Assembly: GCA_017440465.1 (NCBI GenBank)
Contig: JAFSHF010000003.1
Location: 1 to 43,237, forward strand
Source: Clostridia bacterium
GTDB lineage: Bacteria; Bacillota; Clostridia; Oscillospirales; QAKW01
Direction: 5' to 3'
DNA length: 43,237 nucleotides
Shown here: in pieces, positions 1-43,237 of the stretch
Numbering within the stretch: position 1 is the stretch's first letter
How the letters are laid out: each line of letters opens with the position of its first letter
Position numbers and translations under genes: made by a program
Notes under the pieces: model-generated
What the model was told of the DNA's origin: nothing
What the model saw: only the letters and a program-made list of their open reading frames with translations
Database searches by the model: none

Positions 1-2
1 AC

Positions 3-1142
3 TTCAATGTTCCCCTCAAAAACGGTGTCATCACCGATGAAAACCGCATCAATGCGGCTCTGCCTACCATTAAAAAGCTGATCGCCGATGGCGGCAAGGT
101 CATCCTTTGCTCCCATATGGGCAAGCCCAAGGGCGAACCCAAGCCCGAATGTTCCTTGGCTCCCGTAGCCGCCCGCCTTTCCGAAAAGCTGGGCAAGGAA
201 GTTGTTTTCGCCGCCGATGATAATGTGGTCGGCGAGAATGCCAAGGCGGCGGTTGCCGCAATGAAGGACGGCGATGTGGTTCCGCTGCAGAACACCCGCT
301 ATCGTGCCGAAGAAACCAAGAACGGCGAAGAATTCAGCAAAGAGCTGGGCTCTTTGGCGGATATCTTTGTCAACGATGCGTTCGGTACTGCCCACCGCGC
401 CCATTGCTCCACCGTCGGCGTTGTAAACTATGTGAAAGAAGCGGTTGCCGGTTATCTGATCGGTAAAGAACTGCAATATCTGGGCAACGCAGTGGATGCC
501 CCCGAGCGTCCCTTCGTTACCATTCTGGGCGGCGCGAAGGTTGCCGATAAGCTGACTGTTATCGAAAACCTGCTGAAGAAAGCCGACACCCTCATCATCG
601 GCGGCGGTATGGCTTATACTTTCCTGGCCGCCAAGGGTTATTCCGTCGGTACCTCTTTGCTGGATGAGACCAAGATCGACTACTGCAAGGATATGCTCAA
701 GCAAGCCGAAGAAAAGGGCGTTAAGATCCTGCTGCCCATCGATTGCACCATCGCTAAAGATTTCCCCAACCCCATCGATGCGGAGATCGCGGTCGAGGTT
801 GTGGATGCCGATAAGATTCCTGCCGATATGATGAGTTTGGATATCGGTCCTAAGACCGCGGAACTTTTTGCTGAGGCTGTCAAGTCTGCCAAGACCGTGG
901 TCTGGAACGGTCCTATGGGCGTATTTGAGAACCCCACTCTTGCCAAGGGTACCATGGCGGTTGCCAAGGCCATGGCGGAGACCGATGCCGTTACCGTCAT
1001 CGGCGGTGGCGACAGTGCTGCGGCTGTCAACACCCTGGGCTTCGGTGATCAGATGACCCACATCTCCACCGGCGGCGGTGCTTCTCTCGAATTTCTCGAG
1101 GGTAAAGAACTGCCCGGTATTGCTGCTCTGAACAATAAATAA
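3..1142 (+). CDS. pgk: Phosphoglycerate kinase, 5' end outside window
   Basis: Cytosolic glycolytic enzyme interconverting 1,3-bisphosphoglycerate plus ADP and 3-phosphoglycerate plus ATP. The reading frame is open from base 3, where it reads [16 protein letters not shown], the substrate-binding N-terminal segment of PGK; roughly 20 residues are missing upstream of the window. Visible family motifs are [17 protein letters not shown] (hinge and nucleotide side), the GGGMAYTFL loop, NGPMGVFE and the C-terminal GGGDSAAAV and [11 protein letters not shown] phosphate loops, in the right order. The ATG at 117 lies inside the conserved SHMGKPKG motif and is not the true start. It is followed by tpiA and gpmI on the same strand, as in the usual Firmicutes gap-pgk-tpi-gpmI cluster. 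A large hairpin element lies in the 150-bp gap after it. Confidence 0.97.
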
Positions 1143-1150
1143 GAATTTAT

Positions 1151-1253
1151 AGGGCTGCCGCATTTAGCGCCAAACCCATTTTTCGCCCCTCGCCGTATCG
1201 ACATACGCCGTCGGTTCGAGAAAATGAGTTTTGCATCTAAATGAAACAGCCCT
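1151..1253 (+). repeat. About 100-nt long-hairpin element, copy 1
   Basis: Between the pgk stop and tpiA. Nested complementary arms can be read from outside in: AGGGCTG (1151-1157) with CAGCCCT (1247-1253), CATTTAG (1161-1167) with CTAAATG (1237-1243), then CATTTTT-CG with CG-A-GAAAATG. The tip is CGTAT-CGAC-ATACG (1194-1207). The same tip occurs in copies at 29275 and 34089. It lies inside an apparent operon, so it would be part of the pgk-tpiA mRNA. No T-run follows, so it does not look like a terminator. Confidence 0.75.
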
Positions 1254-1292
1254 TTGTTTCGATGTTTATAAAAAATTAGGAGAAAAAGAAAA

Positions 1293-2045
1293 ATGAGAAA
1301 CTATGTAATTGCAGGAAACTGGAAAATGAACAAGACCCCTGCCGAGACCACCGCATTGATCAATGAGATGAAGCCGCTGGTCGCCGGTGCCGCTTGCGAT
1401 GTGGTTCTTTGCGTTCCCTATGTGGATATCGCCGCCGCCATCGAGGCTGCCAAGGGTTCCAATATCAAGATCGGTGCCGAGAACGTGCACTTCAAGGCAA
1501 ACGGTGCCTATACCGGCGAAGTTTCCGCCGAGATGCTGACCGCCTGCGGTGTGGAATACGTGGTCATCGGCCATAGTGAGCGTCGCCAATATTTCGGCGA
1601 GACCGATCAGACCGTCAACCTGCGTACCTTGGCGGCTCTCAATGCAGGGCTGAAAGCCATTGTCTGCGTCGGAGAGACCTTGGAGCAAAGAGAGCTGGGC
1701 TATACCGAGACCCTGCTGAAATATCAGACCAAGATGGTGCTGACCAACGTCACCGCCGAGCAACTGAAGAACGTCATCATTGCTTATGAGCCGGTCTGGG
1801 CGATCGGTACCGGTGTTACCGCCACTGCCGAGCAGGCGGATGAAGGCAACGGCTATGTCCGCGCCGCGGTCGCCGAAATGTTCGGCGCAGAGGCGGCGGA
1901 GAACATCACCGTTCAATACGGCGGTTCGATGAACCCCAAAAACGCCGAGGAACTGCTCGCCAAAGAGAATGTGGACGGCGGCTTGATCGGCGGTGCTTCT
2001 TTGAAAGCCGAAGATTTTTCGATTATTGTTAAGGCGGTAAAGTAA
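1293..2045 (+). CDS. tpiA: Triosephosphate isomerase
   Basis: Interconverts dihydroxyacetone phosphate and glyceraldehyde 3-phosphate in glycolysis; cytosolic TIM barrel, normally a dimer. The 250-residue length is standard. Catalytic residues are all present: N9 and K11 in GNWKMN, the electrophile H94 in VIGHSERR, and the base E166 in AYEPVWAIGTG (the flexible loop 6 follows); the phosphate-binding YGGSMNPKN is near the C-terminus. An AGGAG Shine-Dalgarno at 1278-1282 precedes ATG 1293. The gene ends 2 bp before gpmI, so these two are certainly cotranscribed; cotranscription with pgk is likely although the hairpin element separates them. Confidence 0.98.
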   Translation: MRNYVIAGNWKMNKTPAETTALINEMKPLVAGAACDVVLCVPYVDIAAAIEAAKGSNIKIGAENVHFKANGAYTGEVSAEMLTACGVEYVVIGHSERRQYFGETDQTVNLRTLAALNAGLKAIVCVGETLEQRELGYTETLLKYQTKMVLTNVTAEQLKNVIIAYEPVWAIGTGVTATAEQADEGNGYVRAAVAEMFGAEAAENITVQYGGSMNPKNAEELLAKENVDGGLIGGASLKAEDFSIIVKAVK

Positions 2046-2047
2046 AA

Positions 2048-3580
2048 ATGAAAAAACCTTTAGTATTGTGTATCTTAGACGGCTACGGCAATAACGCCGT
2101 GTTGGACGGCAACGCCATCCACGCCGCCAAAACCCCCAATATGGACGCGCTTTCCGAATCCTGCCCCATCACCGCCATCGGCGCATCGGGAATGGATGTC
2201 GGCCTGCCCGACGGGCAGATGGGCAACAGCGAGGTCGGTCATACCAATATCGGTGCCGGCCGCGTGGTCTACCAAGAATTGACCCGCATCACCAAGAGCA
2301 CCATCGATGGGGATTTCTTTGAAAATGAAGCGCTGATGGGCGCGATGAACAACGCCAAGGAAAACGGCTCCGCCCTGCATCTGATGGGGCTGATGAGCGA
2401 CGGCGGCGTTCATTCCCATAACAGCCATCTTTGGGCTCTGCTGGAGATGGCAAAGAAAAACGGACTGACCAAAGTCTATATCCATTGCTTTTTGGACGGC
2501 CGTGATGTTCCTCCTGCCAGCGGTGCCGATTTTGTCGCCGAGTGCGTTGCCAAGTGCAAGGAGATCGGTGTGGGTCAAGTCGCCACCGTCATGGGTCGTT
2601 ACTATGTAATGGACCGCGATAATCGTTGGGAGCGGGTGGAAAAGGCGTATGCCGCGCTCTGCTACGGCGAAGGTATTAAAAATGCCGATCCCGTTGCCGC
2701 CATCAAGGCTTCGTATGAGACGATCGACGCCGAAGGCAAGAATGTGACCGATGAATTTGTCCTGCCCACCGTCTGCGCGGAAAATGCGACCATCAACGAA
2801 AACGACAGTGTGGTCTTCTTTAACTTCCGCCCCGACCGCGCCCGCGAGATCACCCGCACCCTGGTCGACCCCGCTTTCGACGGCTTTGAGCGGAAAAACG
2901 GTTGCTTCCCGCTCTATTTTGTCTGTATGACTCAATACGATGCGTCGATGCCCAATGTGCAGGTGGCATTTAAACCCCAATCGCTGGAAAATACCCTCGG
3001 TGAATATTTAGCGAAGATGGGTAAGACCCAGCTGCGCATCGCCGAGACCGAAAAATATGCTCACGTCACCTTCTTCTTCAACGGCGGCGTGGAGACCGTT
3101 TCGGAAGGGGAGGATCGCGAGCTGATCGCCTCCCCCAAGGTCGCGACCTACGATCTGCAACCCGAAATGAGCGCCTATGAGGTCTGCGAAAAGGCGGTCG
3201 CTCATATCGAAAGCGGCAAGTATGATGTGGTCATTCTGAACTTTGCCAACTGCGATATGGTGGGCCATACCGGTGTCTTTGAAGCGGCGGTCGCCGCGGT
3301 CGAGGCAGTGGATACCTGCGTCGGCAAGGTGGCGGATGCGGTCAAGAAGATGGACGGTGCTCTCTTTATCACCGCCGACCACGGCAATGCCGATCGGATG
3401 GTGGATGTAGACGGTTCCCCCTTTACCGCTCATACCACCAACCCCGTTCCCTTCATTGTCTATAATTATGATTGCAAGCTCCGCGAAGGCGGCAAGCTTT
3501 GCGATATCGCTCCCACCATGCTGGAATGGCTGGATCTCCCCATCCCCGCCGAAATGAGCGGTAAAAGCTTATTTGAATAA
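2048..3580 (+). CDS. gpmI: 2,3-bisphosphoglycerate-independent phosphoglycerate mutase
   Basis: Interconverts 3- and 2-phosphoglycerate through a phosphoserine intermediate, needing two Mn ions and no bisphosphoglycerate cofactor. The 510-residue length is typical for iPGM. The alkaline-phosphatase-fold metal site is visible as DGYG at the N-terminus (D11), the phospho-acceptor Ser at S61 in GQMGNSEVGHTNIGAG, the substrate-binding FLDGRDVPP, RYYVMDRDNRWERV and FRPDRAREI, and C-terminal metal ligands in NCDMVGHTG and TADHGNAD. It starts 2 bp after the tpiA stop and probably uses a Shine-Dalgarno within the tpiA end. A strong terminator follows directly, ending the operon; enolase is not in this window. 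Confidence 0.98.
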   Translation: MKKPLVLCILDGYGNNAVLDGNAIHAAKTPNMDALSESCPITAIGASGMDVGLPDGQMGNSEVGHTNIGAGRVVYQELTRITKSTIDGDFFENEALMGAMNNAKENGSALHLMGLMSDGGVHSHNSHLWALLEMAKKNGLTKVYIHCFLDGRDVPPASGADFVAECVAKCKEIGVGQVATVMGRYYVMDRDNRWERVEKAYAALCYGEGIKNADPVAAIKASYETIDAEGKNVTDEFVLPTVCAENATINENDSVVFFNFRPDRAREITRTLVDPAFDGFERKNGCFPLYFVCMTQYDASMPNVQVAFKPQSLENTLGEYLAKMGKTQLRIAETEKYAHVTFFFNGGVETVSEGEDRELIASPKVATYDLQPEMSAYEVCEKAVAHIESGKYDVVILNFANCDMVGHTGVFEAAVAAVEAVDTCVGKVADAVKKMDGALFITADHGNADRMVDVDGSPFTAHTTNPVPFIVYNYDCKLREGGKLCDIAPTMLEWLDLPIPAEMSGKSLFE

Positions 3581-3590
3581 TTGCAAAAAG

Positions 3591-3622
3591 AAAGGCCGAG
3601 TGCATTGCACTCGGCCTTTTTT
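3591..3622. terminator. Bidirectional intrinsic terminator after gpmI
   Basis: Perfect 14-bp arms AAAGGCCGAGTGCA and TGCACTCGGCCTTT around a single T, with a T-run on the plus side and a matching A-run before the left arm that gives a T-run on the minus strand. It serves convergent gpmI and the LuxR-type gene. Confidence 0.93.
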
Positions 3623-4604
3623 ATATGTATTTTCTTCCTTGCTCGATGAGTTCTTTGCGCTTGGAGATCTCCATTTTACTGTAGATGTTTTTATTATGAT
3701 ATTTCAGGGTATTCTCTTTGATCTCCAGCAGTTGCAGGATCTCGGCAGAGGATTTTCCTTCAATATAAAGATCGAAGATCTTGCGCTCGGTCTTGGTAAG
3801 GGTCCCGAGCCGCTGATGAAATTGCTCCCGCATTTTTTGATCGACGGTGGGAGCGGGGTGCGCCCATTCCACCTCCTGCAGCATCATATAAAGCCCCAAA
3901 AGGAACAGTTCGCTGATGATATAGGAAAGGGCAAGGGGTTCAAACCCGAACTCGATGAATTTTTCCAAAAGCCAAAGGAAGAGATTGATAAAGACCGCCG
4001 AAGCCAAAATGATGGCGTGGGCGCGGGAGCGAAGCTTCTTTTTGGAAGCGGAGTGGATAATGGCGGCGATCATCGCACTGAAATAGCCTAAAAGATAAAA
4101 GAGGTAAAGATTATGCAACGGACCGTAGACCTTGACCAGCGCGGTGGCACCGTTGACGGTGGCGATGGAGACCTCTTTATAATAAATTGGAAGAATTCCG
4201 GGGCTGGCGGCGATCAGAAAGACGATACCGCCCAGCGCAAAGAGCGCATAGGGCAACCATTTTTTATAATGCAGATCGCAGACCCGCAGGATGCTCATCA
4301 GCATCGCCAAGGGAAGAAAGACCGAGCCGAGATAAGAAAGCCGATTGGCCATCAACGCTTGGGAGACCGTTTGGGAAAGCGCCAAAAGGAAATATCCTAA
4401 GTTGACGACCGCCACCGAACCGAAGAGCAAAAGCAGCCAGCGTTCTTTCGCCTTGATCAAAAAGGAATAGCCCAAAAAGAGCAGCAAAGAGCAGACCGCC
4501 AGGATGCCGTAAAGGGTGGTGATCCCGCCGCCCTGCCCGCCTGCGCAGGAGCAAAGCAATAAAAGCAAGGGCAAAAACCCTGCGGCAAAAATTTGCTTTT
4601 TCAT
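3621..4604 (-). CDS. Membrane-bound LuxR-type transcriptional regulator
   Basis: 327 residues with two parts. Residues about 1-245 are very hydrophobic, with roughly seven to eight membrane segments separated by short basic loops, resembling the N-terminal 7TM region found on some histidine kinases. Residues 269-320 (LTKTERKIFDLYIEGKSS, then NTLKYHNKNIYSKMEI) are a LuxR/GerE helix-turn-helix. It is therefore a likely one-component regulator with a membrane sensor and a cytosolic DNA-binding tail. The N-terminus reads LLLLLCSCAGG, a possible lipobox with C20, unusual ahead of a polytopic domain. The start ATG (4604) has a good AAGGAG site. It is divergent from two SLH surface-protein genes, with a perfect dyad in the shared promoter region, so control of those genes and of itself is a reasonable inference. 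The ligand is unknown. Confidence 0.8.
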   Translation of the reverse strand: MKKQIFAAGFLPLLLLLCSCAGGQGGGITTLYGILAVCSLLLFLGYSFLIKAKERWLLLLFGSVAVVNLGYFLLALSQTVSQALMANRLSYLGSVFLPLAMLMSILRVCDLHYKKWLPYALFALGGIVFLIAASPGILPIYYKEVSIATVNGATALVKVYGPLHNLYLFYLLGYFSAMIAAIIHSASKKKLRSRAHAIILASAVFINLFLWLLEKFIEFGFEPLALSYIISELFLLGLYMMLQEVEWAHPAPTVDQKMREQFHQRLGTLTKTERKIFDLYIEGKSSAEILQLLEIKENTLKYHNKNIYSKMEISKRKELIEQGRKYI

Positions 4605-4664
4605 TTGGCTTCTCCTTTCTTCCTACCCGTTTTCCCACCCCCAATAAAAAATATTTTTTCATTT

Positions 4665-4688
4665 CCCACCCTTTTCAAAAAGGGTGGG
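4665..4688. promoter_or_regulatory. Candidate operator dyad in divergent LuxR/SLH intergenic region
   Basis: Perfect inverted repeat CCCACCCTTTT (4665-4675), two spacer bases, AAAAGGGTGGG (4678-4688). It ends 2 bp before the proposed -35 of the SLH gene and has no T-run on either side, so it looks like a protein-binding site rather than a terminator. The neighbouring LuxR-type protein is the obvious candidate binder; this is inference. Confidence 0.5.
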
Positions 4689-4690
4689 TG

Positions 4691-4719
4691 GGGACAAGGG
4701 CAAAACTTTCTTCTATAAT
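4691..4719 (+). promoter_or_regulatory. Promoter for SLH protein pair
   Basis: GGGACA (-35, four of six matches to consensus), exactly 17 bp, then perfect TATAAT (4714-4719), 70 bp upstream of the first SLH gene. The weak -35 next to the dyad would fit an activated promoter. Confidence 0.6.
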
Positions 4720-4788
4720 AAAACTGTAGTTATAGTGTCTACTTTATTATAACTTAGAGAGAAAAGTTCGTCAAGGGAGGAAACGCAG

Positions 4789-6939
4789 ATGAAAAAAAGA
4801 ATCCTGAGTATTTTATTGATAACGGTGCTGTTGCTGGGCATTATGCCCTTCTCGGCAGCGGCGGCGACAACCATTCAATCGGTTGCCGTTCGTGTTAAGC
4901 CCCCTGAGGCAGGGCGGTATCCTGCTTATGCGGTCAATTTGGATACCGATGGTATTGTCTTGGATGTCGAAGATGATACTTATGGTGAATGTCAGGAAAA
5001 TGGGGTTGTCTGGTTCTGTGGCGATACTCCTGCACCCGCCGACCAACCGTTTGAGATAGGTAAGGTCTATACCGTTCGTGTATTGTTGTTGAGTGATAGC
5101 AGCGAGAATGAGTTCGCTGTTAATCCGGCGATAACCGTCAACGGGCAGAATGCGCACCTTCAGTGGAGAACCCCGAGCTATATTTCGATTGAATATACCT
5201 TCCCTGCGTTGGAGGGTCATACCGTTACCTTTAGTGCCGGCAGCGGTTCGGGCACCATGGCGGCGGTGAATAATATCGCGGGCGAATATACCCTTCCCGC
5301 CTGCGGTTTTACCGCGCCTTACAGCAGCCAGGTATTTAAGTGCTGGAAGATCAGCACCGATTCGAATGATTGGTATCCGGACGAAACCATCCATGTATTC
5401 CAGGATATCACCGTAACAGCGGTTTGGAAGAATAAGGACAGTCGTGCGGAAGTCTTTGATGTGGAAGCTTCTTCGGAGGATCTGGCAAGTATTCCGGTAC
5501 TTTATGGGAAAAAGAGCATTCCTCAAATCAACACGACCAATGGTCATCCGGCATATGTTACAGACTCTACCGGTAATCTGCGGTGGCAGAGAAAAGAGGG
5601 GGATACCTGGGTCAATGATAATACCGGTCGGTTCACTCCGGGCGAATGGCGTATCGCTACGCAGGTGCGGATTGATGAACGGTCGGATCCCGACAATGAA
5701 TCTGTATTGGGCGATCCCGTTACCCTGACCGTCAACGGTCAGGCATGGACTCCGGAAAACGGGACAGGGAAACCGACCGTTGCCTATAATTATTCCATGA
5801 TCTTCTTTGTTTCGCCCACCTTTGTGATCGTCGATAACCCCAATATTCAGCCGCCTGCTTCGGTGGGGAAGGTCACCTTGCGCTTAGAGGGCTATCAGAG
5901 CGGAAAAGCGGTTGCAAATGCGGTGGTGAAAGGCAACGACCGCATCCATATTGAAGAGACCGTACTCTTTGAAGCCAATAGCATTCAAGATTTAGAAGGG
6001 GAAGATCCGTCAAAGATCCGCGAAGCGAGCGGAACATTTTCGGCCGATAAATATTATGCGGCGGTGATCGCCTTTAGTGCTAAGGACGGCTATGTATTGG
6101 ATCATTTGGTTCGTGATGACGTTTCCTTTGAAAATGCGATCGAGTATATGGAGAGTAATTTAGGAGAGGTATTTCGTGGCGTTTACTTTTTGAATCCTCC
6201 CGCAAAATATACCGTTACCTTTCATTCCAACGGCGGCTCTGCGGTGGCGGCGCAGAAATTGGATTTCGGCAAGAAAGTCACCAAGCCCGCCGATCCTACC
6301 AAGAGCGGCTATGTATTTAAGGGCTGGACCCTCAACGGCGCTGCCTATAATTTCAATACCGCCGTCAGCGGCGATATGACCCTCTATGCTGCTTGGGAAG
6401 CCAAAGCCCCGATGACCAATCCCTTTGTGGATGTCAAAAAATCTGATTATTTCTATGCTCCGGTGCTCTGGGCAGTAGAAAAGGAAATCACCAACGGAAT
6501 GGACGCGACCCATTTTGCGCCCAATAACAGTTGCACTCGCGGTCAGGTCGTCACATTCTTGTGGCGCGCGGCAGGCAAGCCCAAGGCTTCGGGCAGCAAT
6601 CCCTTCAAGGATGTCAAAAAGGGCGATTATTTCTATGATGCCGTTCTTTGGGCGGTAGAAAAAGGAATCACCAACGGCATGGATGCGACTCATTTTGCCC
6701 CCGATGCCACCTGCACCCGCGGTCAGATCGTCACCTTCCTGTATCGCGCGGCAGGTAAGCCCAAGGTTTCGGGCAGCAATCCCTTTAAGGATGTTAAAAA
6801 GACCGATTATTTCTATGATGCGGTTCTTTGGGCGGTGAAAAATGAAATCACCAACGGAATGGATGCCACTCATTTCGGCCCCGATTCCACCTGCACCCGC
6901 GGTCAAGTGGTCACCTTCCTTTACCGAAAGGAAAAATAA
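4789..6939 (+). CDS. Secreted SLH-domain surface protein with InlB-type repeat
   Basis: 716 residues. Signal peptide at 1-25 (KKR, hydrophobic core, FSAAAA), so it is exported. C-terminal residues about 541-716 hold three SLH domains, each with DYFY...VLWAVE...ITNGMDATHF and CTRGQ-VVTFL, which bind secondary cell-wall polymers and hold the protein on the surface. Residues about 472-538 form an InlB B-repeat (YTVTFHSNGG...FKGWTLNG...YAAWE). Residues about 220-350 contain a domain also present three times in the next gene (W..K.GDTW...FTPGEWR...QVRID, then TVNGQAW and FVSPTFVI). No enzymatic motif is visible; the role is structural or adhesive as far as can be told. GGGAGG Shine-Dalgarno precedes ATG 4789. 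The next SLH gene starts 16 bp downstream, so they are cotranscribed. Confidence 0.88.
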   Translation: MKKRILSILLITVLLLGIMPFSAAAATTIQSVAVRVKPPEAGRYPAYAVNLDTDGIVLDVEDDTYGECQENGVVWFCGDTPAPADQPFEIGKVYTVRVLLLSDSSENEFAVNPAITVNGQNAHLQWRTPSYISIEYTFPALEGHTVTFSAGSGSGTMAAVNNIAGEYTLPACGFTAPYSSQVFKCWKISTDSNDWYPDETIHVFQDITVTAVWKNKDSRAEVFDVEASSEDLASIPVLYGKKSIPQINTTNGHPAYVTDSTGNLRWQRKEGDTWVNDNTGRFTPGEWRIATQVRIDERSDPDNESVLGDPVTLTVNGQAWTPENGTGKPTVAYNYSMIFFVSPTFVIVDNPNIQPPASVGKVTLRLEGYQSGKAVANAVVKGNDRIHIEETVLFEANSIQDLEGEDPSKIREASGTFSADKYYAAVIAFSAKDGYVLDHLVRDDVSFENAIEYMESNLGEVFRGVYFLNPPAKYTVTFHSNGGSAVAAQKLDFGKKVTKPADPTKSGYVFKGWTLNGAAYNFNTAVSGDMTLYAAWEAKAPMTNPFVDVKKSDYFYAPVLWAVEKEITNGMDATHFAPNNSCTRGQVVTFLWRAAGKPKASGSNPFKDVKKGDYFYDAVLWAVEKGITNGMDATHFAPDATCTRGQIVTFLYRAAGKPKVSGSNPFKDVKKTDYFYDAVLWAVKNEITNGMDATHFGPDSTCTRGQVVTFLYRKEK

Positions 6940-6955
6940 ATAACGGAGGAAAACG

Positions 6956-9856
6956 ATGATGAAAAAACGAATTATATCTTTATTGATCGCCGTTGTAGTT
7001 CTTTTGGGGATGATGCCCTTTGCGGCGTTTGCCGCAGAAGATACACGAACGGTGATCAGCGTTGTAACCGGCACCTCGAATATGGGTGCGCCGGAATATG
7101 GCGATGTTGTGCAAACGGCGTTTGATTTTACATTTACCGAAGGAACTCAGTGCAGCGTTCCCGGCTCGATGGGCTATTGGGAAAAGAAGAACGGCGAAGA
7201 TTGGGAGCGGTATGATTCTTCCACCTTTTCCGAAGGGACTTATCGCTATTCCAATCAGCTGCGAATCAATTCCCCCTTGGGCGAACAATATAAGTTCGAT
7301 GAGACGGTGGAGATCACCATCGACGGCAAACAATGGACCCACGACACCTTTTATGATTATAATACCTATCTCTATGGCTATATGACTTCCCCCGAATTTA
7401 CGGTGGAATGGAAAAAGATCCCGCTGGTCTTCAATGACAGCTATTCCTTTGATATCAAAAAGGTTTATACGAATACAGCGATTGCAGGCTTTTCGGTCGC
7501 GGAATCGGTTGTCGGCGGTGTAGCTCCCTATACCTTCTCCAAGACCTCCGGCCCTGCTTGGATCAATGTGGCTGCCGATGGTACTATCAGCGGTACGCCT
7601 ACGGAGGTGGAAGAAAACGACGATTTAGTCATTCGCGTCACCGACAGCGAAGGGGAATTTCAGGAGATCACCGTCTGGGTCACCGATACCTTGATGGATC
7701 CCGCCCTGCGCACCAAGATCGATACTGTGGTCGGCACCTCGAATATCGGCACCCCTGCTTATGGCGATGCGGTAAAAACCGCCTTTGATTTTACCTTTAC
7801 CGAGGGAGTGGGATGTAATGTTCCCGGCTCGATGGGCTATTGGGAAAAGAAGAACGGCGAAGAATGGGTGGGGTATAACGGTGTTACCTTTGTGGAAGGA
7901 ACCTACCGCTATTCCAACCAGCTGCGGATCGACGGCGCCAACGGTGCTGTCTATCAGTTTGCCGATGAGGTAAACATTACCATCGACGGTCAAATTTGGA
8001 CTAATGATGGGTTCGACAACTATGACAGCTATTGCTACGGCTATATGACCTCTCCCGAATTTACCGTCGAATTGCCGCCGGTACCGGAATTACTTTTTAT
8101 CGATAGTAATGAATATGATATCCCCCAAGGCTATGCCGATCGGGCAATCGTAAGCTTTTCGGTCGCCGATGCAGTTTCGGGCGGTGTGGCTCCCTATACC
8201 TTCTCCAAGGAGTTTGGACCGGCCTGGCTGAATGTCGCTGCCGACGGTACGGTCAGCGGTACTCCTACCGCTTCTGTATATACCCAAAGCGCAACTCTGC
8301 GGGTTACCGATGCAGAAGGCACCTATAAAGAAATCATTATCAGCATTGCGGTAATCTATATCAATCCCGCCAATCGCGAAGAACTCCATACGGTTGTCGC
8401 CAGCTCCAATATGGCGGCCCCTTCCTATGGGGAAGAGGTCAAGGACGTTACCTTCTCCATTACCGAAGGCGGAGAGGCTCGCTTCGGCGGCGGCTCGTTG
8501 CAGGGCTGGTATATTAAAGAAGAGGGCGATTGGGTCGCCTATGACGGCGATACCTTTGAGGCGGGTACCTATCGGTATCAAAACCCGATCTATGTGGATG
8601 GCAGCGTGGGTCACACCCATCGGCTGTCAGCTCCTCTCAGCGTGACGGTAGACGGAACGGCTTGGGAAGTAGGAGAGATCACCGTCGAAGATGACCGCTC
8701 CTATGTTGTCGTTGCTTCGCCGGAGGTGGAAGTGCATAAGTGCACCGTCGTTCCCGGTCAAAAAGCAAACTGCACCACAGACGGTTGGAAGGACTACTAC
8801 GATTGCGTTTGCGGCAAGCACTTTGAAGATACTGCCGCCACCACCGAAATTACCGATCTGGATGCTTGGAAGATCGGCGCAGGCAAGATCGCCGCAGGCC
8901 ATACCTATGGCACGCTGATCGAAGCAAAGCCCGAAGTTCATACCCAGAGTAAGCTGGAAGCAAGCGTCGCAGCCCATTATTTCTGCGATGTATGCGATAC
9001 CTACTTCACCGAAGGCAAGGTCGCCACAACCCTGCAGGCATTGACCGGCGCAGTTCCTTCTCATAAATATACCAACGCTTGCGATAAGGATTGCAATGAT
9101 TGCGGCAAGACCCGCACCCCCGCCGCGCATAAGGGCGGTACCGCCACCTGCAAGGAAAAGGCAAAGTGCGCGGTTTGCGGCGTTTCCTATGGCGCGTTGG
9201 CAGGCCATAAATTCGGCGACTATGTTTATAACGGCGATGCCACTGCCACCAAGGACGGCACCAAGACCCGCACCTGCTCTGTCTGCAAAAAGACCGAAAC
9301 AATCACCGCAGCGGGAACCAAGCGGACCAATCCGTTTAAAGATGTCAAGCTTGCCGATTATTTCTGCGAGCCGGTGCTCTGGGCGGTAGAAAAAGAAATC
9401 ACCAACGGGATGGATGCCACCCATTTTGCACCCGCCAACGGCTGCACCCGCGGCCAAGTTGTCACATTCCTGTGGCGCGCGGCAGGCAAGCCCAAGGCTT
9501 CGGGCAGCAATCCCTTCAAGGATGTCAAAAAGACCGATTATTTCTATGATGCAGTTCTTTGGGCGGTAGAAAATGGAATCACCAACGGTATGGATGCCAC
9601 CCATTTTGCACCCGATTCCACCTGCACCCGCGGTCAGATCGTTACCTTCCTGTATCGCGCGGCAGGCAAGCCCAAGGTTTCGGGCAGCAATCCCTTTAAG
9701 GACGTTAAAAAGACCGATTATTTCTATGATGCGGTTCTTTGGGCGGTGAAAAATGAAATCACCAACGGAATGGATGCCACTCATTTCGGCCCCGATTCCA
9801 CCTGCACCCGCGGTCAAGTGGTCACCTTCCTTTATAGAAAAGAAAATAACAAATAA
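6956..9856 (+). CDS. Large secreted SLH protein with three-fold repeat domain and Ig-like domains
   Basis: 966 residues. Signal peptide at 1-27 (MMKKRIISLL...FAAFAAED). Three copies of an uncharacterised ~115-residue unit start near residues 32, 252 and 475 (the first two carry SNMG or SNIG, then GYWEKKNGE-W, F.EGTYRYSNQLRI, ITIDG-W, YMTSPEFTV; the third is more diverged). Between them, at about 155-245 and 375-470, are two putative Ig domains of He_PIG type (GGVAPYTFSK..GPAW.NVAADGT.SGTPT). Residues about 596-780 form a Cys- and His-rich stretch with paired CxxC-like motifs (HKCTVVPGQKANCTTDGWKD, DVCDTYF, CDKDCNDCGKT, CSVCKKTE). Residues about 788-966 are three SLH domains almost identical to those of the preceding gene. 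GGAGG precedes ATG 6956. It is probably a surface adhesin or structural protein; no catalytic motif is seen. Confidence 0.88.
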   Translation: MMKKRIISLLIAVVVLLGMMPFAAFAAEDTRTVISVVTGTSNMGAPEYGDVVQTAFDFTFTEGTQCSVPGSMGYWEKKNGEDWERYDSSTFSEGTYRYSNQLRINSPLGEQYKFDETVEITIDGKQWTHDTFYDYNTYLYGYMTSPEFTVEWKKIPLVFNDSYSFDIKKVYTNTAIAGFSVAESVVGGVAPYTFSKTSGPAWINVAADGTISGTPTEVEENDDLVIRVTDSEGEFQEITVWVTDTLMDPALRTKIDTVVGTSNIGTPAYGDAVKTAFDFTFTEGVGCNVPGSMGYWEKKNGEEWVGYNGVTFVEGTYRYSNQLRIDGANGAVYQFADEVNITIDGQIWTNDGFDNYDSYCYGYMTSPEFTVELPPVPELLFIDSNEYDIPQGYADRAIVSFSVADAVSGGVAPYTFSKEFGPAWLNVAADGTVSGTPTASVYTQSATLRVTDAEGTYKEIIISIAVIYINPANREELHTVVASSNMAAPSYGEEVKDVTFSITEGGEARFGGGSLQGWYIKEEGDWVAYDGDTFEAGTYRYQNPIYVDGSVGHTHRLSAPLSVTVDGTAWEVGEITVEDDRSYVVVASPEVEVHKCTVVPGQKANCTTDGWKDYYDCVCGKHFEDTAATTEITDLDAWKIGAGKIAAGHTYGTLIEAKPEVHTQSKLEASVAAHYFCDVCDTYFTEGKVATTLQALTGAVPSHKYTNACDKDCNDCGKTRTPAAHKGGTATCKEKAKCAVCGVSYGALAGHKFGDYVYNGDATATKDGTKTRTCSVCKKTETITAAGTKRTNPFKDVKLADYFCEPVLWAVEKEITNGMDATHFAPANGCTRGQVVTFLWRAAGKPKASGSNPFKDVKKTDYFYDAVLWAVENGITNGMDATHFAPDSTCTRGQIVTFLYRAAGKPKVSGSNPFKDVKKTDYFYDAVLWAVKNEITNGMDATHFGPDSTCTRGQVVTFLYRKENNK

Positions 9857-9860
9857 ATAA

Positions 9861-9897
9861 AAATTCCGCAGTGTTTCAAGCACTGCGGAATTTTTTT
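9861..9897 (+). terminator. Terminator of SLH pair
   Basis: AATTCCGCAGTG and CACTGCGGAATT arms around a 7-nt loop, followed by a T-run (9891-9897), directly after the SLH stop codon. Confidence 0.93.
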
Positions 9898-9910
9898 AGA
9901 ATTATTCTAA
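9896..9910. promoter_or_regulatory. Per box 1
   Basis: TTAGAATTATTCTAA is a perfect 7-1-7 palindrome, matching the Bacillus PerR box TTATAATNATTATAA at all but one position per half. It lies immediately upstream of the perR promoter and overlaps the tail of the preceding terminator. Confidence 0.8.
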
Positions 9911-9918
9911 AAAATGTA

Positions 9919-9947
9919 TTGACAAAGAGAAAAGTCGGTGGTATACT
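9919..9947 (+). promoter_or_regulatory. perR-rbr promoter
   Basis: TTGACA (9919-9924), 17-bp spacer, TATACT (9942-9947), flanked by two Per boxes. Confidence 0.88.
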
Positions 9948-9958
9948 ATCTATAGAAT

Positions 9959-9973
9959 TTAGAATGATTCCAA
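9959..9973. promoter_or_regulatory. Per box 2
   Basis: TTAGAATGATTCCAA, the same 7-1-7 palindrome with one extra mismatch, just downstream of the -10 element. Its start is 63 bp from that of box 1, about six helical turns, so both lie on the same DNA face. Confidence 0.7.
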
Positions 9974-9989
9974 AAACGGAGGACCAAAC

Positions 9990-10346
9990 ATGACCAAGCA
10001 ACGTGCATTGATCCTGCGGTTGATTCGGGAATCCAAGCGGCATCTGACAGCGGATGAACTTTATCAGTTGGCAAAAAAAGAACTGCCCGGCATCGCGCTG
10101 GCGACGGTGTATAATAATCTGATCCGCTTGGCAGAGGAGGGGGAGATCAAGAAGATCACCTTCTGCGGCCACACCGATTGTTATGATAAGAGCATTATCC
10201 CGCATATTCATTTAATATGCGATGGATGCGGAGCGGTTTCCGATCACCCTTCGGAGGGCTTGATGGAGGAAATGCAGCAGCGGCTGGGCTTTCCCATCAA
10301 CGAATATGAATTGGCAGTGCATTATACCTGCCCAAAATGTCAATAA
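9990..10346 (+). CDS. perR: PerR-type peroxide-sensing Fur-family repressor
   Basis: 118 residues: winged-helix DNA-binding half (about 1-65; TADELY and ATVYNNLIRLAEEG) and a C-terminal dimerisation half. Residues aligning by eye with the PerR regulatory metal site are H18 (RHLTADELY), D66, H72 and H74 (PHIHLIC) and D85; the structural zinc site is C77/C80 and C114/C117. The full set of His/Asp ligands favours PerR over Fur or Zur. PerR with bound Fe is inactivated by peroxide through histidine oxidation and then releases its operators. Two Per boxes flank its promoter, indicating autoregulation, and rubrerythrin follows after 31 bp with no promoter or terminator between, so peroxide should induce both. 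Confidence 0.9.
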   Translation: MTKQRALILRLIRESKRHLTADELYQLAKKELPGIALATVYNNLIRLAEEGEIKKITFCGHTDCYDKSIIPHIHLICDGCGAVSDHPSEGLMEEMQQRLGFPINEYELAVHYTCPKCQ

Positions 10347-10377
10347 TAATTTTAAATTATAAAAAAGGAGAAACACT

Positions 10378-10911
10378 ATGGAACTGAAAGGATCTAAAAC
10401 CGAAAAAAATCTGATGACTGCATTTGCAGGCGAAAGCCAGGCGAGAAATAAGTATACCTACTTTGCTTCTGTCGCCAAAAAGGAAGGCTACGAGCAGATC
10501 GCGGCTATCTTCCAAAAGACTGCCGATAATGAGAAAGAACACGCCAAAATGTGGTTCAAGGCATTAGGCGAGTTGGGTGACACCGCCGCCAACCTGCTGG
10601 CCGCCGCCGAAGGCGAAAACTATGAGTGGACCGATATGTATTCTACCTTTGCCAAAGAAGCCGAAGAAGAAGGCTTCACCACCTTGGCATATCAGTTCCG
10701 CGCTGTCGCCGCCATCGAGAAGACCCACGAAGAGCGTTATCGCGCCCTGCTTTCCAATGTGGAGATGCAGAAGGTCTTCGAGAAGAGCGAAGAGACCATG
10801 TGGGAATGCCGCAACTGCGGCCATCTGGTGATGGGCAAGAAGGCACCGGAAGTATGTCCCGTATGTGCACATCCCAAGTCTTACTTTGAGGTAAGAGCTG
10901 AGAATTACTAA
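10378..10911 (+). CDS. rbr: Rubrerythrin
   Basis: 177-residue non-haem iron peroxidase that reduces hydrogen peroxide to water in anaerobes. The N-terminal ferritin-like four-helix domain carries the diiron ligands E19, E52 and H55 (NEKEHAKMW), E94 and E97, and E114 and H117 (IEKTHEERY). The C-terminal rubredoxin domain has the Fe(Cys)4 site C144, C147, C160 and C163 ([16 protein letters not shown]). It is cotranscribed with perR 31 bp upstream, with AAAGGAG before ATG 10378. A terminator follows at 10948; between stop and terminator lies a piece resembling the left arm of the long hairpin elements. Confidence 0.97.
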
Positions 10912-10930
10912 GAATCGATGAAATGGGCGC
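10909..10930 (+). repeat. Left-arm fragment of long-hairpin element
   Basis: Beginning at the rubrerythrin stop codon, the sequence reads GAATCGATGAAATGGGCG, nearly the same as the left arm of the copy after the third SLH gene (29276-29293). The tip and right arm are absent, so it is a remnant or a minimal form. Confidence 0.55.
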
Positions 10931-10947
10931 AGACCGCCTAATATAAG

Positions 10948-10977
10948 AAAGAACCTGCCTTGGCAGGTTCTTTTTTT
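10948..10977 (+). terminator. Terminator after rubrerythrin
   Basis: AAAGAACCTGCC and GGCAGGTTCTTT, perfect 12-bp arms around TT, then a T-run. Confidence 0.94.
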
Positions 10978-11046
10978 GTTTGGTCGATTTTGGGTAAATG
11001 TATCAAAAATTTATTGATAGAAATACATTTTTCGGCATATACTCTA

Positions 11047-11075
11047 TTGACAGCATAATATAATGATAGTATAAT
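11047..11075 (+). promoter_or_regulatory. Consensus promoter of citrate operon
   Basis: TTGACA (11047-11052), 17 bp, TATAAT (11070-11075): a perfect vegetative sigma-factor promoter 44 bp upstream of the Re-citrate synthase start. Such a strong promoter suggests control by repression. Confidence 0.93.
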
Positions 11076-11085
11076 TGTATACAAT
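11074..11085. promoter_or_regulatory. Candidate GntR operator
   Basis: Perfect palindrome ATTGTATACAAT overlapping the end of the -10 element and the transcription start. It resembles the TTGTATACAA core bound by FadR-subfamily GntR repressors such as Bacillus GntR. The second gene of the operon encodes a regulator of that subfamily, so autorepression is the simplest reading. Confidence 0.68.
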
Positions 11086-11118
11086 AATAAGAGTATTTCC
11101 TGAAAGGAGAACACAAAA

Positions 11119-12495
11119 ATGCCGGAATTATCTCAGATCAGCAATCTGCTGGAAGATGAAAACTATAAATACGATCTGCAGGATGTGGCAAACCCCAACC
11201 TGTATCGGGATCTTTATACCTATAGCGAGATCCCCAAGGTGACCTTCAACCATCGCCGCGTTCCCATCGAGATGCCCAAGGAGATCTGGATCACCGATAC
11301 CTCCTTGCGGGATGGAATGCAATCGGTGGAGCCCTATTCGGTGGATCAGATCGTTAAGATCTATAAGCTGCTCTCCAAGTTGGGCGGGCCCTTTGGCATC
11401 ATCCGCCAGACCGAGATGTTCGTCTACAGCGAAAAGGATCGGGAAGCGTTGCGGAAATGCCAGGAGCTGGGGCTGAAGTTCCCCGAGATCACCACCTGGA
11501 TCCGCGCCACCAAGGAAGATTTCAATTTGGTCAAGGATTTGGGGATCCGCGAGACCGGCATTTTGGTCTCCTGCAGCGATTATCATATCTTCAATAAGCT
11601 CAAGATGACCCGCCGGCAGGCGATGGATCAATATCTGGCAACCGTGGCGCAGGCCTTTGAGGCGGGCATTATGCCCCGCTGCCATCTGGAAGATATTACC
11701 CGCGCCGATTTTTATGGCTTTGTGGTCCCCTTTATCAATGAGTTGATGAAGATGAGCCGCGACGCAGGCATCCCTGTCCGCATCCGCGCCTGCGACACGA
11801 TGGGCTACGGCGTACCCTATACCGAGGTTTCTCTGCCCCGCAGCGTGCCCGGCATTATTTACGGTCTGCGTCATTATGCCGACGTCCCCAGCGAGATGCT
11901 GGAATGGCACGGGCACAACGATTTCTATCTTGCGGTCGCCAATGCATCTACCGCTTGGCTGTATGGCGCTTCCTCCGTCAACTGCTCGCTTTTGGGCATC
12001 GGGGAGCGGACCGGTAACGTTCCGCTGGAAGCAATGGTGATGCAGTATGCATCGCTCCGCGGCTCGCTGGACGGTATGGATACCACCGCCATTACCGAGA
12101 TCGCCGAATTCTTCAAAAAGGAGATCGGCTATCAGATCCCGCCGATGACCCCCTTTATCGGGCAGAATTTCAACGTCACCAAGGCGGGCATCCACGCCGA
12201 CGGCTTGCTGAAAGACCAAGAAATTTATAATATTTTCGATACCGAGAAGATCTTAAACCGCCCCGCATCGGTGCTGGTCAGCAAGACCTCGGGCTTGGCG
12301 GGCATTGCCTATTGGCTGAATGAGCATTATAAACTGCAAGGCGCCGACGCCTTCACCAAGCGGGATCCGCTGGTCATCGCGATGAAGGAATGGGTGGATC
12401 GGGAATATGAAGACGGCCGCCAGACAGCCCTTTCCAACAGCGAATTGGAAGCCAAGGCGGCAGAACTTTCCGAAGGGAGATTAAAAAATGCTTGA
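11119..12495 (+). CDS. Re-type citrate synthase
   Basis: 458 residues of the HMGL-like / 2-isopropylmalate-synthase superfamily (TIM-barrel acyl-CoA aldolase), not the classical Si-citrate synthase fold. Visible motifs are the metal and acid-base segment DTSLRDGMQS (D60, R64, D65), the HGHND metal-histidine motif, and GIGERTGNVPLEAMV. N-terminal ~50 residues precede the barrel, as in the clostridial Re-citrate synthase of Clostridium kluyveri. The closest alternatives are homocitrate synthase or isopropylmalate synthase; the operon with aconitase and isocitrate dehydrogenase strongly favours citrate. The product would feed 2-oxoglutarate and glutamate synthesis. AAAGGAG precedes ATG 11119. 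The end overlaps the GntR gene by 8 bp. Confidence 0.87.
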   Translation: MPELSQISNLLEDENYKYDLQDVANPNLYRDLYTYSEIPKVTFNHRRVPIEMPKEIWITDTSLRDGMQSVEPYSVDQIVKIYKLLSKLGGPFGIIRQTEMFVYSEKDREALRKCQELGLKFPEITTWIRATKEDFNLVKDLGIRETGILVSCSDYHIFNKLKMTRRQAMDQYLATVAQAFEAGIMPRCHLEDITRADFYGFVVPFINELMKMSRDAGIPVRIRACDTMGYGVPYTEVSLPRSVPGIIYGLRHYADVPSEMLEWHGHNDFYLAVANASTAWLYGASSVNCSLLGIGERTGNVPLEAMVMQYASLRGSLDGMDTTAITEIAEFFKKEIGYQIPPMTPFIGQNFNVTKAGIHADGLLKDQEIYNIFDTEKILNRPASVLVSKTSGLAGIAYWLNEHYKLQGADAFTKRDPLVIAMKEWVDREYEDGRQTALSNSELEAKAAELSEGRLKNA

Positions 12496-13126
12496 ACATA
12501 AAAACCACACCTTGGCCGATCAGGTCTTTGAGCGGCTGGAAAGCGATATTTTGAGCGGGAAATACGCCCGCGGCGAGATCCTTGTGGAGATGGAGATCTG
12601 CCAGGACCTCGGCGTCAGCAGAACGCCGGTCCGCGAAGCGTTGCGTCGCCTGCAGCAGGAGCACTTGGTGGAAGAACACGGCAAGGGCTTAAAGGTGCTG
12701 GGTGTTACCCACGAGGATTTAGAAGATATTATGGAACTGCGGCTGCGGCTGGAGGGCTATGCCGCCGCCCGCGCCGCCGAGCGGATCACCGACGAGCAGT
12801 TGAAAGAACTGAAAGAGACCTTGGATCTGCAGGAATTTTACCTCACTAAGCACGATTCCGACCATATCAAAGGGATGGACAGCAAGTTCCACGAACTGGT
12901 CTATAAATTCTCCGACAGCGTGGTGATCTACGATACCCTGCTTCCGTTGCATAAAAAAGTGCAACGCTACCGCAAACGCTCGGTGGAGAACGACAGCCGC
13001 GCCGCCCATTCGGTGGAGGAGCACCGCGTCATCTATGAAGCTTTGGCGGCGCGCGATCCCAAGGCGGCGGAGGCGGCCATCCTGAATCATACACAAAATG
13101 CGAAAAAACATATTATGAAAGGCTAA
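12488..13126 (+). CDS. GntR-family (FadR subfamily) transcriptional regulator
   Basis: 212 residues. N-terminal winged helix at about 5-75 (LADQVFERLESDIL, then LGVSRTPVREALRRLQQEHLVEE, the typical GntR recognition helix) and a C-terminal all-helical FCD ligand-binding domain at about 80-205 (ELRLRLEGYAAARAAERIT; HELVYKFSDS; SVEEHRVIYEALAARD, whose His and Asp/Glu residues usually bind a metal and a carboxylate). It sits between citrate synthase (8-bp overlap) and aconitase (4-bp gap), so it is made with the enzymes. The likely effector is a pathway organic acid such as citrate or 2-oxoglutarate; this is inference. A matching palindrome lies at the operon promoter. Confidence 0.92.
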   Translation: MLEHKNHTLADQVFERLESDILSGKYARGEILVEMEICQDLGVSRTPVREALRRLQQEHLVEEHGKGLKVLGVTHEDLEDIMELRLRLEGYAAARAAERITDEQLKELKETLDLQEFYLTKHDSDHIKGMDSKFHELVYKFSDSVVIYDTLLPLHKKVQRYRKRSVENDSRAAHSVEEHRVIYEALAARDPKAAEAAILNHTQNAKKHIMKG

Positions 13127-13130
13127 AACA

Positions 13131-15062
13131 ATGGGACTGACAATAGCACAGAAAATTATTAAGGAACACCTTTTGGAGGGGGAGATGATCGCAGGGACCG
13201 AGATCGCTCTGCGGATCGACCAGACCTTGACTCAGGATGCCACCGGAACGATGGCATACTTGGAATTTGAGACGATGGGCATCGATCGGGTCCGCACCGA
13301 GCGGAGCGTGGCCTATATCGACCATAATACCCTGCAATCGGGCTTTGAAAATGCCGACGACCATCGGTTCATCCAATCCATTGCCAAAAAACACGGCATC
13401 TATTTTTCCCGCCCCGGCAACGGCATCTGCCATCAGGTGCATCTGGAGCGGTTTGGGATCCCCGGTAAAACATTGATCGGCTCCGATAGCCATACCCCCA
13501 CCGGCGGCGGCATCGGGATGCTCGCCTTTGGCGCGGGCGGCCTGGATGTGGCGGTCGCGATGGGCGGCGGTGCCTACTATATTACGATGCCGAAAATGAT
13601 CAAGGTCAATCTTAAGGGCAAGCTCCGTCCCTTTGTCACCGCCAAGGATGTCAGCTTAGAAATTTTGCGGATCCTTTCGGTCAAGGGCGGGGTCGGCTAT
13701 ATCATCGAATGGGGCGGAGAAGGCATCCAAAGCCTTTCGGTCCCCGAACGCGCCACCATCACCAATATGGGTACCGAGCTGGGTGCCACCACCTCGATTT
13801 TCCCCTCCGATGAGATCACCAAGGCCTTTTTGGAAGCGGAAGGCCGCGGCGCCGATTGGAAGCCCTTGGCAAGCGATCCCGATGCGGAGTATGACCGCAT
13901 CATTGAGATCGATCTTTCGACTTTGGAGCCGCTCATCGCCAAGCCCCATAGCCCCGATAATATCGCCAAGGTTTCGGAATTGAAGGGGACCAAAGTGGAT
14001 CAGGTCTGCATCGGTTCCTGCACCAATTCTTCTCTTTATGATATGCTGAAGGTGGCGGCGCTTTTGAAGGGTAAGACCATCTCGCCCGAGGTCAGCCTTT
14101 CCATCTCGCCCGGCTCCAAGCAGGTGCTGGCGATGCTCGCCGATTGCGGTGCCCTTTCCGATATTTTAGCCAGCGGCGCTCGCGTGTTGGAGTGCGCCTG
14201 CGGGCCCTGCATCGGGATGGGCTTTTCGCCCAATTCCGCGGGTGTTTCCTTGCGTACCTTTAACCGCAATTTTGAAGGCAGAAGCGGTATTGCCGACGGC
14301 AAGGTCTATCTGGTTTCCCCCGAAACTGCCGTCGCCGCGGCGTTGACCGGCTATATCACCGATCCCACCCTCTTGGGCGAGATGCCGAAGGTGGAAGTAC
14401 CCGCGCAATTTAAGATCGATGATTCCGCCATTATCACCCCCGCTTCTCCCGAAGAAGCCAAGGATCTGGAGATCCTGCGCGGACCGAACATTAAAAAATT
14501 CCCCGACGCCAAGCCCCAAGCGGATGAACTTTCCGCCGAGCTGGTGCTGAAGGTGGGGGACAACATCACCACCGACCATATTATGCCGGCAGGGGCAAAG
14601 ATCTTGCCCTACCGCTCCAATATTCCTTATCTTTCGAAGTTCTGCTTCGGGGTCTGCGATAAGACCTTCCCTGAACGTGCCAAAGAGGCGGGGCAGAGCA
14701 TTATTGTGGGCGGAGCAAACTACGGGCAAGGCTCTTCTCGTGAGCACGCGGCATTGGTACCGTTGTATTTGGGTGTGCGTGCGGTCATTACCAAGAGTTT
14801 TGCACGGATCCATATCGCCAACCTCATCAATGCGGGGATTATGCCTCTGACCTTCCAAAATTCCGACGATTACGAGAAGATCGACCAAGGGGACAAACTC
14901 ACCATCAAAAACATCTATGCCGGTATGGAACGCGGAGCAATGACCCTCATCGATGAGACCAAGGGGTTGGAGATCCCCTTGACCTGCGCCTTTACCGATC
15001 GGCAGATCGCCATTCTCAAAGCGGGAAGTCTGCTCGCTTATACCAAGGAGGAAAACGCATAA
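13131..15062 (+). CDS. Aconitate hydratase
   Basis: 643-residue [4Fe-4S] enzyme isomerising citrate to isocitrate via cis-aconitate. Cluster cysteines are visible in IGSCTNSS and CACGPCIGMG. Active-site segments SDSHTPTGGGIGMLAFGAGGLDVA (domain 1) and GGANYGQGSSREHAAL (the swivelling domain 4) are intact. The order is the standard domains 1-3, linker, domain 4. The length is that of the shorter clostridial type, not the ~900-residue AcnA. The frame ends in TAATG, overlapping the isocitrate dehydrogenase start by one base. The cluster is oxygen-sensitive, which fits an anaerobe. Confidence 0.96.
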   Translation: MGLTIAQKIIKEHLLEGEMIAGTEIALRIDQTLTQDATGTMAYLEFETMGIDRVRTERSVAYIDHNTLQSGFENADDHRFIQSIAKKHGIYFSRPGNGICHQVHLERFGIPGKTLIGSDSHTPTGGGIGMLAFGAGGLDVAVAMGGGAYYITMPKMIKVNLKGKLRPFVTAKDVSLEILRILSVKGGVGYIIEWGGEGIQSLSVPERATITNMGTELGATTSIFPSDEITKAFLEAEGRGADWKPLASDPDAEYDRIIEIDLSTLEPLIAKPHSPDNIAKVSELKGTKVDQVCIGSCTNSSLYDMLKVAALLKGKTISPEVSLSISPGSKQVLAMLADCGALSDILASGARVLECACGPCIGMGFSPNSAGVSLRTFNRNFEGRSGIADGKVYLVSPETAVAAALTGYITDPTLLGEMPKVEVPAQFKIDDSAIITPASPEEAKDLEILRGPNIKKFPDAKPQADELSAELVLKVGDNITTDHIMPAGAKILPYRSNIPYLSKFCFGVCDKTFPERAKEAGQSIIVGGANYGQGSSREHAALVPLYLGVRAVITKSFARIHIANLINAGIMPLTFQNSDDYEKIDQGDKLTIKNIYAGMERGAMTLIDETKGLEIPLTCAFTDRQIAILKAGSLLAYTKEENA

Positions 15063-16210
15063 TGCAAGCATATATTGATTCTGCAACCGAGCAATTCCGC
15101 GCCCTGCTTACCGAGCAGATCGCCCGCCAGGAGCGGATTGCCGCAGGGAGTAAGGCCAAGGATTTCACCGCGATGGAAAAGATCGTCATCGGTGTTTGCG
15201 GCGGCGACGGCATCGGCCCCATCATCACTCGCGAGGGCGAGCGCGTCCTGCGCTATCTCTTAAAAGATGAAATTGAAGCGGGCAAGATCGAGATCCGCAC
15301 CATCGAAGGCTTGACCTTGGAAAAGCGGGAAGAGGTGGGGAAAGCCATCCCCGAAGATACCTTGGCGGCGCTGAAAGAATGTGATGTCATTCTCAAAGGC
15401 CCCACCACCACCCCCCACGGCGGCAATTTAGAGAGTGCCAATGTGGCGATGCGGCGGGAACTTGATCTTTATGCCAATGTCCGCCCTGTCTGTGTCCCCG
15501 AAGAACATATCGATTGGATCTTCTACCGCGAGAACAGCGAGGGCGAATATGTCCTGGGCAGTCGCGGGGTGGAGATCCCCGAAAAATTGGCGATGGACTT
15601 TAAGGTCACCACCGATGCCGGCACCCGCCGCATCGCAAGGGCCGCCTTTGAATACGCCAAAAACAACGGCAAGACCAATGTGGCGATCGTCACCAAGGCC
15701 AACATTATGAAAAAGACCGACGGTAATTTCTCTAAAATCTGCCATGAAGTTGCCGCCGATTATCCCGAAATCACCGCCGAGGATTGGTATATCGATATTA
15801 TGACCGCCAATCTGGTCAACCCCGCCATCCGCAGTAAGTTCCAAGTATTTGTTCTGCCCAATCTCTATGGTGATATCATCACCGATGAGGCGGCGCAGAT
15901 CCAAGGCGGTGTCGGCACCGCGGGCAGTGCGAATGTGGGGGATACCTACGCGATGTTTGAAGCGGTCCACGGCTCCGCGCCCCGCTTGATCGAGCAGGGC
16001 TTAGGGGAATATGCCAACCCCTCCAGCATCTTCAAAGCCGCGGCGATGCTGCTGCGCCATATCGCCAGAGCGGATGCCGCCGAAAAGTTGGAAAAGGCAC
16101 TCATCATCTGCACCGAAACGGAAAAGAAAGTCATCGCCACCGGCGAAGCCGAAAATGCGAAATGTGCCGAGTTTGCAGACTATGTAATGAGTACAATTAA
16201 GACTCTGTAA
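15062..16210 (+). CDS. Isocitrate dehydrogenase of the isocitrate/isopropylmalate family
   Basis: 382 residues. Oxidatively decarboxylates isocitrate to 2-oxoglutarate. Beta-decarboxylating dehydrogenase motifs are present: GGDGIGPIITREGERVL (nucleotide side), GPTTTPHGG, an arginine-rich substrate segment ESANVAMRRELDLYANVRPV, RENSEGEYV, a catalytic Lys in IVTKANIMK, the metal-binding NLYGDIITDEAAQ, and FEAVHGSAP. About 35 residues precede the usual start of the fold (MEKIVIG...); an internal start at M38 is possible, but the ATG overlapping the aconitase stop is well placed after AAGGAGG. Isopropylmalate dehydrogenase is the main alternative; the neighbours argue for isocitrate. Cofactor choice (NAD or NADP) was not determined. 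Confidence 0.9.
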   Translation: MQAYIDSATEQFRALLTEQIARQERIAAGSKAKDFTAMEKIVIGVCGGDGIGPIITREGERVLRYLLKDEIEAGKIEIRTIEGLTLEKREEVGKAIPEDTLAALKECDVILKGPTTTPHGGNLESANVAMRRELDLYANVRPVCVPEEHIDWIFYRENSEGEYVLGSRGVEIPEKLAMDFKVTTDAGTRRIARAAFEYAKNNGKTNVAIVTKANIMKKTDGNFSKICHEVAADYPEITAEDWYIDIMTANLVNPAIRSKFQVFVLPNLYGDIITDEAAQIQGGVGTAGSANVGDTYAMFEAVHGSAPRLIEQGLGEYANPSSIFKAAAMLLRHIARADAAEKLEKALIICTETEKKVIATGEAENAKCAEFADYVMSTIKTL

Positions 16211-16213
16211 AAA

Positions 16214-16243
16214 GAAAAACCACTCCGCAAGGAGTGGTTTTTT

Positions 16244-16245
<2 letters not shown>
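16214..16245. terminator. Bidirectional terminator between citrate operon and typA
   Basis: AAAACCACTCC and GGAGTGGTTTT arms with a GCAA loop and a T-run. An A-run before the left arm allows use on the minus strand for typA. Confidence 0.92.
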
Positions 16246-18067
<1,822 letters not shown>

Positions 18068-18103
18068 CCTAAACCTTCTTTAATATAAATTCGTAACAGA
18101 AAA

Positions 18104-18112
18104 ATTATAACA
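18104..18112 (-). promoter_or_regulatory. Extended -10 promoter of typA
   Basis: On the minus strand the sequence is TGTTATAAT, the extended -10 TGnTATAAT. No good -35 is seen 17 bp upstream, as is common for extended -10 promoters. It is 37 bp upstream of the typA start. Confidence 0.6.
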
Positions 18113-18206
18113 GACTTATCATCAAAATACCATATATATTTTTGCCAAAATTACGCATTTTTTGCCCCCGAAAACCAAACAATATATAAAAAGGAGTGAA
18201 AAATGA

Positions 18207-18998
18207 ATGGTCAAAGGCAAGGATTTAATGATATTTTTAGCGATTCCGCTTTTGATGGTGGCGGGAATCTTTTTCCTCGGCGCGGGCGGAAGTACCGCCG
18301 ACCCCACCGGCTACGATTGGTATTTTCAGCCCAATGAGGAGCATCTGCAACCGCAGGTGGCAAAGGAAGTGGATCTCGGCGGGCATACGGTGCTTTATTG
18401 CGGCGAGCCCCAAACCAAAAAGGTCTCCATTACCTTTGATGCGGGGTTTGATAAAGGGACCCACGCGCCGATCTTGGATACGCTGAAAGAAAAAGGGGTG
18501 ACCGCCACCTTTTTTGTGGATGGAAATTTCTTAAAGCAGAATGAGGATCTTGTTCGGCGGATGGCGGCGGAGGGGCAGATCATCGGCAATCATAGCCTTC
18601 ATCATCCCGATATGACCAAGTTGACCGATCTTTCCGCCTATCGCACCCAGGTGGATGGTTGGAACGAGATCTTAAGGGGCTACGGCATCGAGCCGTCGGG
18701 ATATTTCCGCTTTCCGCAGGGGCGGTTTTCGGCGCGGGCGTTGGACTATAATGAACTTTTGGGATTGAAAACCGTTTTTTGGAGTTTTGCCTATTACGAT
18801 TGGGTGGAAGACGATCAACCCGATCCGCAGGCGGCACTGCAAAAAATTATGAGCCGAATGCACAACGGTTGCGTTTTACTGCTCCATTCCACCTCTCAAA
18901 CCAACGCGCAGATCTTAGGCACGCTCATCGACAATCTGCGGGCGGAGGGGTATGAGATTGTACCGCTGACACAAATAAAAACGGACATCACCTCATAG
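18207..18998 (+). CDS. PdaA-like polysaccharide deacetylase
   Basis: 263 residues with an N-terminal membrane anchor or signal (about 7-27) and a NodB polysaccharide deacetylase domain (about 70-255). The overall pattern (SITFDAGFDKGTHAPILDTL, FFVDGNF, GNHSLHHPDM, YFRFPQGRFS, TVFWSFAYYDW, GCVLLLHSTSQTNA) is close to PdaA, which removes acetyl from N-acetylmuramate so that muramic delta-lactam can form in spore cortex. Catalytic D78 is present, but the second Asp of the TFDDG motif is Ala79 (Asn in Bacillus PdaA); the metal histidines H129 and H133 are present. This hints at a sporulating lineage. AAGGAG at 18191 and in-frame ATG 18207 decide the start; the ATG at 18203 is out of frame. The stop lies inside a terminator hairpin. 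Confidence 0.82.
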   Translation: MVKGKDLMIFLAIPLLMVAGIFFLGAGGSTADPTGYDWYFQPNEEHLQPQVAKEVDLGGHTVLYCGEPQTKKVSITFDAGFDKGTHAPILDTLKEKGVTATFFVDGNFLKQNEDLVRRMAAEGQIIGNHSLHHPDMTKLTDLSAYRTQVDGWNEILRGYGIEPSGYFRFPQGRFSARALDYNELLGLKTVFWSFAYYDWVEDDQPDPQAALQKIMSRMHNGCVLLLHSTSQTNAQILGTLIDNLRAEGYEIVPLTQIKTDITS

Positions 18999-19019
18999 AT
19001 TTTTATGAGGTGATTTTTT
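18987..19019 (+). terminator. Terminator hairpin containing the next gene's ribosome binding site
   Basis: ATCACCTCATA (18987-18997) and TATGAGGTGAT (19004-19014), perfect 11-bp arms, 6-nt loop, then TTTTT. The left arm includes the pdaA-like stop codon (18996-18998). The right arm includes GAGGTGA, the only Shine-Dalgarno for the phosphate transporter at 19021. Confidence 0.8.
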
Positions 19020-19020
19020 A

Positions 19021-19977
19021 ATGCAATTTTCAGATCTGTTTGCCACTCCGCTCTCTGCCGCTGTGGCGGTGGCGGCGCTGGGGGTTCTCTTTGTCAACGG
19101 TTGGACTGATGCGCCCAATGCCATCGCCTCGGCGGTGGCGACCAACGCCCTTTCGATGCGGCAGGGGGTATTGCTGGCGGGGGTAATGAACGCGTTGGGC
19201 GGCTTGGCGGCACTTTTGATTGGGCAGAAGGTGGCGCAGACCGTTTATTTTATGGGCGATCTTTCGGCCGATGGCGCGGCATTGGCGGCGGCATTGGCGG
19301 CGGTGATCCTATGGGCGGTGGCGGCTTGGCGGTTCGGCATCCCCACCAGCGAGAGCCACGGGCTGATGGCAAGTATTCTGGGCGCGACCGTTGCTTTAGG
19401 GGGCGCGGTATCGATGGTGGCGGTCTGGCGGATGGTTTCGGGGCTGATCCTTTCGGTCTCCTTAGGTTTTTTGGGAGGGCGGTTTTTTAGTTATTTTCTC
19501 GGCAAACTGCGGGCACCGCAACGGTTCTGGCAGGGTGGGCAGGTGGTCTCGGCGGGGCTGATGGCCTTTGCCCACGGTCTGCAGGATACCCCCAAATTTG
19601 CTTCGGTCTTGTTGCTTTGCCAAGGGATGCAGGGGGAGTTTGAACTGCCTTTTTGGCTGATGCTTTTATGCAGCGGGGTGATCAGTTTGGGTACGCTATT
19701 GGGCGGCGGCAGGATCATCCGCAAGGTGGGCGGCGCGATGGTGCAGATGGATCTGCAAAGCGGCTTTGCCGCCGATCTGGCGGGGACGTTCAGTTTATTG
19801 CTCTCCACCTTTCAAGGTCTTCCGGTCAGCACCACCCACGCTAAAACCTGCGCCATGATGGGGGCGGCGGGGAAGGTGGACCTTAAAATTGCGGCATCGA
19901 TGTTTGTTGCTTGGCTTTTGACCTTTCCTGCCTGCTTTTTTTTGAGTTTTTTTCTGACGATGCTATTCACAATTTAA
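19021..19977 (+). CDS. PiT-family inorganic phosphate permease
   Basis: 318-residue integral membrane protein with about ten hydrophobic segments, in two inverted halves as in PiT. The signature pair is present: FVNGWTDAPNAIASAVATNAL in the first half and GLPVSTTHAKTCAMMGA in the second (the internal repeat of the GxxDxxN-A and T-H motifs); IPTSESHGLM is also typical. It should cotransport phosphate with a cation (H+ or Na+). Start 19021 lies only 7 bp after a GAGGTGA that is part of a terminator hairpin, so expression may depend on read-through or re-folding. No phoU/pit accessory gene lies next to it. Confidence 0.88.
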   Translation: MQFSDLFATPLSAAVAVAALGVLFVNGWTDAPNAIASAVATNALSMRQGVLLAGVMNALGGLAALLIGQKVAQTVYFMGDLSADGAALAAALAAVILWAVAAWRFGIPTSESHGLMASILGATVALGGAVSMVAVWRMVSGLILSVSLGFLGGRFFSYFLGKLRAPQRFWQGGQVVSAGLMAFAHGLQDTPKFASVLLLCQGMQGEFELPFWLMLLCSGVISLGTLLGGGRIIRKVGGAMVQMDLQSGFAADLAGTFSLLLSTFQGLPVSTTHAKTCAMMGAAGKVDLKIAASMFVAWLLTFPACFFLSFFLTMLFTI

Positions 19978-19994
19978 AAAAATTGTGCTATACT
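19966..19994 (+). promoter_or_regulatory. Promoter for metallopeptidase-ABC exporter unit
   Basis: TTCACA (19966-19971), 17 bp, TATACT (19989-19994). The -35 overlaps the end of the phosphate permease coding region. Confidence 0.7.
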
Positions 19995-20024
19995 TTTAAA
20001 AACATATAGAAAGTAAAGCAAAGT

Positions 20025-20522
20025 ATGAAAATAATATGGAGTCAACGTAAAACGTTAGCGCTTTGTATCAACCGCCAAGGCGAGCCGGAGGTCCGCGCCC
20101 CTTACGGTTGCCCCAAAGCGGTGATCGAGCGGTTTATCCAAAAGAACCAAGCGTGGATCGATCGCCGATTGGATGAACAAAAAAACCAAAAGCAGTATTC
20201 TGCCGAAGAAATTGCCGCATTGCGTAAGCGCGCCAAGGAATATCTGCCCCCAAGGGTAGCCTATTACGCCGCGCAGATGGGGGTGGCTCCCACCGCGGTG
20301 AGGATCACCTCGGCACGCACCCGCTACGGCAGTTGCAGCGGGAGAAACAGTATTAATTTTTCGCTGTATTTGATGGAGAAAAGCGATCGGGCGATCGATT
20401 ATGTGGTGGTACACGAGCTGGCGCATATCAAGCAACATAACCATAGCCCCACTTTTTATAAAGAGATCGAAAAGATCCTTCCGGACTATAAAGAAAGAAT
20501 TAAGGAATTAAAACAAAAATGA
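20025..20522 (+). CDS. YgjP-like (DUF45/M48) metallopeptidase
   Basis: 165 residues, cytosolic, with no signal peptide or membrane segment. Zinc-protease motif VVHELAHIKQHNHSPTFY (HExxH, with a third ligand probably the His in the NHSPTFY part), preceded by the family hallmark TRYGSCSGRNSINFSLYLM. This is the YgjP / DUF45 family, sometimes annotated as SprT-like. The substrate is unknown. It overlaps the ABC exporter by 4 bp (ATGA), so the two are translationally coupled. Confidence 0.87.
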   Translation: MKIIWSQRKTLALCINRQGEPEVRAPYGCPKAVIERFIQKNQAWIDRRLDEQKNQKQYSAEEIAALRKRAKEYLPPRVAYYAAQMGVAPTAVRITSARTRYGSCSGRNSINFSLYLMEKSDRAIDYVVVHELAHIKQHNHSPTFYKEIEKILPDYKERIKELKQK

Positions 20523-22237
20523 TTAAGAAGTTTATCTCATACTATAAGCCCCATTGGAAGCTCTTTTGGGCGGATATGTTCTTTGCCACCCTGGGCGGCG
20601 GGATCGCGCTGGTCATTCCTCTGCTGGTGCGGCTGATCACCGGCGATATCATCCATCGACCCGATGCATTAAAGTGGATCTTGATCATTGCGGCGGCGAT
20701 GGTGGGCTTGATCGCGCTGGAGGCCTATTGCTCTTATTTTACCGCAAACTATGGGCACGTGATGGGTGCCAAGATGGAATATACCATGCGCGCCGAGCTT
20801 TTTGAGCATTATCAGAAATTATCTTTTAGTTTTTATGATAATCAAAAGGTCGGGCATCTGATGAGCCGCATCGGCAACGATCTTTTCGATATTGCCGAGT
20901 TGGCGCACCACGGACCCGAAGATATCTTCATCTCGCTGATGAAGCTGGTCGGATCTTTGATCATTATGATGAGCCTGAATTGGAAGTTGGGCGTGGTTGC
21001 TCTGCTGATTTTGCCCATTATGATCTTATTTGCCGCCAAATGCAATATAAAGATGCGCTCGGCATTCAAGCGCAGCCGCGAAAAGATCTCGGAATTCAAT
21101 GCGGGGATGGAGGATAACCTTTCGGGCATTCGGGTGGTCAAATCCTTTGCCAATGAAGGGGAAGAGTCCAAAAAATTCGCGGTGGTCAATGACGGGCTGC
21201 TGGATGCCAAAAAATTTGCCTATCGCAATATGGGCATCTTCCATTCGGGGTTGGGTGCCTTCACCACCTTTATCACCATCGCGGTGCTGGTGGCGGGCGC
21301 AATATTGATTACCTATGGGCAGTTGACCGCCACCGATCTGGTCACCTTTGTTCTTTATATCAATAACTTTACCGAGCCGGTGCGTAAGCTGATCAATTTC
21401 ACCGAGCAGTTCCAAAACGGTGCCACCGCCTTTGGCCGTTTCCGCGAGATGATGGAAGTTCCCATCGAGATCGTGGATGAAACCGATGCCATCGCCCCGC
21501 CCCGCTTTGAGGGGAATGTTTCCTTTGAGGATGTTTCCTTCCATTACCCCGAGCACGAAAAGGTCGTTCTCTCCAAGGTGACCTTGGATGTGCGCGCCGG
21601 CGAATATATCGCTTTGGTGGGCGAGTCGGGGGCAGGAAAATCCACCCTTTGCAATCTGATTCCCCGCTTTTATGAAGTCAGCGACGGCACCATTAAGATC
21701 GATGGGGAAGATATCCGTCGGTATACCTTAAAGGGTCTGCGGGATCAGATCGGGATGGTGCAGCAGGATGTCTATCTCTTTGCAGGGACGGTGATGGAAA
21801 ATATCCGCTACGGCCGCCCCGATGCCACCGAAGAGGAGATCATCGAGGCCGCCAAGAAGGCAAACGCCCATGAATTTATTTTATCGCTCCCCAATGGGTA
21901 TCATACCGATATCGGTCAGCGGGGCATCAAGCTTTCGGGCGGGCAGAAACAGCGCCTTTCCATCGCCCGCGTATTCTTAAAGAACCCGCCGATCTTGATC
22001 TTCGACGAAGCCACCAGCGCGTTGGACAACGAAAGTGAGCGGGTGGTGCAGGAGAGCCTGGAGGTGCTGGCGAAAGATCGCACCACCTTTGTCATCGCCC
22101 ATCGCTTATCCACCATCCGCAATGCGGATCGGATCTTGGTGCTGACCGAAGAAGGTATCGCGGAACAGGGTTCCCACGCGGAACTCTTGGAAAAGAACGG
22201 AATATACGCAGAATTATATAATATGCAATTTAACTGA
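20519..22237 (+). CDS. ABC exporter, fused membrane and ATPase domains
   Basis: 572 residues: six membrane segments in about 1-310, then an ATP-binding domain. Walker A GESGAGKST, Q-loop GMVQQDVYLFAGTV, signature LSGGQKQRLSIAR, Walker B ILIFDEATSALD with the catalytic Glu, and the H-loop IAHRLST are all canonical, so a homodimer with two active sites is expected. It belongs to the type IV (MsbA/BmrA-like) exporters; the cargo (drug, lipid or peptide) cannot be read from the sequence. It is translationally coupled to the metallopeptidase upstream and followed after 15 bp by the small SLOG-like gene. Confidence 0.92.
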   Translation: MIKKFISYYKPHWKLFWADMFFATLGGGIALVIPLLVRLITGDIIHRPDALKWILIIAAAMVGLIALEAYCSYFTANYGHVMGAKMEYTMRAELFEHYQKLSFSFYDNQKVGHLMSRIGNDLFDIAELAHHGPEDIFISLMKLVGSLIIMMSLNWKLGVVALLILPIMILFAAKCNIKMRSAFKRSREKISEFNAGMEDNLSGIRVVKSFANEGEESKKFAVVNDGLLDAKKFAYRNMGIFHSGLGAFTTFITIAVLVAGAILITYGQLTATDLVTFVLYINNFTEPVRKLINFTEQFQNGATAFGRFREMMEVPIEIVDETDAIAPPRFEGNVSFEDVSFHYPEHEKVVLSKVTLDVRAGEYIALVGESGAGKSTLCNLIPRFYEVSDGTIKIDGEDIRRYTLKGLRDQIGMVQQDVYLFAGTVMENIRYGRPDATEEEIIEAAKKANAHEFILSLPNGYHTDIGQRGIKLSGGQKQRLSIARVFLKNPPILIFDEATSALDNESERVVQESLEVLAKDRTTFVIAHRLSTIRNADRILVLTEEGIAEQGSHAELLEKNGIYAELYNMQFN

Positions 22238-22252
22238 TTTTGGGAGTTTTTT

Positions 22253-22585
22253 ATGATCGTTGCCATTATCGGATCCCGCGATCTCTGGGTCGCGGATTTT
22301 GAAAAATATCTGCCCGAGGGGGTCGAGGAGATCGTTTCGGGCGGTGCCCGCGGCATTGATACCGCCGCGCGAAAATATGCGCAGGAAAAGGGCATCAAGC
22401 TCAAGGAGTTCTTGCCCGACTATGCCGCCCACGGCAACCGCGCACCCCTATTGCGCAATTTGGAGATTATTGACTACAGCGATCTGGTCCTTGCCTTTTG
22501 GGATGGGAGTTCCCGCGGCACCAAATTTGTCATCGACCAGTGCAAAAAGAGAGGGAAACCCTGCAAGATCTTTTTAAAAAAATAA
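22253..22585 (+). CDS. DUF2493 / SLOG-superfamily small protein
   Basis: 110 residues. It starts MIVAIIGSRD and contains EIVSGGARGIDTAARKYAQE and SDLVLAFWDGSSRGTKFVIDQC, the pattern of DUF2493 proteins in the SLOG/Rossmann superfamily (related to DprA and LOG nucleotide-binding folds). It probably binds a nucleotide or nucleotide-derived ligand; no precise role is known. It is the last gene of the apparent metallopeptidase-ABC unit, with weak Shine-Dalgarno GGGAG, and is followed by a terminator. Confidence 0.8.
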   Translation: MIVAIIGSRDLWVADFEKYLPEGVEEIVSGGARGIDTAARKYAQEKGIKLKEFLPDYAAHGNRAPLLRNLEIIDYSDLVLAFWDGSSRGTKFVIDQCKKRGKPCKIFLKK

Positions 22586-22616
22586 AAAGTGTATTCCCGC
22601 AGGGGAATGCATTTTT
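22584..22616 (+). terminator. Terminator after DUF2493 gene
   Basis: AAAAAGTGTATTCCC pairs with GGGAATGCATTTTTT through two G-U pairs, with a short loop and a T-run. Confidence 0.85.
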
Positions 22617-22682
22617 TGTTTCTGAATATTTTAGAAATAAATGCCAAACCTTATTTAAGGAGACATACTTTGAGGAGTTACA

Positions 22683-23702
22683 ATGATGAAAATAGCCTTT
22701 TTCGACACAAAACCTTACGATAAAGAATCCTTTTTGAAATTTGCCGATCGGGCGCAGTTCAAATTTTTTGAAACTAAGCTCAATGAGGATACGGTGGATC
22801 TGGCGCATGGCTTTGATGCGGTTTGTGCCTTTGTCAACGATACGATCGATGCCAAGGTGATCGATCGATTGCAGGCGATGGGGGTGCAGGTATTGGCGTT
22901 GCGCTGTGCCGGCTTTAACAATGTGGATATGAATCACGCTTACGGCAGATTGCATATTTTGCGGGTGCCCGCCTATTCGCCCTATGCGGTGGCGGAGCAT
23001 ACGATGGCATTGTTGCTGACCTCCATCCGAAGAATTCATAAGGCGTATATTCGCAGTAAGGATTTTAATTTCAGCTTAGCGGGGCTGACCGGCTTTGATC
23101 TGCACGGTAAGACCGTCGGTGTCATCGGAACAGGGCGGATCGGGCGTGTTTTTATTGAAATCTGCCGCGGTTTTGGGATGAAGGTCCTTGCCTATGATAA
23201 ATATCCCGCCGCCGATGCGGGGCTCGATTATGTCCCGCTGGAAACCCTGCTGGCGCAAAGCGACATTATCTCCCTTCATTGCCCTCTGACCGAGGAGACC
23301 CACCATATGATCGACGAAGAGGCTTTAAAGCAATGCAAGAGCGGGGTGGTGCTGCTCAATACCTCCCGCGGGGCGTTGGTGGATGCCGAAGCGCTGCTGC
23401 AGGCAATCAAATCCCGCAAGGTGGGAGCGGCGTGTCTGGATGTTTACGAAGAGGAATCGGAATTCTTCTTTGAAGATAATTCGGGGCATATTATGGAGGA
23501 TGATACCTTGGCGCGATTAATCTCCATGCCCAATGTCATCGTCACTTCCCACCAAGCGTTTTTGACGCAGGAGGCACTGGAGAATATCGCTCAGACCACG
23601 ATGGAAAATTTAGAAACCTTTTTTGAACAGGGGCAATGCCCCAATGAATTATGCTACCGCGGCGGATCTGCGGAGGATTGCCGATCAGGGAAATGTTTTT
23701 GA
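22683..23702 (+). CDS. ldhA: D-lactate dehydrogenase (D-2-hydroxyacid dehydrogenase)
   Basis: 339 residues. NAD-dependent reduction of pyruvate to D-lactate, a fermentation end step. Two-domain 2-hydroxyacid dehydrogenase: catalytic domain with RCAGFNNVDM and VPAYSPYAVAEHTMALLL, Rossmann GTGRIGRVFIEICRGFGMKVLAYD, catalytic Arg in NTSRGALVDAEAL, the acid in AACLDVYEEESEFF (with the FFEDNSG insert typical of fermentative D-LDH), and catalytic His in TSHQAFLTQEAL. The insert and length favour D-LDH over other hydroxyacid dehydrogenases. GAGGAG at 22672 lies 5 bp from ATG 22683 and 8 bp from ATG 22686, so either may be the true start. A Cys-containing tail (DCRSGKCF) is slightly longer than usual. 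Confidence 0.88.
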   Translation: MMKIAFFDTKPYDKESFLKFADRAQFKFFETKLNEDTVDLAHGFDAVCAFVNDTIDAKVIDRLQAMGVQVLALRCAGFNNVDMNHAYGRLHILRVPAYSPYAVAEHTMALLLTSIRRIHKAYIRSKDFNFSLAGLTGFDLHGKTVGVIGTGRIGRVFIEICRGFGMKVLAYDKYPAADAGLDYVPLETLLAQSDIISLHCPLTEETHHMIDEEALKQCKSGVVLLNTSRGALVDAEALLQAIKSRKVGAACLDVYEEESEFFFEDNSGHIMEDDTLARLISMPNVIVTSHQAFLTQEALENIAQTTMENLETFFEQGQCPNELCYRGGSAEDCRSGKCF

Positions 23703-23773
23703 TTTATTCACTTGATTATTAAAGCGGATATTTGTATAATAAAATTAAGAATATTCCCAAAGAGGTGAATCAA

Positions 23774-25564
23774 ATGGAAATTACCAAAGATATTAAATAT
23801 ATCGGTGTCAACGACCACCGGATCGATCTGTTTGAAGGGCAATATGAGGTCCCCAACGGAATGGCGTATAATTCCTATGTTATTCTGGATGAAAAGATCG
23901 CTGTGATGGATACCGTCGATGCCAACTTCACCCACGAATGGCTGGATAATCTGCAAAACGCCTTGGGCGGCAGAACCCCCGATTATCTCATTGTCCAGCA
24001 TATGGAGCCGGATCATTCCGCCAATATCCATAATTTTGTCAAGACCTATCCCGATGCCAAGATCGTCTCTTCCGCCAAAGCCTTTGCGATGATGAAGAAC
24101 TTTTTCGGAACCGATTATTCCGAAAAGCAGATCGTTGTGGGGGAAGGGGATACCCTTTCGCTGGGCAAGCATCAGCTTTCCTTTGTGGCGGCGCCGATGG
24201 TCCATTGGCCGGAGGTCATTGTGACCTATGATGCCACCGATAAGGTGCTCTTCTCTGCCGATGGATTTGGAAAGTTCGGTGCGCTGGATGTGGAAGAAGA
24301 TTGGGCGTGCGAAGCCCGCCGCTATTATATCGGCATTGTGGGTAAATACGGTGCGCAGGTGCAGAATCTGCTGAAAAAAGCCGCAGGGCTGGAGATCGAG
24401 ATCATCTGCCCGCTCCACGGCCCGATCCTGACCGAAAATCTCGGTTATTATCTCAATCTTTATAATACCTGGTCTTCCTATCAGCCCGAAGAAGAAGGGA
24501 TTATGATCGCCTACACTTCGGTCTACGGCAATACCAAAAAAGCAGTGGTGCAGTTGGCGGAAAAACTCAAAGCCAACGGCTGCCCCAAGGTGGTGGTCAA
24601 TGACCTTGCCCGCTGCGATATGGCAGAAGCGGTGGAGGATGCCTTCCGCTATAGTAAGTTGGTGCTTGCCACCACCACCTATAATGCCGAGATCTTCCCC
24701 TTTATGCGGGAATTTATCAACCATCTCACCGAGCGGAACTTCAGCAACCGCACCGTCGCTCTGATCGAGAACGGCAGCTGGGCGCCGGTGGCGGCGAAGG
24801 TGATGCGGGGGATGTTTGAAAAGAGTAAGAACATTACTTTTGCGGAAAATACCGTTCGCATCCTCTCGTCGTTGAATGATGAAAGCAAGGCGCAGATGGA
24901 TGCGCTGGTGCAGGAACTTTGCAAAGAATATTTAGCGCAGCAGGATGAAACCGCCGATAAGAACGATCTCAAGGCACTCTTTAATATCGGCTACGGTCTG
25001 TATGTGGTGACCTCCAACGACGGAAAGAAGGATAACGGCCTGATCGTCAACACGGTGACCCAGGTGACCGATGCCCCCAACCGCATTGCTGTTACCATCA
25101 ATAAGCAAAATTATTCCCATCATATCATCAAGCAGACCGGCAAGATGAATGTCAACTGCTTATCGGTGGATGCGCCCTTTGCGGTGTTTGAAAAGTTTGG
25201 TTTTATGAGCGGGCGGAATGTGGATAAATTCGCCGATTGCGAACCCTTGCGCTCCGATAACGGCTTGATCTTCCTGCCGCGGTATGTCAATGCGATGATG
25301 AGCCTGAAGGTGGAGGAATATCTGGATCTGGATACCCACGGAATGTTTATCTGCTCGGTGACGGAGGCGCGGGTGCTTTCCGATAAGGAGACCATGACCT
25401 ATACCTATTATCAGAAGAATGTCAAGCCCAAGCCCGAAACCGAAGGCAAGAAGGGCTATGTCTGCCGTATCTGCGGGTTTGTCTACGAAGGGCATCCCTT
25501 GCCGGAGGATTTTATCTGCCCCTTATGTAAACACGGCGCTGCCGATTTTGAAGAAATTAAGTAA
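23774..25564 (+). CDS. Multidomain flavodiiron protein with flavin reductase and rubredoxin domains
   Basis: 596 residues from ATG 23774, chosen because AGAGGTG lies 7 bp upstream; the upstream in-frame extension is not supported. Domains in order: metallo-beta-lactamase-like diiron domain (about 1-240) with HMEPDH ligands H76, E78, D80 and H81; flavodoxin-like FMN domain (about 242-390, AYTSVYGNTKKAV); flavin-reductase split-barrel domain (about 400-545, FNIGYGLYVVTSNDGKK); rubredoxin domain (about 558-596, YVCRICGFVYEG, FICPLCKHG). The core reduces O2 to water or NO to N2O. The two extra domains could carry electrons from NAD(P)H through flavin and rubredoxin within one chain; direct NAD(P)H use is inference. 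It lies 13 bp ahead of desulfoferrodoxin. Confidence 0.93.
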   Translation: MEITKDIKYIGVNDHRIDLFEGQYEVPNGMAYNSYVILDEKIAVMDTVDANFTHEWLDNLQNALGGRTPDYLIVQHMEPDHSANIHNFVKTYPDAKIVSSAKAFAMMKNFFGTDYSEKQIVVGEGDTLSLGKHQLSFVAAPMVHWPEVIVTYDATDKVLFSADGFGKFGALDVEEDWACEARRYYIGIVGKYGAQVQNLLKKAAGLEIEIICPLHGPILTENLGYYLNLYNTWSSYQPEEEGIMIAYTSVYGNTKKAVVQLAEKLKANGCPKVVVNDLARCDMAEAVEDAFRYSKLVLATTTYNAEIFPFMREFINHLTERNFSNRTVALIENGSWAPVAAKVMRGMFEKSKNITFAENTVRILSSLNDESKAQMDALVQELCKEYLAQQDETADKNDLKALFNIGYGLYVVTSNDGKKDNGLIVNTVTQVTDAPNRIAVTINKQNYSHHIIKQTGKMNVNCLSVDAPFAVFEKFGFMSGRNVDKFADCEPLRSDNGLIFLPRYVNAMMSLKVEEYLDLDTHGMFICSVTEARVLSDKETMTYTYYQKNVKPKPETEGKKGYVCRICGFVYEGHPLPEDFICPLCKHGAADFEEIK

Positions 25565-25577
25565 AGGAGAACATGAT

Positions 25578-25958
25578 ATGGAGAACAGATTTTTTATTTG
25601 CGAGCATTGCGGCAATATCGTTGGGATGATCCACGATGCCGGTGTACCGATGATGTGCTGCGGTCAGAAAATGACCAAATTGGAGCCGGGCACCAAAGAA
25701 GCGGCGGTGGAAAAGCATATCCCCGTCGTTACCTTTGACGGCTCGGTAGTCAAGGCGGTGGTCGGTGAGGTGACCCATCCCATGACCGAAGAGCATAGCA
25801 TTACCTGGGTCTATCTGCAGACCGATCGCGGCGGGCAACGTAAGGCTTTGAAGCCCGGCGACGAGCCCATCGTCACCTTTGCGCTCAGCGATGAAAAGCC
25901 TATCGCGGTCTATGCCTATTGTAATCTGCACGGCTTATGGAAAGCCGATGTGAAATAA
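25578..25958 (+). CDS. dfx: Desulfoferrodoxin (superoxide reductase, two iron centres)
   Basis: 126 residues. Reduces superoxide to hydrogen peroxide without making O2. The N-terminal desulforedoxin-like domain has Cys4 iron centre I (C8, C11, C27, C28: FICEHCGN and MMCCGQK). The C-terminal domain has the His4Cys catalytic centre II: H47 in EKHIP with E45 and K46, H67, H73, C115 and H118 (YCNLHGLW). All ligands are present. AAGGAG at 25563-25568 selects ATG 25578. It lies between the flavodiiron protein and rubredoxin in one operon, giving removal of O2 and superoxide with the shared electron carrier. Confidence 0.96.
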   Translation: MENRFFICEHCGNIVGMIHDAGVPMMCCGQKMTKLEPGTKEAAVEKHIPVVTFDGSVVKAVVGEVTHPMTEEHSITWVYLQTDRGGQRKALKPGDEPIVTFALSDEKPIAVYAYCNLHGLWKADVK

Positions 25959-25978
25959 TTTTTAAAGGAGAATGAACA

Positions 25979-26134
25979 ATGAAATACGAATGTACTGTAT
26001 GCGGCTGGGTTTATGATGAAGAAGCGGGATATCCCGAAGAAGGCATCGCTCCCGGCACCAAATTTGAAGATCTGCCCGAAGATTTTGTCTGCCCTTTATG
26101 TGGCGTAGGCAAAGAAGATTTTTCGGAAGTATAA
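25979..26134 (+). CDS. rd: Rubredoxin
   Basis: 51 residues, [20 protein letters not shown] at the start. The Fe(Cys)4 site is formed by CTVC near residues 5-8 and CPLC near 38-41, with the usual aromatic core (Y, W, F) and the [18 protein letters not shown] segment. AAGGAG precedes ATG 25979 by about 10 bp. One-electron carrier, probably supplying desulfoferrodoxin, the flavodiiron protein and rubrerythrin. Third gene of the oxygen-defence operon, 20 bp after desulfoferrodoxin. Confidence 0.96.
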
Positions 26135-26137
26135 AAC

Positions 26138-26219
26138 GGCGCTTTTTGGCTCTTTTCGCTCTCTTTGACCTTGGTGGGCAAAAAAACCCAACCTGCACCC
26201 AAAGAAACCAAAAATAGCC
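26138..26219. other. Imperfect ~80-nt intergenic dyad between rubredoxin and ZIP gene
   Basis: GGC..TTTTTGG (26138-26149) can pair with CCAAAAA..GCC (26208-26219), CTTTG with CAAAG, and GGTGGG with CCCAACC around an A-rich loop. It has interior loops and no T-run. It could be a structured leader, a degenerate mobile hairpin or chance. Confidence 0.4.
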
Positions 26220-26252
26220 TAAAAATCATCTGTTTTATAAAAACCATTAAAA

Positions 26253-26285
26253 GAAAAATCCCGCGCATTGCGCGGGATTTTTCCA
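26253..26285 (+). terminator. Terminator abutting the ZIP ribosome binding site
   Basis: GAAAAATCCCGCGCA and TGCGCGGGATTTTTC, perfect 15-bp arms around one T. It ends 1 bp before AAAAGGAG, the ZIP Shine-Dalgarno. It ends the oxygen-defence operon or acts as an attenuator for the ZIP gene. Confidence 0.85.
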
Positions 26286-26300
26286 AAAGGAGAAGAATAT

Positions 26301-27050
26301 ATGAAACTTGTTCTGCTTACTGCGCTGGGCGTGGGCGGAGCCACCGTTCTGGGCGCGGTTCTGGGTTTTCTCTTTCGCAATCTTTCCCGCAAATTTTCGG
26401 ATATCGTTCTTTCCTTTGCGGCGGGGGTGATGCTGGCGGCGGCGGTGATCGGGCTGATTTTGCCCTCGCTGGAGAGCGGCGGGAAATATGCGATCCTGAT
26501 CGCGGTGGCGGGCATCTTCGCCGGTGCGCTCTGCTTGAATCTCATCGATCAATTGGTCCCCCATATGCATCGGTTGGTGGGTCCCGATCGGGAAAGCCAT
26601 CCCGATGCGCGGTTGAATAAAGTATTGCTCTTTGTCTTGGCGATCGCCATCCATAATCTGCCCGAAGGGTTAGCGGCAGGAGTCGGTTTCGGATCGGGGG
26701 ATACCACCCAAGCCTTGGTCATCGCGGGCGGGATCGCTCTGCAGAACATTCCCGAAGGAATGGTGATCATCGCGCCGATGCTGGCGGCGGGGCTGACCCC
26801 CGGCAAGACCTTTTTCATCGCCGCACTCACCGGCTTGGTGGAGGTGCTCGGTACAGTGGTCGGCTATTATGCAGTGCATCTGGCAACTTTTATTCTGCCC
26901 TTTGCCCTTGCCTTTGCGGGTGGGACGATGCTTTATATCATCAGCGATGAAATGATCCCCGAAACCCATGCGGGCGGCAATCAGCGCGGCGCAACCTATG
27001 CCTTATTGGTCGGTTTTTGCCTGATGCTGGCAGTGGATTTCCTATTATAA
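26301..27050 (+). CDS. ZIP-family metal transporter
   Basis: 250 residues from ATG 26301 (AAAAGGAGAAG directly upstream; the earlier in-frame start lies inside the terminator). Eight hydrophobic segments. The ZIP metal-site motifs are in segments 4 and 5: AIHNLPEGLAAGVGF and ALQNIPEGMVII. Imports divalent metal (Zn, Fe or Mn) into the cytosol; the specific metal cannot be told. The intracellular loop PHMHRLVGPDRESHPD carries the usual His residues. It follows the oxygen-defence operon but is separated from it by a strong terminator, so it is probably controlled on its own. Confidence 0.93.
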   Translation: MKLVLLTALGVGGATVLGAVLGFLFRNLSRKFSDIVLSFAAGVMLAAAVIGLILPSLESGGKYAILIAVAGIFAGALCLNLIDQLVPHMHRLVGPDRESHPDARLNKVLLFVLAIAIHNLPEGLAAGVGFGSGDTTQALVIAGGIALQNIPEGMVIIAPMLAAGLTPGKTFFIAALTGLVEVLGTVVGYYAVHLATFILPFALAFAGGTMLYIISDEMIPETHAGGNQRGATYALLVGFCLMLAVDFLL

Positions 27051-27109
27051 TAAAAAAAGTACAGGCGGCAATGAACGGATTTTTTTCATTATTTGTCTTA
27101 AAAATTATC

Positions 27110-27138
27110 TTGACTTTTATCTTTGTTTGTAACATAAT
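27110..27138 (+). promoter_or_regulatory. Promoter of third SLH gene
   Basis: TTGACT (27110-27115), 17 bp, CATAAT (27133-27138), 57 bp upstream of the start. Confidence 0.78.
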
Positions 27139-27194
27139 AAAAAACACAAAAATGCAAGTCATTTTGATTTGCAGAAGAAAAGGAGAAAGGTACT

Positions 27195-29276
27195 ATGAAG
27201 AAAAGAATTTTATCCATTCTGTTGGCTCTTTCGATGCTTCTGACCTTGGTTCCCTCTGCCTTTGCAGATGGGGTGAGCGAAGGTACGGTCGCAACGATCG
27301 GCGAAGCGGAGTTTACTTCGCTGAAGGATGCAATTAATGCAGCGCAGCCCGACGATATTGTCAAACTTTTCGATAATTACAGCAATTATAGAGCGATCCA
27401 GATCGGCAAATCCATTACGCTCGATCTCAACGGTTATAATATCGAACGTACATTTGGTGGTATCGCTGTTGATATTACCGCCGGTGACGTTGTTATTACC
27501 GGCAACGGTAAGATCTCCGGCTCCGCCGATGGTGTAAGAGTTGATGACGATGCAACCCTTACTCTTGAAGAAGGTGTGATTGTCGAAGGTCGAGATGGGC
27601 ATGGCATCTATACCGAGGGCAAGCTGACAATTGACGGTGCTACCATTACTGCAACAGAGTATGGTGTTGCACTTTATTCCGGCGATGAGTGGGCTGCCTC
27701 TCTCGAAATGTTGGATGGTTCTGTTTCCGGTGCGTGTGGTGTGGCTGCCTATGCAAAAACCGATGTAACTGTGAAGGGCGGCACCATCAGCGGTACTGTG
27801 GCAGGGCTCTCCGGTGAGGGTGGAAGCCACGATACGACCTTCAATATCGAAGGCGGTACGATTCAGTCTGAGGACGGCGTTGGTATCTACCATCCTCAGA
27901 ATGGTAAGTTGAACATCAGCGGCGGTACTGTGATCGGTGCAACCGGCATCAATATGAAGTCCGGTGAACTGAACATTACCGGTGGTACTATTAAGGGCAA
28001 TGGTGAAAAGGCTGATTACAGTTTTGTCGGCGGCGGCTTCAACAGCACCGGTGATGCTCTTGTGATAGAGTCTTGCGGTTATCCGGGCGGTGCTCCCAAA
28101 GCTACCATTACCGGCGGCACCTTTGAATCCGAAAATGCAACTGCCGTTGCAAGTTATGCAGGAAACAATGTGACAGAGACGGTGACCGACTTCGTTTCCG
28201 GCGGCACGTATTCTGACAATAGTGCAGAAAGCCATCTCGCAGATGGTTATGCCCTTAAATTAAACGGTGACGGCACTTACGGTCTGATCGAAGCCACCCC
28301 CGAGGAGATTGAAGAAAAAGCAACCGCTACCTTTAATGTTACTCCCGCGGATGCGGTTGTTAAGGTGGAAAAAGGCGGTGTAGAGTTTGTTGGTACCGAC
28401 AATGTTTATGAATTGCTCGGCGGCACTTATAACTATACGGTCTCTAAGGACGGTTACTACACGGTTTCCGGCAGTTTTACTGTGGCAGGGGAAGATCTGC
28501 CTGTAAACGTAACGATGACCAAAATCGCATATTATACTGTCACCTATACCGACGGTGTGGACGATGCAGAGATCTTTGCCGATCAATCCTTCACCGTTGC
28601 TGAAAATACAGCAACTCCCGTATTTGAAGGAACCATCGCGCGTGAAGGCTATACCTTCAAGGGTTGGACTCCCGCGGTTGCGGCAACCGTAACTGCAGAT
28701 GCAACCTATGTTGCAGTCTTTGAAAAGATTCCCGAAGAACCCAAAGATCCTGTTTTTGAAGATGTTTCGGCAGATGCATACTATGCCGATGCAGTGATTT
28801 GGGCGGCAAAGAATAAGGTTACCACCGGTGTGGAAGAGGGCGTATTTGCTCCCGAAGTAATGTGCACCCGCGCTCAGGTCGTCACCTTCCTCTGGCGCGC
28901 CGCAGGCGAGCCCAAGACATCCGCCGATACCGAGGTTTTCTTTGCAGATATTGAAGAAGGTTCTTATTATTATGATGCGGTCGTCTGGGCGGTAGAAAAC
29001 GGAATTACCAACGGTGTTTCTGCCACCGAATTTGCTCCCGATGCCGTTTGCACTCGTGCACAGGTCGTCACCTTCCTCTGGCGCGCCGCAGGCGAGCCCA
29101 AGGCAGAGGCAGAGATGTCCTCTGACGATGTTGCAGAGGGAACTTATTATTACGATGCCGTTCTCTGGGCAGCAGAGAATAAAATCACCAATGGTGTTTC
29201 TGCAACGGAATTTGCTCCCGCAAACGAATCTACCCGCGCGCAGGCAATTACGTTGCTCTATCGCGCATTCAACTAA
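27195..29276 (+). CDS. Secreted SLH surface protein with beta-helix region
   Basis: 693 residues. Signal peptide 1-25 (KKRILSILLALSMLLTLVPSAFA). Residues about 60-350 hold many short turns of the type GGTISGT, GGTIQSE, GGTVIGA, GGTIKGN, GGTFESE spaced about 20 residues, as in right-handed parallel beta-helices (pectate-lyase-like folds). No catalytic residues can be assigned, so binding or adhesion is as likely as hydrolysis. A PEGA-like segment (ATFNVTPADAVVKVEKGG) and an InlB-type repeat (YTVTYTDG...FKGWTPAV...YVAVFE) follow. Residues about 516-693 are three SLH domains (CTRAQVVTFLWRAAGEPK), clearly more diverged from the pair at 4.8-9.9 kb than those are from each other. AAAGGAG precedes ATG 27195. 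Confidence 0.88.
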   Translation: MKKRILSILLALSMLLTLVPSAFADGVSEGTVATIGEAEFTSLKDAINAAQPDDIVKLFDNYSNYRAIQIGKSITLDLNGYNIERTFGGIAVDITAGDVVITGNGKISGSADGVRVDDDATLTLEEGVIVEGRDGHGIYTEGKLTIDGATITATEYGVALYSGDEWAASLEMLDGSVSGACGVAAYAKTDVTVKGGTISGTVAGLSGEGGSHDTTFNIEGGTIQSEDGVGIYHPQNGKLNISGGTVIGATGINMKSGELNITGGTIKGNGEKADYSFVGGGFNSTGDALVIESCGYPGGAPKATITGGTFESENATAVASYAGNNVTETVTDFVSGGTYSDNSAESHLADGYALKLNGDGTYGLIEATPEEIEEKATATFNVTPADAVVKVEKGGVEFVGTDNVYELLGGTYNYTVSKDGYYTVSGSFTVAGEDLPVNVTMTKIAYYTVTYTDGVDDAEIFADQSFTVAENTATPVFEGTIAREGYTFKGWTPAVAATVTADATYVAVFEKIPEEPKDPVFEDVSADAYYADAVIWAAKNKVTTGVEEGVFAPEVMCTRAQVVTFLWRAAGEPKTSADTEVFFADIEEGSYYYDAVVWAVENGITNGVSATEFAPDAVCTRAQVVTFLWRAAGEPKAEAEMSSDDVAEGTYYYDAVLWAAENKITNGVSATEFAPANESTRAQAITLLYRAFN

Positions 29277-29376
29277 AATCGATGAAATGGGCGACTTTTC
29301 CGATTTTTCGGTCTTGACGTATCGACATACGCCTGCGCCCGAAGAAATCAAAAAATTCATCCCATTTGATCGATTT
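29275..29376 (+). repeat. About 100-nt long-hairpin element, copy 2
   Basis: Starts within the stop codon of the SLH gene. Outer arms AAATCGAT-G-AAATGGG (29276-29291) and CCCATTT-G-ATCGATTT (29361-29376), inner arms GATTTTTCGG and CCGAAGAAATC, tip CGTAT-CGAC-ATACG. The core of about 60 nt is essentially identical to copy 3, but the outer arms differ. Confidence 0.8.
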
Positions 29377-29390
29377 GTTCATTAAAAATT

Positions 29391-29420
29391 AAAAGCCCTG
29401 ACCATCGGTCAGGGCTTTGT
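29391..29420. terminator. Terminator between SLH gene and flavin reductase
   Basis: AAAAGCCCTGACC with GGTCAGGGCTTT, 3-nt loop, and T-rich sequence on both strands. Convergent genes flank it. Confidence 0.9.
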
Positions 29421-29993
29421 TTATTTTCTGTTTTTCTTTTTCTTCACCGAATAGCCGAAGGAGCCGATCTTTTTCCCGAGGGCAAAATATTGACCGTGGG
29501 CATAGGCGGCAAAGGCACATTTTTCGGGGTGGAATTTGCCTTTTTCATCGATATACCGCTCATCAATATTTACCGCCACAATATCGGCGATAAACATATC
29601 GTGGGTTCCCAAGGGGACGATCTCGGTCACTTTGCACTCGATGGAGATCGGGCTTTCCGCCACCATCGGGCAGGACAGAACCGAAGCCTTTTCGCGCGTC
29701 AGCTTGCAGGCGGCGAATTTATCCAGATCCTTGCCGCTTTTGATCCCGCAGAAATCGATGGAACGAACGATATGGGAAGAGGGCATATTGATAACAAACT
29801 CGCCGCTTTTCTTGATTAAATCATAAGAATAGCGGGAAGGGCGCACCGAGATATAGGTTTTTGCCGGCTCGGAATTGATAATTCCTGTCCAGGCGATGGT
29901 GATGAGATTATCTTTGCCGCCATAGGCGCAGGAGATCAGCGCGGGCGGGACCGGCGCCATCAGCGTGCCGGGCTTCCAGGTTACTTTTGCCAT
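29421..29993 (-). CDS. Flavin reductase family protein (FMN-binding split barrel)
   Basis: 190 residues from ATG 29993, chosen because AGAGGT lies 7 bp upstream on the minus strand; a longer version would lack a ribosome binding site. Pattern WKPGTLMAPVPPALISC...NLITIAWTGIINSEP, then ISVRPSRYSYDLIKKSGEFVIN is the FMN-binding split barrel of flavin reductases of the FlaRed/HpaC type. Probably a soluble FMN-dependent reductase or electron carrier; the partner is unknown. The basic tail SVKKKKNRK is unusual. Transcribed alone from a promoter carrying a 15-bp palindrome. Confidence 0.87.
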   Translation of the reverse strand: MAKVTWKPGTLMAPVPPALISCAYGGKDNLITIAWTGIINSEPAKTYISVRPSRYSYDLIKKSGEFVINMPSSHIVRSIDFCGIKSGKDLDKFAACKLTREKASVLSCPMVAESPISIECKVTEIVPLGTHDMFIADIVAVNIDERYIDEKGKFHPEKCAFAAYAHGQYFALGKKIGSFGYSVKKKKNRK

Positions 29994-30009
29994 AATGATA
30001 CCTCTTTCA

Positions 30010-30024
30010 AATGATAGTATCATT
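30010..30024. promoter_or_regulatory. Candidate operator of flavin reductase gene
   Basis: AATGATAGTATCATT, a palindrome apart from its central base, overlapping the -10 region of the minus-strand promoter. The binding regulator is unknown; the PerR boxes in this window have a different sequence. Confidence 0.45.
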
Positions 30025-30050
30025 ATAATAGAAAAAGGGCTTTTTGAAAA
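30022..30050 (-). promoter_or_regulatory. Promoter of flavin reductase gene
   Basis: Minus strand: TTTTCA (30045-30050), 17 bp, TATAAT (30022-30027). The -35 lies inside the preceding gene's terminator hairpin. Confidence 0.55.
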
Positions 30051-30060
30051 GCCCTTTTTT
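30032..30060 (-). terminator. Terminator of the small helical protein gene
   Basis: AAAAAGGGCTTTT and AAAAGCCCTTTTT arms around TG; symmetrical, so it could act on both strands. Confidence 0.82.
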
Positions 30061-30071
30061 AATATAGATAT

Positions 30072-30506
30072 TTATAGATATTCACGCAAGTCTTTGGAAA
30101 GTTGTTCTTCCAATTGGATCAGTCGCTTGGCAATGTCCTTGGATTTTTCATCGGCCGCTTCATATTTGTTGAGATAGCGGCTGAGGGATTTGACCCCCAT
30201 ATCGCAACCGCTGACCATCAGATCGGCGATGGTGGCATCGGAGCTGTCGATGGAAAGCATCGCGGTGGTCTTGATCCAACTCATCCCCTTGGCGATGGGG
30301 TTGGGGCCTTTGCCGTCGTCGTGGTATTGCTCCAAAAGCTGCTGGATCTCGTTGTTCAGGTGGTCGTGCCGCTCCTTGCAATCGTAAAGCAGCTTGCGCA
30401 TCCCCTCGCTCTTGGAATAATCCAACACCTCTTTGATGGAGGAAATGCCCATCTGCACCCCCGCATCACATTCTCGCAATAGACATATGGTATCGTTTTC
30501 GATCAT
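30072..30506 (-). CDS. Small all-helical protein, possible ferritin-like fold
   Basis: 144 residues, cytosolic, strongly helical and charged, with no signal or membrane segment. I do not recognise a named family with certainty. The layout (four amphipathic helices, carboxylates and histidines such as LLRECDAGVQMG and DCKERHDHLNNEI, and a Lys/Glu-rich last helix) recalls ferritin-like or DUF2383-type bundles, but a complete diiron motif pair (two ExxH) cannot be shown. The start ATG 30506 follows AAAGGGTG. It is separated from the flavin reductase by a terminator. Function unknown. Confidence 0.7.
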   Translation of the reverse strand: MIENDTICLLRECDAGVQMGISSIKEVLDYSKSEGMRKLLYDCKERHDHLNNEIQQLLEQYHDDGKGPNPIAKGMSWIKTTAMLSIDSSDATIADLMVSGCDMGVKSLSRYLNKYEAADEKSKDIAKRLIQLEEQLSKDLREYL

Positions 30507-30574
30507 AAAAAAATCACCCTTTCTATTTTTTAATCATAGTTTGGGTGTTTTGTTGCATTTTTATTCAAATAAAA

Positions 30575-30945
30575 ATAGAAGCGTCCCTTGATCCAACGTA
30601 ATCTTTCACCTTACATTGCGATCAAGGGACACTTCTGGTCACTCTTGATATCTAACATCGAATTTAACCTCTCTTTCTTTGGATCTGCAGTTTCTTCCTG
30701 TCGCTCATTCGTCATTCCACATCGTTTGGTGTTTTTTTCTTGCAAGGCAAGTTCTTTCATGGTCTTGGAGTTTGCGTTTTTCGAATACTGCAGTCGATTT
30801 CTTTGTGCCCTTTCGAATTTGTCCGGTCATCTATCTACACTAATGGGGGAAATCCGGATCTGTTTCTTTCTTCCTTCTCATTCGATTTTATTTTCGAAAG
30901 AAGCACCGGGCTTACTTGTACATTGGTATCACCTTTCCCTTTCCT
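30575..30945 (-). ncRNA. Putative structured noncoding RNA, ~370 nt
   Basis: A TTGAAA-17-TATTAT promoter on the minus strand (30953-30981) reads into about 370 nt without a convincing gene, ending in a long hairpin (30579-30634) and a T-rich tract. The hairpin has 15-bp plus 8-bp stems and a 9-nt loop. Both imperfect pairs are G-U on the minus strand but A-C on the plus strand, which supports a minus-strand RNA. Further short stems can be drawn (for example CTTGC-CTT-GCAAG near 30740). It is purine-rich. I do not recognise it as tmRNA, SRP RNA, 6S or RNase P RNA. A frame of about 70 codons without strong coding character crosses it on the minus strand, so a decayed gene is the alternative. 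Confidence 0.5.
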
Positions 30946-30952
30946 TGTCTAT

Positions 30953-30981
30953 ATAATAGCACAAAAGTTATGAACTTTCAA
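30953..30981 (-). promoter_or_regulatory. Promoter of putative ncRNA
   Basis: Minus strand: TTGAAA (30976-30981), 17 bp, TATTAT (30953-30958). Confidence 0.65.
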
Positions 30982-31056
30982 TATGTAATGTTATACAAAA
31001 TAAACAAATAATTGTTGTTTAAAGGGGAGAAATTCATCGCTTGAAGCATTTTTTTA

Positions 31057-31086
31057 TTGACTTTAATAAATTAGGTGTGATATACT
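31057..31086 (+). promoter_or_regulatory. Promoter firing into an immediate terminator, upstream of LytTR gene
   Basis: TTGACT (31057-31062), 18 bp, TATACT (31081-31086), with an extended TGA before the -10. A terminator begins about 10 bp downstream of the -10. Confidence 0.68.
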
Positions 31087-31095
31087 GAATTTGTT

Positions 31096-31122
31096 GAGGT
31101 GTTGAAAAACGCCTCTTTTTTT
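31096..31122 (+). terminator. Promoter-proximal terminator (possible attenuator or tiny RNA)
   Basis: GAGGTGTT (31096-31103), GAAA loop, AACGCCTC (31108-31115), then seven T. The one imperfect pair is U-G on the plus strand, so it acts in this direction. No plus-strand gene lies upstream for it to terminate. Confidence 0.8.
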
Positions 31123-31220
31123 ATTACCGCATACAGCGGATAAACGACCGAACGGTTGCAGAGCATTGTTTTTGATGCCGATGGCGTGATAGAATGGATT
31201 TGCAAAGGAGGAATTCCCCA

Positions 31221-31655
31221 ATGAAATGCAAAATTATTATCGATCCTTCCCGAGAAGAAGAGATCCTCGTTTATGCTCAAAAAACATCCCCGCTGACCGA
31301 AGCGATCGAGCGGTTGGCGAGGGAAGAGGAGTCTACCTGGATCGGCTATGGGAAGGAAAGCATCGTCCCGCTGGATCCCAAGGAGGTTCTTTGCTTTTCG
31401 GTGGAGGGCAATAAGGTCTATGCCCATCTGGAAAAGGAGCGGTTGTGGATGAAATGCCGGTTATATCAGTTGGAGGAACGGTTGCCGGAGGAGTTTATCA
31501 AGATCAATCAATCCTGCATCGCCAACTGCAAAAAGATTGCCCGCTTTGAGGTCTCCATCTCGGGCGCGTTGCGGGTGGTCTTTCGGAACGGGTATTCGGA
31601 TTACGTTTCCCGCAGGCAATTAAAATTTGTAAAAGAAAGGTTTGGTATTCTATAA
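31221..31655 (+). CDS. LytTR-family DNA-binding regulator
   Basis: 144 residues from ATG 31221, with AAAGGAGG at 31204-31211. Residues about 1-45 are a variable N-terminal part (MKCKIIIDPSREEEILVYAQ); residues about 50-144 form a LytTR beta-rich DNA-binding domain (DPKEVLCFSVEGNKVYAHLE, RLYQLEERLPEEFIKINQSC, VVFRNGYSDYVSRRQLKFVKERFG). There is no receiver domain. The next gene is a DUF3021 membrane protein overlapping by one base; LytTR-DUF3021 pairs are a recurrent Firmicutes arrangement in which the membrane protein is thought to modulate the regulator. Targets are not visible. A possible direct promoter is TTGTTT-18-TAGAAT ending near 31196. Confidence 0.92.
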   Translation: MKCKIIIDPSREEEILVYAQKTSPLTEAIERLAREEESTWIGYGKESIVPLDPKEVLCFSVEGNKVYAHLEKERLWMKCRLYQLEERLPEEFIKINQSCIANCKKIARFEVSISGALRVVFRNGYSDYVSRRQLKFVKERFGIL

Positions 31656-32071
31656 TGAATAAATATTTGAAGGAATTTTTGCACCGTGGTTTAATGTTCG
31701 GTGGTTTTGGCCCCATTATTTTGGGGATCGTCTATTGGATCTTATCCGTTGCAGTCGAGGGTTTTTCGTTGAGCGGCGGGCAGGTGTGTTTAGGGATCGT
31801 TTCCATCTATCTGCTGGCATTTGTTCAGGCGGGGGCTTCGGTTTTTAACCAGATCGAAGAATGGGGCATCGGTAAATCGCTGTTGGTCCATTTTCTGACC
31901 CTGTTTGTTGCCTATAGCGGTTGCTATCTGCTCAATACTTGGATTCCCTTTGAGCCGATGGTGCTGTTGATCTTCGCGGCGATCTTTATTGCGGTCTATT
32001 TCACCGTCTGGCTGACTGTTTATTTCATTGTCCGCGCCACCCGCAATAAGCTGAATCATCAATTAAAATGA
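31655..32071 (+). CDS. DUF3021 membrane protein, LytTR partner
   Basis: 138 residues with four hydrophobic segments (about 15-35, 45-65, 78-95, 100-128) and a short basic tail (RATRNKLNHQLK). The start overlaps the LytTR stop (TAATG), so it is translationally coupled. The family is DUF3021, found almost only next to LytTR regulators; the likely role is to bind or restrain the partner regulator at the membrane, which is inference. The -35 of the next promoter begins immediately after its stop codon. Confidence 0.9.
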   Translation: MNKYLKEFLHRGLMFGGFGPIILGIVYWILSVAVEGFSLSGGQVCLGIVSIYLLAFVQAGASVFNQIEEWGIGKSLLVHFLTLFVAYSGCYLLNTWIPFEPMVLLIFAAIFIAVYFTVWLTVYFIVRATRNKLNHQLK

Positions 32072-32100
32072 TTGACGGGGCTTTTTGAAACATATATAAT
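32072..32100 (+). promoter_or_regulatory. Promoter of flavodoxin-like oxidoreductase
   Basis: TTGACG (32072-32077), 17 bp, TATAAT (32095-32100). Confidence 0.85.
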
Positions 32101-32130
32101 AAAGAAAAAACCTAAAAAGGTAGGTACTTT

Positions 32131-32748
32131 ATGAAAGTTTTAATGCTTAACGGAAGCCCTCGTGCCAACAGTAATACCGGCATTGCGCTGGCAGAGATGG
32201 AAAAGGTCTTTGCCAAAAACGGAATCGAGACCGAGATCATTCAGGTGGGGAAAGAAGTGGTGCGCGGCTGCTTGAGTTGCGGATTTTGCGCCAAAAACGG
32301 CAAATGCGCTATCGATGATATCGTCAATGTTCTGGCAGAAAAATTAAAGGAGGCGGATGGCTTGGTGTTGGCAAGTCCTGTCTACTATGCCTCCGCCAAC
32401 GGAACGATGGTGGCGTTGTTGGATCGCCTGTTCTATAGTATGCCCTATCCCAAGACGATGAAGGTGGGTGCCTCGGTGGCGGTGGCGCGCCGCGGCGGTT
32501 GCTCGGCAACCTTTGATCAACTCAATAAATATTTCACCATTTCGGGGATGCCCATCGCCTCCAGCCAATATTGGAACAGTGTCCACGGCAGAGCGGCAGG
32601 GGAAGCGGAGCAGGATGCCGAAGGCCTGCAGACGATGCGCCATCTGGCAGAGAATATGACCTTTTTGATGAAATCCATCGCGCTGGGGAAGGAGCAGTTT
32701 GAGGTCCCCCAAAGAGAGCCCTGGACCCCTACAAGTTTTATTAAATAA
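32131..32748 (+). CDS. NADPH-dependent FMN reductase / iron-sulfur flavoprotein-like
   Basis: 205 residues with a flavodoxin fold. MKVLMLNGSPRANSNTGIAL is the FMN phosphate loop; the CxxCxxC...C motif GCLSCGFCAKNGKC (residues about 49-62) is that of the iron-sulfur flavoprotein group (Isf, 4Fe-4S) and related reductases; SPVYYASANGTMVALLDRLF is the flavin-ring segment. It probably transfers electrons between ferredoxin, flavin and an oxidant, a reasonable role in an anaerobe. Single gene with its own promoter and a terminator right behind it. Confidence 0.9.
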   Translation: MKVLMLNGSPRANSNTGIALAEMEKVFAKNGIETEIIQVGKEVVRGCLSCGFCAKNGKCAIDDIVNVLAEKLKEADGLVLASPVYYASANGTMVALLDRLFYSMPYPKTMKVGASVAVARRGGCSATFDQLNKYFTISGMPIASSQYWNSVHGRAAGEAEQDAEGLQTMRHLAENMTFLMKSIALGKEQFEVPQREPWTPTSFIK

Positions 32749-32752
32749 AAAA

Positions 32753-32776
32753 ATCACCCTGCGGGGTGATTTTTTA
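32753..32776 (+). terminator. Terminator after flavodoxin-like gene
   Basis: ATCACCC, TGCG loop, GGGTGAT, then a T-run. The next promoter's -35 starts right after it. Confidence 0.88.
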
Positions 32777-32805
32777 TTGACAAGGTTTTTTCTGAGTATT
32801 ATAAT
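32777..32805 (+). promoter_or_regulatory. Consensus promoter of CofE-like gene
   Basis: TTGACA (32777-32782), 17 bp, TATAAT (32800-32805); all twelve bases match consensus. It leaves an untranslated leader of about 75 nt. Confidence 0.93.
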
Positions 32806-32887
32806 ACTATGTTGTATGCGATTTATAAGGTTGTATATAATAAGCATATAACCGCAGAAATCTATTTTGAAAAGGTCGTGTATTAGA

Positions 32888-34090
32888 ATGAGTCGTATAA
32901 TCGGAACTGTTTCCAGAGGTTTGCGCGCCCCCATCGTCCGTAAGGGCGACGATCTGGCAAAGATCGTGGTCGATAGCATTATGCAGGCGGTCGCCAACGG
33001 TGATTTCGAGGTGCGGGATCGCGATGTCATCGCCGTCACCGAATCCATCGTTGCGCGGGTGCAGGGAAATATCGTATCCATCGATGATATCGCCGCCGAT
33101 GTCAAGGCAAAGTTCGGCGGAGAAACGGTCGGCGTCATCCACCCCATCTTCAGCCGCAACCGCTTTTCCATCTGCCTGCGCGGTATTGCCAAGGGCTGCA
33201 AAAAGGTGGTCCTGATGCTCAGCTATCCTTCCGACGAAGTGGGCAACCATCTCTTTGATCTCTCCTTGCTCAACGGCAAGGACGTCAATCCTTATAAGGA
33301 TGTTCTGGATCTCAAGCAGTATCGCGAGCTGTTTGGCTATGAAAAGCATATCTTCACCGGAATGGACTACGTTCAATATTATAAAGAACTGATCGAGGAA
33401 TGCGGTGCCGAGGCGGAGATCATCTTTGCCAACGACCCCTGCGCGATTCTGAATTATACGAAAAACGTTCTTAATTGCGATATTCATACCCGCTTTGCCA
33501 CCCGCGAAAAGCTCAAGGCCGCCGGTGCAGAGGTCGTTTACGGTATGGACCAGATCATGGATGCGCCCATCGGCGAGAGCGGTTGGAATGAAAAGTACGG
33601 CCTGCTGGGCTCCAATAAGTCCACCGAAGAAAAAGTAAAGCTCTTCCCCCGCGACTGCCAAGGCTTGGTCGAGGAGATCCAAAAGCGGATCTTTGATCTC
33701 ACCGGCAAGCATATTGAAGCGATGGTCTATGGCGACGGTGCCTTTAAAGATCCTGTCGGTAAGATCTGGGAATTGGCAGATCCTGTCGTTTCCCCCGCCT
33801 ATACCGCAGGCTTGGAAGGAACCCCCAATGAACTGAAACTGAAATATCTGGCAGATAACGATTTCGCTTCCCTTTCCGGCGAAGCCCTCCGCGACGCGAT
33901 CAAGAATGAGATCGCTCATAAGGATGCGGTCAGCGCAGGCCCCGGCGATTCCATGGCTGCTCAAGGCACCACCCCCCGCCGCCTGACCGACCTGATCGGC
34001 TCGCTCTGCGATCTGACCAGCGGATCGGGAGACAAAGGTACACCCTTTGTATATATCCAGGGGTACTTCGACAACTACACAGCCGAATAA
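32888..34090 (+). CDS. Coenzyme F420-0:L-glutamate ligase-like (CofE family) protein
   Basis: 400 residues from ATG 32888; an in-frame TTG at 32867 could extend it by seven residues, and the Shine-Dalgarno is weak for either start. The N-terminal half has the CofE pattern (GLRAPIVRKGDDLAKIVVDSI, DRDVIAVTESIVARVQG, HPIFSRNRFSICLRGIAKG); the C-terminal part has GDGAFKDPVGKIWELADPVV and GTTPRRLTDLIGSL. CofE adds glutamate to the F420 precursor, but no other F420 genes are here and most Clostridia lack F420, so this long form probably ligates an amino acid to another substrate. A single-gene unit with a perfect promoter, suggesting high expression. Confidence 0.8.
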   Translation: MSRIIGTVSRGLRAPIVRKGDDLAKIVVDSIMQAVANGDFEVRDRDVIAVTESIVARVQGNIVSIDDIAADVKAKFGGETVGVIHPIFSRNRFSICLRGIAKGCKKVVLMLSYPSDEVGNHLFDLSLLNGKDVNPYKDVLDLKQYRELFGYEKHIFTGMDYVQYYKELIEECGAEAEIIFANDPCAILNYTKNVLNCDIHTRFATREKLKAAGAEVVYGMDQIMDAPIGESGWNEKYGLLGSNKSTEEKVKLFPRDCQGLVEEIQKRIFDLTGKHIEAMVYGDGAFKDPVGKIWELADPVVSPAYTAGLEGTPNELKLKYLADNDFASLSGEALRDAIKNEIAHKDAVSAGPGDSMAAQGTTPRRLTDLIGSLCDLTSGSGDKGTPFVYIQGYFDNYTAE

Positions 34091-34190
34091 ACTGTTGAAA
34101 TCGAGCGCTTTTCCGATTTTTCGGTCTTGACGTATCGACATACGCCTGCGCCCGAAGAAATCAAAAAATCATCTCGATTTGAACAGTTTT
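34089..34190 (+). repeat. About 100-nt long-hairpin element, copy 3
   Basis: Starts in the stop codon of the CofE-like gene. Outer arms AACTGTT-G-AAATCGAG and CTCGATTT-G-AACAGTT, inner arms GATTTTTCGG and CCGAAGAAATC, tip CGTAT-CGAC-ATACG. It is 102 nt like copy 2. A separate terminator follows. Confidence 0.8.
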
Positions 34191-34206
34191 GAAACAATTA
34201 AAAAAT

Positions 34207-34239
34207 AAAGAGATCGCAGCAATGCGGTCTCTTTTTTTA
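34207..34239 (+). terminator. Terminator of CofE-like gene
   Basis: AAAGAGATCGCA, GCAA loop, TGCGGTCTCTTT with one U-G pair, then a T-run. Confidence 0.9.
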
Positions 34240-34249
34240 TCATTATATA

Positions 34250-34297
34250 GCCGAAGGTAAAAGAAACGAAAATCTGCATCCGATTTGAACGGTTTTA
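34250..34297 (+). repeat. Degenerate right-half of long-hairpin element
   Basis: GCCGAAGGTAAAAGAAACGA and then GCATCCGATTTGAACGGTTTT align by eye with the right half of copy 3 (CCCGAAGAAATC..., ATCTCGATTTGAACAGTTTT), with the tip and left half missing. Confidence 0.45.
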
Positions 34298-34330
34298 AAG
34301 AGAGAAGGAAAATATAAAAAAGATAAGAAT

Positions 34331-34353
34331 ATACCCCAAATCATTTGGGGTAT
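34331..34353. promoter_or_regulatory. 10-bp inverted repeat upstream of MATE gene
   Basis: ATACCCCAAA, TCA, TTTGGGGTAT; perfect arms, no T-run. Possible operator or mRNA hairpin of unknown role. Confidence 0.4.
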
Positions 34354-34378
34354 GATCCGATTTTGATGCAAAATATCG

Positions 34379-34392
34379 GTGTAAATTTACAC
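34379..34392. promoter_or_regulatory. Candidate operator, 14-bp palindrome before MATE gene
   Basis: GTGTAAATTTACAC, perfect palindrome ending 6 bp before the proposed -35. The same motif with one change occurs at 37304-37317 before the CPBP gene. Confidence 0.55.
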
Positions 34393-34398
34393 TTTTTC

Positions 34399-34427
34399 TT
34401 GTATCTTGGAGAAAAAAGGTATATAAT
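34399..34427 (+). promoter_or_regulatory. Promoter of MATE gene
   Basis: TTGTAT (weak -35, 34399-34404), 17 bp, TATAAT (34422-34427), 31 bp before the start codon. Confidence 0.62.
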
Positions 34428-34458
34428 GAAGGCAGTATTGATTAAAGAAGGTTAAAGA

Positions 34459-35823
34459 ATGAAAAAGATCGCAAAGGATTTTACAAAGGGGAGCATCCCC
34501 AAGCAGCTCATTTGGTTTACCTTGCCCTTTATGGCATCCAACGGGCTGCAGGTTTTATACAGCACCATTGATATGATCGTTGTCGGCAAATATGTGGGCA
34601 CCGCGGGTTTATCGGCGGTGGCGCAGGCGAGCTTGATCGTCAATTTTGCGGTGATGGTCTGCTTAGGGTTTGCCAACGGCGGGCAGGTGCTGGTGGCGCA
34701 GGCGTTGGGCGCCGAGAAGCGCAAGGAGATGAACCGCATCATCGGCACTCTCTTTACCCTGCTGGCGGGGATATCGGTGGTGCTTTCGGCGGTGTTTCTT
34801 TCGTTTCGGCATCCGATTTTGCGGCTGATGAATATTCCCGCGGAGTCCTATGGAATGGCGATGGATTATCTCATCATCTGCGGAGCGGGATTGTTCTTTA
34901 CTGCAGGCTATAATATGGTCTCGGCGGTGCTGCGCGGGATGGGGGACAGCAAGCGTCCCTTTCTTTTCATCGGCATCGCCTCGGCGGTCAATCTGGTGTT
35001 GGACCTGCTCTTCACCGGCGCGCTGGGTTGGGGTGTGGCAGGTGCCGCTTGGGCGACCATCATCGGGCAGGCGGTCTCCTTCCTTTTCTCTATTTTCTAC
35101 TTATTGAAGCGCAAAGAAGAGTTTGGTTTCGATTTCAAACTTAAAAGTTTTGTTCCCCATCGGCAGTATGTCAAGATGATTATGGGATTGGGGTTGCCGA
35201 TGGCGATCCAATCGGGGTGCATCAATCTTTCAATGCTCTATGTCAACTCACTCATCAACGATGTCGGGGTGGTGGCATCTGCCACCTTCGGTGTGGGGAT
35301 GCGGATCGATGATATCATCAACAAGATCTCCCAGGGTATTCAGCACGCGGCAATGCCGATGATCAGCCAGAATATTGCGGCGCGCCAAGAAAAACGAGCC
35401 TCTAAGGTGGTATGGTATTCTTGGCTTTATGCGGGGATCTTCACTGTTTTTTCCATTGCGATGTATCTGCTTTTCGGCAGAGAACTCTTTATGGTCTTTT
35501 CCGATGATCCGGCAGTCCACGCCATGAGCGGCACCTTTATCCGCGCCATCCTTTGGATGTTCCCCGCCCTGGCGATTATGCGGGGCAGTCAAGCCTTTAT
35601 TCAGGGTATCGGCAATGCGAAATTGGGGCTGGTTCTCTCCATTTTGGACGCAGTCGCACTGCGGATCGGTATGAGCTGGCTTTTTGGTATTTATTGGGGC
35701 TGGGGCTTTTTCGGCTTTGTCTTGGGTTATGGAGTTGCCGCCTATGGCTGCGCCATCCCCGGAATGATCTATTTTCTGGCCGGGCGCTGGAAAAAGCGCA
35801 AGATTCTGGCGGATAATATATAA
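34459..35823 (+). CDS. MATE-family efflux transporter
   Basis: 454 residues, twelve hydrophobic segments in two homologous halves. MATE features include the N-terminal LIWFTLPFMASNGLQVLYSTIDMIVVGKYVG, FGVGMRIDDIINKISQGIQHAAMPMISQNIAA in the second half, and RGMGDSKRPF after segment 6. Exports cationic drugs or toxic metabolites by Na+ or H+ antiport; the substrate is unknown. A short basic C-terminus faces the cytosol. First gene of a possible five-gene run (YjbR, PAS, methyltransferase, CPBP follow with 2-47 bp gaps), with a palindromic candidate operator in front. Confidence 0.95.
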   Translation: MKKIAKDFTKGSIPKQLIWFTLPFMASNGLQVLYSTIDMIVVGKYVGTAGLSAVAQASLIVNFAVMVCLGFANGGQVLVAQALGAEKRKEMNRIIGTLFTLLAGISVVLSAVFLSFRHPILRLMNIPAESYGMAMDYLIICGAGLFFTAGYNMVSAVLRGMGDSKRPFLFIGIASAVNLVLDLLFTGALGWGVAGAAWATIIGQAVSFLFSIFYLLKRKEEFGFDFKLKSFVPHRQYVKMIMGLGLPMAIQSGCINLSMLYVNSLINDVGVVASATFGVGMRIDDIINKISQGIQHAAMPMISQNIAARQEKRASKVVWYSWLYAGIFTVFSIAMYLLFGRELFMVFSDDPAVHAMSGTFIRAILWMFPALAIMRGSQAFIQGIGNAKLGLVLSILDAVALRIGMSWLFGIYWGWGFFGFVLGYGVAAYGCAIPGMIYFLAGRWKKRKILADNI

Positions 35824-35838
35824 AACAGCGGAGAAAAA

Positions 35839-36213
35839 GTGGAACGAAATTCAATTTTTAAGCATTGTAAAGATACCTACGGAACCGCTCCCGAATATTT
35901 ATGGGAGCGGTACCCTTCCTATGCTGTTTTGCGCCATCGGGGCAACCGCAAATGGTATGCGGTAGTGATGGAGATCCCCTTCAAGCGGTTGGGGATTATG
36001 CGGGATGGGACAGTGGATGTAATGAACCTAAAATTGGGAGAGGCGATGGTCGGCTCGGTGCGGGATGAGCGAGGCATCTTTCCCGCCTATCATATGGCAA
36101 AAGGGGCTTGGGTCAGCGTCTTGCTGGACGGAACGGTGCCCGATGAGACCATCCTTGCATTTTTAGACATCAGCCACGAGCTGACCGATACAAAAAGGAA
36201 GATCCAAAAATAA
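35839..36213 (+). CDS. MmcQ/YjbR family protein
   Basis: 124 residues, start GTG 35839 with GCGGAG six bases upstream and 15 bp after the MATE stop. Pattern FKHCKDTYGTAPEYLWERYPSYAVLRHRGNRKWYAVVMEI, VDVMNLKL, IFPAYHMAKGAWVSVLLDGTVPDETILAFLDISHELT is that of the YjbR (CyaY-like fold) family; members are often called DNA-binding from a structural similarity but the function is not settled. Cytosolic, probably cotranscribed with the MATE pump. Confidence 0.88.
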   Translation: MERNSIFKHCKDTYGTAPEYLWERYPSYAVLRHRGNRKWYAVVMEIPFKRLGIMRDGTVDVMNLKLGEAMVGSVRDERGIFPAYHMAKGAWVSVLLDGTVPDETILAFLDISHELTDTKRKIQK

Positions 36214-36258
36214 ACGATCGCTCAATAAAATACACATTTTGAGAGAAATGGAGTTTTT

Positions 36259-36624
36259 ATGGAATTATCAATGTTTTTTAAAAGTATGATCGATCAGGAT
36301 CCTGCTCCGGTGGTGATCTGCGATTTGGAGCATCGGGTGGTCTATATGAATCCGGCATCCATTGCTCGTTATCATACCGATCTGACAGGCAAAAGCCTGA
36401 AGGCTTGCCATAATGCCGAGTCCAATGAGAAGATCGAAAAGATGGTCGGCTGGTTTGCCGAGAGTAAAGAACATAACATAGTTTATACTTCGCGCAACGA
36501 TAAAGAAAACAAGGATGTCTATATGGTGGCATTGCGCGATGAGCAAGGGAACCTGATCGGCTATTATGAAAAGCATCTTTATCGCGCGGCGGAAACCGCG
36601 CCGCTCTATCGAATGGAGGACTGA
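36259..36624 (+). CDS. Stand-alone PAS domain protein
   Basis: 121 residues forming one PAS domain (about 8-110): DQDPAPVVICDLEHRVVYMNPASIARY, then LTGKSLKACHNAESNEKIEKM and VYMVALRDEQGNLIGYYEKHLYR. There is no kinase, HTH or GGDEF output domain, so it would act by binding a small ligand or a partner. Resembles the PAS domains of DUF438-type proteins. ATGGAG in front of ATG 36259; it ends 2 bp before the methyltransferase-like gene, indicating coupling. Confidence 0.85.
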   Translation: MELSMFFKSMIDQDPAPVVICDLEHRVVYMNPASIARYHTDLTGKSLKACHNAESNEKIEKMVGWFAESKEHNIVYTSRNDKENKDVYMVALRDEQGNLIGYYEKHLYRAAETAPLYRMED

Positions 36625-36626
36625 GA

Positions 36627-37292
36627 ATGAAACTGTTGTTCAATGCGCTGATAAAGTTTATCTGCGGGCTGGTGCTTTGCGGATTATTGATTTTTCTTCC
36701 GGCGGGCACGCTGCATTATTTCGGCGGCTGGCTCTTTATGGGCGCGGTGTTTATCCCCATTTTAACTATGGGGGTGGTGTTGTTTTTAAAAGCACCCGAT
36801 TTGCTGAAAAAACGCTTGAACTATAAAGAAAAGGAACAGACCCAAAAGGGTGTTGTTTTAGGGTCGATTTTGCTCTTTTTAATTATTTTCATTTTGGCGG
36901 GGTTGGATTTCCGCTTTGGATGGTCGGCGATGCCCCGCGGGGTTTCCGTCGCGGCGGCGGGCTTGTTTTTGGCAGGTTACGCGATGTATGCCGAGGTGCT
37001 GCGGGAGAATGCCTATCTTTCCCGCACCGTCGAAGTGCAGCAAGGGCAAAAGGTCATCGATACCGGTCTATATGGCATTGTTCGTCATCCGATGTATTTA
37101 GCAACCATTTTATTGTTTGGTGCTGTTCCGCTGATGCTGGGCTCTTGGTATATGCTGATCCCTTTCGGGTTCTATCCTGCATTATTGGTGCTGCGGATCC
37201 GCAATGAGGAGCAGGTTTTGGTTTCGCAGTTGCAAGGCTATGCCGATTATCAAATAAAGGTGAAATATCGCTTGATTCCGCTGGTTTGGTGA
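36627..37292 (+). CDS. Isoprenylcysteine carboxyl methyltransferase-like membrane protein
   Basis: 221 residues with about five membrane segments. The C-terminal half has the PEMT/ICMT SAM-binding pattern GIVRHPMYLATILLFGAVPLMLGSW, then RIRNEEQVLVSQLQGYADYQIKVKYRLIPLVW. The family methylates lipids or prenylated or other hydrophobic acceptors in the membrane; the substrate here is not known. Starts 2 bp after the PAS gene, so the PAS protein may act with it. Confidence 0.87.
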   Translation: MKLLFNALIKFICGLVLCGLLIFLPAGTLHYFGGWLFMGAVFIPILTMGVVLFLKAPDLLKKRLNYKEKEQTQKGVVLGSILLFLIIFILAGLDFRFGWSAMPRGVSVAAAGLFLAGYAMYAEVLRENAYLSRTVEVQQGQKVIDTGLYGIVRHPMYLATILLFGAVPLMLGSWYMLIPFGFYPALLVLRIRNEEQVLVSQLQGYADYQIKVKYRLIPLVW

Positions 37293-37302
37293 TAAAAAAC
37301 GC

Positions 37303-37318
37303 GGTGTAAAATTACACC
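37303..37318. promoter_or_regulatory. Second copy of the GTGTAA palindrome, before CPBP gene
   Basis: GGTGTAA-AA-TTACACC. Its 14-bp core GTGTAAAATTACAC differs by one base from the palindrome before the MATE gene. It lies in the 47-bp gap between the methyltransferase-like and CPBP genes. No -10/-35 pair is obvious there. Confidence 0.5.
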
Positions 37319-37339
37319 TTTCATCCAAAGGAGACAAAA

Positions 37340-38071
37340 ATGCTGAAACAATTTTATGAAAAAAGCGCATTGTGGTTTGCCATCGGCTGGATAATCGCCT
37401 ATTGTGTGTTGTTCTCGGTGGGAGATGCCCTTTCGGCGATGGTGGGGTTGGAAAAATCCGTCACATTGGCGGTGGGACTGTTGCTTTCGGCGGTGCTTTG
37501 GATCTTTTTGAAAAAGAACCGCTTGACGAAGTCTTATGGTTTATGCCCTCCCCAAGTGCCCGCGAAAGCAGTGCTTTGGTATCTTCCGCTACTGCTTTTG
37601 CTGACCGCGAACCTTTGGTTCGGTGTGAAATTAAATTATGGGGCAGCCGAGACCGTTCTTTATATCCTTTCGATGTTTTTTGTCGGCTTTTTGGAGGAGG
37701 TCCTCTTCCGCGGTCTGCTCTTTGAAGCGATGCGGGAGGAGAGCCCCAAGGCGGCGGTGATCGTTTCGAGTATCACCTTCGGGATCGGGCATATCATCAA
37801 TCTATTTAACGGTTCGGGGGCGGAACTTTTGCCCAATCTTCTGCAGGTGGTGTATGCCACCGCGGCGGGCTTTATGTTTGTACTGCTCTATTGCAGGACC
37901 AAAAGCTTGCTGGCGTGCATAATTACCCATAGCGTATTCAATGCTCTGAGTGTTTTTGCCGTCGATCCGCCAACGTTGCCGCTCAAAATTCTGACCTGCG
38001 GATTGCTCACCTTGATCTCCGCCGGCTATGCGCTATACTTTAAAAAGAAAATCTCTCAACCCGCAGGTTGA
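37340..38071 (+). CDS. CPBP-family intramembrane metalloprotease
   Basis: 243 residues with seven to eight membrane segments. The CPBP (Abi/CAAX-like) motifs are present: EEVLFRGLLFEAMREE (EExxxR), FGIGHIINLF (FxxxH) and ITHSVFNALS (HxxxN/B). Possible roles are cleavage of prenylated or other peptides, or self-immunity to bacteriocins; no bacteriocin gene is seen nearby. AAAGGAG before ATG 37340. The stop codon lies inside the terminator hairpin shared with the convergent ABC operon. Confidence 0.92.
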   Translation: MLKQFYEKSALWFAIGWIIAYCVLFSVGDALSAMVGLEKSVTLAVGLLLSAVLWIFLKKNRLTKSYGLCPPQVPAKAVLWYLPLLLLLTANLWFGVKLNYGAAETVLYILSMFFVGFLEEVLFRGLLFEAMREESPKAAVIVSSITFGIGHIINLFNGSGAELLPNLLQVVYATAAGFMFVLLYCRTKSLLACIITHSVFNALSVFAVDPPTLPLKILTCGLLTLISAGYALYFKKKISQPAG

Positions 38072-38083
38072 GAGATTTTTTTA
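38049..38083. terminator. Bidirectional terminator between CPBP gene and ABC operon
   Basis: AAATCTCTCAACC, CGCA loop, GGTTGAGAGATTT, T-run on the plus side and A-run on the left. The right arm contains the CPBP stop codon; the ABC gene's stop lies in its tail. Confidence 0.92.
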
Positions 38084-39871
38084 ATGAAATTGAGAATGAT
38101 ACAGGGAATGGTAGAAACCGCCTTGTTTGAGCAGCTCTTCGTGGTTGCCCTGCTCGATAATGGCCCCATCCTTCACCACCAAAATGGTATCGGCATTTTG
38201 GATGGTGGAAAGGCGATGGGCAATGACAAAGCAGGTCTTATCCTTCATCAGCGCGGTCATTGCATTTTGGATCTGGATCTCGGTGCGGGAGTCCACATTG
38301 GAGGTCGCTTCATCCAAGATCAGAATCGGCGCGTTGGAAAGAAAAGCGCGGGCGATGGTGATCAGCTGCTTTTGCCCTTTGGAGATGTTGATACCGTCGT
38401 CCGAAAGGATGGTATCATAACCGTCGGGCAGGCTTTCGATGTAGGTATCGATCTTAGCGGATCTCGCCGCCGCATAAACTTCTTCGGGGGTAGCGTCTTC
38501 ACGGCCGTAAACAATGTTATCGTAGATGGTTCCGTAGAACAGCCAGGTGTCCTGCAGGACCATATTGAAGGCAAGGCGCAGGTCGGTGCGCTTGAGCTGC
38601 TCCGAGGGGGTGCCGTCGATGCGGATCTCGCCGCTTTGGGGGTCGTAGAACCGCATCAGCAGGTTGATGATGGTGGTTTTTCCCGCTCCTGTGGGGCCGA
38701 CTATCGCCACCGTTTGCCCTTTCTTTGCGCGGACGTTTACATTCTTCAAAACGACTTTGTCTTCGGTGTAACCAAAGGTCACATCCTTCAAAGAGACATC
38801 CCCTTGCACCTGGTTCAAATCTTTGGCATCGGGGAGATCTTCTGTTTCGGGCTGTTCGTCTAAGATGGTAAAGACCCGCTCGGCAGCGGAAAAGGCGGAT
38901 TGAAATTCGTGCAGAATATTGGAAAATTCATTGATGGGGCCTGCGAATTTGCGGGAATATTGGACAAACTGCGCCACTCCGCCCAGGGTAATGAAAAAGG
39001 CAGAGCCCAAGAGGACGGTTCCGTTTTGGGAGAGCATATAAAGGATACCGCCGATCACCGCCACCAGGGAAAGAGAGATATTATTGATGAGGTTGATGGA
39101 GGGGAAGAGCAGAGCGCCTTGATATTCCGCTTTGTAGAACGCATCCATCGCTTCATCGTTGATTTTATTGAACCGCTCGGAGACGGTATCTTGCTTTCCG
39201 TAGGCGGAGATGGTGCGGGAGCCGGTCAGCATCTCTTCGGCAAAGCCGTTCAGCTCGCCGTATTTTTTGGCGCGCTTGCGGAAGAGCGGGCGCACCACCT
39301 TAGAGCGGTAGCGGGTGAAGAAAATGGAGACCGGTACCGTCAGCACAAAGATCAAGATCATCGGCTTGGAGATCTGCCACATAAAGATCAGCGAACCGAT
39401 TACCGTATAGAGGCTGGTCATCACCTGGATCAGATCGTGGGAAAGGGTGGCGTTGATGGTATCGATATCGTAGGAAAGATGGCTGATGATGTCGCCGGTC
39501 GCGTGGGTATCGAAATAGCCCACCGGCAAGGTGGTCAACTTTTCAAACACCTGCTTGCGCATCTTATAAATGATCCGCTGGCTCAGCCGAATCATCACCA
39601 CCGAGAGAACATAGGTAAGCAAGGCAGAGATTAGATAGCAACCCAGCATCAGCCCGATGTTTTTCCAGACGGTGGGGAAATCTACCCCGCTTGTGAATTC
39701 GATGGCATCGATCGCCGCACCGGAATAGCGCGGACCCAGCAGGGAAAGCTGGTTGGCACCCAAGGTCAGTGCCAGCGCCAAAAGGAAGAGCGGCCATTGC
39801 TGCAGAACATATTTGCTCAGCCGGAAAAAGATTCCTCTTTTGCGATGGTTTTTCTTAGTCAAGGAAGGCAC
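38081..39871 (-). CDS. ABC exporter subunit with catalytic Walker B
   Basis: 596 residues: six membrane segments (about 30-335) and an ATPase domain. Walker A GPTGAGKTT, Q-loop NMVLQDTWLFYGT, signature NISKGQKQLITIARA (SKGQ in place of SGGQ, as in TM288-type subunits), Walker B ILILDEATSNVD with the catalytic Glu, H-loop IAHRLST. It overlaps its partner upstream by 17 bp and is the third gene of marR-ABC-ABC. Together they form a heterodimeric exporter in which this subunit supplies the hydrolysing Glu. Drug efflux is likely from the MarR gene in front. Confidence 0.94.
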   Translation of the reverse strand: MPSLTKKNHRKRGIFFRLSKYVLQQWPLFLLALALTLGANQLSLLGPRYSGAAIDAIEFTSGVDFPTVWKNIGLMLGCYLISALLTYVLSVVMIRLSQRIIYKMRKQVFEKLTTLPVGYFDTHATGDIISHLSYDIDTINATLSHDLIQVMTSLYTVIGSLIFMWQISKPMILIFVLTVPVSIFFTRYRSKVVRPLFRKRAKKYGELNGFAEEMLTGSRTISAYGKQDTVSERFNKINDEAMDAFYKAEYQGALLFPSINLINNISLSLVAVIGGILYMLSQNGTVLLGSAFFITLGGVAQFVQYSRKFAGPINEFSNILHEFQSAFSAAERVFTILDEQPETEDLPDAKDLNQVQGDVSLKDVTFGYTEDKVVLKNVNVRAKKGQTVAIVGPTGAGKTTIINLLMRFYDPQSGEIRIDGTPSEQLKRTDLRLAFNMVLQDTWLFYGTIYDNIVYGREDATPEEVYAAARSAKIDTYIESLPDGYDTILSDDGINISKGQKQLITIARAFLSNAPILILDEATSNVDSRTEIQIQNAMTALMKDKTCFVIAHRLSTIQNADTILVVKDGAIIEQGNHEELLKQGGFYHSLYHSQFH

Positions 39872-41573
39872 CTCCCATCTGCGAATCGCTGATCTCTTTA
39901 TATTCGGCGCAGGTCTCCATCAGTTCGTCGTGTTTGCCGCAGCCGATGATGGCGCCGTGTTCGATCACCAAAATGAGATCGCAATTTTTCACCGAGCTGA
40001 CCCGCTGGGCGACAGTGATCACCGTCGATTGGGGCAGTGCTTCGGAAAGTGCTTTGCGGAGATTGGCATCGGTTCGATAGTCCAGCGCGGAGGAAGAATC
40101 GTCCAGCACCAAAATCTCCGGCGCACCTGCGACGGCGCGGGCGATCAGAAGCCGCTGCCGTTGCCCGCCCGAAAGGTTGGTTCCGCCGGTGGAAACGTGA
40201 TGGTCATAGCCGTCGGCAAAGGCGGTGATGTAGTCGTGGGCTTGGGCAATTTCGGCGGCTTCGATGATCTGCTCTTTGGTCAAATCCCGCCCGAAACGGA
40301 TGTTTTCTTCGATAGTGTCGGCATAAACAAAATCGTTTTGTAAGACCAATCCAAACATCGCCGTTAATTCTTCGGGAGAGTAAGAGCGGACATCCTTGCC
40401 GCGGATGCGGACAGTTCCCGCATCGGCATCGTAGAAACGCATCAAAAGGCGCAGGATGGTGGATTTTCCGCTTCCGGTCGCGCCGATGATGCCTAAGGAC
40501 TGACCTTTCTTTAAGGTGAAGGAAATGTCGGTCAGATTATTCTTTTTGCCTAGATAAGAGAACGAAACGTTTTCAAAGGCAATATGGTTGGAGGGATCGC
40601 CTTTGCCATCGTCGGCGCAGAGGGCAAGCTCGTTGCGCTCCTCCATCACCTTGGCGATGCGGTTGGCAGATGCCGCGCATTTGGTATACATAATGAACAT
40701 TCTGGAAAGGGACATCATCGCCATGGAGATGAGGGTGAAGTATTGCATAAAGGCGATGACGGTTGCCGCGGAAGAGCGTCCCTCGGCGACCAGATAGGCA
40801 CTGGCGGCAACCACCGCGACGATCCCTAAATTCATCAGCAAGGTCATAATGGGGTGGACCACACCCATAATAATGCTTGCTTTGGTTTCGTTTCGTTGCA
40901 GGGCGCGGTTGGCGCGATCATAGCGGGCATTTTCGTAGGGGACTTTGGAAAGCGCCTTGATCACGCGAATGCCTTGGGCATCCTCCCGCACCACCCGCAC
41001 CATACCGTCCACCGATTGCTGAACGGAAGAATAGAGGGGGACGCCCCGACGGGAGATGCTATATACAATGATAAAAATCAGCGGCAGCATCGCGATCATC
41101 ACCAACGCCAATCGGCGATCCATCACCATGGTGATGATGGTTCCGCCCAGAAGAAGAATGGGGGCGCGGATGCCCCTCCGCTGCATCATCCCGATGAAAT
41201 TTTGAACATTATAGGTATCGGAGGTGATTCTCGATTCCAAGGACGGGATGGTGAAGCGATCGGTGCTTCTGGCCGAAAGATGTAGGGTCTTGGAAAAAAG
41301 ATCTCGGCGCATCTGGGTGGAAAAGATTATCGTGGTCTTGGCGGCCATGCGATTGGCGATGATATTACCAAGGCTGGCAACCACCGCACAAAACATCATA
41401 AGAATACCAAAAAACAGAATTTTGGAAATTTCATTGGTTTGAATTACGTGCTCCAAAATATAACTCAATAAAAACGGAATGAACAGCTCCACCACAGTGC
41501 CGATCATTTTAATCGTCGTTCCTGCCACGATCCTGCGGAGGAGCGGCTTTAAATATGATAAAACCCACTTCAT
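39855..41573 (-). CDS. ABC exporter subunit with degenerate Walker B
   Basis: 572 residues, six membrane segments then an ATPase domain. Walker A GATGSGKST, Q-loop GLVLQNDFVYADT, canonical signature LSGGQRQRLLIARA, but Walker B is ILVLDDSSSALD, with Asp instead of the catalytic Glu, and the H-loop is VAQRVSS, lacking the switch His. This is the standard pattern of the degenerate half of heterodimeric exporters such as TM287/288. The start overlaps the marR stop by 4 bp (ATGA). Confidence 0.94.
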   Translation of the reverse strand: MKWVLSYLKPLLRRIVAGTTIKMIGTVVELFIPFLLSYILEHVIQTNEISKILFFGILMMFCAVVASLGNIIANRMAAKTTIIFSTQMRRDLFSKTLHLSARSTDRFTIPSLESRITSDTYNVQNFIGMMQRRGIRAPILLLGGTIITMVMDRRLALVMIAMLPLIFIIVYSISRRGVPLYSSVQQSVDGMVRVVREDAQGIRVIKALSKVPYENARYDRANRALQRNETKASIIMGVVHPIMTLLMNLGIVAVVAASAYLVAEGRSSAATVIAFMQYFTLISMAMMSLSRMFIMYTKCAASANRIAKVMEERNELALCADDGKGDPSNHIAFENVSFSYLGKKNNLTDISFTLKKGQSLGIIGATGSGKSTILRLLMRFYDADAGTVRIRGKDVRSYSPEELTAMFGLVLQNDFVYADTIEENIRFGRDLTKEQIIEAAEIAQAHDYITAFADGYDHHVSTGGTNLSGGQRQRLLIARAVAGAPEILVLDDSSSALDYRTDANLRKALSEALPQSTVITVAQRVSSVKNCDLILVIEHGAIIGCGKHDELMETCAEYKEISDSQMGGAFLD

Positions 41574-42010
41574 TTGTTTTCCTCTTGATTTTCAATAATT
41601 TCTCTGGCTCGTGTTTCCATTCGCTCCAATACCGTATGGAAAATTTCCAACTCTTCTTGGGAAATTCCTTCGGAAAGAAGATCGGTCCATTCGATGGACG
41701 CTTGGCGGATTTCGGGCAGTACCGCCTGCATTTTTTCGGTGGGATGCACCGCAAATTGCCGTTTGTCCGATGGTAGCGGAGTGCGGGTGACATAGCCCTT
41801 TTCTTCCAAATGGGTCAGTGCCCGCGCCACCGTGCTTTTATTCAGGCAAAGCTCCTGCGCCAGCTCTTCTTGGGAGCGACCGGGTGTGTGGCAGATCGCC
41901 AGCGCAAAGGCGTAATGGCCGCTGCGCAGATCCTTGGCGGAGATTTTGCTGCGCCGATACGTCGCTTGGGAACGGCTGATATTATTCAGCATCTTCATAA
42001 ATTTGACCAT
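41570..42010 (-). CDS. MarR-family repressor
   Basis: 146 residues from ATG 42010, chosen because GAGAGGT lies 7 bp upstream; the longer frame would begin in the operator. Winged helix at about 35-105: RSGHYAFALAICHTPGRSQEELAQELCLNKSTVARALTHLEEKGYVTRTPLPSDKRQFAVHPT, with the wing DKRQ. The dimerisation helices are at both ends. First gene of the marR-ABC-ABC operon with 4-bp overlap to the exporter. The promoter has two dyads just downstream of the -10, so ligand-released autorepression of an efflux system is the expected mode. Confidence 0.93.
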   Translation of the reverse strand: MVKFMKMLNNISRSQATYRRSKISAKDLRSGHYAFALAICHTPGRSQEELAQELCLNKSTVARALTHLEEKGYVTRTPLPSDKRQFAVHPTEKMQAVLPEIRQASIEWTDLLSEGISQEELEIFHTVLERMETRAREIIENQEENK

Positions 42011-42028
42011 AATTGTACCTCTCAAAAA

Positions 42029-42062
42029 TAGTTGCATCCGCAACAGTTGCTTATACAACTAT
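42029..42062. promoter_or_regulatory. Two adjacent MarR operator candidates
   Basis: Dyad 1: GTTGC-ATCC-GCAAC (42031-42044). Dyad 2: AGTTG-CTTATA-CAACT (42045-42060). They abut, and dyad 2 touches the -10 element at 42061. Spacing of centres is about 15 bp. Such TTGC..GCAA dyads are typical of MarR binding. Confidence 0.72.
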
Positions 42063-42089
42063 TATACCGAAGGAAGAATGATAAGTCAA
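42061..42089 (-). promoter_or_regulatory. marR-ABC operon promoter
   Basis: Minus strand: TTGACT (42084-42089), 17 bp, TATAAT (42061-42066). Confidence 0.9.
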
Positions 42090-42108
42090 TAAAAAGAGAA
42101 GAAAATAA

Positions 42109-42160
42109 ATAAAAAATCGAGTGTCCATTTCCAACATTCAAGTTGGTTATGAACACTCGA
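42109..42160 (-). terminator. Terminator of tRNA-Pro unit
   Basis: Minus strand: TCGAGTGT pairs with ACACTCGA, plus inner CCAAC/GTTGG, then a T-run (A-run 42111-42116 on the plus strand), directly after the tRNA. Confidence 0.88.
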
Positions 42161-42162
42161 TA

Positions 42163-42238
42163 TGGTCGAAGTGACAGGACTCGAACCTGCAGCATCCTGC
42201 TCCCAAAGCAGGCGCGCTACCAATTGCGCCACACCTCG
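42163..42238 (-). tRNA. tRNA-Pro (anticodon TGG)
   Basis: 76 nt on the minus strand including an encoded CCA. Acceptor stem CGAGGTG with CACTTCG (one G-U pair), D-arm GGCGCAATTGGTAGCGC, anticodon stem CCTGC/GCAGG with loop TTTGGGA (anticodon TGG at positions 34-36), T-loop GTTCGAGTC. All cloverleaf positions are satisfied. Decodes CCA and other Pro codons. Confidence 0.97.
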
Positions 42239-42268
42239 ATTTTAAGTTGTTACTGAATTTTGAGAAAT

Positions 42269-42295
42269 GGTATTTCCTCCCTTGGAGGGTATACC
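42269..42295. other. Short hairpin between tRNA half and tRNA-Pro
   Basis: GGTAT, CCTCCC, TT, GGAGGG, then ATACC (nested arms with small bulges). It is transcribed within the tRNA unit. Apart from this, 42239-42423 holds nothing I recognise. Confidence 0.4.
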
Positions 42296-42423
42296 GTTTC
42301 GTTGGTTTGATCAACAAGACGTTTGCAACATCAAAAAATTCTTCGCAAGCCGCGGGTTGCTCGATATTTTTTGTGTTGCGGCACCTGCTGGTCTGCTCGC
42401 TTCATCTGCCACCGGCAGCGCTC

Positions 42424-42455
42424 GCAGGCGCAACTACCAACTGCGCCACACCCCG
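42424..42455 (-). pseudogene. Truncated tRNA 5' half (Pro-like)
   Basis: The minus strand begins CGGGGTGTGGCGCAGTTGG and continues to GCGCCTGC: an acceptor 5' strand, D-arm and first strand of the anticodon stem, matching the 5' half of the intact tRNA-Pro at most positions with one insertion. After the anticodon stem start (42423 downward) the match ends and no 3' half, T-loop or CCA follows. It is the first sequence after a consensus promoter. Confidence 0.65.
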
Positions 42456-42472
42456 TTTTTAGTTGCTTGACT

Positions 42473-42501
42473 ATTATAGCAAACGCGGGTGGGTTTGTCA
42501 A
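42473..42501 (-). promoter_or_regulatory. Consensus promoter of tRNA unit
   Basis: Minus strand: TTGACA (42496-42501), 17 bp, TATAAT (42473-42478). The start site would be about 10 nt before the truncated tRNA half. Confidence 0.92.
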
Positions 42502-42570
42502 TTAAAAAGAAATCTCAAAATTGAAGGTATTTGTAGGGAGCCGCGGCGTATAAAAATAGTCTGAAAATTT

Positions 42571-42629
42571 CAAACCGAGCCCAAAGGGTACCCGAAGGCG
42601 TATAAAAATACGCCGAGTGGCTCGGTTTG
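42571..42629. repeat. Related hairpin with GGCGTAT-AAAA-ATACGCC tip
   Basis: Outer arms CAAACCGAGCC (42571-42581) and GGCTCGGTTTG (42619-42629), tip GGCGTAT-AAAA-ATACGCC (42597-42614). A partial direct copy GGCGTATAAAAATA also occurs at 42545-42558. The tip stem GGCGTAT/ATACGCC recalls the tip of the ~100-nt elements, but length and core differ. It lies downstream of the trpB terminator. Confidence 0.5.
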
Positions 42630-42652
42630 GAAGTAGCAAATGGGCATAAAAA

Positions 42653-42679
42653 GAAAACCATCGCGTTGCGATGGTTTTC
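42653..42679 (-). terminator. Terminator of trpB transcript
   Basis: GAAAACCATCGC, GTT, GCGATGGTTTTC; perfect 12-bp arms with a T-rich tail in the minus direction. It lies 97 bp after the trpB stop. Confidence 0.85.
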
Positions 42680-42775
42680 TACATTATTGGTCGTTCTTAA
42701 GAAAGAATTGAGTAAAGTACAAACTATTTTTGATATTCTTCGCCCTTTGCGGTTCAGGCAATTTTTAAAGCCGCA

Positions 42776-43237
42776 TTAGCGGATGCCGTAGTGCTCGATG
42801 ATATAGTCCATATCCTTATCGCCGCGGCCGGAGAGGCAGATCAGGATGGAGCCTTTGCCCATCTTCTCGGCCAGCTTAATGCCGTAGGCAACGGCATGGG
42901 AGCTTTCGATGGCGGGGATGATGCCCTCCATACGGGAGAGGCGGAAGAAAGCGTCGATGGTTTCCTCGTCGTTGATCACATCATACTTAACGCGGCCGAG
43001 ATCACGCAGGAAGGCATGCTCGGGGCCGGAGGAGGGATAATCGAGACCGGATGCCACGGAGTAGACGGGGGCAGGATCGCCGTTTTCGTCCTTCAGCATG
43101 ATGCTGTTGAAGCCGTGCATGATGCCTTCCTCGCCGTAGGTCAGACTGGCGGCATGGTCACCCATCTTAATGCCTCTGCCCAGCGGTTCCACGCCGTAGA
43201 GATCCACGGGATCGTCAAGGAAGCCGGAGAACATACC
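42776..43237 (-). CDS. trpB: Tryptophan synthase beta chain, C-terminal part
   Basis: The last 153 residues are in the window; the frame continues beyond 43237. TrpB joins indole and serine to give tryptophan with pyridoxal phosphate. Visible are VEPLGRG, the [16 protein letters not shown] segment, [19 protein letters not shown] (conserved SxGLDYPxVGPEH), the [20 protein letters not shown] segment and the phosphate-binding [10 protein letters not shown] with the Ser that contacts the PLP ring nitrogen. This is the trpB1 type. A terminator follows, so trpB is the last gene of its transcript; trpA would be expected next to it but is absent downstream. Confidence 0.96.

Follow-up and report, generated by a model that had tools for sequence, protein, structure and literature searches.

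A candidate family of dual-function small RNA and micropeptide genes in Clostridia

In a 43,237-nucleotide stretch of a Clostridia bacterium genome (assembly GCA_017440465.1, contig JAFSHF010000003.1, positions 1 to 43,237; hereafter 'the window'), we identified a region that, with slightly better than an even chance, is a member of a family of autonomous, intergenic Clostridia genes not previously described, each specifying a small RNA that would be both structured and translated into a micropeptide. Its most likely identity is a dual-function regulatory RNA whose peptide, and perhaps whose RNA too, would act in trans under a regulated promoter, the role in trans being our guess. The family appears to be new, absent from Rfam 15 and undescribed in the open papers searched, and resembles dual-function RNAs and, in its 3' module, uORF attenuators in kind. 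Roughly one sixth of the sampled genomes from an order of mostly gut and rumen bacteria carry it, and gene finders miss it because its two reading frames comprise 3 and 9–10 codons. Should the second of these be translated, as its codon pattern implies, the peptides would rank with the shortest conserved bacterial peptides known, and the preserved overlap between its stop codon and the terminator would provide a case of mutual exclusion between translation and termination outside any operon leader.

The locus and its predicted transcript

An earlier note, made from the letters of this DNA alone, had proposed a minus-strand transcription unit of unrecognised type, starting at a TTGAAA-17-TATTAT promoter and ending in a long two-part hairpin. 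Both signals are present (Table 1), the promoter with 10 of 12 consensus matches, and the imperfect pairs of the hairpin are as the note described them: plus-strand positions 30582 and 30597 are C, their partners 30631 and 30615 are A, and the pairs 30582/30631 and 30597/30615 are consequently G-U on the minus strand and A-C on the plus strand. The proposed unit is further supported by relatives of the region in other genomes, in which the terminator appears to be under strand-specific selection. The elements TTG and TG-TANNNT recur at fixed spacing in 82 relatives chosen for these very features, with flanking positions conserved too.

Table 1. Features predicted for the copy in the window (SD, Shine-Dalgarno)
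Feature	Positions	Strand	Basis
Divergent promoter TTGACT-18-TATACT, with short hairpin and T-run	31057–31122	+	promoter and terminator scans
Upstream regulatory region between both promoters; blocks TTTCTCYGTTTTGCATAAA and TTTTGTACAAAAT in relatives	30982–31056	.	fixed-spacing alignment
RNA promoter TTGAAA-17-TATTAT, TG before -10	30953–30981	-	consensus scan, 10/12
Predicted RNA, about 375 nt, from promoter to end of terminator T-run	30570–30947	-	predicted ends; comparison of relatives
SD1 (AAAGGTGAT) and ORF1, ATG TAC AAG TAA (30923–30912)	30912–30936	-	sequence; relatives
P3/P2 hairpin domain, remnant or diverged, directly before SD2	30668–30755	-	model R2, 21 bits, E 0.04: weak, in the right place
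SD2 (AAGAGAGG)	30668–30675	-	near-invariant in relatives; family form GAGAGG
ORF2, MLDIKSDQKCPLIAM and stop	30611–30658	-	codon-level conservation; relatives stop at the position of TGT here (30631–30629)
Intrinsic terminator hairpin (about); 5' arm overlaps last codons and ancestral stop of ORF2	30577–30636	-	fold; compensatory changes

The minus strand, taken over 371 nt, folds to −91.4 kcal/mol (z = −4.0), better than all 100 shuffles, and the plus strand of the same 371 nt gives z = −3.3. This excess is owed to the terminator: for the 309 nt that remain without it, z is +0.30 and 56 shuffles in 100 fold equally well. Outside that hairpin, the window copy offers no excess folding in support of the earlier description of the region as a structured RNA. 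In a comparison of the stem across 12 relatives, 94.6% of pairs are kept and 11 of 17 have changed on both sides, which no shuffle matches, in counts that treat related copies as independent and so overstate the number of independent events. We regard this comparison as decisive evidence for the predicted terminator hairpin, and it bears out the suggestion that selection has acted on one strand.

Further upstream, the predicted divergent transcript would be only a few tens of nucleotides long, and its promoter, its TGTTGGG start and its hairpin recur in 69 relatives. Most copies carry an upstream region of ~150 bp with a set order: the divergent unit (a sigma70-type promoter TTGAC-17-TATACT, TGTTGGG and a hairpin with T-run), conserved blocks at fixed spacing, and the RNA's own promoter. 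Some copies instead have a plain TTGACA promoter and lack the divergent one. A palindromic block in this region matches almost only promoters of this family, and we therefore rejected the idea that it is an operator shared with other loci. The block TTTCTC..GCATAAA is also found elsewhere, partly within genes, and the upstream block TTTCTCYGTTTTGCAYAAA, perhaps an operator of broader use, is also present at two intergenic sites remote from any copy, G002:C45:36795-36813 and G380:C3:46612-46630.

The locus is flanked by genes for a flavin reductase (29421–30023) and a LytTR-DUF3021 pair (31221–32071), and directly downstream on the strand of the RNA lies a 144-aa gene (30072–30506, minus strand) with no Pfam match. 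A dispersed repeat of ~77 bp is present at 29300–29377 and 34113–34209, with many further matches in the genome and genus. A protein-coding middle was considered and discarded, as homology searches gave nothing convincing, the conserved 3' end apart, for a 122-aa plus-strand ORF and minus-strand ORFs of 49 and 41 aa.

Short reading frames and the terminator

The earlier note had seen no convincing gene here, which holds for the longer frames and fails for a conserved micro-ORF, ORF2, easily overlooked because the window copy is an unusual member of the family that has lost the usual stop of that frame. Across the family, ORF2 is 9–10 codons long and its stop codon sits in the 5' arm of the terminator. 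In the window copy, the exception, the stop has become TGT, the partner base in the stem has changed to match, and the frame is extended to 30611; very few of 152 copies have an extended ORF2 of this kind. The distance from SD2 to the start varies among copies, and the frame is constant. At the L, D and K codons of 72 model-found copies, 28 of the 35 departures from the commonest codon are synonymous, and the stop position reads TAA, TGA or TAG in 67 of 69 copies despite its location in a base-paired stem, with related copies again counted as independent. Judged by comparison, on its synonymous changes and the conservation of its SD, start, frame and stop, ORF2 is a coding sequence.

These observations modify the view of the element as a structured noncoding RNA: the structure is conserved in relatives, but so is an ORF that has an SD to itself, keeps its stop and changes mostly at synonymous sites, and the RNA therefore appears to be structured and translated alike. 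Among the findings that would count against it, the earlier note had listed homologues whose protein-coding frame is intact and biased towards synonymous change; ORF2 is in part such a frame, and the structure is conserved alongside it.

The encoded peptides are predicted to be charged and hydrophilic and fall into two classes. Class A, to which ORF2 of the window copy belongs, follows the pattern M(M)LD[INT]K[SN][ES][QE]K, with consensus MLDIKSEQK, and class B follows M[LI]EP[AK]..K. The terminator stem of class B relatives shows compensatory changes as well. A covariance model (R3) for which only class B copies were used, with the window sequence excluded, finds the window copy at E 5e-11 and also recovers most class A copies, and by this crossing the two classes form one family. 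Both occur together in several genomes, including the window's own, in which a second copy (L054, G000:C5:8234-8336, minus strand) is of class B, with the peptide MLEPAHEMK; it lacks ORF1 and has the divergent promoter and terminator layout seen elsewhere. Copies of the two classes lie 1–1.6 kb apart at L172:881-2550, L179:6336-7463 and G267:C18:14227-15895.

Closer to the 5' end, most copies have a second, much shorter frame, ORF1, consisting of a strong SD, AUG, one to three codons of variable residue identity and a stop (MYK and stop in the window copy). It ends within four residues, Met counted, in 64 of the 77 relatives that have a start, where ~17% would be expected for random codons. 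Its number differs by copy, with two in some and none in others.

The middle of the RNA is variable in both sequence and length, and conserved structure within it is confined to particular groups of copies. An H-type pseudoknot, CAC-n-[G/A]CG-GUG-n-ACG[C/U], is predicted in 33 copies from some clades, with one covarying pair that is G-C in 24 and A-U in 9 and thus compensated in 33 of 33. Its stretch GGCGGUGU appears similar to the sequence complementary to the decoding region of 16S rRNA; this is probably chance, because its G/A change tracks the pseudoknot partner. A hairpin with a CUUA loop lies 45–120 nt before the 3' domain, with stems at 33 of the 80 CUUA sites there; shuffles gave 1.65, and a different region had stems at 3 of 70 sites. 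One group of copies has a helix, P3 (GCCUUUUGC with GCAAAAGGU), closing this hairpin immediately ahead of SD2. Its pairing reaches 94%, and covariation lends it modest support because variation is mostly on one side. A model of the P3/P2 domain (R2), run over 341 kb, identified 25 places at E up to 1, most of which coincide with known elements, the window copy among them.

Distribution and neighbourhood of the family

Homologues were sought, as the earlier note had advised, by a DNA search of 99 related genomes, which gave matches in nine, to both ends of the element and not to its middle. A covariance model (R1) that describes the 3' end then matched 70 of 394 searched genomes from the same order, in 35 genera and with up to four copies per genome, and 19 further genomes in the rest of the class Clostridia; it had zero matches across ~298 other genomes of the phylum. 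The search set is biased toward copies with a recognisable ORF2. An exact-pattern search of genome contigs identified at least 118 places, compared with ~0.1 expected, and among the matches listed the records were assigned to Oscillospiraceae, Clostridia and similar, or to uncultured bacteria, with Candidatus Faecousia and Lawsonibacter among the carriers. Many carriers are gut and rumen Clostridia, and the distribution is patchy even inside the genus. We discarded mobile or phage cargo as an explanation, as the exact pattern had zero matches in IMG/VR and blastn of the window element against phage and plasmid collections returned none.

Of 73 copies, 35 have a downstream gene on their own strand and 38 have one on the opposite strand, and only close relatives share a downstream gene family. 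Two or three copies stand in tandem, ~450–550 bp apart, at L120:4105-5283, L124:1172-4433 and G055:C52:1829-2393, and each tandem copy inspected has its own promoter. From its own promoter and terminator, random neighbours and tandem copies, we conclude that the element is, as far as sequence can tell, an autonomous transcription unit. One protein family, by eye presumably PocR/AraC-type regulators, occurs near copies in seven genomes (G068, G099, G111, G124, G131, G132 and G137), a raw count. Two copies have a match to Gut-1 RNA (RF01706) no more than a few hundred bases away, the matches being at L018:1258-1332 (minus strand) and L267:1802-1876 (plus strand).

The statement that the RNA matches no known housekeeping RNA was confirmed: at the gathering threshold, Rfam 15 (tmRNA, 6S, RNase P and others) left the element unmatched in the window and in relatives, and relaxed thresholds returned only sub-threshold chance matches, such as stem matches of the mir-2363 type. 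The peptide strings and the motif were likewise unmatched in the main texts of the open papers searched.

Competing readings and known systems

In the dual-function RNA that we favour, ribosomes would load and drop off at ORF1, leaving the middle of the RNA ribosome-free and its 5' end guarded, and ORF2 would yield the micropeptide. With a ribosome at the ORF2 stop, the 5' arm of the terminator would be occupied, making translation of ORF2 and folding of the terminator mutually exclusive, because the finishing ribosome must open that arm. Three features of the window copy speak against the dual-function reading, namely the missing ORF2 stop, the weak P3/P2 match and the lack of excess folding outside the terminator; the mostly one-sided variation of P3 and the patchy distribution of the family count against it too. 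The three features would also suit a decayed copy, functionless in this genome whatever its relatives do, but promoter, SD1, ORF1, SD2 and ORF2 start are all intact and a compensating change in the stem accompanies the altered stop, so that we consider decay very improbable. We also entertain, tentatively and as a minority view, a new class of self-contained, ribosome-engaging regulatory RNA in which a domain of pseudoknot and hairpin just ahead of an SD would gate translation of ORF2, the ribosome on ORF2 would determine whether the terminator of that RNA can form, ORF1 would park ribosomes at the 5' end, and the two peptide classes (MLDIKSEQK and M[LI]EP..), often found in one genome, would be paralogous. 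A plain micropeptide mRNA, with ORF1, the middle and the hairpins merely tuning stability and translation, would explain why no part is as constant as ORF2 and why that frame changes like coding sequence, why the middle varies in sequence and length, and why some copies do without ORF1. We think it unlikely, given that pseudoknot and hairpins are kept by compensation in other clades and that the constancy of ORF2 is partly a product of how copies were selected, because ORF2 was found via its own conserved end.

The remaining readings give the short frames or the neighbours a different role. Strong SDs and start-stop ORFs, in most copies an SD, AUG, one to three codons and stop and sometimes two such ORFs in succession, could act as a sink that traps ribosomes or sheds peptidyl-tRNA in the manner of lambda bar minigenes; such a sink leaves the conserved ORF2 peptide, the terminator overlap and the pseudoknot unexplained, and we judge it improbable. 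The stop codon in the 5' arm of the terminator, as in the fthC uORF motif (PMC11109978), would suit a leader peptide or attenuator of the next gene, in which read-through would follow when a ribosome on ORF2 keeps the terminator from forming. However, only 35 of the 73 copies share their strand with the next gene, which belongs to no family that recurs beyond close relatives; this random orientation led us to discard a leader of the downstream gene, and we hold attenuation to be decidedly improbable. Scarcely credible, finally, is a type I toxin–antitoxin pair like tisB/istR, with the short divergent RNA as antitoxin. The layout is alike, a short divergent transcript beside an mRNA of ~340 nt with a mini-ORF and a small ORF, but the divergent RNA pairs with its cognate long RNA no better than with non-cognate ones, that is, no better than chance, and the charged, hydrophilic peptides are not membrane-active in character.

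The dual-function RNA proposed here can be set beside several known systems. The fthC motif (PMC11109978) is a uORF attenuator with its stop codon in the terminator stem, and it has in common with the element an SD, a short ORF and a stop in the 5' arm of the terminator. uORF attenuators differ in requiring a consistent same-strand downstream gene, whereas the neighbours of the element are random. In the type I toxin–antitoxin system tisB/istR, an mRNA of ~340 nt carrying two small ORFs has a short divergent transcript next to it, a layout that the element repeats; the element has no antisense complementarity beyond chance, and its peptide is hydrophilic where the toxin is small and hydrophobic. 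In tmRNA, a pseudoknot is accompanied by a tag ORF with its stop in a helix and by a tRNA-like domain charged with alanine. The element is alike in its length of about 360 nt, its pseudoknot and a short, tag-like ORF with its stop in a helix, and differs in having no tRNA-like domain, in being unmatched by tmRNA in Rfam scans and in ending in an intrinsic terminator. The lambda bar minigenes, consisting of an SD, AUG, one or two codons and a stop, resemble ORF1, which in most copies has an SD, a start, few codons and a stop; unlike them, ORF1 is one component of a bigger conserved RNA, which carries a longer ORF as well. SgrS/SgrT, SR1/SR1P and RNAIII/hld are dual-function small RNAs. In these, as in the element, a small autonomous RNA carries an SD, a short conserved ORF and an intrinsic terminator; unlike them, the element has an ORF2 of only 9–10 codons that enters the terminator stem, together with an extra 5' start-stop ORF and a divergent promoter. 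Two of the properties expected of a dual-function small RNA are predicted for the element, an autonomous unit and a translated ORF.
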